Assembly (NCBI RefSeq): GCF_000194605.1
Contig: NC_015321.1
Location: 2,976,001 to 3,040,000 of the forward strand
Source: Fluviicola taffensis DSM 16823
GTDB taxonomy: Bacteria > Bacteroidota > Bacteroidia > Flavobacteriales_D > Crocinitomicaceae
Direction: 5' to 3'
DNA: 64,000 bases
Position 1 is the first letter of the stretch, and each line of letters starts with the position of its first letter. Below are positions 1-64,000 of this stretch, piece by piece. Below the pieces are notes generated by a model. The model was not told where the DNA came from and did not search any database. It saw only the letters and a program-made list of their open reading frames with translations. The position numbers and the translations under genes were made by a program.

Positions 1-40
1 ACAAAATTACCTGTGACTTGAAATACCTTTAATGGTATAG

Positions 41-107
41 ACCTTCGTGAGATTTGTGTTTATCATGGTTTTATTTTAGCCATTTCAGATACGAATCTCA
101 CGAAGGT
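41..107. repeat. 14-bp inverted repeat with 39-nt loop
   Basis: The arms accttcgtgagatt (41-54) and aatctcacgaaggt (94-107) are perfect reverse complements, and the right arm is followed by a short T run. The element lies in the 259-bp gene-free left end, downstream of the minus-strand membrane-protein gene. It could be a terminator for a plus-strand gene outside the window, or a small repeat element. Nothing else is recognisable in 1-259. Confidence 0.6.
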
Positions 108-259
108 TTTTAGTCTTATTTTATTGCTGATAATCATTATTCAGTCCGTTATTCAGTTTCTTTATTTTTGAATTGGTTACTTGAATTTAAGACTTGTTAA
201 AGTTACTCCAACAAAAAACACGATTATTGAAAGCCAATTTTCTGTAGCGATTTAAGTGA

Positions 260-736
260 TTACGAATCTCTAGTGGTCAGTCTTCGGTTTCGGATACTAG
301 AAATCAAAATATTCAGTACGAAAATGATTTGTGCTCCAACAAGCATGTAAAACGCATAGATAATCCAATCTGTAGTTTCTTCCGATTGATTTTGCATGTC
401 TTCTAATACACTGTAGTCAGAAGTTATTGATGGCATTCCTTTCTGTTCTTGCTGAATAGCAAAATAGATGATAAGTAAACTGATAATTGTAAGTAAATAA
501 TGAGTTCCAAAAAGGTATTTATTCATCCGTTGTCTGAAGAGCTCAAAACAGAGGGAAATTCCTGCAAAAAAGATAAACAATCCAGCAAGTACTAGCCAAA
601 CAATACTTTTTGGAAGGACAATGTAGGTTTCATTAAAAACAATTGTTAGACTTTCTGATTGTTCAGACCAAGCCAATACTACAAAAATGAGAGCGGTTAT
701 GAAATAAATTACTGAAATAAAATAACCTTTGAACAT
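260..736 (-). CDS. Four-helix inner-membrane protein, unknown function
   Basis: The 158-residue product has four hydrophobic stretches at about residues 5-24, 44-68, 78-96 and 124-146, so it is probably an integral inner-membrane protein. A short polar loop rich in Gln, Ser and Glu separates helices 3 and 4, and the C-terminus is basic (RNRR), which favours a cytoplasmic tail. I recognise no family. It is last in a run of minus-strand genes (dehydrogenase, DUF3592-like protein, lipoprotein, this gene). The 70-bp gap to the lipoprotein gene leaves open whether it is cotranscribed. Confidence 0.7.
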   Translation of the reverse strand: MFKGYFISVIYFITALIFVVLAWSEQSESLTIVFNETYIVLPKSIVWLVLAGLFIFFAGISLCFELFRQRMNKYLFGTHYLLTIISLLIIYFAIQQEQKGMPSITSDYSVLEDMQNQSEETTDWIIYAFYMLVGAQIIFVLNILISSIRNRRLTTRDS

Positions 737-806
737 GCTTGAATGTAATCAAAATAGTTGGAATATGAATGTAATTGATATCATGTATGATTTTATTAAT
801 GTTAGA

Positions 807-1493
807 TTATCGGATAAACCGGAATGCTTTTCCATCATAAACATATCGGGTTCCATTGTTTTTGATGAATAGTTCATTTTTACCACCTGGATGAACTAAA
901 AGGGTATCTGCTTGGAAGCTGAAAATAGTTTTGCCTTTTGATTCGTTGATTTTTAAAATATCGATCACACTTGTTTCCAGATCTTTCCCCGAAATGTCGA
1001 TATCGCCCAAGTAATTTGTTTTTCCTTTTTCAAACAAAAATACAGATGCACCACAGTAATATTCAAAGGCCTGCTGACAAACAATAAAGCGTTTGTTGTT
1101 CTGTTTATTTTTGTAAAAATGCGGTTCGAAAAGATACAAATCTCCAGAACCTAATGATTTGTAACGCATCTTTTTTTGAGAATCGATAATCATCAGTCGA
1201 TTTCCGTAATCTGTTTCCGTATTTGGATATACAATTTTTCCGTCGGGATACGAATAATATCCTTCCAAAACATAAAATGAATCGAGTAGGTAAGCGGCTT
1301 GAATTTCAAATCCCTTTACTTGAATTCCCGATACAGTATCTGCTTTAAACTCGACGTACTCTACATTTTTCGAATCATCGGTTAAGGTAATTTCTGGTTT
1401 ACTGACTGTTTTAGCTATTGCTTGAATCTCTTTCTTCTCTTCAGAACAAGAATAACAAACTATGAGGATTAGAAGAACGTAAATTAATTTCAT
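807..1493 (-). CDS. Putative lipoprotein, unknown function
   Basis: A short hydrophobic leader ends in the lipobox-like VCYSCSEE, with Cys16 as the likely lipidation site. The 228-residue product is therefore probably anchored in the inner or outer membrane. The mature part is mixed hydrophilic sequence rich in Lys, Tyr and Phe, with no motif I can name. The gene starts one base after the stop codon of the upstream membrane-protein gene, which indicates translational coupling. The assignment as a lipoprotein is good; the function is unknown. Confidence 0.75.
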   Translation of the reverse strand: MKLIYVLLILIVCYSCSEEKKEIQAIAKTVSKPEITLTDDSKNVEYVEFKADTVSGIQVKGFEIQAAYLLDSFYVLEGYYSYPDGKIVYPNTETDYGNRLMIIDSQKKMRYKSLGSGDLYLFEPHFYKNKQNNKRFIVCQQAFEYYCGASVFLFEKGKTNYLGDIDISGKDLETSVIDILKINESKGKTIFSFQADTLLVHPGGKNELFIKNNGTRYVYDGKAFRFIR

Positions 1494-1494
1494 A

Positions 1495-1983
1495 CTAATT
1501 AAATGATAGATGAACCAAACCTGTTAAATTGCAAATCCCCAGGCTAATCATACCTATTCCTAGTAATCCAAAAATTACAGTGAGAAATAAGTTGAATTTA
1601 TTCTCATTTACAAAAACAAAATGCTTCGAATTTTTCGGATCATATAGTATTGGAAATGACTGATTGATTCGTTTTTTGTAAGTTCTAAATTTGCTAAGAT
1701 CTGAAGTTGAATAAATATACGGCCTCTCTTGAATCAATTCTCCAGAATTTGTGATGAATTCAACGATTGGCATTTTGGATCCTTCACTATCTGATTCGTA
1801 ACGGATAATTTTTCCAGTACCTGTGATTCCAATTCGATTTATTTTTCGAATAAATGCAAAACCGGAACCAGATACATAGCTTATTAAGCCTCCAAGTATA
1901 AAAAGGCAAATAGTAGGTTTGATAAACATGAATAGACCAAAAATGATGACTATTCCAACCCAATATTTTTCAAGAGACTTCAT
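1495..1983 (-). CDS. DUF3592-like membrane protein
   Basis: The 162-residue product has an N-terminal hydrophobic region (about 8-40), a soluble central domain, and a C-terminal transmembrane helix (about 132-155). The central part, with GTGKIIRYESDSEGSKMP followed by a VEF strand and a LYDP segment, resembles DUF3592 proteins, small bitopic membrane proteins of unknown role. It lies 9 bp after the dehydrogenase gene and 1 bp before the lipoprotein gene, so the three are probably one transcript. Confidence 0.7.
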   Translation of the reverse strand: MKSLEKYWVGIVIIFGLFMFIKPTICLFILGGLISYVSGSGFAFIRKINRIGITGTGKIIRYESDSEGSKMPIVEFITNSGELIQERPYIYSTSDLSKFRTYKKRINQSFPILYDPKNSKHFVFVNENKFNLFLTVIFGLLGIGMISLGICNLTGLVHLSFN

Positions 1984-1992
1984 TAAACTAAT

Positions 1993-2952
1993 CTAGATTA
2001 ATTCAGTTTTCAATGGTTTTCCATTCAATCCTGCAATCAAATTATCAATTGCCAGATCCAACATGGCTGTGCGTGTTTCGAGCGTTGCAGAACCAATATG
2101 CGGCAATACACAAACGTGCGGCATCGTCAAAAGCGGATTGTCTGCATGCATGGGTTCTGGGTTCGTGACATCCAATCCTGCTCCCCAAATGTGCTTTTTT
2201 TGTAAAGCGAGGATGAGGTCCAATTCGTTGTGAAATCCTCCGCGAGCTGTGTTAATGAAAATAGCAGACTGTTTCATTTGCTGGAAAACCTCGTCGTTAA
2301 AGATTCCAGTATTCTCGGTTGTCAGATTTGCATGAATAGATATCACATCGCTTTCAGCAAGCAATTCTTCCAATTCAACCCGTCTAGCACCCAATAGCTT
2401 TTCTGCTTCTTCGTTGTTTCCACGATTGTGGTAAATGATTTCCATATCGAAAACCGCTTTGCATCGTTTGGCTAAAGCAAAACCAATACTTCCCAAACCA
2501 AAAATTCCCAATGTTTTTCCGCGTAGTTCAATTCCAAAGTTTTCAATTTCCTGGCTGGCTTTCCAGTTATCTTCCAAGATTTGGTGATTGAGGTAGAACG
2601 CATTTCGTGCTACGGATTGAATCAAGAGAAATGCAGTATCTGCCGTTGCATTTGTGAGAACTCCAGGTGTATTTCCAACTTTTATTCCAAGTTCTTTGGC
2701 CGCTTCCAAATCTACGTGGTCATATCCCACAGAATGGAGCGAAATGACTTTCAAATTAGGGCACGCAGCCATCAATTCGCGGTTCAACTGATTCATACCA
2801 ACATTCAGTAAGCCATCCACTTTTTGACAATGAGCAACGAGTTCTTCGGGTGTTAGATTGCGATCTTCTTCCCAAACTGTTACATCAATTCCCGCTTTGT
2901 GGAGACGCTCCATACCAAAGTCCATGATTGGACGGGTTACGAATATTTTCAT
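1993..2952 (-). CDS. D-2-hydroxyacid dehydrogenase (NAD-dependent)
   Basis: The 319-residue length is normal for the D-isomer-specific 2-hydroxyacid dehydrogenase family. A Rossmann dinucleotide motif GIFGLGSIG lies near residue 150. The catalytic triad region is present: INTARGG gives the substrate-binding Arg, LDVTNPEP the Glu, and LPHIGSAT the His near residue 285. Such enzymes reduce glyoxylate, hydroxypyruvate or other 2-ketoacids with NAD(P)H, and the exact substrate cannot be read from sequence. The start ATG is followed by the typical N-terminal KIFVTRP strand. It heads the minus-strand group that includes the DUF3592-like and lipoprotein genes. Confidence 0.92.
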   Translation of the reverse strand: MKIFVTRPIMDFGMERLHKAGIDVTVWEEDRNLTPEELVAHCQKVDGLLNVGMNQLNRELMAACPNLKVISLHSVGYDHVDLEAAKELGIKVGNTPGVLTNATADTAFLLIQSVARNAFYLNHQILEDNWKASQEIENFGIELRGKTLGIFGLGSIGFALAKRCKAVFDMEIIYHNRGNNEEAEKLLGARRVELEELLAESDVISIHANLTTENTGIFNDEVFQQMKQSAIFINTARGGFHNELDLILALQKKHIWGAGLDVTNPEPMHADNPLLTMPHVCVLPHIGSATLETRTAMLDLAIDNLIAGLNGKPLKTELI

Positions 2953-3040
2953 GTTGTTTTAAAAAATCGGTTGCATAAAGCTACCACGAAGAGCTGAAGC
3001 AAACAAGGTGATTGTGTTATACTTTGCTAATTAATAATTA

Positions 3041-3400
3041 TCACATTGCTAATTTATCTAGTGCTTCTTCCAATGTCTTCAAAAAGTTAACTTGTTTCCC
3101 CTGATTGCTTTCATACATGAAATCGGTGATGCTTTTGCCTGTATACGCAGAGAAATCTCCAACAATCACCAGTCGCATGCGGTAATTGGAAAACTTTTGA
3201 AGCATTTCTCCTGCCATTCCGTTCTTCAGATCGAAAAAAGTAGGATTGATGTTCTTTTCGTAGATAATCATGCGGTCGAAACCTTGGTAATAGAGATTTC
3301 CGAGCAAGTCCACGCCGTCTTCCTCTTTTTCGATGAGGTAGTTGTCGGAAGTGATTTCCGCGATTTGTATTCCGTTTGTTTCGTGTGATTCAATATGCAT
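3041..3400 (-). CDS. DUF4180 domain protein
   Basis: This 119-residue soluble protein matches the DUF4180 pattern: an N-terminal strand, then NYLIEKEEDGVDLLGNLYYQGFDRM, shown here in part as EEDGVDLLGN, then an acidic/aromatic helix and the LVIVGDFSAYTGKS motif. DUF4180 proteins are small alpha/beta proteins related to the STAS-like SpoIIAA fold, without established function. There is an 88-bp gap to the downstream dehydrogenase gene. No neighbour suggests a specific role. Confidence 0.85.
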   Translation of the reverse strand: MHIESHETNGIQIAEITSDNYLIEKEEDGVDLLGNLYYQGFDRMIIYEKNINPTFFDLKNGMAGEMLQKFSNYRMRLVIVGDFSAYTGKSITDFMYESNQGKQVNFLKTLEEALDKLAM

Positions 3401-3495
3401 GCTTTTTTATTTTTTATTGCAAAGAATTACAAATATAACTTGGAGCCCTCAGCACCCTGTAGTTAATTTATAAATTTCAATTTATTAAATCAATA

Positions 3496-3965
3496 TTCTA
3501 CTTTTTTCCATTGCCGAAAAAGTAGCAAAAAGTCTAGGCGCGGTAAACCAATCGACCTGTTTGAAGGTCATGACAGAATTTCTCATAAACTCGTCGTTCC
3601 TCCTCAAACAGTATGAGAAATTTCCCTGTCATTTTCTTCACAGGTGCCCGATTTTGTTCACGAATGCGCCGGATTTAGATTCCCATAAGCTGGGTTATTT
3701 TGGCTTCGGCTAAACGATTTATTCATTCTAACGAGGATTTGGGTCTCATTCCTCGAAGTGAGTGTTAAGAAAAGTCCTGAGCTGTAGTTTTATCAAAAAG
3801 CGTAAAACCTAAAGTGTTTGTAAAACTGCTTTAGGTTGTCGTTTGGATATAGCGCAGCGCAATCCATTCTTTTTGAATTAAAACAAAGCTAAAGGACTTT
3901 TTAGCGAACGGCTTGGAATGAGACAAGACTTTTGTTCCACTTTTTGGCGACTGAAAAAGTGGAAA
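3496..3965. repeat. Dispersed hairpin-bounded repeat (MITE-like)
   Basis: This 592-bp gap (3401-3992) has no credible gene. It opens with the hairpin ctacttttt/aaaaagtag (3498-3506, 3517-3525) followed by gcaaaaagtctagg. It ends with a similar hairpin in opposite orientation, ccacttttt/aaaaagtgg (3937-3945, 3954-3962), so the segment has inverted ends about 465 bp apart. Bases 3496 to about 3725 are homologous to 46732 to about 46950, including the shared block aactcgtcgttcctcctcaa. This fits a non-autonomous mobile or REP-like repeat, but no transposase is visible in the window. Confidence 0.6.
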
Positions 3966-3992
3966 ATGAAATTTTTGTTTTCAATAGAGGCA

Positions 3993-4583
3993 TTATAAAG
4001 TGATTTCATTCTTGTACAACTCCACCAAACTTTCAAATGAAATCCGATTGGCAGCTCTTGGAGAAGTCGAATACAAAACAACTAGTTCAATGGTTCTGTC
4101 TTGATATTGAAAGGAACTTTTGATGGGTCTTTTTCCCGTTGGAAATCGGTGTTTGATTTCGTGACTTGCCAAAAACTGATTGAACCACCTTGCAGCGCTT
4201 TCTTTCCCAGAACTGCTGGTGAAAATGATTTTTTGAATCGTTGGGTTTTCATCCAAAATCTGAAAGATATTCATGTACTCCACAATCTTCAGATTTTCAT
4301 CCAATGAACTATTGTCGTTGCGCAAAATATGTTTTCCCATATCGGTGATAGCTACGTGCAATTTTCGCAAGAGGCTTTTCCGTTCTTCAACGGCTAATTC
4401 TCCCGTTTGATATACCAACTCCGTATTCGAAATTCGAGCAATGACTTTCCAGAATTGATTGGCTTTGTTTGGATAAAAGAAATCGAAGGACCAGTTTCTG
4501 GTGGTCGGGGGAAAGGTTCCAACAATCAAGACTTTGCTTTTTTCGGGAGCAAACCAGTTCCAAGGATGAAGTTCTTTTTGCAT
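3993..4583 (-). CDS. Uracil-DNA-glycosylase-superfamily protein
   Basis: The 196-residue product has the early superfamily signature VLIVGTFPP followed by FFYPNKANQFWKV, which matches the water-activating and substrate-pocket loops of the UDG-like fold. A later IIFTSSSGKESAARWFN segment matches the second part of the fold. Members excise damaged bases, but this subgroup (starting with HPWNWF) is uncharacterised, and the canonical catalytic GQDPYH box of family-1 UDG is absent. The ATG at 4583 is chosen because the conserved HPWNWF segment follows directly. The gene is flanked by two repeat elements and stands alone. Confidence 0.8.
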   Translation of the reverse strand: MQKELHPWNWFAPEKSKVLIVGTFPPTTRNWSFDFFYPNKANQFWKVIARISNTELVYQTGELAVEERKSLLRKLHVAITDMGKHILRNDNSSLDENLKIVEYMNIFQILDENPTIQKIIFTSSSGKESAARWFNQFLASHEIKHRFPTGKRPIKSSFQYQDRTIELVVLYSTSPRAANRISFESLVELYKNEITL

Positions 4584-4607
4584 CCTCTAAAATAATCATT
4601 TTCCACC

Positions 4608-4711
4608 TCCTTGTACTTCTCGATACTTCCCACAATTGTCAGTTCGAGTGTCCGACATTTTAGTCGGACTTATCGAGAACGACATGTGGGAAACTCGAAC
4701 TGACAGGGAGG
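4608..4711. repeat. Nested-palindrome repeat, copy A
   Basis: The outer arms tgtcagttcgagt (4637-4649) and actcgaactgaca (4693-4705) are perfect complements. An inner hairpin gtccgac/gtcggac (4650-4656, 4663-4669) lies between them. Related copies are at 8953-9013, 19726-19820 and 22170-22268, all intergenic. The arrangement is REP/BIME-like. Confidence 0.75.
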
Positions 4712-4714
4712 TTT

Positions 4715-5290
4715 TCACTTTTCAATGAACTTCCCAGTTTTCTCGATACGGTACTTCTTCACATCAATAACGGGTTCTTCACCCATGTAATTATAGTTGG
4801 TCACCACCACTTCATTTGCGGTTATTTTCCCTACTGAATAGAATGCAGATTCTGCAATCTCGTCATAGGAGATCATCACTTTGTCAATGACTTGATAATC
4901 TTCTTTCGTGTAGGAAATCAGGTAGGTTTTCATTTCGTATTCTGCTGCTAAGGTGATTACAATCATGTCTACAGGAGTTGATAGAGCGATGCGGTATCTT
5001 GCATGAAAGTTCTCGTAATTCGAATCGATACTTCTCAATTTTAATTTGGATATAATCTTTTCGGAAAGTTTATTTTCGCCATTGCAATTGTCAAAATTGG
5101 TGGAATCAACCACTGGAAGTTTTATGAAAGGAATAGTAGCGAGTAAATCGGGTTTCGTTTTTTGAGTGCTTTCGGGATCCTTTAATAATTCTGCCCGTTC
5201 TTTCGCTTCGGAATCAGTAGTCGATTCGTTCCCCGAACAAGAGATTAAGCAAATTAGGCTAAGTGTGATTGAAAGAAGTTTGAAATGCAT
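4715..5290 (-). CDS. Putative lipoprotein, unknown function
   Basis: I place the start at 5290 because the product then begins MHFKLLSITLSLICLISCSG, a textbook lipoprotein leader with lipobox LISC. An upstream ATG at 5341 would add 17 charged residues before the signal and is less likely. The mature protein of about 175 residues has an acidic, Thr/Glu-rich linker and then a beta-rich domain without a recognised family. It stands between the nested repeat and a small Cys-rich lipoprotein gene. Confidence 0.75.
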   Translation of the reverse strand: MHFKLLSITLSLICLISCSGNESTTDSEAKERAELLKDPESTQKTKPDLLATIPFIKLPVVDSTNFDNCNGENKLSEKIISKLKLRSIDSNYENFHARYRIALSTPVDMIVITLAAEYEMKTYLISYTKEDYQVIDKVMISYDEIAESAFYSVGKITANEVVVTNYNYMGEEPVIDVKKYRIEKTGKFIEK

Positions 5291-5397
5291 GCCTTTTGAT
5301 TTGTGAAGTTCTAAGTTAGGAATATTTCCTTTGTTCTTCATAGATCTTGCGGTTTCACTTTAACCACGAAGAGCATAAAAACGTGCATTGATTTCCG

Positions 5398-5613
5398 TTA
5401 TTTAATCTTGCAACTCGTTTCGTTCATTGGAATATTTCCATAGTTGTGATCGTAGTAATTTTGACACTCTTTCTCAGCAGCTTCTTTGTTCGATTTAATC
5501 TTAAACGCTTCGATGGTACCTCCAGGGTTTGTGCACTCGCAAGTACGTATTTTCTTACAGTTACAAAGCAATAAACTAGAAAGGGCGATTAAAAGGATTC
5601 CTGTTTTTTTCAT
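5398..5613 (-). CDS. Small Cys-rich lipoprotein
   Basis: This 71-residue product has a signal ending LLLCNCKK, so a lipidated cysteine is likely. The short mature part holds further cysteines in CEC, KEC and TSC. After lipidation of one Cys the rest could form disulfides in the periplasm or outside. No family is recognised. Similar tiny lipoproteins are frequent in Flavobacteriia. The leader and in-frame Cys pattern support a real gene despite its size. Confidence 0.65.
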   Translation of the reverse strand: MKKTGILLIALSSLLLCNCKKIRTCECTNPGGTIEAFKIKSNKEAAEKECQNYYDHNYGNIPMNETSCKIK

Positions 5614-5684
5614 CTTGAGACAAATTTGTTTCTGAGTGCAAAGATATTTTAAAATAGGATGTTGAAGGGTTTTGATGAGAAACT

Positions 5685-5852
5685 TTAATAAATCTCCATA
5701 GGATAAAGTAACAAATGAGAATAGCCAAGGTCGCGGAAGAAATAAATAACAAATGGAAAATCTCCTGAGCTTTTCCAGGTTTTCTTTAAAATTGGTTCAT
5801 TGATCGTAGCTTTTCCATGAGGGGACAGTTCGTTTTTATACCTCTCTATTGT
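5685..5852 (-). pseudogene. Possible C-terminal gene remnant without start
   Basis: In the 281-bp gap between the two lipoprotein genes, one minus-strand frame is open from a TAA at 5853-5855 to a TAA at 5685-5687. It encodes a protein-like stretch including KKTWKSSGDFPFVIYFFRDL. It has no start codon and no recognised homolog. It may be the tail of a decayed gene or chance. Apart from this I see nothing in 5614-5894. Confidence 0.3.
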
Positions 5853-5894
5853 TTATGGAGGGTTTTTATCCATCATTATGTGAACGGTTGTGCG

Positions 5895-6467
5895 TTATTC
5901 CTTGACTAAAAATACCAAAAACTTTATCCGAGGGACAGTAAATCCTATACTTTCATCATATTCATTTATAAGTACTTTACTCAATCCAATTTTTGAGTTG
6001 GGATAGGAATTTCGATATGTTTTTACAATGTCTAAATTTGAAATTTTTGACCAAACGAGTGAACAGTTAATGTTACTTTGAGGAAACAATAACTGAAATT
6101 TAGTAGAATCAAATGGAATTGAATAGTTTAATAGTTGTAATTTGGTTTTATCGATTTCGGAAGTCAGAAAGGAAAAGTCAGTTGATGAATTCCAAAGTAA
6201 AGTATCTGGATTTGGACTAAATTTCCAATAGGTATAATCGTTCACTACATTCGAATTTGTGTCGATATACAGAGGTAATGAATCATTCGTGAGTTCCGAA
6301 GATGCTAAATTGTATTCATAAACAGATTCCAACGAATCCCCAATTTTTAAGATCAAGAGATTTCCGCTTGATTGGTAATAGTTTGAACTAATTGTTGGTT
6401 GAATTTTATCTTTTTTACAACTAAAAAAAATTAAACCAATTAAAAGAAAGAATAAAGGTGTTCTCAT
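5895..6467 (-). CDS. Putative lipoprotein, unknown function
   Basis: The leader MRTPLFFLLIGLIFFSCKKD contains a clear lipobox (IFFSC, Cys17). The mature part of about 170 residues is rich in Ser, Asn and Leu and has no named domain; its composition suggests a beta-sheet periplasmic or surface protein. It is separated by more than 100 bp from both neighbours and is probably monocistronic. Confidence 0.75.
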   Translation of the reverse strand: MRTPLFFLLIGLIFFSCKKDKIQPTISSNYYQSSGNLLILKIGDSLESVYEYNLASSELTNDSLPLYIDTNSNVVNDYTYWKFSPNPDTLLWNSSTDFSFLTSEIDKTKLQLLNYSIPFDSTKFQLLFPQSNINCSLVWSKISNLDIVKTYRNSYPNSKIGLSKVLINEYDESIGFTVPRIKFLVFLVKE

Positions 6468-6590
6468 AAGTTCGAGATTAATGTTTTTAATTTGTGAGTT
6501 ATGAGTAGTAACGTTTTATTCTCAAAAGAGGTTGGTGATTTCTATGTGAAAGATATTCCGATCTTAATCTAAGAGAAACAATTCGATTCA

Positions 6591-7520
6591 CTATTTATCT
6601 GCAACTACAACGACTACATTTCCTTTTTTGTGTCCCAATTCCACATACTCGTGTGCCTCACGTACTTGATCTAGTGGGTATGTTCTGTCTATTACGGGTT
6701 TCAAATTTCCTTCAGAAATGTATTGCTGGAAAAGATCGAGGTAGTGTTTTTTCTCAGAGGTCATCGATTTAATTGAAACGTACCTTCCTGTTTTAACCAG
6801 TAAGGGTTTCAATTGTGAAGCGGGAATTTTTCCAACAGCATCAAAGATGATGTCAAATCGTGCGCCCAATCGAGGAATATCGGTTCGGTCGTAAGCAATG
6901 GCTTCGTAAGCTCCAATCGACTTTGCGAGGTCCAAGTTGGCATTACTGCAAACTGCTGTAACCTGTGCTCCAAATTGATTAGCCAATTGAACAGCATAAG
7001 TACCCACACTTCCCGAAGCACCGTAAATGAGTATTTTATCAGATTTTTCGATCTTGGCTTTCAAGAGTAAATTTAGTGCAGTCATGGCCCCAATGGGAAG
7101 GGTTGCGGCTTCTTCAAACGTGAGTTCTTTTGGCTTGTGTGCAACAACGCCTTGTTTCCCGCTTTCGGGAATGCAGACATATTCGGCATAAGCGCCTTGT
7201 TTCAAACCTGTGGTCGTTCCATAGACTTCATCGCCCACTTGAAATTGGGTCACATGATTTCCAATTGCTTCCACGATTCCTGAAAATTCAAGCCCTAAAA
7301 CAGGGCGCTTGGGTTTGGTGATTCCCGTGAATAAGCGCAAAAGAATAGTGAAGAGTTTAGAACCAGGAAATACTCCTCTGCGCATCCAAATAGTTCCTGC
7401 TGTAACAGAACTTGCCCGAACCCGAACTAACAATTCTTTTCCCTGAGGAATCGGTTTTGGAAGTTCTTCGGGTTGAAGGACATCTGGAGTTCCATAGTTT
7501 CTGTATACAATTGCTTTCAT
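6591..7520 (-). CDS. Zinc-free MDR NAD(P)H:quinone oxidoreductase-like
   Basis: I use the internal ATG at 7520, because the family begins MKAIVYRNYG and the 11 residues upstream are non-conserved. The 309-residue product has the GroES-like N-domain (LVRVRASSVTAGT, LGLEFSGIVEAIG) and a Rossmann domain with ILIYGASGSVGTYAVQLA. The catalytic zinc ligands of true alcohol dehydrogenases are absent, so it belongs with quinone-reductase or reticulon-4-interacting-like MDR proteins that use NADPH to reduce quinones or enones. The substrate is unknown. It is monocistronic, preceded by the purine-rich stretch aaagaga. Confidence 0.88.
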   Translation of the reverse strand: MKAIVYRNYGTPDVLQPEELPKPIPQGKELLVRVRASSVTAGTIWMRRGVFPGSKLFTILLRLFTGITKPKRPVLGLEFSGIVEAIGNHVTQFQVGDEVYGTTTGLKQGAYAEYVCIPESGKQGVVAHKPKELTFEEAATLPIGAMTALNLLLKAKIEKSDKILIYGASGSVGTYAVQLANQFGAQVTAVCSNANLDLAKSIGAYEAIAYDRTDIPRLGARFDIIFDAVGKIPASQLKPLLVKTGRYVSIKSMTSEKKHYLDLFQQYISEGNLKPVIDRTYPLDQVREAHEYVELGHKKGNVVVVVADK

Positions 7521-7650
7521 ATTCTCTTTGCACGAAGGGGTTTGAGATTGCAAGATAAAAGGTGATCTTTAGCTTCAAAGCGGTGTTGTGATGAAAGGTG
7601 AGAAGGGATTTGTTAGCGGATGGAGGAAGTGGCTAGTTGTTTCTATAATG

Positions 7651-7710
7651 TACGAGCGTGACGCTCGCACCAGCTTTGGGGACAAGCTACTCGCGTCAGC
7701 TTGATGTAAG
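7651..7710. repeat. GC-rich REP-like palindromes
   Basis: In the gap between the MDR gene and the toxin gene, the palindrome cgagcgtgacgctcg (7653-7667) is followed by agctttggggacaagct (7672-7688) and a further GC-rich stretch. The GC content is well above its AT-rich surroundings. It is probably a REP-type intergenic element, and could also act as a terminator at the end of the parDE transcript. Confidence 0.45.
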
Positions 7711-7731
7711 AGACACAAATCTGTGGTTTTT

Positions 7732-8025
7732 CTATATTTTACTTTTCAAGTCCATCTGTACATGTAAAACTCTTTCAATTTCTATCTCATTTTTAGAAAT
7801 TTCTCGATAGAAAATAAGATGTTCACCACATTTATAACCGAGAACATTTAGTGAAAGAATTTCATAGGGTTTTCCAAGTTTTGGATTACTAGCCAAATCC
7901 ATGCATGAGGCAATTAGTAAGTTATAATATTTCTCAGCTTGATTTTCTGACCATTCTTCAACGGTATAATCCCAAATTTCTATTAGATCGTTGAGCGCTC
8001 TTCTAGTAAATTTATAATTAGCCAT
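7732..8025 (-). CDS. RelE/ParE-family toxin
   Basis: The 97-residue product has the ParE-like order: FTRRALNDLIEIWDYTVEEW at the N-terminus, a GKPYEI segment, then a beta-hairpin with YKCGEHLIFYREI and a C-terminal VLHVQMDL. ParE toxins poison DNA gyrase, whereas RelE cleaves mRNA on ribosomes; the helical DLIEIWDYT start and lack of the RelE catalytic set favour ParE. The ATG follows the antitoxin stop directly (TAG then ATG), so the two are translationally coupled. Confidence 0.9.
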   Translation of the reverse strand: MANYKFTRRALNDLIEIWDYTVEEWSENQAEKYYNLLIASCMDLASNPKLGKPYEILSLNVLGYKCGEHLIFYREISKNEIEIERVLHVQMDLKSKI

Positions 8026-8268
8026 CTATTTTTTTCTCGCTTTTAGACTTTCTAAAAACTGATTAGACTCAAAATCTTCAGCAATTCCGCTATCAATCCC
8101 TTCTTGAATTGCTTTTCGTAACGAAATAATTTTGTTTTCTTCCTCTTCAAGAAGGCGAAGACCAGCACGTACAACTTCACTTGCATTATTGAACCGACCT
8201 TTATTGACAGTGCTTTCAATAAAACTCTCAAAATGATTTCCTAGAGATATAGATGTATTACGTCCCAT
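8026..8268 (-). CDS. ParD-like ribbon-helix-helix antitoxin
   Basis: The 80-residue product starts MGRNTSISLGNHFESFIES, the beta-strand and first helix of a ribbon-helix-helix DNA-binding dimer, followed by GRFNNASEVVRAGLRLLEEE, the CopG/ParD signature. The acidic, flexible C-terminus would wrap the ParE toxin. It is the first gene of the pair, as usual for parDE, and a perfect palindrome lies just upstream, which fits autoregulation. Confidence 0.92.
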   Translation of the reverse strand: MGRNTSISLGNHFESFIESTVNKGRFNNASEVVRAGLRLLEEEENKIISLRKAIQEGIDSGIAEDFESNQFLESLKARKK

Positions 8269-8284
8269 GTTTTACTTTTTAGCT

Positions 8285-8307
8285 AAGTTACCAAAAAGTG
8301 GTAACTT
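8285..8307. promoter_or_regulatory. Probable ParD operator palindrome
   Basis: The arms aagttacca (8285-8293) and tggtaactt (8299-8307) form a perfect 9-bp inverted repeat with a 5-bp centre, 17-39 bp upstream of the antitoxin ATG. RHH antitoxins bind such short palindromes in their own promoters. The role is inferred from position and symmetry. Confidence 0.6.
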
Positions 8308-8477
8308 TTCAAATTTCACAACGGTTTTTTGAAAATATCAGATAATGGATAATAACGATATCCATGTATGCAAATAGTGTTTCAGTTATTTGCCCGCAAA
8401 GTAGAAAATATTTTAATATCTGATATACTTCTCCGTAATTCTTTGGGAACTTCGACTGACAAACGCACGTGAATGGC

Positions 8478-8826
8478 TTACAATTGAGTAGATAGGGGTT
8501 TACAAAGCAATAAGATGTCTCTTACAATCGAGTTGATGAGGTATTACAAAGAAGAAAGTGAGTCATACAATTGAGTAGATAGGGGATTACAAAGTGGGAA
8601 GACACCCCTTGCAAAGCCATCAATGAGGTATTACAAAGCAGGAAAGTACCCCTTACAATGGACTCGATGGGGTATTACAATGGAGTAAGTTAGTCATACA
8701 ATAGAGTCGATTAGGTATTACAAAGGAGAAAGTGACCCCTTACAATTGAGTTGATGAGGTATTACAAAAGAGAAAATAACCCTTACAAAGGAGTAAGTGA
8801 CCCTTTACAATGAAGTTGATGAGTAA
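8478..8826. repeat. Sixteen-unit 22-bp TTACAA tandem array
   Basis: Units begin at 8478, 8500, 8522, 8544, 8565, 8587, 8609, 8631, 8653, 8675, 8696, 8718, 8740, 8762, 8783 and 8805, spaced 22 bp (21 bp three times). Thirteen begin TTACAA, two ATACAA and one TTGCAA. Two unit types alternate: A (TTACAATTGAGTTGATGAGG) and B (TTACAAAGGAGAAAGTGACC), giving a 44-bp higher-order period; the last three are B-B-A. The array is interrupted by stops in the frames I checked and lies in the gene-free stretch 8269-9093. The phased spacing of two helical turns resembles iterons or an array of protein sites, but no initiator gene is adjacent. Confidence 0.9.
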
Positions 8827-8908
8827 CTTTTTAAGAAGGAAGTAGACAAAGATAAGTAGAGGTAGATAGTTTAGTTAAGGAGGTTTATTATGAGTTGAAT
8901 AATCCTTC

Positions 8909-9013
8909 CTCTGTGTTCTTCTGTGCTCGTCCGTGGGAGAAATTCATTTACATCCTGTGTCGGTCTCGATAATAAATACTCATCCTTCGTATTTCACTCG
9001 ACCTGACACGTGA
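8909..9013. repeat. Relics of two dispersed intergenic repeats
   Basis: Bases 8909-8938 (ctctgtgttcttctgtgctc) belong to a degenerate family also seen near 2976, 5356 and 21661 (cactgaagagcacaaaggaa). Bases 8953-9013 resemble, in opposite orientation, the nested-palindrome repeat at 22170-22268, sharing tgtcrggtcgagt and tatcgaga blocks. Nothing coding is seen in 8827-9093. Confidence 0.5.
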
Positions 9014-9093
9014 GGGGTTTAACTAAACCGATTTACTCAATATTCCTTCATTTATTATTGGTTTCCAGCATTTTTCCGTCGTAATTTTACACC

Positions 9094-10836
9094 ATGAAAT
9101 ACGCATTACTTGCTCTTTTGATGGCTTTTGGAATTGCTGCTTCGGCACAAATGGTTCCGCTTCGCATTGTTTCCTACAATTTATTGAACTTCCCCAACGG
9201 AAGAAACGATTGTGGTGGTGGAAATACCAATCTTCCCAATCGGGCGGATACTCTGCGCAAGATTATGCAATACCTGAAACCAGATATTTTGGCTGGTTGT
9301 GAGATTCAAACGGCTGCAGGGTGCGATAGTGTTTTGAATCGCTCGCTCAATGTTTTTGGAACGACTTATTACCAACGTGCGGCTTTTATCTCGAACTCTA
9401 GTGGGGGAGACTTGCAGAATATGTTGTTCTACAATTCGAATAAACTCACTTTAAAAGAACAACGTATCATCCAAACAGGTGTGCGCGATATCAATCATTA
9501 CATTTTGTATGTCAACGACAATACTTTGCCACAGCACCACGATACGTGTTTTATCGAAGTGTTTATGTGTCATTTGAAAGCGGGAAGTGCAAGTGCTGAG
9601 CAGGCAACGCGTGCTGAGCAAACAGCTTTGTTGCGTACCGTTTTGGATGCGCGACCACAAGGACGACATTTGTTTGTTTGTGGTGATTTGAATACTTACA
9701 GAAGCAGTGAAGTATGCTACCAAAATTTAATCACGGGAGGCGCTTCTTCTTTGAAAGATCCAATCAATATCTCTGGAAATTGGACGAATAATAGCTCATT
9801 TGCTGCTATTCACACGCAATCTCCACGAGTAAGTGGTTCTACAGATTGTGGTGTTACTGGCGGATTAGACGATCGTTTTGATCACATTCTAGTATCACAA
9901 AATGTGATGAATGGGGCTAACTTATTGCAATACACGACTTCTTCGTATAAAGCAATTGGAAACGATGGAAACCATTACAATCAAAGTCTTTTGACGGGAA
10001 CGAATTCCCAATATCCGGATTCTGTTGTGCGAGCATTGTATTACTCTTCGGATCATTTGCCTGTAAAATTAGATGCTACAGTAACGATTCCAACCACAAA
10101 TGGATTGAATTTAACGCTGACAATGACAGGTGGAGCGTGTCAAACAGGTGGAACAAGTGTAACAGTTCATCCAAATTTGGGTCAGACTCCATACACGTAT
10201 CAATGGACAGCAAATGCAGGTCCACAAACTTCTGCGACGGCTACTAATTTATCTGCAGGAAGTTATTGTGTAACAGTAACCGACAACAACGGACTTTCTG
10301 ATGTCGTTTGCTTCGAAGTAACGGCTAATAACCCTTTAACAGCAAGTGTTTTTCCAGGATTGGATGATGGAACGTGTAACGGTCAAACCTTCGCGGTTGC
10401 AACGGGAGGCGAGGCACCATATTTGTATCAATGGAATGATCCACAGAATCAAACAACTGCTACAGCGAGTAATTTGTGTGCAGGAACATATACCTGTGTA
10501 ATTACGGATCAAAATGGGTGTTCAGTAACGGTTCAAGCAATTATTCAGTCGGAAACAACTTCTTTGAACGAATTATTTGCTGAATCAACAGTATCGTTTT
10601 TCCCAAATCCAGCTTCAGAAAACCTCACGATTCAACTAGAAAGCGCCAAGTCTTTAGAAATGATCGAATTACGCATTTTGAGTGTTTCAGGAGAAGTGGT
10701 GAAGGCACTACAAGTCGATTTTTCTGGAACGAATCAGGTAATGATTTCCTTGAATGAATTGCAGAATGGGGTTTATTTAGTCGAATTGGAGAAAGATGGA
10801 GTTTTTATTCGGAAAATGATTGTTAAAAGGACTTAA
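9094..10836 (+). CDS. Secreted endonuclease/exonuclease/phosphatase, T9SS client
   Basis: The 580-residue product has a signal peptide (to about residue 18, ending ASAQ). An endonuclease/exonuclease/phosphatase-like domain follows (about 20-335), with RIVSYNLLNFPN, a CGDLNTY metal/catalytic motif and the terminal SSDHLPVKL His. Two SprB-type repeats (about 340-485, with YTYQWTANAG and YLYQWNDPQN) lead to a type-A T9SS sorting domain starting FFPNPASENLTI. It is probably exported and anchored or released at the surface to act on nucleic acids or phosphodiesters. The gene is monocistronic, just downstream of the TTACAA array. Confidence 0.9.
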   Translation: MKYALLALLMAFGIAASAQMVPLRIVSYNLLNFPNGRNDCGGGNTNLPNRADTLRKIMQYLKPDILAGCEIQTAAGCDSVLNRSLNVFGTTYYQRAAFISNSSGGDLQNMLFYNSNKLTLKEQRIIQTGVRDINHYILYVNDNTLPQHHDTCFIEVFMCHLKAGSASAEQATRAEQTALLRTVLDARPQGRHLFVCGDLNTYRSSEVCYQNLITGGASSLKDPINISGNWTNNSSFAAIHTQSPRVSGSTDCGVTGGLDDRFDHILVSQNVMNGANLLQYTTSSYKAIGNDGNHYNQSLLTGTNSQYPDSVVRALYYSSDHLPVKLDATVTIPTTNGLNLTLTMTGGACQTGGTSVTVHPNLGQTPYTYQWTANAGPQTSATATNLSAGSYCVTVTDNNGLSDVVCFEVTANNPLTASVFPGLDDGTCNGQTFAVATGGEAPYLYQWNDPQNQTTATASNLCAGTYTCVITDQNGCSVTVQAIIQSETTSLNELFAESTVSFFPNPASENLTIQLESAKSLEMIELRILSVSGEVVKALQVDFSGTNQVMISLNELQNGVYLVELEKDGVFIRKMIVKRT

Positions 10837-10975
10837 GACGATAGACTCAAGACAAGAGACTTGATTCACATAAGCTGAATAGTGTCCCGTCGTAGTTTTA
10901 GATGTTTGAATAAACATACTAAAATCAATGCATAAGACTAAGATTTAGTCTAAAGTCTTTTGTCTCTAGTCTTCA
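10828..10975. repeat. Degenerate AGACT-rich intergenic repeat
   Basis: The gap after the nuclease gene is full of short related words such as gacttaagacgatagactc and agactaagatttagtct, including the hairpin gactaa/ttagtc (10936-10941, 10945-10950). Similar AGACT/TAAGACT-rich tracts follow genes at about 17590-17690 and 29668-29740. They may work as bidirectional terminators between convergent genes. Confidence 0.4.
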
Positions 10976-10981
10976 CTGCTC

Positions 10982-11521
10982 TTAAGCTTCAATATTCTTC
11001 TTCATATTCCCCAATCCTTCTTCGAAATCTTTTCCAACCAGATTTTCCATGTTTACCAAAAGCATAAAAACATTGAATGGAAATGGAGTTTTACTGTTGA
11101 ATCCCCACGCAACTTTAGTCTGACTTTCATTTACTGCATTTACTGTAAAGTATACATTTGCACTGCTTTGCATCGGCTTCAGGAAGCGGATCTCGTTTTC
11201 AATTCGTTGATTTGGGATTAGTTTTTTGATTTCTTGTTCGCCTTCACCTACTTTTTTGTGCTGGCTTTCCCATTTGGAAATAAATCCAACAGTTTTGTCC
11301 GTACCGATGTAGGTTTTCTTCATGTCCGGATCCAATTGGGTCCATTTGCTCCAAAGATCCTGCTTTTGCAGGGATGTCAGGAAATCATATGTTTCAGGTA
11401 GTGGTTTGTTGACTGTGATGGTGCGTTCTACGGCAAAATCTTTCTTGCTGAAAGCAGCAATAATGAATACAAGGGCAATCAGTCCGCCAATCGCACCAAG
11501 AATAATCCAAACAATCATCAT
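10982..11521 (-). CDS. SRPBCC (polyketide cyclase-like) membrane-anchored protein
   Basis: The 179-residue product has an N-terminal transmembrane helix (about 3-25) and then an SRPBCC/START-type domain beginning FAVERTITVNKPLPETYDFL. It includes KWESQHKKVGEGEQEI in the middle and an amphipathic C-terminal helix. The fold forms a hydrophobic ligand pocket and the ligand is unknown. Proteins of this type are common in Bacteroidota. It lies 51 bp after the start of the lipoprotein gene's downstream neighbourhood and is probably independently expressed. Confidence 0.82.
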   Translation of the reverse strand: MMIVWIILGAIGGLIALVFIIAAFSKKDFAVERTITVNKPLPETYDFLTSLQKQDLWSKWTQLDPDMKKTYIGTDKTVGFISKWESQHKKVGEGEQEIKKLIPNQRIENEIRFLKPMQSSANVYFTVNAVNESQTKVAWGFNSKTPFPFNVFMLLVNMENLVGKDFEEGLGNMKKNIEA

Positions 11522-11572
11522 AGCTTTAAAATTTTAGGTAAATAAACGATTTTTTTGGTGGATATTAAGACC

Positions 11573-12694
11573 CTAATGTCTGGTTGTAATTTCCCAATTC
11601 TCCGTTTGGTTCGGGTTCTTGATTTGATCGAGAATCAGCCGGAAGATCGTTTTTCCTTTTTCGTGGCTGGTATATAAGCGGAATGTGAATCCATCCAATT
11701 CAATTGCTTCCTCAGATAAATCAGTATCTGCAAAATAGCCTTGAATGGATGTGATCTCCTTCTCAAGGGATGTATTGTTCTTTAGATATTCCAGGAAACG
11801 GTCTCTTTTCTCCAGAAGGAATTCCTGTTTTTTTCCACGGTAGCTGAACCTTGCTTCCAAAACCAGGTTTAGGTTGTCACAGCCGGAGAATTCTGCGGAG
11901 AACTCAAACTCTTCGGTTTTGTATTTCTCATAAACCAGTTCGGTGTAATTATGCATTTCAATGGTTCTGGTAACTTCTGATTTCCCCTTGAAAAGCTGTT
12001 TGTTTTTCCATTTTGCCAATTCACAGTCTGTTAGGTAACTTTCTTCGTAAACATTACTGTCTGTGTAAATGAAGCTGATCATGGTTGTTTTCAGATCTTC
12101 CGCGTTTTCTGGCATGTAAGTTCTGTAATTTTGCATAGCTCGAGCAGTCATTTTCTTGTTTTTAAAAGAGATCCGCTCTATTAAATTATAAGAAAAGGGC
12201 GCAGAAAGAAGAATTTCATGTTTCTGAAGAATGGCTTTATTTGGTCCCATCAGGCAATAGATCAGCTTCTCATTCGTATTTGCACTCCCGCCAAGCATTC
12301 CGTCCGAAGTGCGGTAAACGATGAAATCAGATATGCTGTCATTGTTCAGGTATTCTTTTGCACGAATCGTATACCGAACATGGTACGAATCACCTTTGAT
12401 TGGAAAATAGATGGAATGATCTTTATAATCGATCTTCGCACGTTTGTCATTTTTGACCTCTTCGTCAATTAGAAGTTTAATCAGGTCCGGATCTTCAATT
12501 TCAACCCATTTCTCCTCCTCATAATCATCTGAATAATACTCATAATCGTCGATCGGTTGTTCCGTTTCAACGAGTTCCGTCTTTTTCTTTTTGGGAACTG
12601 CTGGCTTGCTTTCTGATGTGGATTCACCACAGGAAATCAACAAGGATGCACCAAGAAAGGAAATTAGGCTGTTTAGAAGGAGTTTTGAAAGCAT
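11573..12694 (-). CDS. Putative lipoprotein, unknown function
   Basis: The 373-residue product has a leader ending GASLLISCGES (lipobox ISC). A strongly charged low-complexity linker follows (about residues 28-65, with KKKK then runs of Asp, Glu and Tyr), and then a large domain of alternating strands with no family I recognise. The acidic linker may act as an outer-membrane lipoprotein export signal, a known Bacteroidota feature, but that is inference. It is monocistronic. Confidence 0.75.
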   Translation of the reverse strand: MLSKLLLNSLISFLGASLLISCGESTSESKPAVPKKKKTELVETEQPIDDYEYYSDDYEEEKWVEIEDPDLIKLLIDEEVKNDKRAKIDYKDHSIYFPIKGDSYHVRYTIRAKEYLNNDSISDFIVYRTSDGMLGGSANTNEKLIYCLMGPNKAILQKHEILLSAPFSYNLIERISFKNKKMTARAMQNYRTYMPENAEDLKTTMISFIYTDSNVYEESYLTDCELAKWKNKQLFKGKSEVTRTIEMHNYTELVYEKYKTEEFEFSAEFSGCDNLNLVLEARFSYRGKKQEFLLEKRDRFLEYLKNNTSLEKEITSIQGYFADTDLSEEAIELDGFTFRLYTSHEKGKTIFRLILDQIKNPNQTENWEITTRH

Positions 12695-12772
12695 TTTTTG
12701 GATATTAAGACTCTATATTCTATCTGCTCTATGTGCTCTATTTGTCCTATGTGGTTAAAAAAGTATGTGATC

Positions 12773-14029
12773 TTAATGTCTTACTACAGGATAACATAAA
12801 CAATACTTCTCCACGGGTTGAGCCAATGCTGAAATATTCAGATTATCAGAAGCCTTCGAAACGTCAATCGTTTGACCATCTTTGAGCAATAAGTTAATCG
12901 TTTGTTTCACCTGGCTATATGCATTGTTCGACAGCAATTCTGAATACACAAAGTAGTTGATTTCTTCATCGTCTAATTGATATTGCGTTCTTACCAATTC
13001 TTTTTCCATCAATATTCTATCAGGACTAAAGGGTTCTTTCGCGATTTCAACTTTATGTAAGTTTCGATTTACCAAATTCGTAGAAAGAATAGACAAAACT
13101 TTATCCGAATGATCTTGCCACACTTTTACAGCTCCCATAATGTCGTAATCATCCAATTGAGCGAAGATTTTCAATATTTCAGGATTCGTTTCAAAGTCTA
13201 CTTTTTGAATTTCATTCGTCATGAAAAACAACAAGGCCGGACTTCCAAACAAGGTTTCGCCATCGCGAATCAATTTTTTTGCTCTTCTTAGAATGTTAAT
13301 CAACATAAATTCACCGGAAACAACGGTTTTATGTAAGTAAACTTGCCAGTACATCACACGTCTTGCAACCAAGAATTTTTCAATGCTGTAAATTCCTTTT
13401 TCGTCGATTACCAACTGATCGTTATGTACGTTCAACATCTCAATGATGCGTTCCGTTCCAACAATTCCCTCCGAAACTCCAGTAAAAAAACTATCTCTTG
13501 TCAAATAGTCTAATCGATCCATGTCCAACTGACTTGAAACCAGTTGATACAAGAATTTTTTGTGGTACTTATTAGCGAAAATCATCAAAGCACGCTCTAA
13601 ATCATCTGAATTTTCAGGGAAATCGCGTTTTAATGCTTGAATGAAGTAATAGGAAATTTGTTCGTGGCTGACATTTTTCACGATGTCGTATTCCAGCGCA
13701 TGACTGAAAGGGCCGTGACCAATATCGTGCAATAAAATCGCTACGAGAACCGCTCGTTCTTCTTCTTCCGTAATTTCATGTCCTTTTCTTCGAATCACCG
13801 AAATAGCCTGTGTCATCAAATGCATGGCTCCAATTGCATGGTGAAAACGCGTATGCAAAGCTCCTGGATAAACCAAGTGTGTCATCCCCAATTGCTTGAT
13901 TCTTCTCAATCTTTGAAAGAAAGGATGCTCCACCAAATCGAAAATAAATTCGTCGGGAATTGAAATAAAACCGTAAACGGGGTCGTTGATGATTTTCTTT
14001 TTATTATTTCGATGTGTGTTTGTTCGCAA
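12773..14029 (-). CDS. HD-domain phosphohydrolase (SAMHD1/dGTPase-like)
   Basis: The 418-residue product has the metal-binding HD set: the first His in TRFHHAIGAMHLM, then LLHDIGHGPFSHALE with the His-Asp pair, and a later Asp in SQLDMDRLDYL. The LDRLDYLxRDS-like element is characteristic of the SAMHD1/YfbR-like dNTP triphosphohydrolase branch. Such enzymes hydrolyse dNTPs or other nucleotides, and the substrate is not known for this subgroup. The gene is divergent from porX, with 48 bp between start codons, so the two promoters overlap. Confidence 0.9.
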   Translation of the reverse strand: MRTNTHRNNKKKIINDPVYGFISIPDEFIFDLVEHPFFQRLRRIKQLGMTHLVYPGALHTRFHHAIGAMHLMTQAISVIRRKGHEITEEEERAVLVAILLHDIGHGPFSHALEYDIVKNVSHEQISYYFIQALKRDFPENSDDLERALMIFANKYHKKFLYQLVSSQLDMDRLDYLTRDSFFTGVSEGIVGTERIIEMLNVHNDQLVIDEKGIYSIEKFLVARRVMYWQVYLHKTVVSGEFMLINILRRAKKLIRDGETLFGSPALLFFMTNEIQKVDFETNPEILKIFAQLDDYDIMGAVKVWQDHSDKVLSILSTNLVNRNLHKVEIAKEPFSPDRILMEKELVRTQYQLDDEEINYFVYSELLSNNAYSQVKQTINLLLKDGQTIDVSKASDNLNISALAQPVEKYCLCYPVVRH

Positions 14030-14077
14030 TTGAATACCTTTATAAATCTAATATCAAAGCTAATTAATCTTTAGGAT

Positions 14078-15625
14078 ATGCAAGCAAAGATTCTGTGGGC
14101 AGATGACGAAATGGAGTTTCTAAAACCACATGTTCTCTTTTTGGAAGCAAAAGGATACAGTGTAGAACTCATTAACAACGGTAGTGAAGCTGTCGAAAAG
14201 TGTCAAGAAAACAATTATGATATTGTCTTTTTGGACGAGAATATGCCTGGAATCTCCGGATTAGAAGCATTGGCTCGTATTAAGGAAATTACTCCTCAAA
14301 CTCCAGTGGTGATGATTACCAAGAGTGAGGAGGAATCGATTATGGAAGAAGCAATCGGTAGTAAAATTGCTGATTATTTAATAAAACCAGTAAATCCGAA
14401 TCAATTATTGCTGTGTTTGAAGAAAAATTTGGATCACCGTAAATTGGTATCTCAAAAAACGAATTCAAACTACCAGCAAGAGTTTCGCCAATTGGGTATG
14501 CAGTTGAATAGTCGATTGGATGCCGAAGAGTGGAAAGATGTCTTCAAAAAATTGACCTATTGGGATTTGGAATTCAAAGGAATTGAAGACCAAGGAATGT
14601 TGGAGATTTTGAATGCACAACGCAAAGAAGCGAATGATTTATTCTGTCGCTTCGTGGAGAATAATTACGAAGATTGGTTCAATGGGCAAGAGGAAGCTCC
14701 AGACATGGTTCACCATTTGTTGAAAGAACAGGTTTTTCCTTTGTTGAATGAGAAAGATCGTGTTTTCTTGATGGTAATTGACAACCTTCGTTACGATCAG
14801 TGGCAAGTCTTGAAACCAATTATTTCCAATTTCTTCACGATTGAAAAGGAGGAAATCGTTTATTCAATTCTTCCGACAGCAACGCATTATGCGCGTAACG
14901 CTCTTTTTGCGGGATTGATGCCTTCAGAAATTGAGAAACGTTTTCCAAAGCAATGGTTAAACGAAGACGATGAAGGTGGAAAGAATATGCACGAAGCAAC
15001 TTTCCTGGAAGGGAATTTGAAACGCAACGGAAAGGATGTAAAATGGTCTTACCACAAAATCACTAACTTGGAAGCAGGTAAAAGATTGGTAGATCAGTTT
15101 CATACCTTGTGGGATAATCAACTAAATGCCATTGTTTACAATTTCGTGGATATGCTTTCTCATGCCCGTACCGAAATGGATATGATTAAGGAATTGGCTG
15201 CTGATGAATCTGCTTATCGTTCTTTGACACTTTCTTGGTTCGAGCATTCTCCTTTGCAAGAGATGTTTAAGAAAATTGCGGAAAAAGGAGGGAAGGTTGT
15301 CATCACAACGGATCACGGAACGGTTCGCGTTACAAATCCAGTGAAAATAGTTGGAGATCGTAGTACGAATTCAAATTTGCGTTACAAAACGGGTCGTAAC
15401 TTAAGCTACAAAGAGAAAGAAGTATTCACTGTCAAACATCCAGATAAAGTTGGTTTACCAAAATCGAGCTTGTCAGCAGAATTTGTTTTTACACGTGAAC
15501 AAGATTATTTTGTGTATCCGAATAACTACAATCACTTTGTGAATTATTACAATGACACCTTTCAGCACGGAGGAATCTCGATGGAGGAAATGTTAATTCC
15601 CTTTATCATTTTACAGTCGAAGTGA
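14078..15625 (+). CDS. porX: PorX-type response regulator with PglZ domain
   Basis: The 515-residue product has a receiver domain (1-120) with the acidic pair D9/D10, phosphoacceptor D53 in FLDENMP, T81 and K103. A helical linker follows, then a PglZ/alkaline-phosphatase-like domain starting VFLMVIDNLRYDQW and including the TTDHGT metal motif. This architecture defines PorX, which is needed for T9SS function in Porphyromonas and Flavobacterium, and whose PglZ domain has been reported to have phosphodiesterase activity on oligonucleotides. No PorY kinase is adjacent. The stop overlaps the tsaE start (GTGA), so the two are cotranscribed. Confidence 0.95.
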   Translation: MQAKILWADDEMEFLKPHVLFLEAKGYSVELINNGSEAVEKCQENNYDIVFLDENMPGISGLEALARIKEITPQTPVVMITKSEEESIMEEAIGSKIADYLIKPVNPNQLLLCLKKNLDHRKLVSQKTNSNYQQEFRQLGMQLNSRLDAEEWKDVFKKLTYWDLEFKGIEDQGMLEILNAQRKEANDLFCRFVENNYEDWFNGQEEAPDMVHHLLKEQVFPLLNEKDRVFLMVIDNLRYDQWQVLKPIISNFFTIEKEEIVYSILPTATHYARNALFAGLMPSEIEKRFPKQWLNEDDEGGKNMHEATFLEGNLKRNGKDVKWSYHKITNLEAGKRLVDQFHTLWDNQLNAIVYNFVDMLSHARTEMDMIKELAADESAYRSLTLSWFEHSPLQEMFKKIAEKGGKVVITTDHGTVRVTNPVKIVGDRSTNSNLRYKTGRNLSYKEKEVFTVKHPDKVGLPKSSLSAEFVFTREQDYFVYPNNYNHFVNYYNDTFQHGGISMEEMLIPFIILQSK

Positions 15626-16038
15626 GCCAATTGATTGCACATACTTTGGAGGATATTCCGTTTGTTGCTAAAGAGATTTTAGAAACGATTGGAAATCGCA
15701 AAGTTGTGGCTTTTTATGCAGAAATGGGATCGGGAAAAACGACACTCATTTCTGCGATTCTTCGGGCAATGGGAATTGAGTTGTTAGAAGGTTCTCCGAC
15801 CTATTCGTTAGTGAATTCCTACGATTCCGCGTATTATGGCGAAGTAATGCATTTTGACATGTACCGTTTGAACTCGGTAGAAGAAGCAATCGATGCGGGA
15901 GTGGAAGAATTGTTGTATTCACATGCAACTTGTTTTGTAGAATGGGCAGAGATTATTGAGCCTTTGTTGCCAGATGATGTGGTGAAGATTTTTATAGAAG
16001 TGAATGAAAGTGGCGAGCGGCTCATTCAGATTTCCTAA
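15622..16038 (+). CDS. tsaE: tRNA t6A biosynthesis ATPase TsaE
   Basis: The 138-residue length is normal. The Walker A loop AEMGSGKTT is at residues 33-41, and the family motifs GSPTYSLVNSY and CFVEWAE are present. TsaE is the ATPase of the TsaBDE complex that makes N6-threonylcarbamoyladenosine at position 37 of ANN-decoding tRNAs. The GTG start at 15622 overlaps the porX TGA by the GTGA arrangement, which implies translational coupling. Pairing of tsaE with porX ties an essential gene to the T9SS regulator. Confidence 0.95.
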   Translation: MSQLIAHTLEDIPFVAKEILETIGNRKVVAFYAEMGSGKTTLISAILRAMGIELLEGSPTYSLVNSYDSAYYGEVMHFDMYRLNSVEEAIDAGVEELLYSHATCFVEWAEIIEPLLPDDVVKIFIEVNESGERLIQIS

Positions 16039-16176
16039 AGAATTTTGATTCAACTAAATGTTTGGTAATATATTCAGCTATCGTTTTTGACCGAGGGATG
16101 TGGTGTACTATCTTGTATTTTAACTACTGTTTCTCCACTAAATTTCTTCGCGAATTTCAGAATTTGAAAATTCGAG

Positions 16177-16196
16177 TGTTCACATCTTTGTGAACA
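16177..16196. terminator. Hairpin after tsaE
   Basis: Within the 321-bp gap between tsaE and ald, the perfect 8-bp stem tgttcaca (16177-16184) and tgtgaaca (16189-16196), with loop tctt, is followed by an AT-rich stretch. It could terminate porX-tsaE or be a regulator site (FNR/CRP-like symmetry). The rest of 16039-16359 shows only a weak TATCTTCG -7-like box near 16330. Confidence 0.4.
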
Positions 16197-16359
16197 GATT
16201 TATTATTAAACAACTGATTACTAACATGATGATCTTTTGGGTTGTTGAAAGTTTATCCAATAAATATACCCGAAATAATTGTGTGTATGTCTTTCCCCGA
16301 AGCATCATTTCATATTCCTTTTTTTCGTATCTTCGTTCATCTAAAATTTTTCGCGGATT

Positions 16360-17586
16360 ATGGTAAAGGACCCAGAATTACTCAAACAACTTTTGAAAGA
16401 GGGCAATATCCTTCCAATGGAAGAAATGCTCGAAATTGCTAAGAAGAAAGGACGATTAGTAATTGGAATTCCAAAAGAGTTAAGTTTTCAAGAGCGTAGG
16501 GTTGCCTTGGTTCCAGAAGCCGTTTCATTTTTAGTAGCAAACGGACACAATGTGCGCGTTGAAAGAGGAGCTGGCGAATCTAGTAAGTTCAGTGACCGCG
16601 AATATTCTGAAGCTGGTGCTGAGCTTTGTTCTTCAAATAGTGAAATTTTTGAGTGCGATATTATTTTAAAAATCACACCTGCATCCGAAGAAGAGGTGGA
16701 TTTAATGAAGGGGAATCAAACATTGATTTCTGCACTTCAGTTAAGTATTCAGCCTAAAAGTATCCTTCAAAAATTAATCGAAAAGAAAATTACAGCCATT
16801 GCTTGGGATTATATCCGTGATGAGCAAGGAGTATTTCCAGTTGTTCGCACCATGGGTGAAATTGCTGGAACGACATCGATTTTAATAGCTGGTGAGTTGT
16901 TATCTTCGTTCAATGAAGGAAAAGGAATCATGTTAGGAGGTATTGCTGGTGTTCAGCCAACCGAAGTCGTGGTTTTAGGAGCTGGGTCCGTTGGTGAATT
17001 CGCAACACGAGCTGCTTTAGGATTAGGAGCTTCGGTAAAAGTGTTCGACAATAGCTTATCCCGTTTAAGACGTCTACAAAACGACTTAGGATCACGGATT
17101 TATACTTCCGTTTTACAGCCAAAAGTATTGGCAAAATCAATCATGCGTGCGGATGTGGTGATTGGAGCAATTCGCTCTCCATTGGGAAGAACTCCGTGTG
17201 TTGTTTCGGAAGAAATGGTAGAAAACATGAAGGAAGGTTCCGTAATCGTAGATGTGAGTATTGACCAAGGTGGTTGTTTTGAAACATCACGGGTTACGAA
17301 TCACAACAATCCAACATTTGTAAAACACGGTGTGGTGCATTACTGTGTTCCAAATATTGCTTCGAGAGTTCCTAGAACAGCTTCTTTTGCATTATCGAAT
17401 ATTTTCTCACCAATCTTAATGGATATGGGCGAATCTGGTGGTTGTTTGGATTTAATTCGCAATGATTTAGGATTCCGCTCAGGAGTTTATATCTACAAAG
17501 GAATCTTAGTAAGCGAAGTTCTAGGTCGTGTTTTCGACTTGAAATACAAAGATATTGATCTATTGATGATGGGATTGAAAGGGTAA
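16360..17586 (+). CDS. ald: Alanine dehydrogenase / PNT-family protein
   Basis: The 408-residue product has an N-terminal extension of about 35 residues before IGIPKELSFQERRVALVPE, the normal family start. The NAD-binding motif VVLGAGSVGEFATRAALGLGA and the catalytic IVDVSIDQGG are intact. The segment that in Bacillus Ald reads YLHLA and carries the active-site His reads SALQLS here, so His is replaced by Gln. The Bacteroidota branch shares this form in my memory, so true L-alanine dehydrogenase activity should be treated with caution. Monocistronic. Confidence 0.82.
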   Translation: MVKDPELLKQLLKEGNILPMEEMLEIAKKKGRLVIGIPKELSFQERRVALVPEAVSFLVANGHNVRVERGAGESSKFSDREYSEAGAELCSSNSEIFECDIILKITPASEEEVDLMKGNQTLISALQLSIQPKSILQKLIEKKITAIAWDYIRDEQGVFPVVRTMGEIAGTTSILIAGELLSSFNEGKGIMLGGIAGVQPTEVVVLGAGSVGEFATRAALGLGASVKVFDNSLSRLRRLQNDLGSRIYTSVLQPKVLAKSIMRADVVIGAIRSPLGRTPCVVSEEMVENMKEGSVIVDVSIDQGGCFETSRVTNHNNPTFVKHGVVHYCVPNIASRVPRTASFALSNIFSPILMDMGESGGCLDLIRNDLGFRSGVYIYKGILVSEVLGRVFDLKYKDIDLLMMGLKG

Positions 17587-17632
17587 ATAGATTTTAGGAT
17601 TTTAAGACTTTAAGATTTCAGGACTAAAATTG

Positions 17633-17690
17633 GTTGTTTAAACAACACCATAAGCCTTAACATCTTAACATCCTGATGTCTTGATATCTC
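17633..17690. terminator. Bidirectional terminator region
   Basis: The gap between the convergent ald and outer-membrane-protein genes contains the perfect palindrome gttgtttaaacaac (17633-17646). Flanking imperfect complements (aagatttcagga and tcctgatgtctt) surround it. This fits a shared terminator. Confidence 0.4.
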
Positions 17691-17692
17691 TT

Positions 17693-18403
17693 TTATCCTC
17701 CCCGTTTATTTCCTTTATATTTCACTTTCTTACCAGTCCATTTGTAGCGCTTGTTGCTGAAGTTTTCTCTACCACGACTGCCAGAATTGAATTTATAAAC
17801 AAGCCCAAGATTGTGTTGGATGTAATTTGCTTCTCCAAAAAAGCCACCACTCAAAGCAATTTTTCCAGAGGTTTGTAATTGAACACCTAATCCACGGTAA
17901 AAGAATAGATTGACTCCTAAAGCAATATTCCCCGTAATAGTACTTACTTGTGGAATAGCTGTACGTTGCGTATTTCCAATTCCTAGTGAAACATACGGAT
18001 CAAGCCATTTTTGAGAAATTAATGGATAAAAACTGTATTTGCAATTTAAATCCATAGACAAAAAGATTCCAGAACGATTGATAGAATCATTGATCAATTT
18101 TCCAGCTCTATACGTTACATAAGCTGCAGAAAATTCAACGCTTAATCCATATTTTAAATATTTATCTACAAAGATGCGTGTTGGAAAATATTCGTAGTTC
18201 CAAGTTTCTGCAACGTCAAATGCTTGACATAAACCACGACCGTCATCATCAACAGCTGTCCAGCTTACACCAATCATCCATGAATATGGTTTTTGATTTC
18301 TAAGAACATACGGTTGAGCCTCAACAGAATTTGAGACAAACAATACCACTAAAAGAATCAAAGATTGTAGTAAATTTCTTAGCATAGGCATGAATGACGA
18401 CAT
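17693..18403 (-). CDS. Outer-membrane beta-barrel protein, basic C-terminus
   Basis: The 236-residue product has a signal peptide (about 1-29, ending VEAQ) and then alternating amphipathic strands with aromatic girdles (LKYGLSVEFSAAYVTYRAG, LDPYVSLGIGN), as in an OmpA/PorT-type eight-strand barrel. The last 30 residues are very basic (YKWTGKKVKYKGNKRGG), unlike most barrels, which may mediate contact with LPS or peptidoglycan. It is divergent from the histidine kinase across a perfect inverted repeat, so the kinase may control it. Function unknown. Confidence 0.75.
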   Translation of the reverse strand: MSSFMPMLRNLLQSLILLVVLFVSNSVEAQPYVLRNQKPYSWMIGVSWTAVDDDGRGLCQAFDVAETWNYEYFPTRIFVDKYLKYGLSVEFSAAYVTYRAGKLINDSINRSGIFLSMDLNCKYSFYPLISQKWLDPYVSLGIGNTQRTAIPQVSTITGNIALGVNLFFYRGLGVQLQTSGKIALSGGFFGEANYIQHNLGLVYKFNSGSRGRENFSNKRYKWTGKKVKYKGNKRGG

Positions 18404-18417
18404 ATTTATAGGTCCAA

Positions 18418-19707
18418 ATGTATATAGCTTCGACGAATATACCGCAATTTTTTTTAAAAATGTTGGTATATTCGTCGAAACAGAATTGTGTGATAAGCAA
18501 CATTTTAGGAGTTAAATGGCCCAAGACTTCCAAAGAGTGGGAAAAAGATTTAGTTCAAAAGGTTAATTTCTTAAACCTAGTAGGGTGTTTCAATGTCATT
18601 GCCTCTTTAGTTGTATTCAATATAATTGGATTCAAACCACTCAATATTCATTTTTCGATTGTTTTAGGGTTGGCTTGTGGAGTAATCGTATTGAATTTTT
18701 TTCGAAAGTACCTTGCTGGAGCGTATCTCTTTTTCGCTATTGGAATGTATGTTTTAGGGGTTGCAACTGTTTATATGCGGATTGAAAGTAATGTCTTGAT
18801 GTATTTCTTTCCATTAACGCTTTCAATTGTTCATATTTTAGGTCGGAAGGAATTATTTGGTCATCTCATAATTTGGTGTATTTTTTATTTCTTAGAAATT
18901 AGCTATTTTGTGCTTTTTAGTCCAAAAACTGAACTTATTCAAATCACTGAAGAGACCATGGCTTCTTTGAAAATTTTCAATGGAATTTTCGCCTTTTTTT
19001 GTGGTTTGATGTTAATTACCGTTATTACTTGGTTGAATATCAAACAAGAGCAAGAGGTTCGAAATGTCATTGAGGAAAAGCGCTTACTACTCGCTGAATT
19101 ATATCATCGCGTGAAGAATAACTTGAACATTGTGACGAGTCTAATCAATATTAAGAAGAATAATTCTGAATCTCAAGAGGTAATTGATGCTTTGGAAGAT
19201 TGTAGAGGAAGGGTTTTCTCCATGGCTTTGGTGCACCAACAAATGTATTCTGAATCACGGGTGGGGAATCTGAACATGATGACTTACTTGGTTGAATTGA
19301 TTCGGAATGTAGAACACGCTTTTGGTGGGGATGCTGATGTTGTTTTAGAAGTTAATTCAGATGAGTTGATGCTTCCAATATCAAAAGCAGTTCCCATTGG
19401 GTTAATTATGAATGAATTAATAACCAATTCATACAAACATGCAAAAATTCCTGGTCAAAAACTCATTGTAACTATTCGTGTTTCTCAAGTTGGCAATTCT
19501 TTGCAGATTGAATTATCGGATAATGGGCCAGGAATTAAATCAGATAAAGAAAACAATCATTCTACCTTAGGATTCGAACTCATCCGATCGCTATGTGAAC
19601 AAATCGATGCGAGTTTTATCGTTGGTAAAAATGCGACCGAGAACTCTGGGGCAATGATTCAAATCAAAGTCATTGATTATTCGGTGAATACTCAGTTAAT
19701 TGTTTAG
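18418..19707 (+). CDS. Membrane-bound HisKA_2-type sensor histidine kinase
   Basis: Hydrophobic helices occupy about residues 50-210. An H-box LLAELYHRVKNNLNIVTSL follows with the phosphorylated His, then an N-box GLIMNELITNSYKHA and a G-box DNGPGI. The HRVKNNL form marks the HisKA_2/HWE-like type. No receiver gene is adjacent, so it is an orphan kinase. The first ATG lies inside the inverted repeat; a start at the GTG at 18490, just past the repeat, is equally plausible, since the kinase domains do not depend on the choice. Confidence 0.88.
   Translation: MYIASTNIPQFFLKMLVYSSKQNCVISNILGVKWPKTSKEWEKDLVQKVNFLNLVGCFNVIASLVVFNIIGFKPLNIHFSIVLGLACGVIVLNFFRKYLAGAYLFFAIGMYVLGVATVYMRIESNVLMYFFPLTLSIVHILGRKELFGHLIIWCIFYFLEISYFVLFSPKTELIQITEETMASLKIFNGIFAFFCGLMLITVITWLNIKQEQEVRNVIEEKRLLLAELYHRVKNNLNIVTSLINIKKNNSESQEVIDALEDCRGRVFSMALVHQQMYSESRVGNLNMMTYLVELIRNVEHAFGGDADVVLEVNSDELMLPISKAVPIGLIMNELITNSYKHAKIPGQKLIVTIRVSQVGNSLQIELSDNGPGIKSDKENNHSTLGFELIRSLCEQIDASFIVGKNATENSGAMIQIKVIDYSVNTQLIV
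18429..18479. promoter_or_regulatory. Perfect 15-bp inverted repeat between divergent genes
   Basis: The arms ttcgacgaatatacc (18429-18443) and ggtatattcgtcgaa (18465-18479) are exact complements with a 21-nt AT-rich spacer. The repeat sits between the divergent outer-membrane-protein gene (start 18403) and the histidine kinase gene. It could be a regulator site for both promoters or an RNA hairpin in the kinase leader. If transcribed in either direction it would form a strong stem. Confidence 0.65.
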
Positions 19708-19725
19708 AATAAGAACATTTTTTCA

Positions 19726-19820
19726 TGTCATGTCGAGTTTCCGCTATCTGTTCTCGATACATCCCACAGAAATGATGGGATACTCGAACTGACAGGCGGA
19801 AGTATCGAGACGGGCATGAA
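19726..19820. repeat. Nested-palindrome repeat, copy B
   Basis: Between the convergent kinase and helicase genes lies a copy sharing tcatgtcgagtt, ttctcgatacatccca, atgggatactcgaactgaca and gcggaagtatcgaga with copy C at 22170. Its position between convergent genes suits a terminator role. Confidence 0.75.
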
Positions 19821-19828
19821 AATCGGAA

Positions 19829-21604
19829 TTATTCGAATTCCCAAGCACTCCGATAAACTCCATTCGTCTCAATTTCATGAATCAATTGGGAATAAAACGA
19901 ATCATTTCCAAGCGTGGCACTGTCGCCAATGAGGTAGCATTTTCTTTTTGCTCTAGAAATGGCGACATTTGTTCGTCTGTAATCACGCAAAAAACCAATA
20001 ATTCCATCCGGATTGGATCGGGTAAAACTAATAACAATATTTTCTTCTTCTTGCCCCTGAATAGCGTCAATGGTGGAAACATGCCATTCTGTTCCCATCG
20101 TTTTTTGCAAGAGTGCTATTTGAGCAGAATACGGAGCAATAATCGTCGTTTGTGTAGGATTTAATGATTCTGATTCAATCAGTTTTCGAACCACTTTCAC
20201 TTCATCCCAGTTTTCAAAGCTTCCAGTTGTTTCGTTTTCTGTTTCACCATTCCCAAATCCAGCCATGTCGATGAATTGAATCTCACCTGATGGAATTCCA
20301 ATTGCTGTTTGAAGTTCGTTGTTGTAAAAGTATGGATTGATCGTTGAAACAATTTCAGGAGCCATTCGGTATTGCTCGTTTAAAAGAACCGGTTTTTGCA
20401 AGTGGCTGACCGTTTCCAATAAACTTTTATTGAGACCTAATTCGATGGCTTTATTACTGAAAACAACTGGTGGTAATTGCTGTGGATCCCCACACAAGAC
20501 GAGCTTTTTCCCGAAAGTAGCAACCAACCAAGTCAATGGGGCTAAGGATTGTCCAGCTTCGTCCAAAATAACGACATCGAATGAAGCGTCTTTGGAAAGT
20601 GCATTGAACAACGCAACTGGAGTTCCTGCAATCACAGAACTCGATTCAATCAATTGTTGCTCCGTATCTTGAGCTAGTTTTCGCAATTCCTTTTGCAATT
20701 CACGTAAATCGCGTTTTGCTTGTCGTTTTTCATCTGCTGCCTCCTTGGTGTAATTTCGGATAGTGCGATTTGCGACTTGTTCTGTCTTTTGGATTTGTTT
20801 CTTAATCGTCTGACTATATTGCGCCGTTTTTCCACCTTCTAAATAAGCATCAATGGTATAAGGAATAACTTCTGCGGAAACTTTTTCATTGTTCCCAACG
20901 CGCAACAAACTAATCTTTGCAGCAATCAATTTCTTACACAAGTTATCTACTGCAGTATTACTTGGTGCTGTGACCAACACTTTTTTTCCGCGATTCACCA
21001 ATTCTGCAATAGCAATGGATAAAGTATGCGTTTTTCCAGTTCCTGGAGGACCTTGAATAACAGTCGTTAAATCCGAACTTAAAATGGCTCCAACAGCTTC
21101 TTGCTGAGAATTGTTGAGTAAATCAGCCGAGAAAGAGGAGGTTTCCTTTTTTACCGAGAAATCATGCTCGAAATCTTGTAGCTGTTTTTGCTCTTTTAAA
21201 AACCGTACTCCAAACTCCATGCATTCCAGCGTCCGATCATCGGGGGTGAAATCTATTCGCGCACTATTTTCAAACGGATTTCCTTCAATTTCTTCTTTGG
21301 AGAAAATAGTTAGCGAATAAGCGTTTAATTCGACGATTCGAGCTTTGTATCGTTTATTATCAACGTAAAACAAAACCGATGAACCTCTTCGGAAAAATGA
21401 GTTATTGATCACAAAGGAAGTCTCCAATTGGTAGAATTCTCCATTGATTCCCGTGCGAATATCTCGAACTTCACAAGGAAATAAACTTAATCCTTGCTTC
21501 CGCAATATGTTCGGAGCAATTTTCAAATTTTCGTTCGCCAGTTTCTGAGAATACAAAATCTCTTCCTTGACGGCTTGTTCCAACTGCGGATGTATCGCTT
21601 GCAT
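19829..21604 (-). CDS. SF1B DNA helicase (IGHMBP2/DNA2-like)
   Basis: The 591-residue product has all SF1 motifs in order: Walker A QGPPGTGKTHTL, DEAG box VVILDEAGQSL, GDPQQLPP, the LNEQYRMAPE motif, and VSTIDAIQGQEEENIVISFTRS with RRTNVAISRAKR. It is an Upf1/IGHMBP2-type 5'-3' helicase acting on DNA or RNA. The N-terminal part carries the beta-barrel accessory domain typical for the group. The start at 21604 is supported by the repetition of the same first 28 codons in two tandem fragments upstream. Confidence 0.92.
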   Translation of the reverse strand: MQAIHPQLEQAVKEEILYSQKLANENLKIAPNILRKQGLSLFPCEVRDIRTGINGEFYQLETSFVINNSFFRRGSSVLFYVDNKRYKARIVELNAYSLTIFSKEEIEGNPFENSARIDFTPDDRTLECMEFGVRFLKEQKQLQDFEHDFSVKKETSSFSADLLNNSQQEAVGAILSSDLTTVIQGPPGTGKTHTLSIAIAELVNRGKKVLVTAPSNTAVDNLCKKLIAAKISLLRVGNNEKVSAEVIPYTIDAYLEGGKTAQYSQTIKKQIQKTEQVANRTIRNYTKEAADEKRQAKRDLRELQKELRKLAQDTEQQLIESSSVIAGTPVALFNALSKDASFDVVILDEAGQSLAPLTWLVATFGKKLVLCGDPQQLPPVVFSNKAIELGLNKSLLETVSHLQKPVLLNEQYRMAPEIVSTINPYFYNNELQTAIGIPSGEIQFIDMAGFGNGETENETTGSFENWDEVKVVRKLIESESLNPTQTTIIAPYSAQIALLQKTMGTEWHVSTIDAIQGQEEENIVISFTRSNPDGIIGFLRDYRRTNVAISRAKRKCYLIGDSATLGNDSFYSQLIHEIETNGVYRSAWEFE

Positions 21605-21778
21605 GATTTGTTTTTAGCTGATGAAGATAAACGGAAGTTTTACTAAATGATAATTTTCTCCCACTGAAGAGCACAAAGGAACACGAAAGTTAAGTGTTTT
21701 GTAGATTATGAATATTGAATACGATGTCTTTCTTATGTGTTCATTAGTGCGCCTTAGTGGGAAATAATTTGGAGTAAC

Positions 21779-21862
21779 TTTCAAATTTTCGTTCGCCAGT
21801 TTCTGAGAATACAAAATCTCTTCCTTGACGGCTTGTTCCAACTGCGGATGTATCGCTTGCAT
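21779..21862 (-). pseudogene. Duplicated N-terminal fragment of the helicase (copy 2)
   Basis: From the ATG at 21862 this encodes the same MQAIHPQLEQAVKEEILYSQ start as the helicase, then LANENLKV instead of LANENLKI, after which the frame runs into the upstream DNA of copy 1. It is a truncated 5' duplicate. It could yield a short peptide of 28 helicase residues plus unrelated tail if expressed. Confidence 0.85.
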
Positions 21863-22026
21863 GATTTGTTTTTAGCTGATGAAGATAAACGGAAGTTTTA
21901 CTAAATGATAATTTTCTCCCACTGAAGAGCACAAAGGAACACGAAAGTTAAGTGTTTTGTAGATTATGAATATTGAATACGATGTCTTTCTTATGTGTTC
22001 ATTAGTGGGAAATAATTTGGAGTAAC

Positions 22027-22110
22027 TTTCAAATTTTCGTTCGCCAGTTTCTGAGAATACAAAATCTCTTCCTTGATGGCTTGTTCCAACTGCGGATGTA
22101 TCGACTGCAT
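22027..22110 (-). pseudogene. Duplicated N-terminal fragment of the helicase (copy 3)
   Basis: From the ATG at 22110 this encodes MQSIHPQLEQAIKEEILYSQ, with A3S and V12I relative to the helicase, then LANENLKV and a short tail ending at a TAA after about 40 codons. It is the outermost and most diverged copy, so it may carry the oldest promoter region. Confidence 0.8.
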
Positions 22111-22169
22111 GATTCTTTTTTAGGCCACTAAGATAACTTGCGTACTTATCTAAGTTGTTTCATCTCGAT

Positions 22170-22268
22170 TAAATGTCAGGTCGAGTTTTCGCCTTGTGTT
22201 CTCGATACATCCCGACTGAAATGTCGGGATACTCGAACTGACAGGGCGGAAGTATCGAGACAGACATG
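22170..22268. repeat. Nested-palindrome repeat, copy C
   Basis: This is the best copy of the family: the inner stem atcccgac/gtcgggat is perfect, and outer blocks atgtcaggtcgag and ctcgaactgacag flank it. It lies downstream of the ABC permease stop, a terminator-like position. Confidence 0.75.
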
Positions 22269-23459
22269 TTACGAAATAACATTGTTTTCGTTTTCAAATT
22301 TCCGGTAAGAAAGCATCACAGCAATTGCAGCCAAAAGAACCATCACCCCAAAAGCCATTGCGATTAAATGAAATTCCAACGTTCCAGCAATCAATTCTTT
22401 GGTAGCTAAAACGATATTCACCACTGGAATTAGAGCCGTTACTTCATTGAGCTCAACTCCTGGGAAAAATCCAACCATTGCTGGTAAGATAATTAAGATG
22501 TTGAGAGGTGAAATAATGCTTTGTGCTTCCTTGAAACTCTTTGCGCGAACTGCTATTGGAATCATAATTCCCGCGAAAAAAACAATTAAAGGAACAAGTA
22601 AAGCATACAACATGATAATAAATGTTGGTGACAAAATATCTTTGATTGCTTTTAGTACAACAGGATCTTTTACAAGGTCTAGCACCTCAATAGCCAAATA
22701 AATTCCCAATAAATTGAAGGTAGCAGCTAACAAACCTGAAAGTACGACAACTCCCATTTTACCAAATAAAATTTTCCATCTTGGAACTGGAGTCGTAAGC
22801 AATGTTTCAATTGTTGAGCGTTCTTTTTCACCCGTAAAAAGATCTATTGCAGGGAACATACATCCCATAAATCCAAAGGCAATGAACAAATAAGGTAAAA
22901 ATCCGCCAGCTAGTTTTCCAATCATTTCTTTGCTAGAAGCAACATTGGAGTAAGCAACTACGAATGGAGTTATTTTCGCTTCGTCGATCTTCAATTGAGC
23001 ATAACGTTGCTTTTTCCAATTTTCTTGAACGTATGACAAATAGGTTTCAGCACGATCTTTCATGCCTAAATCCGTTCCATCGTGAAATACAGTTACAGAA
23101 ATCGGTTTCATTTCTTTCTTCAATTCTTCCGCATTGTTCGGAACATAAATTCCTACTTGAACAGAATCCGAACGAATGGCTTTTATTAAAGAAATGGTGT
23201 CTGTAAAAGGAATGAACTCTTTTTTTCCAAGTACAGATGGAACTTTCAATAAATCGGCTTCCAAACTACCCACTTGATTACTAATCAAACCTATTTTCAC
23301 TTTTTTCTCGGCAGCCTCTTTTTGAAAGCTGTCAGAAATAGACATGAAAACACTCATGATTATTGGGAATACAAGTGTTGGAATTACAATCATCATCATG
23401 ATTGTTCTGCGGTCGCGCAAAGTATCGCGTAACTCTTTTTTAAATACAGTAAAAATCAT
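22269..23459 (-). CDS. ABC exporter permease (NatB/ABC-2 type)
   Basis: The 396-residue product has an N-terminal helix (about 20-40), a large extracytoplasmic loop (about 45-175) and a C-terminal cluster of about five helices. The region IDLFTGEKERSTIETLLTTP matches the ABC-2/NatB sodium-exporter signature. It pairs with the ATPase gene, whose stop overlaps its start by 4 bp, so they form one transporter. The substrate (Na+, drug or other) is not determinable. Confidence 0.9.
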   Translation of the reverse strand: MIFTVFKKELRDTLRDRRTIMMMIVIPTLVFPIIMSVFMSISDSFQKEAAEKKVKIGLISNQVGSLEADLLKVPSVLGKKEFIPFTDTISLIKAIRSDSVQVGIYVPNNAEELKKEMKPISVTVFHDGTDLGMKDRAETYLSYVQENWKKQRYAQLKIDEAKITPFVVAYSNVASSKEMIGKLAGGFLPYLFIAFGFMGCMFPAIDLFTGEKERSTIETLLTTPVPRWKILFGKMGVVVLSGLLAATFNLLGIYLAIEVLDLVKDPVVLKAIKDILSPTFIIMLYALLVPLIVFFAGIMIPIAVRAKSFKEAQSIISPLNILIILPAMVGFFPGVELNEVTALIPVVNIVLATKELIAGTLEFHLIAMAFGVMVLLAAIAVMLSYRKFENENNVIS

Positions 23460-24232
23460 GGTTTTTCAGTTTTTTGATCGTTAACAATTCGAATAAATTC
23501 TGCGGTAAGATTGGGAGCTTGTTGTTGTTGTCTGAAAGCATCCATGGTGTCATTGAATAAGACTTTTCCTTTGTGAATGATGGTAATGTCATCGCATAAT
23601 AAATCAACTTCTCCCATAATGTGACTGGAGAAAATAACAGTCTTTCCTTGATTTTTACAATCACGAATCAGCTGAATGATATTCTCTGCAGTGATGACAT
23701 CTAAACCGCTTGTTGGCTCATCAAAAATGACAACTTGTGGGTCGTGAATCATGGTTCTACAAATGGAAACCTTTTGTTTCATTCCTGTACTCAATTTTCC
23801 AATCCGCTTGTTTTGGAAATCGTTCATATCGAGTAAATCGTAAAGTTTCTTTTTCCGTGCTTCAATATCACTTTTTGAAACCCCATACAATTCCCCGAAA
23901 TAGGAGATAAGTTCATTGGGTGTCAGGCGTGCATACAAACCAGCAGAACCAGTGAGGAACCCAATATGCTTGCGTGCTTCTTGTGGATCTTTTACAGCAT
24001 CAACTCCATCAATGAGGATACTTCCTTTTGTTGGTTTGAAAATAGTCGACAACATGCGAAGAGTAGTCGTTTTTCCAGCTCCATTTGGGCCAAGAAGTGC
24101 ATGGACTTTTCCTGGAGCACATTCAAAACTGATATCATCAACTGCTAGAACCGAATTTTGGGTTGTTCCCAATTCTTTTTTCTGCTGTCGATTTAACGTA
24201 AATGACTTACTGAGATGCGAAACCTGTATCAT
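23456..24232 (-). CDS. ABC exporter ATP-binding protein (NatA-type)
   Basis: The 258-residue product has Walker A LGPNGAGKTTTL, a signature LSTGMKQKV, Walker B VVIFDEPTSGLD and the switch His in FSSHIM. It is a complete ABC ATPase of the NatA/CcmA type. It is upstream of the permease with a 4-bp overlap, so both subunits are made together. A 5' region with 7-bp tandem repeats precedes the gene. Confidence 0.93.
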   Translation of the reverse strand: MIQVSHLSKSFTLNRQQKKELGTTQNSVLAVDDISFECAPGKVHALLGPNGAGKTTTLRMLSTIFKPTKGSILIDGVDAVKDPQEARKHIGFLTGSAGLYARLTPNELISYFGELYGVSKSDIEARKKKLYDLLDMNDFQNKRIGKLSTGMKQKVSICRTMIHDPQVVIFDEPTSGLDVITAENIIQLIRDCKNQGKTVIFSSHIMGEVDLLCDDITIIHKGKVLFNDTMDAFRQQQQAPNLTAEFIRIVNDQKTEKP

Positions 24233-24329
24233 ATTAAGAGATTATTCTACTAAATTAATAAGTTGTTCCAATGAATACCAGTAAATACGGATGAAAGTGA
24301 TTTTTTAGGATGAAAGGTTGTAAATAATT

Positions 24330-24391
24330 ACGAATTACGAATTACGAATTACGAATTACGAATTACGAATTACGAATTACGAATTACGAAT
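24330..24391. repeat. 7-bp microsatellite (acgaatt)n
   Basis: Eight exact tandem copies of acgaatt start at 24330 and are followed by a partial ninth. They lie between the hydrolase stop and the ABC ATPase start. Copy number is probably variable by slippage. A 7-bp unit would change promoter spacing by slippage, but whether it lies within a promoter is unclear. Confidence 0.9.
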
Positions 24392-24401
24392 CTTTTTTTA
24401 A

Positions 24402-25094
24402 TTAGTAATTTGTAAAATCTGAATAAGCTTGTTTATCAGCTAATTTATTTAATCCATCCTGGATTACTATACTCAATTCTTTGGGTTTGGAAACAGTCAT
24501 TAAATGTGAACCACCTTTAATGATGAAATCGGGAGACGCATTTGAAATCTTGAAAATTCGGTCGTTATCACCATGAATGTGAAGAATGGGAGATTTCGTT
24601 TTCTTATTTCTTTTCCAATTCGTGATTTGATGAATCGCCCATTTGGTAAATATGGGGTCAGAATCTTCCAAAATTCCAGTTAACTTATTCTTTTCTGTTT
24701 TCGTGGTGGTACCAAATAACCAGTAATTTATCCAATTGCCTTTCAATAGGAGTTGGATTGGCATCAGTTTATGAAATCCAATTTTTCCACTCACTCGCAT
24801 CATTGCAGGAAGCTCCAAACGGGATTTTACACTCGAAATGATTAAAACTGAGCAATTTTCAAATAAGAAACTCATTTCTTGAGCAACTATTCCTCCAAAA
24901 GAAATACCAATCAGTATTGGTGAAGGAACTTTGACATGCAAACTCAATTGTTTTACGTATGATTCAAGCGATTGATTGGGTTTAACGGGTTCCCAAGGAA
25001 TGAAAACCGGAGTGAAGTCACCGAAATCTATTTGATCGAAAACGCGCTCATCTGCTCCTAAACCAGAAAGTATATAACAAATCGATTTTTCCAT
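24402..25094 (-). CDS. Alpha/beta hydrolase
   Basis: The 230-residue product has the oxyanion-side GLGADERVF, a nucleophile elbow GISFGGIVAQEM with the catalytic Ser, and a late PILHIHGDNDRIF with the acid, followed by GGSHLM with the catalytic His. The full triad is present. Its specificity is unknown; it is likely a cytoplasmic esterase-like enzyme as no signal peptide is seen. It is 9 bp downstream of the beta-barrel gene, so it may share a transcript. Confidence 0.85.
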   Translation of the reverse strand: MEKSICYILSGLGADERVFDQIDFGDFTPVFIPWEPVKPNQSLESYVKQLSLHVKVPSPILIGISFGGIVAQEMSFLFENCSVLIISSVKSRLELPAMMRVSGKIGFHKLMPIQLLLKGNWINYWLFGTTTKTEKNKLTGILEDSDPIFTKWAIHQITNWKRNKKTKSPILHIHGDNDRIFKISNASPDFIIKGGSHLMTVSKPKELSIVIQDGLNKLADKQAYSDFTNY

Positions 25095-25103
25095 TCCGAA
25101 AAG

Positions 25104-25790
25104 TTAGTTACTTCTTTTTTTGCGTAAACCGAGTTTGTAGGAAACGCCCATTAATATATTGGTGGTGTTTGTGATTACCTGTCCATTATTGGATAACGGA
25201 AGGGAGCTAATATTCACCAGCCCAAAGTTGTTTCTGAGTTCCAAAGAAACATTCCAGCGGGTTTTAATGGGAACGCTTAATCCAAAACCGCCAGTTAGTC
25301 CATAATCGAATTGTTTGAAGTTTTTCGTGTTCGTTTGATTGATTGCTTTGAAATGTTCTGTTTCCGCTATTCTGTCAACTTCTTTAAATAGAAAACCACC
25401 ATAAGCTCCTGCATTTAAGAAAAATTTAATGTTTTTCCCAAATGAAAATCGAGCTAAAATAGGAAGTGTGATGTAATTGAATTGAGATTGAAATATGGAA
25501 TTGTCAATGAAAGTGCCATTTTCATCCGTAACCTGAATTTCCATTTGATGTCCTTTTCTTTCGTAACCAATTGCTGCACGAACTGAAAAAAGTTTGGGTA
25601 GATTGTATTGAAAAGTGAGGGCAAATGATCCATAAATGATCGATTCATACTTTAAAAATGGAACTTTGTTTCCTTTTATTTTACAAACATTCGGACCACC
25701 TTCAAATCCCAAATCAAATTTATTGACTTGGGCTCTTAGCGATGTTGTGACTAAGATAAATAAGAAGATGATTGTTAGTGATTGTTTCAT
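25104..25790 (-). CDS. PorT-like outer-membrane beta-barrel (paralog 1)
   Basis: The 228-residue product has a signal peptide (to about residue 20, ending RAQ), then FDLGFEGGPNVCKI and repeated short amphipathic strands, as in the PorT/outer-membrane beta-barrel family. The region YGGFLFKE and GLTGGFGLSVPI marks the barrel's later strands. It is a tandem paralog of the next gene, sharing FKTGVSYQQKG/YERKGHQ and NAGAYGGFL/NAGPYVGYL patterns. Function unknown. Confidence 0.85.
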   Translation of the reverse strand: MKQSLTIIFLFILVTTSLRAQVNKFDLGFEGGPNVCKIKGNKVPFLKYESIIYGSFALTFQYNLPKLFSVRAAIGYERKGHQMEIQVTDENGTFIDNSIFQSQFNYITLPILARFSFGKNIKFFLNAGAYGGFLFKEVDRIAETEHFKAINQTNTKNFKQFDYGLTGGFGLSVPIKTRWNVSLELRNNFGLVNISSLPLSNNGQVITNTTNILMGVSYKLGLRKKRSN

Positions 25791-25819
25791 TTAGATTTTT
25801 AGAAAATAGTTGTCTCGTA

Positions 25820-26479
25820 TTAACGGAATCCCATTCTATATACAACGCCTAAACGTAAATCGGTAGTATTTGTTTTAAGGTTGGAATTAGCAAATGGACT
25901 AATATTGGTGAGTCCAGTATAATTACGGGCTTCTAATGAGATAACCCAATAATCATTTATAGGAACTCCAATTCCAAGTCCTGCTGAAATTCCGAAATCC
26001 CAGCGGTTAAAACTATTTGTTGCTTTTTGTTCACCAGAATAACTTGGTGACTTATAGCGACTAGTTACGTTTAAAAGATAGCCGACATAGGGACCGGCGT
26101 TCACAAAGAAATTGATTTTCTTTCCAAAGGTTGCTTTTACTAAAATGGGTAATGTCAAATAATCAAAGCGTGAGGAGTGTTTTCCTGTTTCGGCATTATT
26201 ACCAAATGGATCTACTAAAGTAATAGATTGTTGATAACCTTTTTGCTGATAAGAAACCCCTGTTTTAAATGAAAGGAATTTTTTGGTGTTGTATTGAAAG
26301 ATAAATCCAGCAGACGCGAAAATTTTAGGATCGAATTTCGTATTGAAAACTGTTGTTCCAGTTAGAAGACTCAAATTTGGTCCGCCTTCAATTCCAAAAT
26401 CAACCAAACTGTTTTGAGCTTTAAGTGAAGTAGTTGCTGTGAGAGTGAAAAAAGTAATTGCGAATATGAAACGATTCAT
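25820..26479 (-). CDS. PorT-like outer-membrane beta-barrel (paralog 2)
   Basis: The 219-residue product has a signal peptide ending KAQ, then VDFGIEGGPNLSLL and TLPILVKATFGKKINFFVNA, homologous to the downstream paralog. The strand count and girdle residues fit an eight-strand barrel. The two genes are 29 bp apart, so they probably form an operon from a local duplication. No partner suggests a cargo. Confidence 0.85.
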   Translation of the reverse strand: MNRFIFAITFFTLTATTSLKAQNSLVDFGIEGGPNLSLLTGTTVFNTKFDPKIFASAGFIFQYNTKKFLSFKTGVSYQQKGYQQSITLVDPFGNNAETGKHSSRFDYLTLPILVKATFGKKINFFVNAGPYVGYLLNVTSRYKSPSYSGEQKATNSFNRWDFGISAGLGIGVPINDYWVISLEARNYTGLTNISPFANSNLKTNTTDLRLGVVYRMGFR

Positions 26480-26548
26480 GCTAATTTGTTTTTGATTGAC
26501 CTAAAGTAAGAACGCTAAGTTTTTGGAAAAATTTTAAAGGCTATAAAA

Positions 26549-26587
26549 AATCAAAGGGTTTAAACTTATACTTTAAACCCTTTGATT
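26549..26587 (-). terminator. Strong intrinsic terminator after the FKBP gene
   Basis: A 16-bp perfect stem aatcaaagggtttaaa (26549-26564) and tttaaaccctttgatt (26572-26587), with a 7-nt loop, is followed on the minus strand by a U-run. It ends the SlyD-like gene just before the beta-barrel operon. Confidence 0.85.
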
Positions 26588-26595
26588 CATTCTTT

Positions 26596-27102
26596 TTAAT
26601 GGTGATGTCCATGTGCCCCGTGGGAATGCCCATGCGCAATTTCTTCATCAGTTGCTTGTCTAACTTCCAAAATAGAACCTTGGAAAAATAAATCTGTTCC
26701 AGCAAGTGGGTGATTGAAATCCATGGTAATTGTATCGTCTGTCATTTCTAATATTGTTCCTCTTAAATGATTACCATCGTTATCTGTCATTGGCAAAACG
26801 GCACCAACGTTAATTTGTGTTTCATCAATTTTTCCAGATTCATCAAAGAATACAGAAAGAGGAATGATTGCTACGTGTTCGTCATTTTTTTCACCGTAAG
26901 CCTCCAATGTAGGAATAGAAAATTCAAATGTATCTCCTGCTTTTAGTCCGTGAATATTTACTTCGAAAGTTGGAATGATACGTTCAATTCCATATAAAAA
27001 CTCCATTGGTTGATCTTTCGAAGTTTCTTCGATATGTTCTCCTGTTTTGTGATTTGTCAACTTGTACTGCAAGGAAACCACCGTGTTTGTGTCTACTGTC
27101 AT
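26596..27102 (-). CDS. slyD: SlyD-like FKBP peptidyl-prolyl isomerase
   Basis: The 168-residue product has the FKBP core split by an insert-in-flap domain (LKAGDTFEFSIPTLEAYGEKN and following) as in SlyD, and the ending HGHSHGAHGHHH, a His-rich nickel-binding tail. SlyD combines prolyl isomerase, chaperone and metal-sequestering roles in the cytoplasm. The His-rich end is encoded directly before the strong terminator. Confidence 0.92.
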   Translation of the reverse strand: MTVDTNTVVSLQYKLTNHKTGEHIEETSKDQPMEFLYGIERIIPTFEVNIHGLKAGDTFEFSIPTLEAYGEKNDEHVAIIPLSVFFDESGKIDETQINVGAVLPMTDNDGNHLRGTILEMTDDTITMDFNHPLAGTDLFFQGSILEVRQATDEEIAHGHSHGAHGHHH

Positions 27103-27148
27103 CGTTTTTCAATAATTTGGGAATAAAGGTAATGGAAATTCATGCAAA

Positions 27149-28180
27149 CTAATCACAAATCGTTCCTTTATGCTCGCTATGTTGGTATAAATTATCCAGT
27201 TCTTCGAGTTCTTTTAATAATTCAGCTGAAGGTGGTTTGTTGGTTAGTTTCGATAAATCGGGTTGACCCGCATCTACCCAAGCAGTGTACCAAATGGAAC
27301 CAACTGCAATGATTGCTTGCCGCATACGTCTTTCTACCATTCCATTCATGCGGTTTTGGTATTCGTCACAAAAAGCTTTGGAGTAAGTTTGTATGACGAC
27401 ATTTCCGCGCGTTTCGTAGGTGTATTTTTGATCGCTTGGAAATTCTGCTGTTAATTCTTTTTCAATCGTAAGTACAGAATCAACTGCTGCATTGGAAGCT
27501 TTTACAGCATCCCAAGCAAAATCAAGAACGTTTGGAATGTATTTTCCTTTCCCAACAAAATAATCGTATTCTTCGGCATTGATTTCTACAATTCTACTTT
27601 CCCACAATCCGTGAATTCCACGCTGTCCCGTCATTTGACCATTGTAGTTTTCCGTTGTGTGTAGAGGAACATGTGCATCACCTATGTAATGACCAATTTC
27701 AGTGGCATTTTTCAAAATCAAGTCGATATTTTTTGATTCAAATGCTTTTTGAAGTCTGTTCTTCATCACTAAAATATGCCAAGGAACAATTCCGTAAGCT
27801 TGAAGGGTGTCTTCTGAGAATTTAGCTACTGCTTCTGTCCATTTTTTAGGGACGAGTTCAAATGGATCTTGACCATTTACAGCGTAATGATCGATGTCGA
27901 TGTAATGTCGTTGTGCTTCACCATCAACGCCATAGCGCCTTTTGTCAGGGTCTACAGCATGTTCCGTAATGAATTCGATGTTTTCTTTAAAGAATCCAAA
28001 CATTTCGGGCGGAAGTGAAAACGTAGCTAAACGATTGATGCGTTTATGTCCAAAAAAGCCCCAAAGATTCGGGTTTGGAAGTTTCGAATAGGGAAGAGGA
28101 CCAGTATTTCCTGCATTTGAAATGAACAGGAAGGATAGTAGAATAATGCTAGTTCTCTTGAATGTTGACGAGTTTACCAT
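27149..28180 (-). CDS. S1/P1 nuclease-like zinc-dependent hydrolase, exported
   Basis: The 343-residue product has a signal-like N-terminus, then WGFFGHKRINRLATFSLP with His, HYIDIDHY, and GHYIGDAHVPLHTTENYNG, the zinc-ligand pattern of the S1/P1 nuclease and phospholipase C superfamily. It may hydrolyse nucleic acids or phospholipids in the periplasm or outside. It starts 32 bp inside the comB gene, overlapping its end, so coexpression is likely. The exact substrate is open. Confidence 0.85.
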   Translation of the reverse strand: MVNSSTFKRTSIILLSFLFISNAGNTGPLPYSKLPNPNLWGFFGHKRINRLATFSLPPEMFGFFKENIEFITEHAVDPDKRRYGVDGEAQRHYIDIDHYAVNGQDPFELVPKKWTEAVAKFSEDTLQAYGIVPWHILVMKNRLQKAFESKNIDLILKNATEIGHYIGDAHVPLHTTENYNGQMTGQRGIHGLWESRIVEINAEEYDYFVGKGKYIPNVLDFAWDAVKASNAAVDSVLTIEKELTAEFPSDQKYTYETRGNVVIQTYSKAFCDEYQNRMNGMVERRMRQAIIAVGSIWYTAWVDAGQPDLSKLTNKPPSAELLKELEELDNLYQHSEHKGTICD

Positions 28181-28877
28181 TTCTTAAAATTGGAATCACG
28201 TTTGTTTGATTAGGCGTCAAACAATACTTGATGTCTTCATTCAAATTTAAGTTTTTTAATCGTCTTCTGTGCGAACTTGACTTTAAAAATCCCAGATAAT
28301 TGTCTTTTGCTGAAAGATATAGGTATTTCGCAGCGATAGATGAATCTTCCACTGAAGTGAAATTTCCCGTATTAATTAAATGATCACAAATGGCTCCCGC
28401 ACAAATTGAATCTTCTAAATTGAATTTATCTTGCCAGCCAGAACACAAACACAAAATATTCTTGTTTTGTTTTTCAAGCCATTCATTCAAGTAGTTTAGA
28501 TTTAAGAATGAACCGACTACGACCGTTTCAGCATCTTTTGCAACATCTAAAGATTTCGTTCCGTTGGTGGTTGTCAAAACGACTTCTTTCCCTCTAAATT
28601 CTTCTTTCATGTATGAAAAAGGCGAATTTCCGAAGTCAAAACCTTCCACAATTTGACCTTTTCTTTCAGCACCAGCTAAATATCCTTTTTGTTTGTATTC
28701 CCAAGCTTCTTCCACTGTTGGAACGGGAATGATGGATGCAATTCCATTGTCGAATGCAGCGCAAATTGCAGAAGTTGCTCTTAGCACATCAATCACAACG
28801 ACGATTTCAAATTCATCTTTAAAATACGCATACTCACCTGGAGTATAACAAACTTCAACCAACTTTCTTGTATCCAT
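28149..28877 (-). CDS. comB: 2-phosphosulfolactate phosphatase (ComB) family
   Basis: The 242-residue product has VVVIDVLRATSAICAAFDNG, LAGAERKGQIVEGFDFGNSP and VVLTTTNGTKSLDVA, which match the ComB family. ComB removes phosphate from 2-phosphosulfolactate to give sulfolactate, known from coenzyme M synthesis in methanogens, but homologs occur widely in bacteria without CoM. Its role here is unknown. It overlaps the downstream hydrolase gene by 32 bp. Confidence 0.85.
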   Translation of the reverse strand: MDTRKLVEVCYTPGEYAYFKDEFEIVVVIDVLRATSAICAAFDNGIASIIPVPTVEEAWEYKQKGYLAGAERKGQIVEGFDFGNSPFSYMKEEFRGKEVVLTTTNGTKSLDVAKDAETVVVGSFLNLNYLNEWLEKQNKNILCLCSGWQDKFNLEDSICAGAICDHLINTGNFTSVEDSSIAAKYLYLSAKDNYLGFLKSSSHRRRLKNLNLNEDIKYCLTPNQTNVIPILRNGKLVNIQEN

Positions 28878-28899
28878 ATCGAGGGCGAAGGTAGTAAAA

Positions 28900-29226
28900 T
28901 CAGATCGATTTTAGCGATTCTTGTGTTGGTTTGAAAATCTTAGCGTCTGCTACAAATGTTCCAAATGGGAGCAAAGAAGCTAAATATGCCCAAAATTTTG
29001 TTTTCAAGCTCCATTTAGTATCTGTGGAAGCCCAAAAAACAAGAAAAACGTAAGCAATGAATAAAACTCCATGCGCCATTCCCACAATTTTATTAGGAGT
29101 TGTAATATCCAGTTGGTATTTCAAAGGCATGGTAATTAGAAAGGAAAGAAAAGAGATTCCTTCTAAAACAGCGATTACGCGTAGTGCACCGAGAGCAGAC
29201 TTAAAATTCATGTTTTTTGTTTGCAA
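28900..29226 (-). CDS. DUF3817 membrane protein
   Basis: The 108-residue product has three hydrophobic helices (about 13-35, 45-67, 75-95), with LRVIAVLEGISFLSFLITMP and a conserved GMAHGVLFIAYV segment, the DUF3817 signature. Family function is unknown. The gene is 22 bp before comB and likely cotranscribed with it. Confidence 0.85.
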   Translation of the reverse strand: MQTKNMNFKSALGALRVIAVLEGISFLSFLITMPLKYQLDITTPNKIVGMAHGVLFIAYVFLVFWASTDTKWSLKTKFWAYLASLLPFGTFVADAKIFKPTQESLKSI

Positions 29227-29270
29227 AATTAGGGATTGAAAGCTGAATTATTGGTACAATTCACCGATAA

Positions 29271-29651
29271 TTATTGCTTGTGATATTTCTTTCCATCAAT
29301 CTCCATATACCATTCTCCACCTACTTCATAAGGTTCAGCAGTGACATTAAAAGTACGTGGCGTTTGAGAATTGAGTCGAATGATTGTTCGTTGTTGATTG
29401 ATTTCTGGAGTTCCTGATAATTTTGCTGTACAAGTACATAGATTTACTCCACAAGTATCTCTGCAATCTACTTGATAAGTTCCAGTAGTTCCCGAAAATG
29501 TCAATTCATCAGAAACGAATTCTTCAAAAGCAGAATTGTACTTTGCTTCACTATACCAAGTTCCTTCAAAGTCGGCATTGTATTTTAATAGTGGTTTGTT
29601 GCATGCAAGCAAGAATAAGACTGCTGTAGTAAGAAAGAGGATTTTTTTCAT
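29271..29651 (-). CDS. Small lipoprotein, lipocalin-like
   Basis: The 126-residue product has a leader ending FLLACNKP (lipobox LLAC), and then a compact domain with GTWYSE, YQVDCRDTCGVNLCTCTA (several Cys) and WYMEIDGKKYHK. The GTW entry and beta-strand pattern suggest a small lipocalin-like barrel, but I am not sure. Followed by AGACT-rich repeats. Confidence 0.7.
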   Translation of the reverse strand: MKKILFLTTAVLFLLACNKPLLKYNADFEGTWYSEAKYNSAFEEFVSDELTFSGTTGTYQVDCRDTCGVNLCTCTAKLSGTPEINQQRTIIRLNSQTPRTFNVTAEPYEVGGEWYMEIDGKKYHKQ

Positions 29652-29764
29652 TGTTTTTTATTTTATTAGACTTAAGATGAAAAACTATAGACAGAATCTT
29701 GTCTTTTGTCTAAATTCTCCGAGTCTTTTTGATTCGTATATGGTGTTCTTTTTAATAAATAGTT

Positions 29765-31789
29765 CTATTTCTTTCTAGCCTGTAATTCAAATAATTCATC
29801 TCTCAAACGTGCAGCTTCAATGAAATCCAAGTCTTTGGCTGCTTTTTCCATTTGTTTGCGCTTCGCTCCAATTGCCTTTTCCAACTCTTCTGGATCTTTG
29901 TAGTTTACAGTCGGTTCTGCAGCAAATAATCCAGTCCCAGCTTCGTAAGGAGTGTATTTTTGAGAACGCGTTTCTGGATCACCATCTGCAACTTTTGTCG
30001 ATTTCAAAATGACCTCTGTTGACTTATTTAAAGCAGTTGGAACAAGTCCGTGTGCTTCATTGTATTCTATCTGCATGGCCCTTCTGCGTTCCGTTTCCGA
30101 AATGGTTCGTTCCATCGATTTCGTCATTTTATCGGCATACATAATTACACGACCATTGATGTTTCGTGCTGCTCTCCCCACAGTTTGTACTAAAGAACGT
30201 TCATTTCTCAAAAATCCTTCTTTATCGGCATCTATGATAGCAACCAAACTTACTTCGGGCAAATCCAATCCTTCTCGAAGTAAATTTACTCCAATGAGTA
30301 CATCAAATTCTCCCAAACGCAATTGACGCAAGATTTCAACCCGCTCAATGGTATCAATATCAGAATGAATATAGCGACAAGCAATTCCCAGTTTGTCTAA
30401 GTATTTTTGCAACTCCTCGGCCATTCGTTTGGTTAGAGTTGTTACCAAGGTACGTTCATCCTTTTCTATTCGAAGCTGCATTTCCTCAATCAAATCATCA
30501 ATTTGATTCAAGCTCGGACGCACTTCAATAATCGGATCCAACAATCCAGTTGGGCGTATCAATTGCTCTACCACAACTCCTTCCGACTGCTCCAATTCAT
30601 AATCCGCAGGGGTCGCAGACACATAAACGATTTGGTTGATCAAGGTTTGAAACTCATCAAACATCAACGGGCGATTGTCCATTGCTGCTTGAATGCGGAA
30701 ACCGTAATCAACTAAATTTATTTTGCGGGCGCGATCACCACCATACATTGCTCGAATTTGAGGCATTGTCACGTGACTTTCATCGACAATCATTAAGTAA
30801 TCATCTGGAAAATAATCCAACAAACAGAATGGGCGAGTTCCTGGTTCACGTTGGTCGAAATAGCGTGAATAATTTTCAATTCCAGAACAATAGCCCAATT
30901 CCCGCATCATTTCCATGTCGTACGAAGTGCGTTCTTCCAAGCGTTTTGCTTCGAGTATTTTCTTTTCTCGTTTGAAATTTTCCACTTGAATCACCATGTC
31001 TTCACCAATTTGGTCAATGGCTTTTCGGGTAGTTTCAGGACTGGAAACAAAAATGTTTGCAGGATATATTTGAATTTCTTGAAAAATTTCTATTTCCGAG
31101 TTGTTCTCAGGATCGATGGTGCGAATACGCTCAATTTCATCTCCCCAAAACTCCACACGTAAGGCATAATCTGCATAAGCCAAATGAATATCAACAGTAT
31201 CTCCTTTTACTCTAAAAGTCCCGCGTTTGAATTCTGCTTCTGTCCGTGAGTACAAATTTTCAACCAAACGCAGTAAAAATTTGTTTCTAGGAAACAATTG
31301 TCCCACATGAATAGGAATAATCGAATTGGCAAATTCATTCGGATTTCCGATACCATAAATACAACTTACTGAAGCAATTACGATGACATCTCTTCTTCCA
31401 GAAAGCAATGCAGATGTGGCAGAAAGTCGTAGCTTTTCAATCTCATCATTGATTTGCATATCCTTCTCAATGAATGTGTCTGTGACAGGCAAGTAGGCTT
31501 CGGGTTGGTAGTAGTCGTAATAGCTTACGAAGTACTCAACCGAGTTGTTTGGAAAAAACTGCTTGAATTCTCCGTAAAGTTGGGCTGCAAGCGTTTTGTT
31601 GTGTGACAAAATCAACGTTGGTTTTCCCGTTTGTTGAATCACATTTGCCATTGTGAATGTTTTTCCACTTCCTGTAACCCCTAACAGGGTTTGAGCAAAG
31701 TGCCCATCATCAATTCCTTTTACCAATTGCTTGATTGCTTCAGGTTGATCACCTGTAGGTTTGAATTCAGAAACGAGTTGGAAATCCAT
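29765..31789 (-). CDS. uvrB: Excinuclease ABC subunit B
   Basis: I use the ATG at 31789, since UvrB starts [19 protein letters not shown]; the 31 residues upstream are non-conserved. The 674-residue product has Walker [13 protein letters not shown], the beta-hairpin region [18 protein letters not shown], and helicase motifs [10 protein letters not shown] and QTVGRAARN, and ends with a UVR motif ([11 protein letters not shown]). It is the damage-verification helicase of nucleotide excision repair. The terC gene diverges from it. Confidence 0.97.
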
Positions 31790-31853
31790 AATAACAAATA
31801 TACGAGTTTCCAATTTCTTTTGACATTTACATTTTGCATTTTGAATTATAAAG

Positions 31854-31861
31854 TATCTTTG
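31854..31861 (+). promoter_or_regulatory. Bacteroidota -7 box for terC
   Basis: TATCTTTG at 31854-31861 matches TAnnTTTG, with a TTG at 31834-31836, 17 bp upstream (consensus 19). The terC ATG follows at 31887. Confidence 0.55.
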
Positions 31862-31886
31862 CATTTCGTTTGAAAACAACAATCCT

Positions 31887-32642
31887 ATGATGAATCAATT
31901 CCATGAATTTACAGCTCTGATGACAGAGCATCCTTTGAATGCTGTTTTATTGATTCTTGGAATTTTACTACTTGAAATTATTTTATCATTTGACAACGCG
32001 GCTGTTCTTGCAACAATGGTAAAAGATTTACCGAAAGAGCAACAAGCCAAAGCGTTGAAATATGGAATTCTTGGAGCTTATTTTTTTCGTGGTTTGGCCT
32101 TGATTTTGGTAGAATCTATCTTGAGTATTTGGTGGTTTAAACCAATTGGTGGCGCTTATCTGATATATATGTGTATCAAGCATTTTTCTGCAAGAAGTGT
32201 TCACCAAGAAATCGAAGATGAGGTTCAGGAAACGAAAAAAAGCTTTATTTACCGCGGAACAGTGGGTGTAATCGGAATCTTTTGGTCGACAGTTTTAGCG
32301 GTTGAATTTATGGATATCGTTTTTTCCATCGACAATATTTTTGCTGTTGTTGCTTATTCTGAGAATATCGTTTTGATTTGTATTGGAGTATTCATAGGCA
32401 TTCTGGCGATGCGATATGTTGCTAAATACTTCGTGGTTTTAATGGAAAAATACCCTTTCTTGGAAAATTCTGCATTCCTCGTGATTGGAATCTTAGGAGT
32501 AAAGTTGTGTTTGGCATTATTGGTTCATTATGTACCATCTACAAAGTGGATTGAATCGGAGCAATTTGATTTGTGTGTTTCTGGTTTAACCCTTGCAATT
32601 TTCGTTGTTCCCATCCTTTTTCATAAAGCGAAAAAAAACTAA
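31887..32642 (+). CDS. TerC-family integral membrane protein
   Basis: The 251-residue product has seven predicted helices and the two conserved acidic signatures: [16 protein letters not shown] early and [18 protein letters not shown] in the middle. TerC proteins are linked to metal (Mn2+) export and to loading of secreted metalloproteins, beyond tellurium resistance. It is monocistronic and divergent from uvrB. Confidence 0.93.
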
Positions 32643-32905
32643 ATCGAATTTTTATTGTTTTCATTCAAAGCAACCTCTGTTTTTAAATCAATAGATTGCA
32701 TCTATGAATCAACCAATGAGCCCATTCATTTTTTAATGAGAATAACATGAATACATTCATTAAGTCTCAATAATCTATTTTTCAGCATTTTAACTTGTTA
32801 ATTATCGACCTTTTTACTTTTAATCGTTTTTTTTCACAATAGTATACAACTATGGAGATTTGGTAAAATTACTTTATTTTTAATCAACACTTTAACTACT
32901 CAATT

Positions 32906-35900
32906 ATGAGAAAAACACTACTTCTATTATCGCTGACTTTTTTGTCTGTAGTTAGCATGAATCTGGTGTTTTCTCAAAACGATGAGAAAAGCACAATCAT
33001 TGGAAATCTGGCAGATGATGAAACCGCAGCGAATATCGTGGCTGATGCTTTAGGGAATACCTACGTGGCAGGAAAGCAAAATAACAAAGGATTAATTGTG
33101 AAACAAAATGCAATGCATGTTCCTTTGTGGAGTAAAACGCTTTCGTTTAGTACAAATCCGACCAATAATACAATGATTACATTCCTGGATATTCTCGGAG
33201 ATACCTTAATTGGTTGTGGAACTCTCGGTGTATCCGGTTCAATGACCGGTTCTTTTTACTTTAAAATGAATGCGCAAACAGGAGCATTGTATTGGTCCAA
33301 ATTTAATATGACTTCAATCAGTGCTGTCTGGTGTATGCGCTATTCGAACGGAAAATTCTTTTTGGTGGGTTCTGTCCATAATGTACCAGATTTCTGCGGT
33401 AAAGTATGGGCTGTTTCTTCCCAAACCGGAAATGTGATTTGGGAAACTCCTTTACTGCATTATTTGCTTCCAAATCCATCGAATATGACGAATCATACGC
33501 TCTTTGTGAGTGCAACTAAAATGGTCAATGGAAAATTATTTATTACTGGATTTTCGGATAATACGATTGGTGAAAAAACACCTATTGTAATTGGGATTAC
33601 TGAAACGGGGACTGTCTTTTTTGAAAAATACCTTTCAGTCATCGTTCCGACCGGAGGATCTTTCAAGGCGCGGGGAACTATCATCCATTCGGATATGAAT
33701 GGGAATCTCGTTCTGGGAGTAGATAGCGATAACACGAATTTTTTTGCAGATCTTTTTTTAGTCAAGAGTGATACTTTGGGAAATATCCTGTTTTGCAAAA
33801 ACTACAATGTGGATAGTAATGCAATCGGATCAATAGCTGCATTGAATGAAACCGCAACCAGTTATGTGTTTTTTGGAACGAATTGGGGGTATTTTGATGG
33901 AACATATACATTAAAAGTAGATAAGGGCGGAAATGTTGAAAAATGCGTTGGGATTTCAAAACCAAATATTTCAACAGGAACTGCCATAGGAGTATTTGGA
34001 CGTTCGCTTGGAAACAGTATGTTCCTAAATGGGAACCATTATTTTACAAGTACAGAAACCTCTTATTCTATCTTTCAAACGGATATCAACCAGATTATCC
34101 TGGATGAAGAACTCACTACTATTGAGGATTGTTCGCAGCTTTTCGAATTACCTGTTCCTACAATTGATGCGATTGCTTCATTTCAACCTTTGACTGTTTC
34201 GTATATCCCTAATATTACGCCTTTTCAGAACGGAGGCATATTAGCGGATGTTACATTTTCTCCTAATTGTGAGAATATTTCTCTGGACTTGGTTCAAAAT
34301 ACAGGTTGTCAATCAATGATCACTGCTAACGTGGCCGGTTTCACTGACCCAACATTTTACTGGTCTACCGGAGACACAACTGGTGTAAATATGCTTTCAG
34401 TGAATATAACCGATACGATCTTTCTTCGGGTACTCGACACGAAATGCTGCGAATTAATTGATACGATTGTTCCTGTAATCATTCCGTCTACTTTTACGAT
34501 GAATCTTCCGGCTGATACGAGTATTTGTCTTCAACCTGGATCTTCGTTTACAATTACACCAACATTCTCTGGGGCCAATGCACCTGTTCAGTATTTATGG
34601 AGCGATAATTCTACAGGAACTTCTTTAAACATCACACAATCAGGGACCTATTGGTTAGAACTTTCAGATAGTTGTTTGACAAGAATAGATTCGATTGTGA
34701 TGATAGTTAATTCACTTCCAGTTATTGGGAATATAGCGAACGTAAGTGTTTGTGAAGACGATTTTCCTGCAACGTTAAATCCTACAGTTTCTTCTGGAGC
34801 AAGTGTTTTATGGGACAATGGAGTTATAACCCCAAACAGAACTGTAAACGTTCCTGGATCTTATATAATTGCTGCAACAAATTCCTGTGGAACCACGAAT
34901 GCCGCTGTAGTTGTTTCTCAGATCAATTTGCCTGATGTACAATTGACTGCTTTGGTTGATACGTGTATTCAATCTGGTGCAAGTATTGTTTTAATACCTG
35001 TATTAACGAATGTAAATACGGTACTTTGGTCGAATGGCAGCACGGGAATTCAATTAACGGTTTCTAATTCTGGAACGTATGTTGTTTATGGTTCGAATCA
35101 GTGTGGAATCGATTCGGCAAATACTATTGTAAGTGTTAATTCACTTCCGGTTATCGGGAATACAGCAAATGTAACGGTGTGTGAAGGTGATTTTCCTGCG
35201 ATTTTAAATCCGACGATTTCTGCAGGCGCTAGCGTTTTGTGGGATGACGGAACAGTATCAGCACAAAGAAGTGTGAATGGTCCGGGATCTTATACGATTT
35301 CTGCAACGAATAATTGTGGAACCGTGAATGCGGTCATTTCAGTTGCTCAAACGAATTTACCTCATGTACAGCTTATTTCATCGATTGACACATGTATTCA
35401 AAATGGAGGAAATATTGTTCTTATTCCAACTTTTTTAGATGTAAATAGTGTTCTTTGGTCGAATGGAAGTATTGGAAACCAATTAACGGTTTCTGCAAAC
35501 GGAAATTATACCGTTTACGGGTCAAATAACTGTGGGATTGATTCTGCAACTTGTTCTGTGGCCATTAAACATTTCCCAGAATTAGATCTTCCAACGAATT
35601 TGGATACTTGTTTCGAAATAGGAGTAGGATTTTCATACACTGCTTTGGGCTCAGTTGGTTCTTACCAATGGAGTTCGGGCTCACAAAGTGCAACGGAATG
35701 GATTTCCCAAGAAGGTGTTTATTCGTGCACCTTGACAAACCAATGCGGAAGTATTACCGATTCCATGCGGGTTCGTCGTTTGACAGCCGTTGATTTGTAT
35801 TTCCCCAAGGATTCGCTTTTGGAGTGTGAAAAGCAATTGTCCGTTTCTAATTTGCAGATTGAAACGAATTATAACCTGGAAATTTTTGCCCCGAATGGCG

Positions 35901-36277
35901 ATTTGGTGGGAACCTTTTTAACTGAATCAGGCTGGTATGCAGTTCATGCTTTCAACGCTTGCGGTGAAAAATGGGATTCTATTTATGTGAATTTACAGAA
36001 TGAACAATTCTTCTATTTGCCCAATTCCTTTACTCCAAATGGAGACTCTTACAATGATCGATTTGAATTCAAAGGTGAAAATATCATCGTTCGGGACATG
36101 CGTATTTTCAATCGTTGGGGAGAAGAAGTGTTTTCACAAGCAGGAGCTTTCACAGGTTGGGATGGAATTTATCGTGGAGAAAATTGTCCAGATGGTGTGT
36201 ATGCCATTCGTGTAATCTATGAAGACTGTTTTGGCATTCCCACAGAGTTTAGCGGACATGTGAGTTTAATTCGATAA
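32906..36277 (+). CDS. Giant T9SS type-B surface protein (paralog 1)
   Basis: The 1123-residue product has a signal peptide (ending VFSQ), a beta-propeller-like N-half (about 30-455, with VKQNAMHVPLW and FYFKMNAQTG), and several Ig-like repeats (about 460-1010, such as VLWSNGSTGIQLTVSNSG). It ends in a T9SS type-B sorting domain YLPNSFTPNGDSYNDRF...RIFNRWGEEVF. It is likely exported by T9SS and displayed on the surface. It is tandem with the next paralog, which carries one repeat block fewer. Upstream 32643-32905 holds only an AT-rich tract. Confidence 0.9.
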   Translation: MRKTLLLLSLTFLSVVSMNLVFSQNDEKSTIIGNLADDETAANIVADALGNTYVAGKQNNKGLIVKQNAMHVPLWSKTLSFSTNPTNNTMITFLDILGDTLIGCGTLGVSGSMTGSFYFKMNAQTGALYWSKFNMTSISAVWCMRYSNGKFFLVGSVHNVPDFCGKVWAVSSQTGNVIWETPLLHYLLPNPSNMTNHTLFVSATKMVNGKLFITGFSDNTIGEKTPIVIGITETGTVFFEKYLSVIVPTGGSFKARGTIIHSDMNGNLVLGVDSDNTNFFADLFLVKSDTLGNILFCKNYNVDSNAIGSIAALNETATSYVFFGTNWGYFDGTYTLKVDKGGNVEKCVGISKPNISTGTAIGVFGRSLGNSMFLNGNHYFTSTETSYSIFQTDINQIILDEELTTIEDCSQLFELPVPTIDAIASFQPLTVSYIPNITPFQNGGILADVTFSPNCENISLDLVQNTGCQSMITANVAGFTDPTFYWSTGDTTGVNMLSVNITDTIFLRVLDTKCCELIDTIVPVIIPSTFTMNLPADTSICLQPGSSFTITPTFSGANAPVQYLWSDNSTGTSLNITQSGTYWLELSDSCLTRIDSIVMIVNSLPVIGNIANVSVCEDDFPATLNPTVSSGASVLWDNGVITPNRTVNVPGSYIIAATNSCGTTNAAVVVSQINLPDVQLTALVDTCIQSGASIVLIPVLTNVNTVLWSNGSTGIQLTVSNSGTYVVYGSNQCGIDSANTIVSVNSLPVIGNTANVTVCEGDFPAILNPTISAGASVLWDDGTVSAQRSVNGPGSYTISATNNCGTVNAVISVAQTNLPHVQLISSIDTCIQNGGNIVLIPTFLDVNSVLWSNGSIGNQLTVSANGNYTVYGSNNCGIDSATCSVAIKHFPELDLPTNLDTCFEIGVGFSYTALGSVGSYQWSSGSQSATEWISQEGVYSCTLTNQCGSITDSMRVRRLTAVDLYFPKDSLLECEKQLSVSNLQIETNYNLEIFAPNGDLVGTFLTESGWYAVHAFNACGEKWDSIYVNLQNEQFFYLPNSFTPNGDSYNDRFEFKGENIIVRDMRIFNRWGEEVFSQAGAFTGWDGIYRGENCPDGVYAIRVIYEDCFGIPTEFSGHVSLIR

Positions 36278-36350
36278 AAGATCAAAGAATAATACCTTTG
36301 CACCCAACGAATTATCAGATATCACGTTATTGTTAAATAGAAGATTATTA

Positions 36351-39311
36351 ATGAATAAATTATACTTTTTAATTACGTTACTTTTCATGCTGATTTCAGC
36401 TAATGAACGTGTTTTTTCTCAAAATGACGTAAAAAGTACCGTGATTGGGAATCCTTCTATTATGGAATCGGCGGCAAATATTGTGGCAGATAATGCAGGA
36501 AATACTTATATCGGAGGACTTCAAGGAAACAAAGGGTTGATTGTGAAACAAGATCCACTTCATGTAACAATTTGGAGTAAGACACTTTCATTTACAACAA
36601 ATCCGAATGACGATGTAACCATTGCATTTTTAGATATTATCGGAGATACAATCTTTGGCTGCGGGAAAATTCATCAATTCAATCAGGCGAAAGGAACATT
36701 CTATTTCAAGATGAATGCGCAGACAGGAACGATGTATTGGTCTAAATTCGAAGTAATATCTAATGGTTATTTGTCCTGTATGCGCTATTCCAATGGAAAA
36801 TATTTTCTGATTGGTGGAAGTTATGGTTCTGCACAAGTTACAGCTGGAAAGGCATTGGCTGTTTCGTCTCAAACTGGAAATTTAATTTGGGAGACTCCTT
36901 TATTGAAATATTTCATGCCACTAACAGCAACGAGTCCTACCACTCGTGCATTTTTCTTGAATTCAACAGAAGTGAAGAATGGTCAATTCTACATTACAGG
37001 ATATACAGATGGAAATACTTCAGGGGTAACCAATTGGTTAGGAATGCCTTTATTAATTGGGATTACGGATGCTGGTTCCGTTTTTATGGAGAAACACCTA
37101 TTGTTTCCTTATACTCCGACAAATGCTCAGCGTTTTGAGGGGGCTCAGATTCGTTGGGACATGGATGATCATTTAGTTATTTCTTGCTTTGAAATGATGG
37201 GAGCTTCCCCACAGTTTAATAATACGATTGTTGTTAAGTGTGACCTATTGGGTAATATCTTATTCGCAAATGGGTACGATATAGGAACGAATGTTACATG
37301 CACGGTTGATGCTATGAATGAAACAGATTCGAGCTACGTATTATTTGGTTGGGGTGGATTTTCAGTTGGACCTTTTGATGGCTTATATGTACTCAAAATA
37401 GACAAAGCGGGAAATCTTGAAAAATGTAATAGCATTCAAAAACCCAATGTATTTTATAATCCCTTAAGTCTTGGATGGACGCATTTGGTTGGGAATAGTG
37501 CATTTGTAAACGGGACTCATTATTTTACGATGGAGGAAAGTTCCGATATCAATCAGTTTATTTTAAACGAAGAGCTCGATTTTATTGATGATTGTTCACG
37601 ATTGGATAGTTTACCTGTGAATGTAAATCCGCTCTCAGTTTCGATGCCTCAGTTGTTGAAGGTAATTCTCCCAAGTACGATGATTTTTCAAGATGGGGCT
37701 ATTTTGGAAGATGTTCCAGTTTTTGCTTATTGCGATGGAGTTTCATTGGATTTAGTTCAAAACTCGGGGTGTAGTCAGGCAACGATTCAAGCAAATATAG
37801 CTGGTTTCACTGATCCAACATTTTATTGGTCAAATGGATCGTCTTCTGGAAATACTACAATCGCTAATACAACAGATACGGTTTTTGTTCGCGTTTTAGA
37901 TACCAAATGCTGCGAATTAATCGATACGATTGTTCCCGTTTTGTTTCCATCTTCTTTTGCAATGAATCTTCCTGCTGATACAACAGTTTGTCTTCAATCT
38001 GGAAATTCATTTACGATTACACCCACATTCTCTGGAGCAAATGCACCCCTTCAGTATTTGTGGAGTAATACTTCAACAGGGACTTCTTTGTCAATAACTG
38101 CTTCTGGAACATATTGGGTAGAACTTTCTGACAGTTGTTTGACATTGCGCGATTCGATTGTTGTTACGGTGAGTTCGCTTCCAGTTATTGGAAACACACC
38201 GAATATTACTGTTTGCGAAGACGATTTTCCTACGACTTTAAGTCCAACAGTTTCAACTGGTGCATCTGTTTTGTGGAATGATGGGCTGTTAACTCCTCAG
38301 AGAAGTGTAAATGGTCCTGGTTCGTATACGATTTTTGCTACAAACGCTTGTGGAACTGTCAATGCAACGATTGTGGTTTTACAAACGAATTTATCGGATG
38401 TTCAACTTATTTCATCCATTGATACCTGTCTTCAAAACGGAGGTGTAATTATTCTTGTGCCGACTTTTTCAGATGTAAATAGTGTTCTTTGGTCGGACGG
38501 AACTACTAGCAATCAATTGTCCGTTTTGGGTTCAGGAATGTATACCGTTTATGGCTCAAATGCTTGTGGAATTGATTCTGCAACGTGTTCTGTTATAATT
38601 AATCATTTTCCTGAATTGAATCTTCCAACGAATTTGGATACGTGTTTTGAGATAGGAGTAGGATTTTCATATACAGTTATCGGTTCTCAAGGTTCTTACC
38701 AATGGAGTTCGGGCTCACAAAGTGCAACGGAATGGATTTCCCAAGAAGGTGTTTATTCGTGTACCTTGACAAACCAATGCGGAAGTATTACCGATTCGAT
38801 GCGTGTTCGTCGTTTGACAGCCGTTGATCTCTATTTTCCAAATGATTCGCTTTTGGAGTGTGAAAAGCAATTGTCTGTTTCCAATTTGCAAATCGAAACC
38901 AACTACAATTTGGAAATAGTTGCACCGAATGGAGATTTGGCAGGAACTTTTATCACCGAATCTGGCTGGTATATCGTTCATGCGTTTAATGCTTGCGGCG
39001 AAAAGTGGGATTCAATTTATGTGAATTTGCAGAACGAACAATATTTCTATTTACCAAATTCCTTTACTCCAAATGGAGATTCTTACAACGACCGATTTGA
39101 ATTTAAAGGAGAGAATATCATCGTTCGGGACATGCGCATTTTCAATCGTTGGGGAGAAGAAGTGTTTTCACAAGCAGGAGCTTTCACAGGTTGGGATGGA
39201 ATTTATCGTGGAGAAATTTGTCCAGATGGAGTGTATGCCATCCGTGTTATTTACGAAGATTGTTTTGGTATTCCCACAGAGTTTAGCGGACATGTGAGTT
39301 TAATTCGATAG
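36351..39311 (+). CDS. Giant T9SS type-B surface protein (paralog 2)
   Basis: I use the ATG at 36351 (MNKLYFLITLLFMLI), seven residues into the longest frame. The 986-residue product has the same order as its neighbour: signal, beta-propeller-like half, Ig-like repeats, and a type-B sorting domain. It lacks about 135 residues of repeat found in paralog 1. The last 200 residues are nearly identical to paralog 1, including the DNA, which suggests gene conversion. Just upstream, TACCTTTG at 36293-36300 is a -7 box without a clear -33. Confidence 0.9.
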   Translation: MNKLYFLITLLFMLISANERVFSQNDVKSTVIGNPSIMESAANIVADNAGNTYIGGLQGNKGLIVKQDPLHVTIWSKTLSFTTNPNDDVTIAFLDIIGDTIFGCGKIHQFNQAKGTFYFKMNAQTGTMYWSKFEVISNGYLSCMRYSNGKYFLIGGSYGSAQVTAGKALAVSSQTGNLIWETPLLKYFMPLTATSPTTRAFFLNSTEVKNGQFYITGYTDGNTSGVTNWLGMPLLIGITDAGSVFMEKHLLFPYTPTNAQRFEGAQIRWDMDDHLVISCFEMMGASPQFNNTIVVKCDLLGNILFANGYDIGTNVTCTVDAMNETDSSYVLFGWGGFSVGPFDGLYVLKIDKAGNLEKCNSIQKPNVFYNPLSLGWTHLVGNSAFVNGTHYFTMEESSDINQFILNEELDFIDDCSRLDSLPVNVNPLSVSMPQLLKVILPSTMIFQDGAILEDVPVFAYCDGVSLDLVQNSGCSQATIQANIAGFTDPTFYWSNGSSSGNTTIANTTDTVFVRVLDTKCCELIDTIVPVLFPSSFAMNLPADTTVCLQSGNSFTITPTFSGANAPLQYLWSNTSTGTSLSITASGTYWVELSDSCLTLRDSIVVTVSSLPVIGNTPNITVCEDDFPTTLSPTVSTGASVLWNDGLLTPQRSVNGPGSYTIFATNACGTVNATIVVLQTNLSDVQLISSIDTCLQNGGVIILVPTFSDVNSVLWSDGTTSNQLSVLGSGMYTVYGSNACGIDSATCSVIINHFPELNLPTNLDTCFEIGVGFSYTVIGSQGSYQWSSGSQSATEWISQEGVYSCTLTNQCGSITDSMRVRRLTAVDLYFPNDSLLECEKQLSVSNLQIETNYNLEIVAPNGDLAGTFITESGWYIVHAFNACGEKWDSIYVNLQNEQYFYLPNSFTPNGDSYNDRFEFKGENIIVRDMRIFNRWGEEVFSQAGAFTGWDGIYRGEICPDGVYAIRVIYEDCFGIPTEFSGHVSLIR

Positions 39312-39440
39312 TTATTTGATTCTATTTTTTTTGTTAAGGTGTTGAAATTAAGAGGTTTGATTAACTCGTGTGTTCTCTTAGCTTTTGATTGTGTTTTTTC
39401 GTTATTTAAATTTTCAATTAGTTATGTTTCCGTTAAATAG

Positions 39441-39470
39441 TTGTCTTCTTGTAGAATAGTATTACATTTG
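39441..39470 (+). promoter_or_regulatory. Consensus promoter of lipoprotein paralog 1
   Basis: TTG (39441-39443), 19 bp, then TACATTTG (39463-39470): a full Bacteroidota consensus. The ATG follows at 39499 after the leader taatttataacttac, which is repeated at paralog 2. Confidence 0.8.
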
Positions 39471-39498
39471 TCCCAAACTAATTTATAACTTACATAAA

Positions 39499-40149
39499 AT
39501 GAAAAAAATTATTTTCGGTACCCTTAGTGTTGCTTTGTTAGCAGTTACAGTTACTTCTTGTGGTAAAACAAGTACAGGTAAAATGGCTAATGAGTGGAAA
39601 GTTTCTTCTTATAATAGTGTTGCGACTGAAATCGAAACAAATGGTGATAAGACAGTTACAACAACTACAATGACAGAAACGGCTTCTACAGTTACAGAAG
39701 TTGAAACAAGTGGGTCTAATTCACAAACAAGTACTTCAGCTGCAACTGTTAAGGCAAATGATATGGCTATTGAAAAAGACGGGACATGGACATGGACTAC
39801 TGGTCTTTCAGCAACTAATGGTAATGTAACTCAAACATCTAACGTTGTTCGTTCTGGTACATGGTCTTTTGTTTCAAAAACTAAAGGTGATGAGTTCAAA
39901 AAGAATGAGCGTGTAATCTTTAATGTTTTAGCTGAAAATTCTACAGGTTCATCTACAGTTGGATCAATAACTACATCATCTACAAACAATAGTACATATT
40001 TAGCAGGTGAGAATGTAATGGTTTTTACAGTTAAAGAATCTAAGAAAGATGAATTACAGTTAGAAATGGATGCTAAAAACACATATACTAGCGGTAACAA
40101 TTCAAGTTCTTATACTGAAACTCAAAGTTTCACGTTGACAGGAAAATAA
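39499..40149 (+). CDS. Lipocalin-like lipoprotein, paralog 1 of three
   Basis: The 216-residue product has a leader MKKIIFGTLSVALLAVTVTS followed by lipid Cys in the lipobox VTSC. A Thr/Ser-rich domain follows, with NEWKVSSY, EKDGTWTW, RSGTWSFVSKTKGDEFKKNE and VIFNVLAEN. The W-containing strands suggest a lipocalin-like barrel. Two closely related copies lie downstream, the set arising by duplication. Function unknown. Confidence 0.85.
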   Translation: MKKIIFGTLSVALLAVTVTSCGKTSTGKMANEWKVSSYNSVATEIETNGDKTVTTTTMTETASTVTEVETSGSNSQTSTSAATVKANDMAIEKDGTWTWTTGLSATNGNVTQTSNVVRSGTWSFVSKTKGDEFKKNERVIFNVLAENSTGSSTVGSITTSSTNNSTYLAGENVMVFTVKESKKDELQLEMDAKNTYTSGNNSSSYTETQSFTLTGK

Positions 40150-40174
40150 AAAGTCTTTTAGACTGATATGAAGA

Positions 40175-40201
40175 GGGAAATCAATTGATTTCCCTTTTTT
40201 T
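40175..40201 (+). terminator. Intrinsic terminator of paralog 1
   Basis: The perfect 20-bp palindrome gggaaatcaattgatttccc (40175-40194) is followed by T7 (40195-40201), 25 bp after the stop codon. Confidence 0.9.
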
Positions 40202-40247
40202 GTTGCTACTAATCTGGTTAAGTGTTTGATAACTTTTTGTTAAAGTG

Positions 40248-40277
40248 TTGGGAGTTGATAGAAATATCATACCTTTG
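40248..40277 (+). promoter_or_regulatory. Consensus promoter of lipoprotein paralog 2
   Basis: TTG (40248-40250), 19 bp, then TACCTTTG (40270-40277). The following leader taatttataacttac matches the paralog 1 leader, so promoter and gene were duplicated together. Confidence 0.8.
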
Positions 40278-40302
40278 CACCCTAATTTATAACTTACGTA
40301 AA

Positions 40303-40947
40303 ATGAAAAAAATTATTTTTGGTACTTTAAGTGTTGCTTTTTTAGCTGTAGCTATTTCTTCTTGTGGTAAATCAAGCAAAGGAAAAATGGCTAATGAGTG
40401 GAAGATTACTTCTTATGAGAAAAATGACACTCAGACATCGAATGGAAATCAGACAGTCATTAAAACATCAATGACTGAAACAGGTGTTACTCGTACAACT
40501 ACTAATGGTGGAACTACAACTACATCAACAGGTACTGTTAATACTAACGAGATGACTATTGACAAAGATGGTACTTGGACTTCAACTCAAGATATCTCAG
40601 GTTCATATGTTCTTTTAGGAACTACATATACTACCAATACAAAAACAACTGAAAGTGGAACTTGGAGTTTTGTTGCAAAAACAAAAGGTGATGAGTTCAA
40701 GAAAAATGAGCGTGTGATTTTCAATGTTTTGACTGAAACTACAACAACTACTCAATCTGGAGGTTCTACAGGAACATCTACAGATAGTTATACTTATGCA
40801 TCTGGTGAGTTAGTAAGAGTTTACACAGTTAAAGAATCTAAAGGGAAAGAATTGGAGTTAGAAATGACTACTAATAATACAAATACTAGCGGTAGCAATA
40901 ATAGTACTTATGTTACTACTACTACAATTGTTTTAGCTGAGAAATAA
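40303..40947 (+). CDS. Lipocalin-like lipoprotein, paralog 2 of three
   Basis: I use the ATG at 40303, matching the paralog 1 start; the longest frame begins upstream of the promoter and is wrong. The 214-residue product has the leader MKKIIFGTLSVAFLAVAISS and Cys in ISSC, then the same NEWKITSY, DKDGTWTS and GTWSFVAKTKGDEFKKNE motifs. The middle region is rich in Thr/Ser repeats. Its own promoter and terminator flank it. Confidence 0.88.
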   Translation: MKKIIFGTLSVAFLAVAISSCGKSSKGKMANEWKITSYEKNDTQTSNGNQTVIKTSMTETGVTRTTTNGGTTTTSTGTVNTNEMTIDKDGTWTSTQDISGSYVLLGTTYTTNTKTTESGTWSFVAKTKGDEFKKNERVIFNVLTETTTTTQSGGSTGTSTDSYTYASGELVRVYTVKESKGKELELEMTTNNTNTSGSNNSTYVTTTTIVLAEK

Positions 40948-40973
40948 TAAAAGTCTTTTAGACGATATGGAGG

Positions 40974-41001
40974 GGCTGTCTTTTAAGACAGCCTCTTTTT
41001 T
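40974..41001 (+). terminator. Intrinsic terminator of paralog 2
   Basis: The stem ggctgtctt/aagacagcc (40974-40982, 40985-40993) is followed by ctctttttt, 26 bp after the stop codon. Confidence 0.85.
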
Positions 41002-41151
41002 GTTATAATAATAGCGAAAGATTGAAATGACTGGTTATCATGTGTGCAAAAGCGATGCTGAATTTGGAGTTTTTTATCTTCTTACTCCAACACAACTGAC
41101 TGCTTTAACTTAAAGGGATAACAAATTGTCAGGACCAGTGATTGGGACCTC

Positions 41152-41479
41152 GTGTACTTGAAATGGAAGAAAGTGGTTGTGGACAGTTTGAGGATTTTTG
41201 TTCAAGGAAATTTAAACCTGGGGTTGACTGAGAGCGATTTGTCTCATCAGTTGAGTATTTATCTGAATCCAACCAGCAGAGAAGTGTTTGTAAAAGCAGA
41301 TTTCCAAATAAAAATGATTCGTATTTTAGTGCTGAAGGATGGCTTGTTTCTTCTCTGGAGCAAGCGAATGAGGAAGTAATCATTTTATTTTAGATCTGTC
41401 TGTGTTAAATCCTGAGATTTACTTCCTTCAGACAGAAGACTTAAAAGAGATGGAGAGAGAGAAAATAATGGTGGGATAA
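41152..41479 (+). pseudogene. Frameshifted remnant of a T9SS type-A sorting domain
   Basis: Three frames read in order give a recognisable T9SS tail. Frame A gives LSIYLNPTSREVFVKADFQI then KMIRILVLKDG (41242 to about 41343). Frame B gives WLVSSLEQANEEVII, and frame C gives LDLSVLNPEIYFLQTEDLKE and ends EKIMVG at 41479. Together they match PNPTS...LDLNG...IDLSxLNPGIYFL. Two frameshifts make it dead. The upstream body of the gene is not recognisable. It lies between paralogs 2 and 3 of the lipoprotein trio. Confidence 0.75.
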
Positions 41480-41534
41480 CGATAGATCTTATTTATTGAA
41501 TATCTTTAAGATATCATTCGAAATCTGAACGGCC

Positions 41535-42131
41535 ATGAAAAAAATTATTTATTACACCTGCATTACTTTTGCATCAATTGGAATCACTTCATGTGGAAAA
41601 AAGACCAATGCAAAAATAGTAAATACATGGAGAGTCGTCAGTTATTCTCAAGAAACCACTGATGGAACTAACACTTATATATCTTCTATAGGTGATTCTC
41701 CCGAGACTCCAAATGAGTTAATAATCGAAAAAGATGGTACCTGGATCTGGAAAAGAGGATATTCTAGTTCGGGAACTATTTTTGGAGGTTCTGTATTTTT
41801 GACCAACAAAGGAGTCATTACCCAGAGAGGGACTTGGAGTTCTGTTATGAAAGTGAAAGGGGGTAATTTTATAAATAATGAGCATGTATTGTTCAATACT
41901 TTGTCTGATTCAAAGATCAATACGCAGACAGGAGGGGGCAACAATCCTCTTTTTCCAGATACAACCACATCCAGTTCACAGACTTACCCGACTGGAGAAA
42001 AAACGATTGTTTATACCGTTACAAATTCAACCCCTAAAGAATTGTGGTTGGAATCAGAAAGTTCACAGGATAATTCTTCAGGAGGAGTATCATCCAAAAA
42101 GATAAGGCTTACTTTAAAAATAAAAGAATGA
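41535..42131 (+). CDS. Lipocalin-like lipoprotein, paralog 3 of three
   Basis: The 198-residue product has a leader MKKIIYYTCITFASIGITSC with lipobox ITSC, then NTWRVVSY, EKDGTWIW and GTWSSVMKVKGGNFINNE, so it is the diverged third member of the set. It has a Ser/Thr-rich middle loop. A TATCTTTA -7-like box lies near 41509, and its terminator overlaps the stop codon. Confidence 0.85.
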   Translation: MKKIIYYTCITFASIGITSCGKKTNAKIVNTWRVVSYSQETTDGTNTYISSIGDSPETPNELIIEKDGTWIWKRGYSSSGTIFGGSVFLTNKGVITQRGTWSSVMKVKGGNFINNEHVLFNTLSDSKINTQTGGGNNPLFPDTTTSSSQTYPTGEKTIVYTVTNSTPKELWLESESSQDNSSGGVSSKKIRLTLKIKE

Positions 42132-42170
42132 GAATGACTCCATTATGGCGGAGTCATTCTCATTTTATTC
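42128..42170 (+). terminator. Terminator overlapping the stop of paralog 3
   Basis: The perfect 14-bp stem atgagaatgactcc (42128-42141) and ggagtcattctcat (42150-42163) is followed by tttattc. The left arm includes the TGA stop of the gene. It probably serves both strands, as the AAA ATPase gene converges from the right. Confidence 0.9.
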
Positions 42171-42176
42171 TCTCTC

Positions 42177-43640
42177 TTAATTCAATCCACCTCTTACATA
42201 AGAGCTAAATTGATCACTAAAAGTTGTTCCGTTTTCAAGTTCTGATTTGCTTAGTTTTTTACTTTCAACCAATCCCCACAAAACAAATTCTTTCAAGAAA
42301 TGCTTCTCGTTTGTAAGTACTTTCGGTTGGTATTTCTGAATCAACGTTTCTAAAGGAGTAATCGCGTCTAATTGTGCGTGATAGGTCTTATCATCTGCGT
42401 CGTCTGAAAGAACAAACTCATCTTGCTCGAAGAACCAATCTACGATTTCTTGGTATGGACCACCTTCTCCTGGTTTTTCTAATTTTTCCACTTTCGGGAA
42501 ATAGCTTTCAAATAAGGTTTTTACGGCTCTTCCAATCAATTGTTCAGCGACATAGTAGCTTCCTTCTTGTTCACCTTCGTACACCAATTCCATTTTCCCA
42601 GTTAATGCAGGGATAATTCCAGTGAAATCAGCTAAACGAACACTTGTTTTTAGATTTTTACTTTTCAATCCGCGTAATTCGGCTGCACTCACCAAGTTTT
42701 CAAAAGCAGAAATACTCATACGAGCGCTTACTCCACTTTTCACATCGATGTATTCACTTTCACGTGCTTCGAATCCAATTTGTTCGATGATATCCATTGC
42801 CAAACCTGGAACGGAAATATTTTCTTTTTGATCACCTTCCAATTTTGCTTCTTGTTCTGTGATTGCTCGTGCAATTTGAATCGTTTCAGGGTAATGCGTT
42901 AAAATTTGAGAACCAATTCTGTCTTTCAAAGGCGTTACAATACTTCCGCGATTGGTGTAATCTTCTGGATTTGCTGTAAATACAAATTGAATATCTAGTG
43001 GGAACCGCAATTGGAATCCACGAATTTGAATATCTCCTTCCTGTAGAATATTGAACAAGGCAACCTGGATTCTAGCTTGTAGATCGGGTAATTCGTTAAT
43101 GACGAAAATACAACGGTTTGCACGCGGAATCATTCCGAAATGGATCACACGCTCGTCTGCATACGACAATTTCATATTCGCTGCTTTGATTGGATCTACA
43201 TCTCCGATGAGGTCAGCAATAGTAACATCTGGAGTTGCTAATTTTTCTGCAAAGCGTTCATCTCTGTGAACCCAAGAGATTGGTGTTTCATCTCCTTTTT
43301 CAGCAATCAAATCCTTCGCATAGCGTGAAAGTGGCGCCAAAGGATCATCGTTAACTTCCGAACCCTGAATAATCGGCATCCATTCGTCCAATAAATTGAC
43401 CATCAAGCGCGCTAATCGGGTTTTTGCCTGACCGCGCAATCCCAATAGATTGATGTTGTGTTTTGCTAAAATCGCACGTTCCAGTTCAGGGATAACTGTA
43501 TTTTCATATCCGTGAATACCTTCAAAGGGTTGTTTCCCTGTTTTCAATGCCTCCATTAAGTTGGAACGCAATTCTTCCTTAACGCTTTTTGTTTGGTATC
43601 CTGATGCCTTTAATTCGCCTAATGTGTTGATTTTTTTCAT
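42177..43640 (-). CDS. AAA+ ATPase, Mg-chelatase/MoxR-like
   Basis: The 487-residue product has Walker A LLGLRGQAKTRLARL, with QAKT replacing the usual GxGKT, and Walker B CIFVINELPDL, with Asn in place of the catalytic Asp before Glu. The sequence LKDRIGSQILTHYP corresponds to the arginine-finger side. This is the chelatase-I-like AAA family found beside VWA proteins in Bacteroidota. It may remodel or insert metals into a partner. It is 51 bp downstream of the VWA gene and probably cotranscribed. Confidence 0.85.
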   Translation of the reverse strand: MKKINTLGELKASGYQTKSVKEELRSNLMEALKTGKQPFEGIHGYENTVIPELERAILAKHNINLLGLRGQAKTRLARLMVNLLDEWMPIIQGSEVNDDPLAPLSRYAKDLIAEKGDETPISWVHRDERFAEKLATPDVTIADLIGDVDPIKAANMKLSYADERVIHFGMIPRANRCIFVINELPDLQARIQVALFNILQEGDIQIRGFQLRFPLDIQFVFTANPEDYTNRGSIVTPLKDRIGSQILTHYPETIQIARAITEQEAKLEGDQKENISVPGLAMDIIEQIGFEARESEYIDVKSGVSARMSISAFENLVSAAELRGLKSKNLKTSVRLADFTGIIPALTGKMELVYEGEQEGSYYVAEQLIGRAVKTLFESYFPKVEKLEKPGEGGPYQEIVDWFFEQDEFVLSDDADDKTYHAQLDAITPLETLIQKYQPKVLTNEKHFLKEFVLWGLVESKKLSKSELENGTTFSDQFSSYVRGGLN

Positions 43641-43691
43641 ACGTTTTTCTGTGTGTGTTTAATAGTTCAAATTGAACCCTTTGAACTTTTT

Positions 43692-44801
43692 CTATCCTCT
43701 AATTCGTTTAATGCGATTCGTTTGGTAATCTTCAAAAATCATTTGTCCCAATCCTTGAATTCCCGTGTAGAATGCCTTTCCTTGATTTGCTGCTGTAAAT
43801 TGTTGAATAAATTGCTGTAAATACGGATCCTGCGCAATCATGAAGGTAGTAATCGGAATGTGTAGTTTTCTCGCTTGCTGAGCAGTCGTATAACACTTAT
43901 CCACAATGTATTTATCCAATCCATTGGAGTTCATGTAATAAGATCCATCTGGTTCAATGACACAGCTTGGCTTTCCGTCGGTAATCATGAAAATTTGCTT
44001 GTTGGTATTGCGTTTTCTGCGTAATAAATCCATGGCTAATTCCAAACCTGCTACTGTATTAGTATGGTATGGGCCAACTTGCAAATAAGGAAGTTCTTTT
44101 GCTTCGATCGCCCAAGCATCGTCTCCAAACACTAAGATGTCTAGTGTGTCTTTTGGATAACGTGTTTTAATCAATTCAGCCAAAGCCATTGCTACCTTTT
44201 TGGCTGGAGTGATTCGGTCTTCTCCGTACAAAATCATACTGTGACTGATATCAATCATCAACACGGTGCTCATTTGTGCTTTGTAGAAACTTTCTTCAAC
44301 AACCAAATCGCGCTCGTGGAGTTGAAATTCGCTCATTCCATTATTGATCTGGGCATTTCTTAAGCTTTCTGTCATGGAAATTTTTTCCAATCCATCTCCG
44401 AAGTTAAATTGACGGTAATCACCCGTTTGTTCGTCGCCCGTTCCACTATGTTTGGTGCGGTGATTCCCGAGACCGCTTTTCTTTAAGTTTCCAAAGATTT
44501 GCTCCAATGCGTGCTGACGAATGGCGCGTTCCATTTTAGAAGTAATATCGGTTCCGCCACTTCCTTCTTCGCCTGTTTTGTCTTTGATGTAATTCTTTTT
44601 CCGAAGATCTTCAATGAAATCATCAATGGTGTATTCTGCCGTTGTGAGTTCGTATTCTTTGTCTAGAACCCTTAACCAATCAATGGCTTCATCAAAATCC
44701 CCCGACGTGTGTGTGATTAATTCCTTAAAAATCTCGAACAGTCGATCAAAGGGCGATTGCTCGGGAGCGGAATAGGATGTAAATACAAATCCTTTGCGCA
44801 T
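43692..44801 (-). CDS. VWA-domain protein, partner of the AAA ATPase
   Basis: The 369-residue product has a helical N-half and a C-terminal VWA domain with the MIDAS metal motif VLMIDISHSMI (DISHS for DxSxS) and IFMITDGKPS. AAA plus VWA pairs act like ChlI/ChlD or MoxR/VWA, joining ATP hydrolysis to a substrate-binding factor. The same strand and 51-bp spacing support one operon. The role in Bacteroidota is not established. Confidence 0.88.
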   Translation of the reverse strand: MRKGFVFTSYSAPEQSPFDRLFEIFKELITHTSGDFDEAIDWLRVLDKEYELTTAEYTIDDFIEDLRKKNYIKDKTGEEGSGGTDITSKMERAIRQHALEQIFGNLKKSGLGNHRTKHSGTGDEQTGDYRQFNFGDGLEKISMTESLRNAQINNGMSEFQLHERDLVVEESFYKAQMSTVLMIDISHSMILYGEDRITPAKKVAMALAELIKTRYPKDTLDILVFGDDAWAIEAKELPYLQVGPYHTNTVAGLELAMDLLRRKRNTNKQIFMITDGKPSCVIEPDGSYYMNSNGLDKYIVDKCYTTAQQARKLHIPITTFMIAQDPYLQQFIQQFTAANQGKAFYTGIQGLGQMIFEDYQTNRIKRIRG

Positions 44802-44982
44802 AGTGCTGTTTGTTTTAGTTGTTGATTGACCCTTAGTTGGACGAAATGTTCGGTCAAATTGTTATTGTAAGAAAAATGCATTTTTGAACGAATAAAGGTA
44901 AGCGAATAAATCCAGTTTCATGGAAAATTTAAGCCTTAAAATTCGTTAAAAAGAGGTGTCATTTGCATCTTTTCGTAAAACC

Positions 44983-45240
44983 TTAAAACTCCTTTACATG
45001 CGTGTTCGAATCTTTCCTTTTTCTGCGAAGTAAACAAAGTATCAAAATCAAAAAGGGTGCCGCTAGGGCCAAGAACATCCCATAATGAAAAATTACCTTG
45101 GACAATAAAAAAATGATTCCAAAAAACAACACTACATAAATAATGGCAAAGTGGATATTATTTCGTTTGCGATAATCTAAAAAGATTAAAAATGGACAAA
45201 TTAGAGTAGAAATAAGGAGTAAGTATTGGAATAAAAACAT
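44983..45240 (-). CDS. Small three-helix membrane protein
   Basis: The 85-residue product is almost wholly hydrophobic, with three helices (about 2-20, 30-50, 52-70) and a basic C-terminal tail LLRRKRKDSN. No family is recognised. The 181-bp gap to the VWA gene shows nothing else. It may be a short regulatory membrane protein. Confidence 0.5.
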   Translation of the reverse strand: MFLFQYLLLISTLICPFLIFLDYRKRNNIHFAIIYVVLFFGIIFLLSKVIFHYGMFLALAAPFLILILCLLRRKRKDSNTHVKEF

Positions 45241-45340
45241 CTAAAACTAAAGTAGCATTTTTTTGAGTGTTTTGAAAATATTATAATTGATCTAAGTACT
45301 TTTACAGACATAAATACATTTTTGTTCTTGAATTTAACTT

Positions 45341-46339
45341 TTGGTAGTGAGGTTTCTCCGTTTTTTTGTTCTTATATGTGTATTTGCTTTATTGGTAATG
45401 AATCAATCTCTTTTTGCGCAAATAGATTCCAGTTATATTGAAAGTAAACGTTCCCAAATTGTTCCGCGTCTTACTGCTGATTTGAAACTCCAAAATATTT
45501 CGTTTACAACCAAGATCAGTGATAGTACTTACTTGAAATCAAATTTTAGTGCAGGATCCCGATTCCAGATTGGTGGGGCAATCAGTTATCAATGGATTAA
45601 TATTGGTTATTCTTTTAGCTTGAATCCGACTAATAGCAAACAAAATCTGGATCTTCGACTACTTGCCACCTATCGACCTTTACAAGTACAGTTTGATTTT
45701 TCGTATTTGCGAAATATGGATTATACCCTGATCAGCGGGAATTACTCTGGATTGTAAGATACCTTGATTTCACAGCGTGAAAAAGGGATACGTATTGTAA
45801 CTGCTAAATTAAAAACGGATTACGTATTTAATTTTCGTAAGTACTCCTACAACGCAGGTTTTTCTCCAAGAACAAGGCAATTGAAAAGTGCGGGTTCTTT
45901 TCTGGTGTCTGGAGCAATTGGCAGGGATCGCGTTTCTTTGAGTGATTTGAGCAGTTTGGCTAAACCCCTTTTCGATTCCATTAATGGTTTTAACAATGTG
46001 AAGATTAATAGCATTGAGTTGGGAGCTGGCTATGGTCATAATTGGGTAATCGGTCACCATTTGACCTTGGCATTTATTGGCATTCCAAAAGTCGGATTGG
46101 ATTTTATCAAAGCTAGAAGTTCGATTCCTGAAAAATATTTTTTCACTTTAGGATATGTGAATCATTTCAAATTAGGTGTAGTCTATTCCTATAATCGCTT
46201 CTTTACAGGTTTTTCAGCCTATAATTACCTTTCAATCAGTAAAATAAAAAACACGAATTATAGCAATACTTATACAACTCTTAGCCTTTATTGCGGTTGG
46301 GTATTTGATGTGAAACGAAAACGAACGGCTAATCCGTAA
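45341..46339 (+). pseudogene. DUF4421 gene interrupted by an in-frame TAA
   Basis: One reading frame runs from a TTG/GTG start at 45341/45347 to 46339, broken only by TAA at 45755-45757 (SGNYSGL, stop, DTLISQREKG). The two halves together (about 332 codons) give a DUF4421-like exported protein with signal peptide (LLVMNQSLFAQ) and YNAGFSPRTRQLKSAGSFLV. It may be a recent nonsense mutation or an assembly error. The two parts total the usual family length. Confidence 0.8.
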
Positions 46340-46672
46340 TTGATTGGAGCAAATTATATCTCCGTATGTTCCGGGAAGACCACCGATGATTATTTCTATT
46401 GTTTCCAGTATGATTTCCGAATCAGTTTTCACTAGCTGTATCAGTTGACTGTGTTTTTTAATTTCGTCCATGTTGAAATCGCTAATGGTTATCGGACATC
46501 TTTTGTTTAAAGTATCGGAAACCGAAGTTGGAGTTATCCCCGAAACCTTTATTCCATCGATATAGAAGTCTCTTCCTCCTCTTACATAAATTGAGGTACC
46601 GGAAAGGGGCGTTTGTGCAATCGAATTAGTTGCAGTGAGCAGGAAGAAGGCATAAAATAGAATACGTTTCAT
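46340..46672 (-). pseudogene. Truncated TonB-receptor plug-like exported protein
   Basis: From ATG 46672 the product has a signal peptide MKRILFYAFFLLTATNSIAQ, then SIYVRGGRDFYIDGIKVSG and EIIIGGLPGTYGDI, the plug-domain signature of SusC/TonB-dependent receptors. The frame then runs antisense through the DUF4421 3' end to a stop at 46232, so the barrel is missing. It is a truncated remnant or a lone plug gene cut by rearrangement. Confidence 0.65.
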
Positions 46673-46731
46673 AAGTGAATTTTGATAGAGATGGAAATAT
46701 GTACAGGATTCCATAAATAGAATTAATTCTT

Positions 46732-46950
46732 CTACTTTTTTCATCGTCAAAAAAGTAGCAAAAAGACTAGGCACGGTAAACCGATTGACCTGTTAGTAGG
46801 TTATGACAGAATTTCCCTTAAACTCGTCGTTCCTCCTCAAACAAAAGGGAAATTTATCTGTCATTTTCTGCACAGGTTCCCAATCTTGTTCACCAACGTG
46901 CCGTTTTTAGAATTCTTGTAAATCGGACTATTTTTTGCTTCGACTTTTTA
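46732..46950. repeat. Second copy of the dispersed hairpin repeat
   Basis: Homologous to 3496 to about 3725: the hairpin ctactttttt/aaaaaagtag (46732-46741, 46749-46758), then gcaaaaagactaggcacgg and the block aaactcgtcgttcctcctc, then gtcattttctgcacagg and tgttcacc. It ends next to the nitronate monooxygenase remnant. Confidence 0.7.
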
Positions 46951-46956
46951 AATAGC

Positions 46957-47410
46957 TTAGTCTATCAATTCCCCTGCTTCTTCAATCAACGATCGCATCA
47001 ATTCATCAGTTTTTCTGTGTTTCAAAATCGGAGGCAATCTGACCGCTCCAAAAGAAGACCGAGTCGTGTTTGTCCTGTTCCAAAGCAGCTTTTCGTAGTG
47101 ATGACATAAAAGCTATTTGAAGTGGGAAGGGGAGCATGTCATGTTCTTTTCCTCTTACTTCTTTTGCCAGTTGGGTGGTTATTCCTCTTCCTAATCTTCC
47201 AGTATATGCACACGTCAAAATTGTTTGTTTTGCAGCATCTGAAAACAAAGCGTTACGATGTTCCGGTAAAGCTCCAGATTCTTGGGTTGCCAGAAAAGCA
47301 GTTCCAATTTGTACGGCATCTGCCCCCAGTGCAAAAGCTGCTGCAATTCCTTTTTCATTGGCAATTCCACCTGCAGCTATGAGGGGTACTTTCACGTTTT
47401 CGCGGACCAA
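46957..47410 (-). pseudogene. C-terminal part of a nitronate monooxygenase, frameshifted
   Basis: From 47410 the frame encodes VPLIAAGGIANEKGIAAAFA and GADAVQIGTAFLATQES, the FMN-phosphate-binding half of nitronate monooxygenase (2-nitropropane dioxygenase). It stops at 47006 after SDFETQKN, but a shifted frame continues KTDELMRSLIEEAGELID to 46957, which looks like the true C-terminus. The N-terminal roughly 200 residues are missing. So it is truncated and frameshifted. Confidence 0.8.
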
Positions 47411-47495
47411 TTAAGTGAGTACGAACTTCCATCGTCGGAATTGAAAATAAGTAAATTCTTAGATAAAGGTTATATTTAATAGCTTTTAATCCATT

Positions 47496-47720
47496 ATGAA
47501 ACAGGTACTCTTCCTTTTTACTCTGATCCTGGTTTCGGTTCATTGTTTTTCTCAAAATCCGATTCCCTACGGTTCAAATAAAGCGGTAGGAAAATTCGTG
47601 CGTATTAACTGCGTGAACCTCTATTATGAGATTTATGGGACGGGCGAATCTATCCTATTGATTCATGTTAACGGCACAGGAATTGTTTGCTGGGAACCAC
47701 AGATTGCTCATTTTCGATAA
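47496..47720 (+). pseudogene. N-terminal fragment of an exported alpha/beta hydrolase
   Basis: The 74-residue frame has a signal peptide MKQVLFLFTLILVSVHCFSQ, then GKFVRINCVNLYYEIYGTGE and SILLIHVNGTGIVCWEPQIA, the first strands of an alpha/beta hydrolase. It stops at TAA before the nucleophile elbow. The catalytic part is absent downstream, so it is a truncated gene. Confidence 0.75.
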
Positions 47721-47787
47721 AGTAACTGTTTAGACAAAAGCGACGGTGCAATCTTTCGATAGTTTTATCTTCATTGAAAAGAAAAGG

Positions 47788-47842
47788 TATTTTTAATTTT
47801 TTATTGTTGTCGTGATTACTATATTTACGACAACAATAAAAA
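47788..47842 (+). promoter_or_regulatory. Operator palindrome and promoter box of the marR operon
   Basis: A perfect 16-bp inverted repeat, tttttattgttgtcgt (47798-47813) and acgacaacaataaaaa (47827-47842), with a 13-nt centre. A -7-like TATTTTTA (47788-47795) ends just before it, so the repeat would cover the transcription start. The glyoxalase ATG is at 47851. The symmetry and position fit a MarR operator, with the MarR gene third in the operon. Confidence 0.75.
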
Positions 47843-47850
47843 GAAATACA

Positions 47851-48213
47851 ATGAGAAAATTAAATTTTGCTTCTCTCCAGGTAAGAGATTTAGAAGCTTC
47901 TACAGACTTTTACACAAACAAACTGGGTTTTGAATTGGCCCAAATCACCAATCCAGATGCCCGTGTTTTCAGATACGATAATGGAGAAGCGAGTTTCGCT
48001 ATTCGGAGACCAATTGGTAATCTGGATGGTAAAGAGTTGGGAGTTGGTGCTTCCCTTTGGTTTTTAATTGATGAAAAGATAGAGGACCTACAGGCAAGAC
48101 TTACTGAAATGAGCGTCACACTTCTCGGACCGGTTACTGCAACTCCTTTCGGAAAAATAATCGTTGCAAAAGATCCGGATGGCTACAACATTACGTTTTT
48201 ACAACCTAATTAA
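47851..48213 (+). CDS. Glyoxalase/VOC-family protein
   Basis: I use the ATG at 47851 (MRKLNFASLQVRDLEASTDF), the family start, since the upstream codons lie in the operator. The 120-residue product is one VOC domain with LQVRDLEASTDFYTNKLGFE and AKDPDGYNITFLQPN. The final Asp-Pro-Asp-Gly segment is typical. Members bind metal and act in detoxification (glyoxalase, fosfomycin or bleomycin resistance-like). It is followed by EVE and MarR genes. Confidence 0.9.
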   Translation: MRKLNFASLQVRDLEASTDFYTNKLGFELAQITNPDARVFRYDNGEASFAIRRPIGNLDGKELGVGASLWFLIDEKIEDLQARLTEMSVTLLGPVTATPFGKIIVAKDPDGYNITFLQPN

Positions 48214-48221
48214 TTAGAGAT

Positions 48222-48659
48222 ATGAACAACAGGGAACCAAAATACTGGGTAATCGTTGCTTCAAAAGATCACGTGAAATCGGGTATTGCATCTGGCTTTG
48301 CCCAGGCATGTCACGGGAAAGCGACTCCCTTGAAACGAATGCGTAAAGGCGACTTTATCCTCTATTATTCGGGGAAACAAACCATTGGAAAAACCGATTT
48401 GTGTCAGCAGTTTACAGCCATTGGAAAGGTAATTGATGACGAGACCTATCAGTTCGAGGCATCAGAAGACTTTTGTCCATCGAGGCGAAATATTGAATTT
48501 CTGCCGGGAAAAGACATCTCTATTTTGCCATTGATCAGCGAACTGGATTTTATCCAAAACAAAAAAAGTTGGGGTTATCCGTTTCGTTTTGGTTTCTTTG
48601 AGATCAAACAACACGATTTCAACCTGATTTCATCGCAAATGATAAAAGAAGATGTCTGA
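48222..48659 (+). CDS. EVE-domain protein (UPF0310)
   Basis: The 145-residue product has the EVE/ASCH fold: KYWVIVASKDHVKSG, then KRMRKGDFILYYSG and GYPFRFGFFEIKQHDF. EVE domains are PUA-like modules that read modified bases (5mC, 5hmC, base-modified nucleic acids). It starts 8 bp after the VOC gene and overlaps the MarR gene by 8 bp, so the three are one operon. What it senses here is unknown. Confidence 0.9.
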   Translation: MNNREPKYWVIVASKDHVKSGIASGFAQACHGKATPLKRMRKGDFILYYSGKQTIGKTDLCQQFTAIGKVIDDETYQFEASEDFCPSRRNIEFLPGKDISILPLISELDFIQNKKSWGYPFRFGFFEIKQHDFNLISSQMIKEDV

Positions 48660-49107
48660 AAAAATTGATTTTCATTTCAAAAGTCCGAACGATAGTCCGG
48701 GATACCTGCTGGGGCAACTTGTGATTCTCTGGCAAAGAAAACAAAAACGTGTGCTGGATCCGCTGGACCTGACGCAAACACAATTTGTTTTACTTGCTGC
48801 ACTGGCCTGGCTTTCAAGAGAAAGTGACAGCGTAACCCAGATTGATATTGCCAACCAGGGAAATGCCGACCGAATGATGGTCTCAAAAGTGTTGAGAACA
48901 CTGGAAGAGAAAAAGTTTGTTACACGTCACGAACATCCGACAGACACTAGAGCGAAAACAATTCGGTTAACAACTGATGGCGAAGAGGTATTCCGGAAAG
49001 CACTCATCAGCATAGAAAATGCCGACCTAGAGTTTTTTGCAGAACTGGGAACAGATCTATCCTTCTTCAATTCCAGTATGGTGAAATTGATTGAGGCGAA
49101 CAAATAA
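48652..49107 (+). CDS. MarR-family transcriptional regulator
   Basis: The 151-residue product is a winged-helix MarR protein: LTQTQFVLLAALAWLSRESD, then TQIDIANQGNADRMMVSKVL as the recognition helix and KKFVTRHEHPTDTRAKTIRL as the wing. It probably represses its own operon through the palindrome at 47798-47842. Ligands of MarR proteins are often phenolics, oxidants or electrophiles, and the glyoxalase-like partner fits that. It overlaps the EVE gene end by 8 bp. Confidence 0.92.
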   Translation: MSEKIDFHFKSPNDSPGYLLGQLVILWQRKQKRVLDPLDLTQTQFVLLAALAWLSRESDSVTQIDIANQGNADRMMVSKVLRTLEEKKFVTRHEHPTDTRAKTIRLTTDGEEVFRKALISIENADLEFFAELGTDLSFFNSSMVKLIEANK

Positions 49108-49115
49108 CAAGTAAT

Positions 49116-49838
49116 TCAAATCACTTTCAGCTTCTCGTAAACCTGTTCTCGGTAATAAAGCCCGATTGGGATGTTTTTCGTATTGCTGAGCGTTATAATG
49201 TGTTGTTCGAGGTATTTGACCTTATGCAGATTAATGAAAAAGGATTTATGAACGCGGATAATGTGGTCGATGTGATTTAAATTTTCTTCAATACCGGTCA
49301 GCGTGCCATGAACAATCACTTTCTCCGTTTCGAGGTACAGGCATATATAATTGCGCATTCCTTCAATGTACAGGATCTGTTCTGGATCGATTTTTACCAG
49401 TTTCTTGTTGCTCTTTACATAAAAAGGATTATTCCTGTTTTCGTTACCAGCTGGAATGGATTGCTCTTGAATAGTCAAAACATGTTGTGCTTTTTGGACC
49501 GCTTTTGAAAAACGTTCCAGCGATATGGGTTTCAATAAATAATCCAGCGCACTTTGGTCAAAAGCATCCAGTGCATATTTATTGTAAGCTGTGGTGTAAA
49601 TAATTGCAGGCGGATGGTTGAACATGTTTACAAAATCAGTTCCATTGATTTCAGGCATCTTGATATCTAGGAAAATGACGTCGATATTTTTATCCCGGTT
49701 CAGAAAACTGATGAGTTCAAATACATTATTGCACACGCCTTCCAGTTTCAGGATTTCAAACTTTGAAATATGATGGATCAGTACTTCCTGGGCTAGTTTT
49801 TCATCATCTACTACCAGACATCTTATTTTTCGAGTCAT
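49116..49838 (-). CDS. LytTR-family response regulator
   Basis: The 240-residue product has a receiver domain with phosphoacceptor D58 in FLDIKMPEINGTDF and acidic pair D11/D12, and a C-terminal LytTR DNA-binding domain (about 140-240, with ILYIEGMRNYICLYL and RVHKSFFINLHKV). It pairs with the upstream histidine kinase, whose stop is next to its start. Such pairs control surface or peptide-sensing genes. Targets are unknown. Confidence 0.93.
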   Translation of the reverse strand: MTRKIRCLVVDDEKLAQEVLIHHISKFEILKLEGVCNNVFELISFLNRDKNIDVIFLDIKMPEINGTDFVNMFNHPPAIIYTTAYNKYALDAFDQSALDYLLKPISLERFSKAVQKAQHVLTIQEQSIPAGNENRNNPFYVKSNKKLVKIDPEQILYIEGMRNYICLYLETEKVIVHGTLTGIEENLNHIDHIIRVHKSFFINLHKVKYLEQHIITLSNTKNIPIGLYYREQVYEKLKVI

Positions 49839-49839
49839 T

Positions 49840-50892
49840 TCAGAGCAAAATTTTCAAGGTAATTTTAAATAAATTTTCCTGTTTTTCTATGTCAAATGAA
49901 TGCCGGGAAGGGTAGAGCAAGTTCAGTCTTTTACGAACATTCTGAATTCCGATACCGCCAACTTCAGACTTTTTGGAAACTTTGAAGGTGTTTTCACAGG
50001 TAAATACAAGCCGGTTTTCGCTTTTAGCTAGTGATGCATGAATGTAAGAATCACCAACAGTAGAATCCACACCATGTTTGAATGCATTTTCTATCAGCGG
50101 CAATAAAAGCATCGGAGCCATTTTAATGCTGTTATCAATACCACTGTGATTGAAAGAAACATTTGCTGTAGCTGGTATTCTTATTTTTTCAATCGCAATG
50201 TAAGTGTCAATGATCGCCACTTCATCCAAAATTGGGACTTCGCGTTCCTGTGTTTCATAAAGTGAATAGCGAAGAATATCGGAAAGCTGTAAGATTACAG
50301 CTGGAGTTTCATCTGATTTTTTGAGTGACAAGGAGTATAAGCTATTGAGAATATTAAACAGGAAATGAGGACTTATCTGTGATTTCAGGAGGTTGAGTTC
50401 AGCAATTGTCTGTTCATTCTGAATGTGTTTTTCTTTTTTTAGCTTCAGCAAAAATTCCCGAATCACATATCCAATAACCAGTATGATCATCAAAATAATG
50501 ATTGCAGGAAGCGCATCAAAGAAATACTGGAAGTCTTGCAGGAATCCTGGAGCGGAAGAGGTAATGCCTAAAGGAGTGAATTTGCTTAAGTCGTCCGTTT
50601 TGTAGTATGTCTGCAGCCAATGCAGGTATTGGCCCAAAATCAATAGACCAGCGAAAAAAGTCGAAATAATTGCAAGGAAATATTTTCCTGTTTTTTTGTC
50701 CCTGCGCAACTTTGGCAACAGCACAAAATTATTAACCCAGCCCGGAACAAAAAGCAGGAGATTGTAAAGCAAAACATGACCGAGGGCAACCTCACTGCCA
50801 CTATTGTTGTCAAGTGCTGCCCAAAAGATCAAACCTGTAAAAAGGATATTCAATAAAAGCCTTACCAGGTTATAGCTGTTGATCACTTTCAT
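49840..50892 (-). CDS. LytS-type membrane histidine kinase
   Basis: I use the ATG at 50892 (MKVINSYNLVRLLLN), since the 26 residues upstream lack signals. The 350-residue product has four N-terminal helices and a His_kinase domain with LKSQISPHFLFNILNSLYS as the phospho-His box and LLLPLIENAFKHGVD as the N-box. This is the LytS/YehU type without PAS or GAF. It starts a two-gene operon with the LytTR regulator, stop and start being 1 bp apart, and is divergent from the serine hydrolase. Confidence 0.92.
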   Translation of the reverse strand: MKVINSYNLVRLLLNILFTGLIFWAALDNNSGSEVALGHVLLYNLLLFVPGWVNNFVLLPKLRRDKKTGKYFLAIISTFFAGLLILGQYLHWLQTYYKTDDLSKFTPLGITSSAPGFLQDFQYFFDALPAIIILMIILVIGYVIREFLLKLKKEKHIQNEQTIAELNLLKSQISPHFLFNILNSLYSLSLKKSDETPAVILQLSDILRYSLYETQEREVPILDEVAIIDTYIAIEKIRIPATANVSFNHSGIDNSIKMAPMLLLPLIENAFKHGVDSTVGDSYIHASLAKSENRLVFTCENTFKVSKKSEVGGIGIQNVRKRLNLLYPSRHSFDIEKQENLFKITLKILL

Positions 50893-51118
50893 TGAAAAAC
50901 GACTTAAAAACACAAAGTTAGTGATTCTTATCTCTGACAGATTTTTTTTACACCAAACGATTAAAATCAAGGACGAACGTAATCCGGACTTGTAAAAAAA
51001 TGTTTGTCCCTAATTCATGATGGTAGGTCAAAAAATGAACAAGAGACGGCTTTAACATCGGTTACTTTGCAGTATCATTCAGGCAATTGTGCCATTTTCC
51101 ATTTAGAACCAATTTAAT

Positions 51119-52444
51119 ATGACATCCAAACTTATTTTCCCAGTATTCCTTTTTATGGCTGTTTTCAGCACGAAAGCCCAAAATCTGCACATAGATAAAG
51201 TAGATAGTTTGATTACCCTTATTGAAAGCAACAACCGTGGCATTGGCTCGCTAATCATTTGTAAAGACGGAAAAGAAATTTACAATCGTGATTTCGGCCA
51301 TGCTGCTATTCCGAAACTAAAACGGGATCAGGATACCAAATATCAGGTTGGGTCCATTACCAAAATATACACCGCTGTTTTGATCTTTCAGTTAGTTGAA
51401 AAAGGCAAGTTGTCTTTAGACGATAAACTAGAGAAATTCTTTCCTGATATGCCGGGAGCAAGCGAAATTGTGCTGAAACAAATGCTCAATCATACAAGCG
51501 GACTGGGCGATTATACCTGGAAGGACGAAAACCCGAAATGGCTTCACAAAAAAGTGAGCGAAAAGCAGATACTGGATGAAATTAAGCATCAGGGATTGGT
51601 TTTCAAACCAGGAGAAAAAGAAGAATATTCTAATTCAGCTTACTATTTATTAGCAAAAATCTCAGAAAAGGTATACGGCAAAAATTATGAAGTACTTATT
51701 CAGGAACAGATCTGTAAACCGCTTGGATTGAAGAATACGGCATCTGTATTAATGAATCCTGGTAATTTGTATGCATCTTATGAATACACGAAAAATAGCA
51801 AATGGGTAAAGACAGAAGATTTTTATTTCCCCAACACTAAAGGAGTGGGAGATATCGTTGCAACACCAAAAGATTTATTGCAGTTCATCCATTCCTTGTT
51901 CCGTTATGAATTAATGAAAAAAGAAACCGTAGAGATCATGAAACCATTAGTAGAAAAGCAAGAATACTTTGGAAGAGGTTTGATGCAGATTCCTATGAGA
52001 ACACAGGTGTTATTTGGACATGGAGGAGATACGAAAGGAACACATTCACTGCTTGGATACAATGAAAAAGACAGTATGTCCATTGCTCTTGTCATCAATG
52101 GAGAACGTTACACCCGAAACCAAACCATATTGGGTGTCTTAAGTCTAATGTATGAGGAACCGTTTGATTTTCCAATATTTAAAGAAGTCCAAGTTTCCAA
52201 AAATGAAATGGATAAATACTCTGGAACTTACAGTTCTCCGCAACTACCGATTAAAATAGCGGTAAGCAATGATAAGGGAATCCTTTACTTGCAAGGAACG
52301 GGACAGTCTATTCTTCCTTTTGAAGCTTATGATACCAATAAGTTCCAGTTTGAAGAGGCTGGTGTGAAAATCGAATTCTTGGCTGATAACAAAACGATGA
52401 TTTTTCAACAGGGAGGAGCAACCATTGAGATGAAAAAAGAGTAA
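51119..52444 (+). CDS. Serine hydrolase (class C beta-lactamase-like)
   Basis: The 441-residue product has a signal peptide (ending KAQ) and the penicillin-binding fold: S79-x-x-K82 in QVGSITKIYTAV, YSNSAYYLLA as the YxN motif, and the third motif in FGHGGDTKGTHS. It is an exported acyl-serine hydrolase; whether it is a beta-lactamase, esterase or peptidase cannot be told. A C-terminal lipocalin-like tail follows (about 370-441). It is divergent from the kinase gene. Confidence 0.9.
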   Translation: MTSKLIFPVFLFMAVFSTKAQNLHIDKVDSLITLIESNNRGIGSLIICKDGKEIYNRDFGHAAIPKLKRDQDTKYQVGSITKIYTAVLIFQLVEKGKLSLDDKLEKFFPDMPGASEIVLKQMLNHTSGLGDYTWKDENPKWLHKKVSEKQILDEIKHQGLVFKPGEKEEYSNSAYYLLAKISEKVYGKNYEVLIQEQICKPLGLKNTASVLMNPGNLYASYEYTKNSKWVKTEDFYFPNTKGVGDIVATPKDLLQFIHSLFRYELMKKETVEIMKPLVEKQEYFGRGLMQIPMRTQVLFGHGGDTKGTHSLLGYNEKDSMSIALVINGERYTRNQTILGVLSLMYEEPFDFPIFKEVQVSKNEMDKYSGTYSSPQLPIKIAVSNDKGILYLQGTGQSILPFEAYDTNKFQFEEAGVKIEFLADNKTMIFQQGGATIEMKKE

Positions 52445-52529
52445 TATAGAATGAGTGACAGTTTTAGATAATTTTAGACTGGTCAGAGAATTCAAAAAAA
52501 ACAATAATTTAGCACAAACTTCTTTTCAT

Positions 52530-54104
52530 ATGAATCGCTTTATTTCCCTTGCAATATTTTATTTTTCAGCCGTGTATATCTTGCATTCACAAGTTTCATC
52601 TGCATTAAAAATCATGGATGAAATCAGGGATCCTTGGGAGCATTTTGGAAACAGCGTTGCGATCGATGGTCCGTATGCTGTTGTTGGAGTCTGTAATATG
52701 TATTCAACTGATAAGGGCTCTGCTGTTATTTTCGAACGAGATGCAGGAGGTAATTGGAATAAAATCCAAAGGCTAGAACCTTCAGATCTTCAGCCGGGAG
52801 ATCTTTTTGGCACATATACTGCGATGAGTGGTAATTACATGGTAGTTTCTGCACCTACAGCTGATTCGGTGGGATTAGACAGTACGATTACCTCCGCCGG
52901 AGCTGTATATATTTTTGAAAGAGGTTCCAATGGTGTATGGGAACAAGTCTTCAAAATTTGGGCACCGGATGCACAACATTATGACAGATTCGGATGGCAG
53001 GTTGGACTTAGTGGAAAGTACCTGGTTTTGGGCTCTTATAATAATTACGATGCAAATGGAATGAACTACAAAAGCGGAGCTGGGGCTGCTTATGTTTATG
53101 AGCGTACCGATGGAGGAGAGTGGTTACCAGTTCAGAAGTTAACGGCTTCAGATCGCTCGGATGGAGATTGGTTCACTCAGGTCGCGGTAGACAGTTATAC
53201 GAAAACTATTGTAGTTGGAGCACCACGGTCATCTAAGAATGCTTCAGGAGCAAATACAATTCAGTCTGCAGGATCAATTTATGTTTTTAAGCGCGATGGA
53301 TCCGGAAACTGGAATGAGACGCAAAAATTGACTGCTTCAGTACGTCATCAACAAGCTTATTTTGGGACATCAGTGGACGTAAATGGAAGTTGGATCCTAG
53401 TAGGTGCTAGTGATGAGCATTATAATGACAATGAAGTTCACAATCCAAACAAGGAAGGAGCAGCTTATTTGTTTGAAGTCAATGGAGCAGGATTATGGAC
53501 TCAGAAACGGAAAATTGGGAATCCTGACGGATACGATAACGATGATTTCGGGAGGACAGTTTCATTGGATGGAAATTATGCACTTATAGGTTCTGCCGGA
53601 GGACTTGATGAAAATGGAGGCAATTTTTTCTTTGAAGCAGGTTGTGCTTATCTCTACGAAAGAAATGGAGCTATCTGGTCACTAAAAAAGAAATTGATTG
53701 CACCAGACAGAACTTACCACGATGAGTTCACTTATTCTATCGCAATTTCAGGGGAACAGATTATCATAGGAGCGCCTCAGGAAGCTCAGGAAGAAGTTGT
53801 TGGGTACAATAAAGAATATGGAGCAGCCTATATTTTTACCATTTTAAATCCGCTTGAGATGGAAGAGAACGAGCTGTTTTCTGTTAATGCGTACCCGAAT
53901 CCAACGGATGGAAACCTGACAATCTCTGGTGAAAGATTGTTCACTGAATTGGAGCTCATGGATGTAACAGGAAAGGTGCTTGACAAGACCTCCCTTTCTC
54001 CATCAGGAATGATTTCCTATTCGATTAATCAGCCAGAAGGGATTTATTTCTTGAAAATCACAGCTGGAAAATCATCTGTAGTTAAAAAGATTTTGCTGAA
54101 CTGA
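52530..54104 (+). CDS. FG-GAP-repeat surface protein, T9SS type-A client
   Basis: I use the ATG at 52530 (MNRFISLAIFYFSAVYILHS). The 524-residue product has about seven FG-GAP/beta-propeller repeats (DPWEHFGNSVAIDG, YDRFGWQVGLSG, HQQAYFGTSVDVNG and others) and a type-A sorting domain VNAYPNPTDGNLTISGE. FG-GAP repeats form integrin-like seven-blade propellers. It is probably secreted and surface-attached. It lies 85 bp after the serine hydrolase gene, and may be in the same transcript. Confidence 0.88.
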   Translation: MNRFISLAIFYFSAVYILHSQVSSALKIMDEIRDPWEHFGNSVAIDGPYAVVGVCNMYSTDKGSAVIFERDAGGNWNKIQRLEPSDLQPGDLFGTYTAMSGNYMVVSAPTADSVGLDSTITSAGAVYIFERGSNGVWEQVFKIWAPDAQHYDRFGWQVGLSGKYLVLGSYNNYDANGMNYKSGAGAAYVYERTDGGEWLPVQKLTASDRSDGDWFTQVAVDSYTKTIVVGAPRSSKNASGANTIQSAGSIYVFKRDGSGNWNETQKLTASVRHQQAYFGTSVDVNGSWILVGASDEHYNDNEVHNPNKEGAAYLFEVNGAGLWTQKRKIGNPDGYDNDDFGRTVSLDGNYALIGSAGGLDENGGNFFFEAGCAYLYERNGAIWSLKKKLIAPDRTYHDEFTYSIAISGEQIIIGAPQEAQEEVVGYNKEYGAAYIFTILNPLEMEENELFSVNAYPNPTDGNLTISGERLFTELELMDVTGKVLDKTSLSPSGMISYSINQPEGIYFLKITAGKSSVVKKILLN

Positions 54105-54185
54105 ATCCAGTTGTTTTTTAGATTTTAAAATCATTAGTAGAATAATCTTATTTTTTGATTCATTTTCACTATGTAACTCCCCATT

Positions 54186-54704
54186 TTAGTTTATTTCCAA
54201 GATTCTGCGTATGACTTGTTCTTCCCGCTCAGCAACTGTTCCTTTTACCGTAATGGTTTCCACCTCAAAATCACTAATCCATTCTTCCAGCAGGTCATTC
54301 ACCTTTTTTCGGAGCTCAGGGGATTCATTCTCTGGGCAGCCAATCAGATCTGGAATTTCAATGGGAACCAATATGAATAAATCTATATCTGTCATGGCTT
54401 CCCGGACTTTCATGTAGAAATTTTTGGAAGCTTCAGGACCGCCTATTACGTAAATGTAAGCCAGCAAATCCAGTGGACATCTGTCAAAAACAACATCGGG
54501 TTCATCTATGGAGCTAGCTTCAAGTGCATGGTCCAATTGAAGGATGAAATCTTCCAGCTTAGGCGTTTCAGCAAAGAGCATTCCTTTTTCTTCCAGTTCC
54601 TCATAGCGTTCAGGGACAAAAATATAATCATGTAGTGACTCCTGAAGTTTTTCAGCAAGTGTCGTTTTTCCTACTTTATGCGAACCAGTTAATGCAATTT
54701 TCAT
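54186..54704 (-). CDS. P-loop ATPase/kinase, NadR-like
   Basis: The 172-residue product has Walker A TGSHKVGKTTLAEKL near the start, a LFAETPKLEDF segment, and VVFDRCPLDLLAYIY, which fits a small kinase of the AAA_28/NadR-like type. Such proteins phosphorylate nucleosides or nicotinamide riboside. No second domain is present. It is monocistronic. Confidence 0.82.
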   Translation of the reverse strand: MKIALTGSHKVGKTTLAEKLQESLHDYIFVPERYEELEEKGMLFAETPKLEDFILQLDHALEASSIDEPDVVFDRCPLDLLAYIYVIGGPEASKNFYMKVREAMTDIDLFILVPIEIPDLIGCPENESPELRKKVNDLLEEWISDFEVETITVKGTVAEREEQVIRRILEIN

Positions 54705-54807
54705 GGGTTTAAATTTTTATTAATCAGTTGATTTTCAGATGTCATTCGTTATATAACGATTTCATAATATCATGAGATTATAATATCTTGATATTAAGTA
54801 TTGGCGT

Positions 54808-56394
54808 CTAAATACTCTTAATTCGCTCTTCCTCCAAATCGAGCTGGTACAATTGTTTGCGTATAATATCTTCGTTGATCTTCGGATCTTTATTCAATTC
54901 CGTGAGATATTCTCGTTGTACTTCCAACATTTCGACAAAAATAGCCTTTGTTTTATCATTCATCCAACTGTCGTCTGCTGCTTTCGATTTTTCTTCCCAG
55001 TGTCGCATAAAGAGTTCCATTCCCGCATGATCCTTTAATTCCGTCTCTTGTTTCTTTTTCAAGTGTTCGTAAACATGTTGTTTCAAGCCTCGTTTCATTT
55101 CTTTTCGTGTAGCTTCTTCCGCTTCGTCACTGATGAAATGATCAAATAAGTTCCAGCGTTTAATGAAGTATGGAAGTGTCAATCCTTGAATGACTAATGT
55201 GAGCAATATGGCAATGAAAGTAATGAAAAGGATGAGGTTGCGATGAGGAAAAGGCGCGCCATTTAAAGTAATCGGAATTGCCAAAGCTGCAGCTAATGAA
55301 ACCACACCGCGCATTCCAGTCCAACCAAGCATCAAAGGGAGTAAAAGTCGCTGTCTTTTTCTATTAGTGCCTGTTCTTGGAGCTACACTCGGGCGAAATA
55401 TTATGGTAGAAATCATGGCTGCGTACGAACTGATTATCCGTGCAAGAATCAAGACTGCTGTAACCAATACGCCGTAACCAATTGCTGTACTTAATGAAAT
55501 ACCATCTGTTCTTAATCCTGCTACAATTTCTGGAAGTTCCAATCCGATGATTAAGAAGACGATTCCATTTAGAATGAAGATGAAGCTTTCCCAGAAACTG
55601 AATCCCATGATTCTACTGGCGCTGTTTAGAAAAATTAGCCTTCTGGCCGAAAGGAATAAACCGCCACTTACAACCGCTAATACACCCGAACAATGCAATT
55701 GCTCTGCAATCCAATACATGAAATACGGTTCGATCAATGTGAGTGCAATATCTGAAGAAGCAGTTGTTGGTAAACGTTTGTGTGCCTGAACGAAAAGCCA
55801 AGCTACGATTAGTCCGATTCCAGTTCCTCCAACAATCATCCAGATAAAACTCAATGCAGCTTCATGCCAAATAAATTGTCCTGAACCGATTGCCAATAAA
55901 GCGAATCGAAAAATAATTAAAGAAGAAGCATCGTTGAGTAAACTTTCACCCTCCAAAATTGCAGAAGTCGATTTGGGAATTTTTACAAATTTGGTAATTG
56001 CTCCCGTACTGACAGCATCAGGTGGAGAAACGATTCCTCCTAATAAAAAACCAAGTGCAATGGAAAATCCTGGAATGAAGTGATTGGTAACGATTGCGAC
56101 AGATAAAGCTGTAAAAAACACGACCAAAAAAGCAAAACTGCCAATGATGCGCCACCATTTCCTCATTTCTTTGAATGAAACAGCCCAAGAAGCTTCGAAT
56201 AAAAGAGGAGGAAGGAAAATGAAAAAGATTAGATCTGGATCAATTTTTACTGCGGGTAATCCTGGAATAAAACTGATCAATAATCCGCCAATCACCAATA
56301 AAATGGGATAAGCGATTTTTAGTTTGGCCGCCCACATATTCAGCAGTACAATAACTGCAATCATCGCAAGTAAAAAAGGTAAAATAGTATGCAT
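54808..56394 (-). CDS. Monovalent cation:proton antiporter (NhaP/CPA1)
   Basis: The 528-residue product has about 12 helices, the conserved GGIVSPPDAVSTGAITKF with ESLLNDASSLIIFRF (the acidic transport site, ND), and GWTGMRGVVSLAAALAIP. These are CPA1 Na+/H+ antiporter hallmarks. A charged cytoplasmic tail of about 110 residues follows. It is likely an inner-membrane exporter of Na+ or K+ against protons. It is monocistronic. Confidence 0.93.
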   Translation of the reverse strand: MHTILPFLLAMIAVIVLLNMWAAKLKIAYPILLVIGGLLISFIPGLPAVKIDPDLIFFIFLPPLLFEASWAVSFKEMRKWWRIIGSFAFLVVFFTALSVAIVTNHFIPGFSIALGFLLGGIVSPPDAVSTGAITKFVKIPKSTSAILEGESLLNDASSLIIFRFALLAIGSGQFIWHEAALSFIWMIVGGTGIGLIVAWLFVQAHKRLPTTASSDIALTLIEPYFMYWIAEQLHCSGVLAVVSGGLFLSARRLIFLNSASRIMGFSFWESFIFILNGIVFLIIGLELPEIVAGLRTDGISLSTAIGYGVLVTAVLILARIISSYAAMISTIIFRPSVAPRTGTNRKRQRLLLPLMLGWTGMRGVVSLAAALAIPITLNGAPFPHRNLILFITFIAILLTLVIQGLTLPYFIKRWNLFDHFISDEAEEATRKEMKRGLKQHVYEHLKKKQETELKDHAGMELFMRHWEEKSKAADDSWMNDKTKAIFVEMLEVQREYLTELNKDPKINEDIIRKQLYQLDLEEERIKSI

Positions 56395-56613
56395 TGAAAT
56401 TATCGGTTATTTGTTTTTTAGTCAGTAAATGGGTTTTTAGATTTTCCAATACTAGCAAAAATAGTTGAATTGAAGATTTCATAGACCAACAGTTAAAAAA
56501 TGTATGACCTTGTGGGCAGTTCGCTTAATTAATACTATATTTCTTGTATCCATTTTTCGTATGTGCAACAGGAGTTTGTATGACGTTATAGTGGAACACT
56601 TGATTTGGTAGGT

Positions 56614-57267
56614 ATGTGTTTTTCAGCAAGTGCAAGTTTTATTGCGGGAGCAGCTCTAACGGTTGCGGGAGTCGCTTCCATTAGTCAAGTTCGTAAACCT
56701 GTTCATTTGGTATTCGCCTTTATGCCGATACTTTTTGGCCTCCAGCAGTTATTTGAAGGTTTTGTTTGGCTTTCTTTATTGGATGTTGGCTTTTCTAAGT
56801 GGCACACATTTTCTAAATACGCTTTTCTCATTTTTGCCCAGATTATTTGGCCATTCTGGATTCCACTTTCGTTTCTTAGTATTGAACGCTTGCCTGAACG
56901 TCGGAAAATTATTCGTTATTTTTTATTTGCAGGAATTGCTGTTTCTATGATTCTTACCTGTCGTTTAATCTTCTCTCCAGCTATAGCTCAAATTGACGGA
57001 TGTCATATCTCGTACAAGATTGGCACAACTACTGTGTTACAGATTGTCACAGGTGTTTTGTACATTGCAGCTATTGTTGTTGCACCGTTTTTTTCTAGTT
57101 GGAAAAGAAGCATAAGCCTAGCAGTGGCAAATGTTGTTTCATTAGTCATTACACACTTGTTTTTTGAGGTTTACCTCGTGTCTGTTTGGTGCTTTTTTGC
57201 TGCTGTGCAGAGTGTCTTGGTCTTTTTTATCATCAGAGAGATAAAACGCACTTCGGAAACTAGTTAA
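56614..57267 (+). CDS. DUF6629-like seven-helix membrane protein
   Basis: I use ATG 56614 (MCFSASASFIAGAALTVAG), the family start, rather than the upstream TTG. The 217-residue product has about seven helices with FMPILFGLQQLFEGFVWLSL, a conserved motif of the DUF6629 family. Function unknown. It is monocistronic with 210 bp of gene-free DNA upstream. Confidence 0.8.
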   Translation: MCFSASASFIAGAALTVAGVASISQVRKPVHLVFAFMPILFGLQQLFEGFVWLSLLDVGFSKWHTFSKYAFLIFAQIIWPFWIPLSFLSIERLPERRKIIRYFLFAGIAVSMILTCRLIFSPAIAQIDGCHISYKIGTTTVLQIVTGVLYIAAIVVAPFFSSWKRSISLAVANVVSLVITHLFFEVYLVSVWCFFAAVQSVLVFFIIREIKRTSETS

Positions 57268-57446
57268 TTGGTGCGAGATAATTTCAATAGAGATGTAAGT
57301 TAGTATTTAGCCCATAAATCTTTCGTAAAAGTGGGGGGCTGTAAATTCATAAGTGAAACCACTTTTTTCATAAGTAGAAATCATTCAGATGCCTGTAATT
57401 TAGACTTGTCTGCTCGTTGCATGACATTCATCTTAAATCTTGACAT

Positions 57447-58256
57447 ATGAAAACTTTGATTCTTACATTGGTTTTTTTAACCTTTAAAAGCATACTCTTT
57501 GCACAATGTCCTCTGAATATGGCAAACATTTATTCCTTTAACGTCAATAATGTGCAGTATGAAATTGTTAAGGAAAACCTCAATTGGACTTCAGCTGCTG
57601 CTTGCGCAGTTTCTCGAGGTGGAAAATTAGTAGAAATTAACTCTCAGCAGGAACAGGATTCTATTTTCCGCTATGTAAATCTTGCTGGGATTGTAGCTTC
57701 TAACACAATTGCTTGGGATGGAGGACAGGCATCTTATTTGTGGATTGGAGGAAACGATTTAGCGTCAGAAGGAAATTGGGTTTGGAATGGAGATAATAAT
57801 GGAAGTTCTATTCCATTTTGGATAGGAACAGCTTCTGGGGCACCTGTTGGTGGATTGTATTCTAATTGGGGAGATGAACCTGATAATTGGAATCAGCAAG
57901 ATGCATTGGGTTTTGCTTTCACAGACTGGCCTTTAGGTCTTGCTGGCGAGTGGAATGATATCTTTGCAACAGATCAATTGTATTATATTATTGAGTTTGC
58001 AAATACTGCGAAAATCCAAGAAAACCCGACAGAAATTTCGTTTTCAGTATTCCCAAATCCTGCCAATGATGAAATCAATGTGAAACTTCCTGATAATGAA
58101 ATGGGAACTATTCAAATTACCGATTTACTAGGAAATTGTATATTGGTAACAGAAGTTCAAAACACTATTTCTATTGCTGATCTTCCAAATGGAATTTATT
58201 TCCTTACCGTTAGTTCAGGACACAAAGCTTCCACTCAGCTGTTTGTTAAAGAGTAG
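57447..58256 (+). CDS. C-type-lectin-fold protein, T9SS type-A client
   Basis: The 269-residue product has a signal peptide (ending LFAQ), then a C-type lectin-like domain (about 30-185) with YEIVKENLNWTSAAACAVSR, SYLWIGGNDL and WNDIFATDQLYYIIEFA, and a type-A sorting domain FSVFPNPANDEINVK. The lectin fold suggests carbohydrate or protein binding at the surface. It is monocistronic and secretion is by T9SS. Confidence 0.88.
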   Translation: MKTLILTLVFLTFKSILFAQCPLNMANIYSFNVNNVQYEIVKENLNWTSAAACAVSRGGKLVEINSQQEQDSIFRYVNLAGIVASNTIAWDGGQASYLWIGGNDLASEGNWVWNGDNNGSSIPFWIGTASGAPVGGLYSNWGDEPDNWNQQDALGFAFTDWPLGLAGEWNDIFATDQLYYIIEFANTAKIQENPTEISFSVFPNPANDEINVKLPDNEMGTIQITDLLGNCILVTEVQNTISIADLPNGIYFLTVSSGHKASTQLFVKE

Positions 58257-58447
58257 TAAAGGATTTAATTAACCAGAGATCTGTCGAATTGGGATGGAAA
58301 ATTGCTTCCTAGCTTTTCGGCGGGCTGGTTTTAATTCTGAGCTACTGATTACTAGGAACTAAAATTCTTTTCCAAATAAAAAATGTTGCTGGAGGAATCT
58401 CAATTAATGGAAGGCACTTTGTATCTTTAGACCTCAAGTACCAAATC

Positions 58448-59293
58448 ATGCAAACGAACAATGAAAACAAATCACTTGTAAATGCGGTTCCTCTTCCGCA
58501 TCCCAATGAACTGTTAATCATTGAATCATTGGATTATTCGAATCCATATGATTATCACGCATTACACCGACACGATTATTTTGAAATTATCCTCATCACA
58601 AATGGGGAAGGAAACCAGTTGATTGATTTTGTGAATTATCCAGTGTATGGTGAGCAAATTTCGATGATTTATCCAGGACAGGTTCATCTCATGAATCGGA
58701 ATACTGCTAACGGACTTCTCATTCAGTTTCGGAAGGATATTTTTGAATATATCTACGCACTGAAACATTTCAACCTCTATCTTTCCAATCCTATTTTCAC
58801 CTTAGATACGTCAACGTTCAATCATTTATTTGATTTGACAGAATGCATGCGAGCATTGCTTCAAAATGAGAATCTTTCACCACTGAGCAAGCACAAAGCT
58901 TATAATTATCTTCAGATTATTCTGATTTCACTTGTCGAATCGCAAGAAAAGTATATTTCAAGGCAGTATTTAGTGACGGAATTTTTATTCCTGATGTCGG
59001 AAAATATTTATACCATTCGAAAAGTATCGGAATATTGTGCCTTGTTGAATTGCACAGCTGAAAAACTGAATGAAGTGTGTAAAAAAGCACTAGGTAAGAA
59101 TGCTCTTCAACTCATTCATGAAGAAGTTTTACTTGAAATTAAGCGGCTTCTGCTTCTAAATCAACTCTCCTTGAAAGAAATTGCTTTTCAGATGAATTTT
59201 GACAGTCAAGCAAATTTCAGTGGTTTTATTAAATCACGTACCCAACTTTCACCTTCCGAGCTGCATGCCGAGGTACTGGAAATTTATAAGTGA
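58448..59293 (+). CDS. AraC-family transcriptional regulator
   Basis: The 281-residue product has a cupin-like sensor domain (HALHRHDYFEIILITNGEGN near the start) and a C-terminal HTH_18 domain with SLKEIAFQMNFDSQANFSGF and RTQLSPSELHAE. The -7-like TATCTTTA lies at 58422-58429. It is followed 104 bp later by a T9SS client gene, which may be its target. The ligand is unknown. Confidence 0.9.
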   Translation: MQTNNENKSLVNAVPLPHPNELLIIESLDYSNPYDYHALHRHDYFEIILITNGEGNQLIDFVNYPVYGEQISMIYPGQVHLMNRNTANGLLIQFRKDIFEYIYALKHFNLYLSNPIFTLDTSTFNHLFDLTECMRALLQNENLSPLSKHKAYNYLQIILISLVESQEKYISRQYLVTEFLFLMSENIYTIRKVSEYCALLNCTAEKLNEVCKKALGKNALQLIHEEVLLEIKRLLLLNQLSLKEIAFQMNFDSQANFSGFIKSRTQLSPSELHAEVLEIYK

Positions 59294-59397
59294 AACACCT
59301 TTTTTCATAACTGCTTATTTGTTTTGTCGTTCTAAATTTAGAATAATTAATTTATTCATTAAAAGTGAAGGCAACACGCTAACAAGACCTCTGCATT

Positions 59398-60078
59398 ATG
59401 AAAGCTAAAAATTACATTACCCTACTGTTCATAGTTGCATTCAATCAACTTTTTGCGCAGACGAAATGCGATAGTATTTCATTTAGTCCTGATACCATTT
59501 ACTTAAACGAATCAACCGATCATTTGGTCTTTGATACAATGCATTGGACTGGAGAAACCGAACTTGGCTTTGCATCAGTATCTTATCAGTTTGATGATAC
59601 TACGCGCATTGATATCGATGATTCTTATGCTACAAATGGCGCATGGGGACCATATACTTTTGTAAGTCCATTTGGATACAGCGTTATTTATAACATGGCT
59701 GGTATTCCAGAAAATACGATTGTGAATGCCTTTCGGACGGTTAATCATCACAGTTTGCAAGCTACTTGTATGAAAGCAGTTACTTTTATAATTAATCCAA
59801 GTAGTTCTCTTGGAGTAAAGAATCCAAAAGATCAAACTGATTTCAAACTGTATCCGAATCCTGCTGTTGATAATGTAACAATCGAATGGGAGCAATCGGA
59901 GGATAAAGTGTTAATTACTGTAACAGATTTATTGGGAAAGGTTAGAGCAAGTTTATCCAATTTCTCTGGACAAAAAATAACCATTGATACGCGTCCTTTT
60001 TCTGAAGGAATGTACCTTGTTTCTGTAAGTAATTCAAAAGGTAGCTTGAAAACACAACAAATTGTTATCGCGAAATAG
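59398..60078 (+). CDS. Exported T9SS type-A client, unknown fold
   Basis: The 226-residue product has a signal peptide (ending LFAQ), a short domain of about 120 residues with HWTGETELGFASVSYQFDDT, and a type-A sorting domain DFKLYPNPAVDNVTIEWEQS ending QQIVIAK. The middle domain is not recognised. It is monocistronic, close downstream of the AraC gene. Confidence 0.8.
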   Translation: MKAKNYITLLFIVAFNQLFAQTKCDSISFSPDTIYLNESTDHLVFDTMHWTGETELGFASVSYQFDDTTRIDIDDSYATNGAWGPYTFVSPFGYSVIYNMAGIPENTIVNAFRTVNHHSLQATCMKAVTFIINPSSSLGVKNPKDQTDFKLYPNPAVDNVTIEWEQSEDKVLITVTDLLGKVRASLSNFSGQKITIDTRPFSEGMYLVSVSNSKGSLKTQQIVIAK

Positions 60079-60161
60079 TAAATGCTAATTGGATTTTTAT
60101 ATTCATCCAAATAGCGAAACAAGCCAATTGATTTCCGTTGATTGGCTTGTTTATGTTTCTT

Positions 60162-60932
60162 TTAGATTCCAAATGATTTCTCCACCAAATACTTCCAATA
60201 CCTCTTCGGAACGTGCTGTACATGAAGCTTGGTGTTTTTGCGTCCTGCAATATTCGTGCTCTTGAAATAATCCTTCCAAAGTTCTTGAAAAAGAGTTTCA
60301 TTTTCACCAAAAGCTTCAGTGGAGACACGATTTTTTGAGAGTAGGGAATTTGGAATGAAATCGACAAATTCGGCAGTTTTCAAGTCGTAATAAATACCAT
60401 AGGATCTGCGTGAATCAAAAATAAACCATCGTTGATCGGCATAACGATCCCTGAAATGTGAAAGTATCAGTGGAAGAACGTTGAAATCGGGTTCTATAAC
60501 TGAGAAGTAAATGTCGTCTTTTGTTAACTGGAATCTCACGAAAGCTTCCATGCGGTGCTTTTCACGACCAATTGACTTCACCGCTTGTTGCATTTGTAGC
60601 ACATGCTCGTTCCCAAAGTTGCTCAGGACGTTTTGCTTTAACTGAATGGCATATTTGACAACACCCAAAATGGTGTCTTCAATCGTTTCTCGCTCACTTA
60701 GCCACGCTATCCAAAGTTTACGAACGCCAGATGAATCAAGGATATTGACCAATTTTTTCCAAACCCGAGTTGCTTTTTCTTCATCCGTTACAATGGTACG
60801 CACTTCTGCAAACAAGGGTGGAATAGATGTTCCTTCTTTTCGAATGTGAACACTTGACCATTTGTATTCATAAATTTCAAAAATGGTGGTGAGGAATCCT
60901 TCGAAACTACCATCGTAAACCAACCAAATCAT
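60162..60932 (-). CDS. TIGR03915-type DNA-repair protein (DUF4130)
   Basis: I use the ATG at 60932 (MIWLVYDGSFEGFLTTIFEI), the family start. The 256-residue product has LVYDGSFEGFLTTIFEIYEY, RMEAFVRFQLTKDDIYFSVI and RYADQRWFIFDSRRSYGIYY, which fit the TIGR03915 SAM/Fe-S-associated protein family. It overlaps the end of the radical-SAM gene by 4 bp (ATGA). The pair is predicted to act on DNA damage or modification, but the reaction is unknown. Confidence 0.88.
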   Translation of the reverse strand: MIWLVYDGSFEGFLTTIFEIYEYKWSSVHIRKEGTSIPPLFAEVRTIVTDEEKATRVWKKLVNILDSSGVRKLWIAWLSERETIEDTILGVVKYAIQLKQNVLSNFGNEHVLQMQQAVKSIGREKHRMEAFVRFQLTKDDIYFSVIEPDFNVLPLILSHFRDRYADQRWFIFDSRRSYGIYYDLKTAEFVDFIPNSLLSKNRVSTEAFGENETLFQELWKDYFKSTNIAGRKNTKLHVQHVPKRYWKYLVEKSFGI

Positions 60933-62188
60933 CCGAAAAGTGAGGTTTGAACACCCCACAAATCACTAAACTTCGATTTTCCAGCTGATAGAACTAGATG
61001 TCGCAGGGCTTCTGGTGAATGATCTTTTATTTCCAAGGCAGGATCTTTGCAAACGATGAAATAGCGAGCGCGATTTAGTGAAATACCAAGTTTTCGAAGG
61101 TTTTCCCAACCAAGATTTCCAAATTTTCGGGTTGCAACAATTTTTTGTGCCGATCGCACACCAATTCCTGGTACACGGAGAATCATTTCGAGGTCGGCTT
61201 TGTTGACATCTAAAGGAAATAGATCCAAATTGCGCAATGCCCATCCGAATTTTGGGTCAATATCTAAATCGAGAAAGGGATTGCTGTCATCCAAAATTTC
61301 ATGAGCTCCAAAACCATAGAAGCGCATCAACCAATCAGCTTGGTAGAGTCTGTTTTCCCGTAATAACGGTACTTGTGAAGAGAGAGAAGGAAGCCGGTTA
61401 TCTGCTAAAACAGGAACGTAGCCAGAATAATAGACGCGCTTGAGGTTAAATCCACGGTAAAAACGATCGGCTGTTTGAATAACCTCCAAATCGGATTCAT
61501 CTGTGGCGCCAATGATTACTTGGGTGCTTTGTCCAGCAGGAGCAAACTTGGGGGTGCTCAGCATCAGTTTTCGGGTATCGTTGAGTGCTGTAATTGTATT
61601 TGAAATGTATCCCATCGGCTTCTCCATCGTCGCGAACGTTTTATCTGGAGCAAGTAATTTCAGTCCACGTTCGGTTGGCAGTTCAATGTTTACACTGAGT
61701 CGATCTGCGTAAAGACCGGCTTCTTTCATCAGTTCGTCACTTGCACCTGGAATTGTTTTTAAATGAATGTATCCGTTGAATCGATGCTCAAGTCGCAATT
61801 TTTTAGCAATACGCACCAAACGTTCCATGGTTGTATCTGCATCCTTAAAAATTCCTGAACTGAGAAATAATCCTTCAATATAATTTCGGCGATAAAACCC
61901 AATTGTGAGATCAACAACTTCCTGAACAGTAAAAGCTGCACGTTTTACGTCATTACTTTTCCGAGAAACACAGTAAGCACAATCAAAGATGCAATGATTG
62001 GTCAGTAAGATTTTTAAGAGAGAAACGCAACGACCATCTTCGGTAAATGTGTGGCAAATTCCCGAATTTGAGGCATTCCCAAGTCCTTTATCCGTGTTCT
62101 TTCGATCACTACCACTGGATGAACACGATACATCATATTTGGCTGAATCTGCCAAAATATTGAGTTTTTCTTGAATACGCTCTTGCAT
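60929..62188 (-). CDS. TIGR03916-type radical-SAM DNA-repair/modification enzyme
   Basis: The 419-residue product has the 4Fe-4S motif in LLTNHCIFDCAYCVSRKS (three Cys), then radical-SAM strands with NYIEGLFLSSGIF and RLSVNIELPTE, and a helix-hairpin-helix tail LRVPGIGVRSAQKIVATR. It is the putative DNA modification/repair radical-SAM family. The DUF4130 partner overlaps its 3' end. A -7-like TATCTTTA lies just upstream of the ATG. The substrate is not known. Confidence 0.92.
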   Translation of the reverse strand: MQERIQEKLNILADSAKYDVSCSSSGSDRKNTDKGLGNASNSGICHTFTEDGRCVSLLKILLTNHCIFDCAYCVSRKSNDVKRAAFTVQEVVDLTIGFYRRNYIEGLFLSSGIFKDADTTMERLVRIAKKLRLEHRFNGYIHLKTIPGASDELMKEAGLYADRLSVNIELPTERGLKLLAPDKTFATMEKPMGYISNTITALNDTRKLMLSTPKFAPAGQSTQVIIGATDESDLEVIQTADRFYRGFNLKRVYYSGYVPVLADNRLPSLSSQVPLLRENRLYQADWLMRFYGFGAHEILDDSNPFLDLDIDPKFGWALRNLDLFPLDVNKADLEMILRVPGIGVRSAQKIVATRKFGNLGWENLRKLGISLNRARYFIVCKDPALEIKDHSPEALRHLVLSAGKSKFSDLWGVQTSLFG

Positions 62189-62491
62189 ACCGTAAAGATA
62201 GGATAAAAATCAAAATGATTAATAATTAATCAAATAACGATTAATAATAAGTTTATTTATGTGGTATTTGATTGAATTTTTTAGCTAAAAATTGATTTTA
62301 TAGAGGTAAATCGGCCCTTATGCTGGAAATGTAGAAAATAAGTGGAATGAAACGAAGTCTAACCCTTGTTTGAACTCAGCCTTCTGGTTTTCAGCATGAA
62401 AATTAGTTAAAGGCGTTTGTGAGTTGGGGTGCAAATAGTGAAATGAAACATGATTTTCAAATTTACGAATATAGGCCTAGACTTTTTGGCT

Positions 62492-62520
62492 CCACCTTTT
62501 TTGGCAATGAAAAAAGGTGG
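62492..62520. repeat. Hairpin of the dispersed repeat family
   Basis: The arms ccacctttttt (62492-62502) and aaaaaaggtgg (62510-62520) are followed leftwards by tagactttttggc, which matches the repeat ends at 3937-3962 in orientation. It sits in the 348-bp gap 62189-62536, just downstream of the T9SS gene. The rest of the gap (62189-62475) shows no gene. Confidence 0.65.
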
Positions 62521-62536
62521 ATAGTAAACAATATAG

Positions 62537-64000
62537 TTACCTCACCAGCGTCACATGTCCATAAATTTCCTTGGATACAACATCGGTGTTAGATGCCATT
62601 GTAATCACCCAGTTATACACTCCTGTGGGAGCTTGAATTCCGTTAACTGTTCCATCCCATCCATCTCTGGCCGATTTCCCCGACCAGACTACTTCTCCCC
62701 AACGGTTATAAATTGTGAATTCTCTGACTAATCCCAAGTAATCGACAGGTTTGAAAACTGGATTGAACTCGTTACCGTCAGGCGTAAATGCATTGGGAAC
62801 ATAAATAAGATCATCGGGTTTAAAGGCAATTATCTTTTTCTCGTCACTGCAGCCGTCCGAATTTGTGACGGTTAGTGAAACCGTTAATGGCTGAAAAAAA
62901 TCTACCATCGTATACGTGAATTGCGGCGCTGTAGAAACGAGTAAATCGTTTACTTTCCAGGACCAGTCAGTGATGTTTCCAGTAGATTGGTCTGTAAATA
63001 TGTTTGGAATGAATGGTTTAATTGGAGTTGGTTCAATGGAGAAATTAGCTATTGGAACAGGAAATGCCTCTGCAAGAATCGCTACTGAATCTTCGACCAA
63101 GCAATCGTTTGAACTGATTGCCTTCAATGAAATTGGATAAATTCCAGGCGTTGTATAGGTAAATTCGGCATTTTGTGTGTGAATACTGGTTCCATTTCCC
63201 AGATCCCAAATCCACTCCGTAATAGTTGAAGGGCTTATTCCTGTTAATTGAATGGTGAATGGTGCACACCCTGAAGTATCACCAACTAAGTGACTAATCT
63301 GTGTTGTATCGGTTGAAATCGTAATGGTATCTGTTGTTGTTAGGCAAGATTCCACTTGGTACTGAACCCAGTATGTTCCTGGTTGGGAAACTTGAAGTGT
63401 GGGATTTGTACTGCCATCCGACCACAGATAAGTGGCACCTGGAACATTGGATAAACTGTTCGAAAGTGTGACATTAGTTTCAGGGCATAGTGAAATATCT
63501 GGTCCTAGTTCTAATGGAGAAGGCATCAAATACTCTGGATTGTAATACCAAGGCAGTCCGAATGTTGCCGAAGTACCAAGCGAAACCGCATTTTCCACAT
63601 AACCACAGTTTGTTCCCAGTAATTCAGGATTTGAGATAACTCCAAGAAAATCAACAGCGGGCCAAGCGTTGTAATTAATATAGATTTTATCGTTTGGTGC
63701 TATTTGAATTTGACCCATTTCTCCTTGAGATGTTAGGAACTGACCAACAGGGGTTCGTGTAGCAGGAATATTTGGAGCCGTCATATCGTACTGAAAAATA
63801 CGGTTGTTTGTCATACCTGTTTCACCAGAGTATAAACGATTACCACTTCTTGAAAATTCCAAACCGTAAGGTTGACCAGGAGTAGTAGTAGATGTATACA
63901 AATTACTCATTCCCGTTGCAGCTCCCGTTGCTTTATCAAAATCGATGAGCTCTATGCTTCCCATTCCGTTATAAGGTCTGCTCAACGCAATTTTTGTTCC
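62537..64000 (-). CDS. PKD-domain T9SS type-B surface protein, 5' cut by window
   Basis: The frame is open to the right edge, so the N-terminus is outside the window. Visible parts are a beta-propeller-like segment (RLYSGETGMTNNRIFQYD), Ig-like repeat LWSDGSTNPTLQVSQPG, PKD domain with WIWDLGNGTSIHTQNAEFTY, and a type-B sorting domain YVPNAFTPDGNEFNPVFKPV with YNRWGEVVWSG. It is a large T9SS cargo, probably surface-displayed. Confidence 0.9.
   Translation of the reverse strand, partial: GTKIALSRPYNGMGSIELIDFDKATGAATGMSNLYTSTTTPGQPYGLEFSRSGNRLYSGETGMTNNRIFQYDMTAPNIPATRTPVGQFLTSQGEMGQIQIAPNDKIYINYNAWPAVDFLGVISNPELLGTNCGYVENAVSLGTSATFGLPWYYNPEYLMPSPLELGPDISLCPETNVTLSNSLSNVPGATYLWSDGSTNPTLQVSQPGTYWVQYQVESCLTTTDTITISTDTTQISHLVGDTSGCAPFTIQLTGISPSTITEWIWDLGNGTSIHTQNAEFTYTTPGIYPISLKAISSNDCLVEDSVAILAEAFPVPIANFSIEPTPIKPFIPNIFTDQSTGNITDWSWKVNDLLVSTAPQFTYTMVDFFQPLTVSLTVTNSDGCSDEKKIIAFKPDDLIYVPNAFTPDGNEFNPVFKPVDYLGLVREFTIYNRWGEVVWSGKSARDGWDGTVNGIQAPTGVYNWVITMASNTDVVSKEIYGHVTLVR

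Follow-up and report, generated by a model that had tools for sequence, protein, structure and literature searches.

What is a long, evenly spaced repeat array doing in gene-free DNA between a toxin-antitoxin pair and a nuclease gene of Fluviicola taffensis? The array lies in the window, by which we mean the whole stretch of 64,000 nucleotides analysed (G000:C1:2976001-3040000, where G000 is the F. taffensis genome, a single contig of 4,633,577 bp). An initial annotation, made from the letters alone, described 16 phased units and flagged them as a possible undescribed element. The array and its surroundings comprise the following features, in window coordinates.

7732-8025, minus strand: parE toxin gene, flanking; nothing links it to the array
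8026-8268, minus strand: parD antitoxin gene, flanking; nothing links it to the array
8269-9093, no strand: gene-free stretch of 825 bp that holds the array
8478-8826, plus strand: orphan phased array, 16 units of 21-22 bp with core TTACAA, A and B units alternating, 44-bp super-period
8910-8938, no strand: short dispersed sequence (CTGTGTTCTTCTGTGCTC-like) between the array and the nuclease gene, outside the array; more than 10 partial copies in the genome
9094-10836, plus strand: gene for a secreted, T9SS-sorted Exo_endo_phos nuclease, flanking

The window array and its neighbours

Direct reading bears out the structure first described. The unit starts run from 8478 to 8805 and read TTACAA (13), ATACAA (2) or TTGCAA (1), with a spacing of 22 bp at twelve steps and 21 bp at three. 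Inner types A and B alternate up to the last units, which run B-B-A. Repetition extends over the entire 21-22-bp unit, leaving no unique spacers, and the proposed phasing at about two helical turns is supported. The stretch around the array is indeed free of genes, and Pfam places parDE (PF05016, PF03693) and the secreted nuclease on its flanks as proposed, with no initiator gene among the four flanking genes (parD, parE, the nuclease and an alcohol dehydrogenase). Tandem Repeats Finder reports the array as overlapping rows with periods of 21, 22, 43, 44, 87 and 131. Against dinucleotide shuffles, self-matching within 8001-9000 peaks at lag 65 (z 10.5), with further signals at lags 44 (z 9.9), 43 (z 8.1) and 22 (z 5.6). 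An Rfam scan of 7600-9400 returned no match in the array and one sub-threshold match within the nuclease gene.

The window contains other repeats as well. Positions 8958-9008 have two related copies elsewhere in the chromosome, at G000:C1:409353 and 411208. Downstream of parE, at 7655-7700, is a palindrome, GAGCGTGACGCTCGC, which we take to be REP-like from its likeness to REP elements. A perfect intergenic heptamer array (AATTACG x 9.4) occupies 24326-24391, and a 258-bp direct repeat (2.4 copies, 95% matches) at 21513-22123 overlaps the start of a helicase-like open reading frame.

Neither neighbour appears to be the array's partner. Orthologues of the nuclease occur in 9 of 14 genus genomes, F. 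taffensis included, and a phased array lies upstream of only two of them (F. taffensis and G060); by eye, the sequence near the nuclease ATG looks alike in relatives that lack the array. We regard the adjacency to parDE as coincidence, since no such pair was seen by eye beside the other arrays we read, except in G052, where an orphan array adjoins an apparent antitoxin-toxin pair, as the window array does. The G052 array, and an array fragment on contig C15 of G060, also lie beside what we presume, from its RAYT/REP likeness, to be the 3' end of a REP-transposase gene. The idea that this locus is the element's home was not sustained: the window array is an orphan copy, with no tie found to parDE or to the nuclease. 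The initial annotation had proposed that a protein-binding role would be doubtful if relatives lacked the phasing, and here the result divides. Seven of the nine nuclease loci are without an array, yet phasing is strongly conserved across the phylum upstream of a different gene, which we call X.

Phased arrays upstream of gene X

A second array is present in the F. taffensis chromosome, beginning at G000:C1:346091. It comprises 12 units (11 TTACAA, 1 TCGCAA), mostly at 22-bp steps and preceded by CCCC or a similar sequence, and it ends about 200 bp before X, a 226-residue open frame at G000:C1:346537. The units of the two arrays are closely alike (5-mer similarity z 12.0 against column-permuted arrays). 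This X gene is the genome's one match to the family, and none lies near the window array. The window array nonetheless fits the X-linked class in period and unit type, and on that basis we call it an orphan. A single genome can thus hold an X-linked array together with a far-off orphan of like unit.

X is patchily distributed. Homologues occur in 7 of the 14 genus genomes (17 matches in total). A profile search of the phylum gave matches in 12 of 296 genomes, and a wider profile in 21 of 395, several of these with weak partial matches only. Scanning contigs of named genomes yielded 20 X loci from Stygiobacter, Ignavibacteria, a Kryptoniota MAG, Bacteroidetes MAGs and one Verrucomicrobia MAG. 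The Verrucomicrobia locus has no array; array-bearing loci include members of the window's own class, Ignavibacteria and a Kryptoniota MAG. Relatives of X were not confirmed in IMG/VR (pattern scan with A3), in plasmids (tblastn with F. taffensis X) or in phages (tblastn with Stygiobacter X).

The arrays are hard to find by their own sequence. An initial search with the unit pattern matched 12 of 240 genomes, among which only G000, G052 and G056 hold arrays of the window's unit type; by eye, the remaining matches look like coding sequence, simple repeats or single chance matches. A single-model search built on relatives' 21-bp units (R1) gave no F. taffensis match at E<=0.1 among the 150 of 1780 candidates scored, and applied to both F. 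taffensis arrays it produced only sub-threshold matches (E 0.27 to 0.58). A non-coding element that conserves its period and place but not its letters is one that homology searches miss.

We measured lag repetition in the 1 kb upstream and the 1 kb downstream of X, scanning lags 10-70 and calling an array when the best lag fell at 20-22, 41-44 or 62-66 with z>5. An array lies upstream at 44 of 55 distinct X loci and downstream at 3 of 55 (Fisher p 2e-16). The initial upstream counts by locus set, before all loci were recounted by this one rule, were 29 of 34, 11 of 16 tested (of 20; one repeating an earlier locus) and 5 of 6. The downstream matches are L104 (lag 21), L117 (lag 66) and L164 (lag 22); the lag-22 repetition downstream of L164 reaches z about 8, and most other loci have nothing similar. 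The eleven loci without an upstream array are L099, L103, L107, L110, L138, L152 (lag 27), L154, L156, L158, L159 and L170. These misses include three loci whose X starts were guessed (L156, L158, L159), one broken by Ns (L099) and two at contig starts (L110, L103), all retained in the 55. Rows L140-L142 and L149 were excluded as duplicate loci and L151 for want of upstream DNA, and the array test covered X matches other than the weak partial ones from the profile searches.

The repetition is largely confined to this position. It was found within the X gene itself at none of 34 loci at z>5, and the same lag rule was passed by none of 148 background 1-kb windows taken from the window and five other stretches, with those over known arrays excluded. 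When neighbours were compared by clustering rather than annotation, X was recovered from 41 of 42 loci, and every other gene cluster spanned at most 3 loci within flanks of 1.5-3 kb.

In Fluviicola, a shared block separates the array from X. All 14 Fluviicola X genes carry a TTGGCAC-like box between array and ATG, and 12 of 14 have a TTAAC dyad about 32 bp before that box. The joint pattern occurs 12 times in the 14 genus genomes, 11 times at X genes and once at another place in G060, against two occurrences of the backward control pattern. Sigma54 promoters carry a -24 GG and a -12 GC box, and while the TTGGCAC-like box recalls the -24 element, we set this identification aside because no TTGC was seen by eye at -12. 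The shared box and dyad suggest that, in Fluviicola, the array is probably a DNA element that precedes a dedicated promoter.

The protein itself offers few clues. X proteins have about 230 residues, and a Stygiobacter member is modelled by AlphaFold as all-helical at moderate quality (pLDDT 82, pTM 0.50). The model matched no PDB or viral fold at E<=1e-3, and the best PDB match by sequence is a designed helix bundle (E 0.004). Neither Pfam nor NCBIfam gives a match to F. taffensis X at E<=1, the X1 protein of G056 has weak Pfam and NCBIfam matches below curated cut-offs, and 16 family members (A4) returned only single-member matches at E 0.001-0.01 in Pfam, PADLOC, NCBIfam and PHROGs. No known DNA-binding domain was recognised in family or structure libraries. 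Three of four long X proteins scanned (L153, L155, L157) end in a CarboxypepD_reg domain, which would be unexpected for a DNA-binding protein. Charge is mixed, with the pI above 8 in 15 of 45 rows and below 6.5 in 25 of 45 (four rows being repeats), and all 9 Fluviicola rows lie above 8.

Near-constant spacing and drifting units

The 44 X-linked arrays have a median length of 276 bp and a median gap to the ATG of 153 bp, and a typical array has some 13 units spaced two helical turns apart. With the window array added, 41 of 45 arrays are best described, among periods of 20-23, by 21 bp and the other four by 22 bp, all four being from Fluviicola (three X2-type arrays and the window array). Unit steps are exactly modal in 513 of 527 cases, with 10 off by one and 4 differing more, in a measurement that favours exact steps because array ends were picked by periodicity and the unit model penalises indels. 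Adjacent units nevertheless differ at 43% of positions over the 45 arrays. In this class, spacing is kept and letters drift.

Several arrays show higher-order structure. In 20 of 45 arrays, units resemble the next but one more closely than their direct neighbours; the window array is among these (difference 0.39 against 0.53), so A/B alternation belongs to part of the class. A G060 orphan array (L189, reverse complement about 850-1270) has, by eye, a four-unit super-period of about 87 bp, some arrays, L126 for one, are nearly homogeneous, and in G056 the units at array edges are degenerate. A universal unit core was not supported: CAA- and TTACA-like words are enriched without being universal, with TTACA exceeding z 1.5 in 10 of 36 arrays.

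Unit sequence differs between most loci, close paralogues aside. Close paralogues within a genome (L116/L127, L133/L135, L129/L136) carry similar arrays, which plain descent would also produce. No gaps are needed to align the L116/L127 arrays, where the aligned upstream DNA differs by 12% and third codon positions by 19%, and the L133/L135 alignment is gapped in its distal part. The arrays of the orthologous pair L104/L105 align poorly.

The arrays do not look coding. Open frames exceed those of column-permuted controls (p<0.05) in 1 of 40 arrays on the forward strand and 0 of 40 on the reverse, and the arrays of L143, L150, L116 and L118 have stops in all six frames, although some others contain a long open frame. 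There is no RNA-fold signal over 44 arrays (mean z -0.22 sense, -0.18 antisense), the fold z falling below -2 in 2 of 44 sense and 4 of 44 antisense. Units are dyads at z>2 in only 4 of 45 arrays.

We read five orphan arrays: the window array, G060 C56, G060 C24, G056 C6 and G052 C90. None of their contigs or places is among the genus X matches. The G060 C56 orphan sits at the orthologous nuclease locus. That on G060 C24 lies between two convergent open frames, so control of a neighbour's promoter cannot be a general or only role. Orphans resemble home arrays of their genomes at z 12.0, 4.3, 6.7 and 11.7, a likeness that arises partly by construction because orphans were assigned to X lineages by unit resemblance. 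Independent of that assignment, where a Fluviicola genome holds several X lineages, X-linked arrays from different lineages are alike at z>3 in 0 of 5 pairs. With orphans included, the count is 0 of 12. Such unlike arrays within one genome speak against one general factor.

The bases before the ACAA core illustrate the pattern. In F. taffensis, TT precedes it in 11 of 11 X-linked and 13 of 15 orphan units, and in G060 in 0 of 8 X-linked and 0 of 18 orphan units, the latter from the orthologous nuclease locus. Within G056, TT is present in 8 of 9 X1 units, 9 of 11 orphan units and 0 of 8 X2 units. Comparisons across genomes are less regular. X-linked arrays of orthologues reach z>3 in 0 of 6 pairs for X2, 5 of 6 for X3 and 0 of 1 for X1. 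The F. taffensis X2 and window arrays resemble the X1 array of G056 and the orphans of G056 and G052 (z 4.4 to 7.8), and the G049 X2 array also resembles G056 X1 (z 4.4). Over all 105 array pairs, z>3 is reached by 4 of 4 home-orphan pairs in one genome, 11 of 27 of the same lineage across genomes, 0 of 12 of different lineages in one genome and 13 of 62 with neither lineage nor genome in common. Unit type is thus not strictly bound to X lineage or to genome.

Possible roles of the arrays

We read the window array as an orphan from a class of non-coding arrays, spread across the phylum, whose home is upstream of X. Tentatively, such arrays may serve as a platform for a cooperatively bound protein, the likeliest candidate being the cognate X. 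On each platform the protein would bind side by side along one face of the helix, perhaps forming a filament or a wrapped complex. Binding of this kind would place the spacing under selection, and the letters could drift if protein and site drifted together. X, the only gene seen to recur with home arrays, could act on its own promoter region and, in trans, on orphans such as the window array. Its candidacy is weakened by the lack of a recognisable DNA-binding domain or fold match and by its mixed charge, and also because unit type is not strict with X lineage and X2 orthologues have unlike arrays. The fuller proposal is somewhat doubtful: that X and array form a self-contained DNA-protein module, in which a helical protein and a phased non-coding array drift together while the two-turn spacing is held, with several independent versions per chromosome and orphans as remote docking sites.

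Should another protein occupy the platform (an activator, a silencer or a nucleoid protein), X would merely be a regulated gene and the orphans further sites. The dyad and TTGGCAC-like box common to Fluviicola X genes suggest that a factor shared by X paralogues could be active there, acidity is common among X proteins, and the F. taffensis arrays resemble the array of another X lineage in G056 as well as orphans in G056 and G052. One shared factor is hard to reconcile with the 0 of 5 X-linked pairs alike across lineages within a genome, no second gene was seen recurring with the module, and the G060 orphan between convergent frames shows that promoter control of a neighbour is not the sole role; we consider this reading unlikely. 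Rather less probable is a neutral or selfish satellite that arose by slippage and recombination and persists near X by chance. Degenerate edges, homogeneous arrays and super-periods are usual in satellite evolution, and all occur here: the edge units of G056, the near-uniform units of arrays such as L126, and super-periods of 42, 44 and 87 bp. That 7 of 9 nuclease loci lack an array, as do 11 of 55 X loci, and that orthologous X2 genes have unlike arrays, would also fit. A satellite would not readily explain why units have diverged with spacing almost unchanged, why different unit sequences share an identical period and place beside X, or why 0 of 148 background windows show such repetition.

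The arrangement also recalls type III toxin-antitoxin systems (ToxIN, TenpIN, CptIN), in which a repeat array lies directly upstream of a stand-alone gene and the repeats vary by locus. A repeat RNA transcribed from the array would then bind and neutralise X, and orphans without X would be spare antidotes; the locus-specific repeats directly upstream of a stand-alone gene, the multiple copies in some genomes and the scattered distribution (12 of 296 and 21 of 395 genomes) all suit this proposal. We nonetheless think it improbable. X arrays differ in having no fold signal on either strand and a nearly fixed 21-bp period that suits a DNA helix better than RNA, and in Fluviicola the shared block intervenes between array and gene. 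Nor was there a convincing match to a known type III toxin family, with A4 searched in Pfam, PADLOC and NCBIfam and F. taffensis X in Pfam and NCBIfam. That the array is or was protein-coding, with 21 bp as seven codons of a heptad-repeat peptide, we hold to be very improbable indeed. The period is divisible by 3 in 41 of 45 arrays, indels are scarce and some arrays have a long open frame, but frames exceed those of column-permuted arrays only once in 40 on the forward strand and never in 40 on the reverse, several arrays are cut by stops in all six frames, and 22-bp arrays cannot hold one frame.

Among known systems, iteron origins and partition sites (Rep/iterons, TubR/tubC, ParR/parC) offer the nearest parallels to the preferred reading of a bound platform, since they set regular direct repeats beside the gene of the binding protein in locus-specific pairs. 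X arrays share the tandem direct repeats, phased to the helix at a regular step beside the gene of a putative binder. They differ in being chromosomal, with several copies in some genomes, in having units 43% diverged, and in that X is predicted to be helical without a known DNA-binding domain. The four flanking window genes examined with Pfam include no initiator of Rep or DnaA type, and no second gene that could be an initiator or partition NTPase recurs in the 1.5-3 kb flanks of the X loci compared.

Other repeat classes are more distant. The table in the F. taffensis genome paper gives 'CRISPR repeats 1' (PMC3236050). CRISPR arrays have regular repeats, as X arrays do, but here unique spacers are absent, the whole 21-22-bp unit repeats and adjacent units are 43% diverged. 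We presume that the tabulated CRISPR could be such an array miscalled. Borg elements, in the available text of their report, carry many regions of tandem direct repeats that are recent, rapidly evolving and independently arising (PMC9879509); X arrays are likewise tandem direct repeats in prokaryotic DNA, but are diverged, period-locked and tied to one gene family. The intergenic TAACTGA direct repeats of Beggiatoaceae, as the accessible part of that paper presents them, form 169 sets of one heptamer motif with role unknown (PMC4679880). X arrays, also intergenic direct repeats, differ from them in their two-turn period and in units that vary between loci. The available portion of a Fluviicola paper (PMC5701471) holds nothing relevant on repeats. 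In keeping with the suggestion of an undescribed element, searches of open-access titles and abstract openings yielded no account of such arrays.

Arrays of this class point to a gene family, within Bacteroidota broadly defined, that has yet to be studied. They also provide a testable case for spacing that would be held by selection while sequence drifts freely. If X binds its array, the family would supply numerous naturally occurring protein-site pairs in which to study the diversification of DNA recognition.
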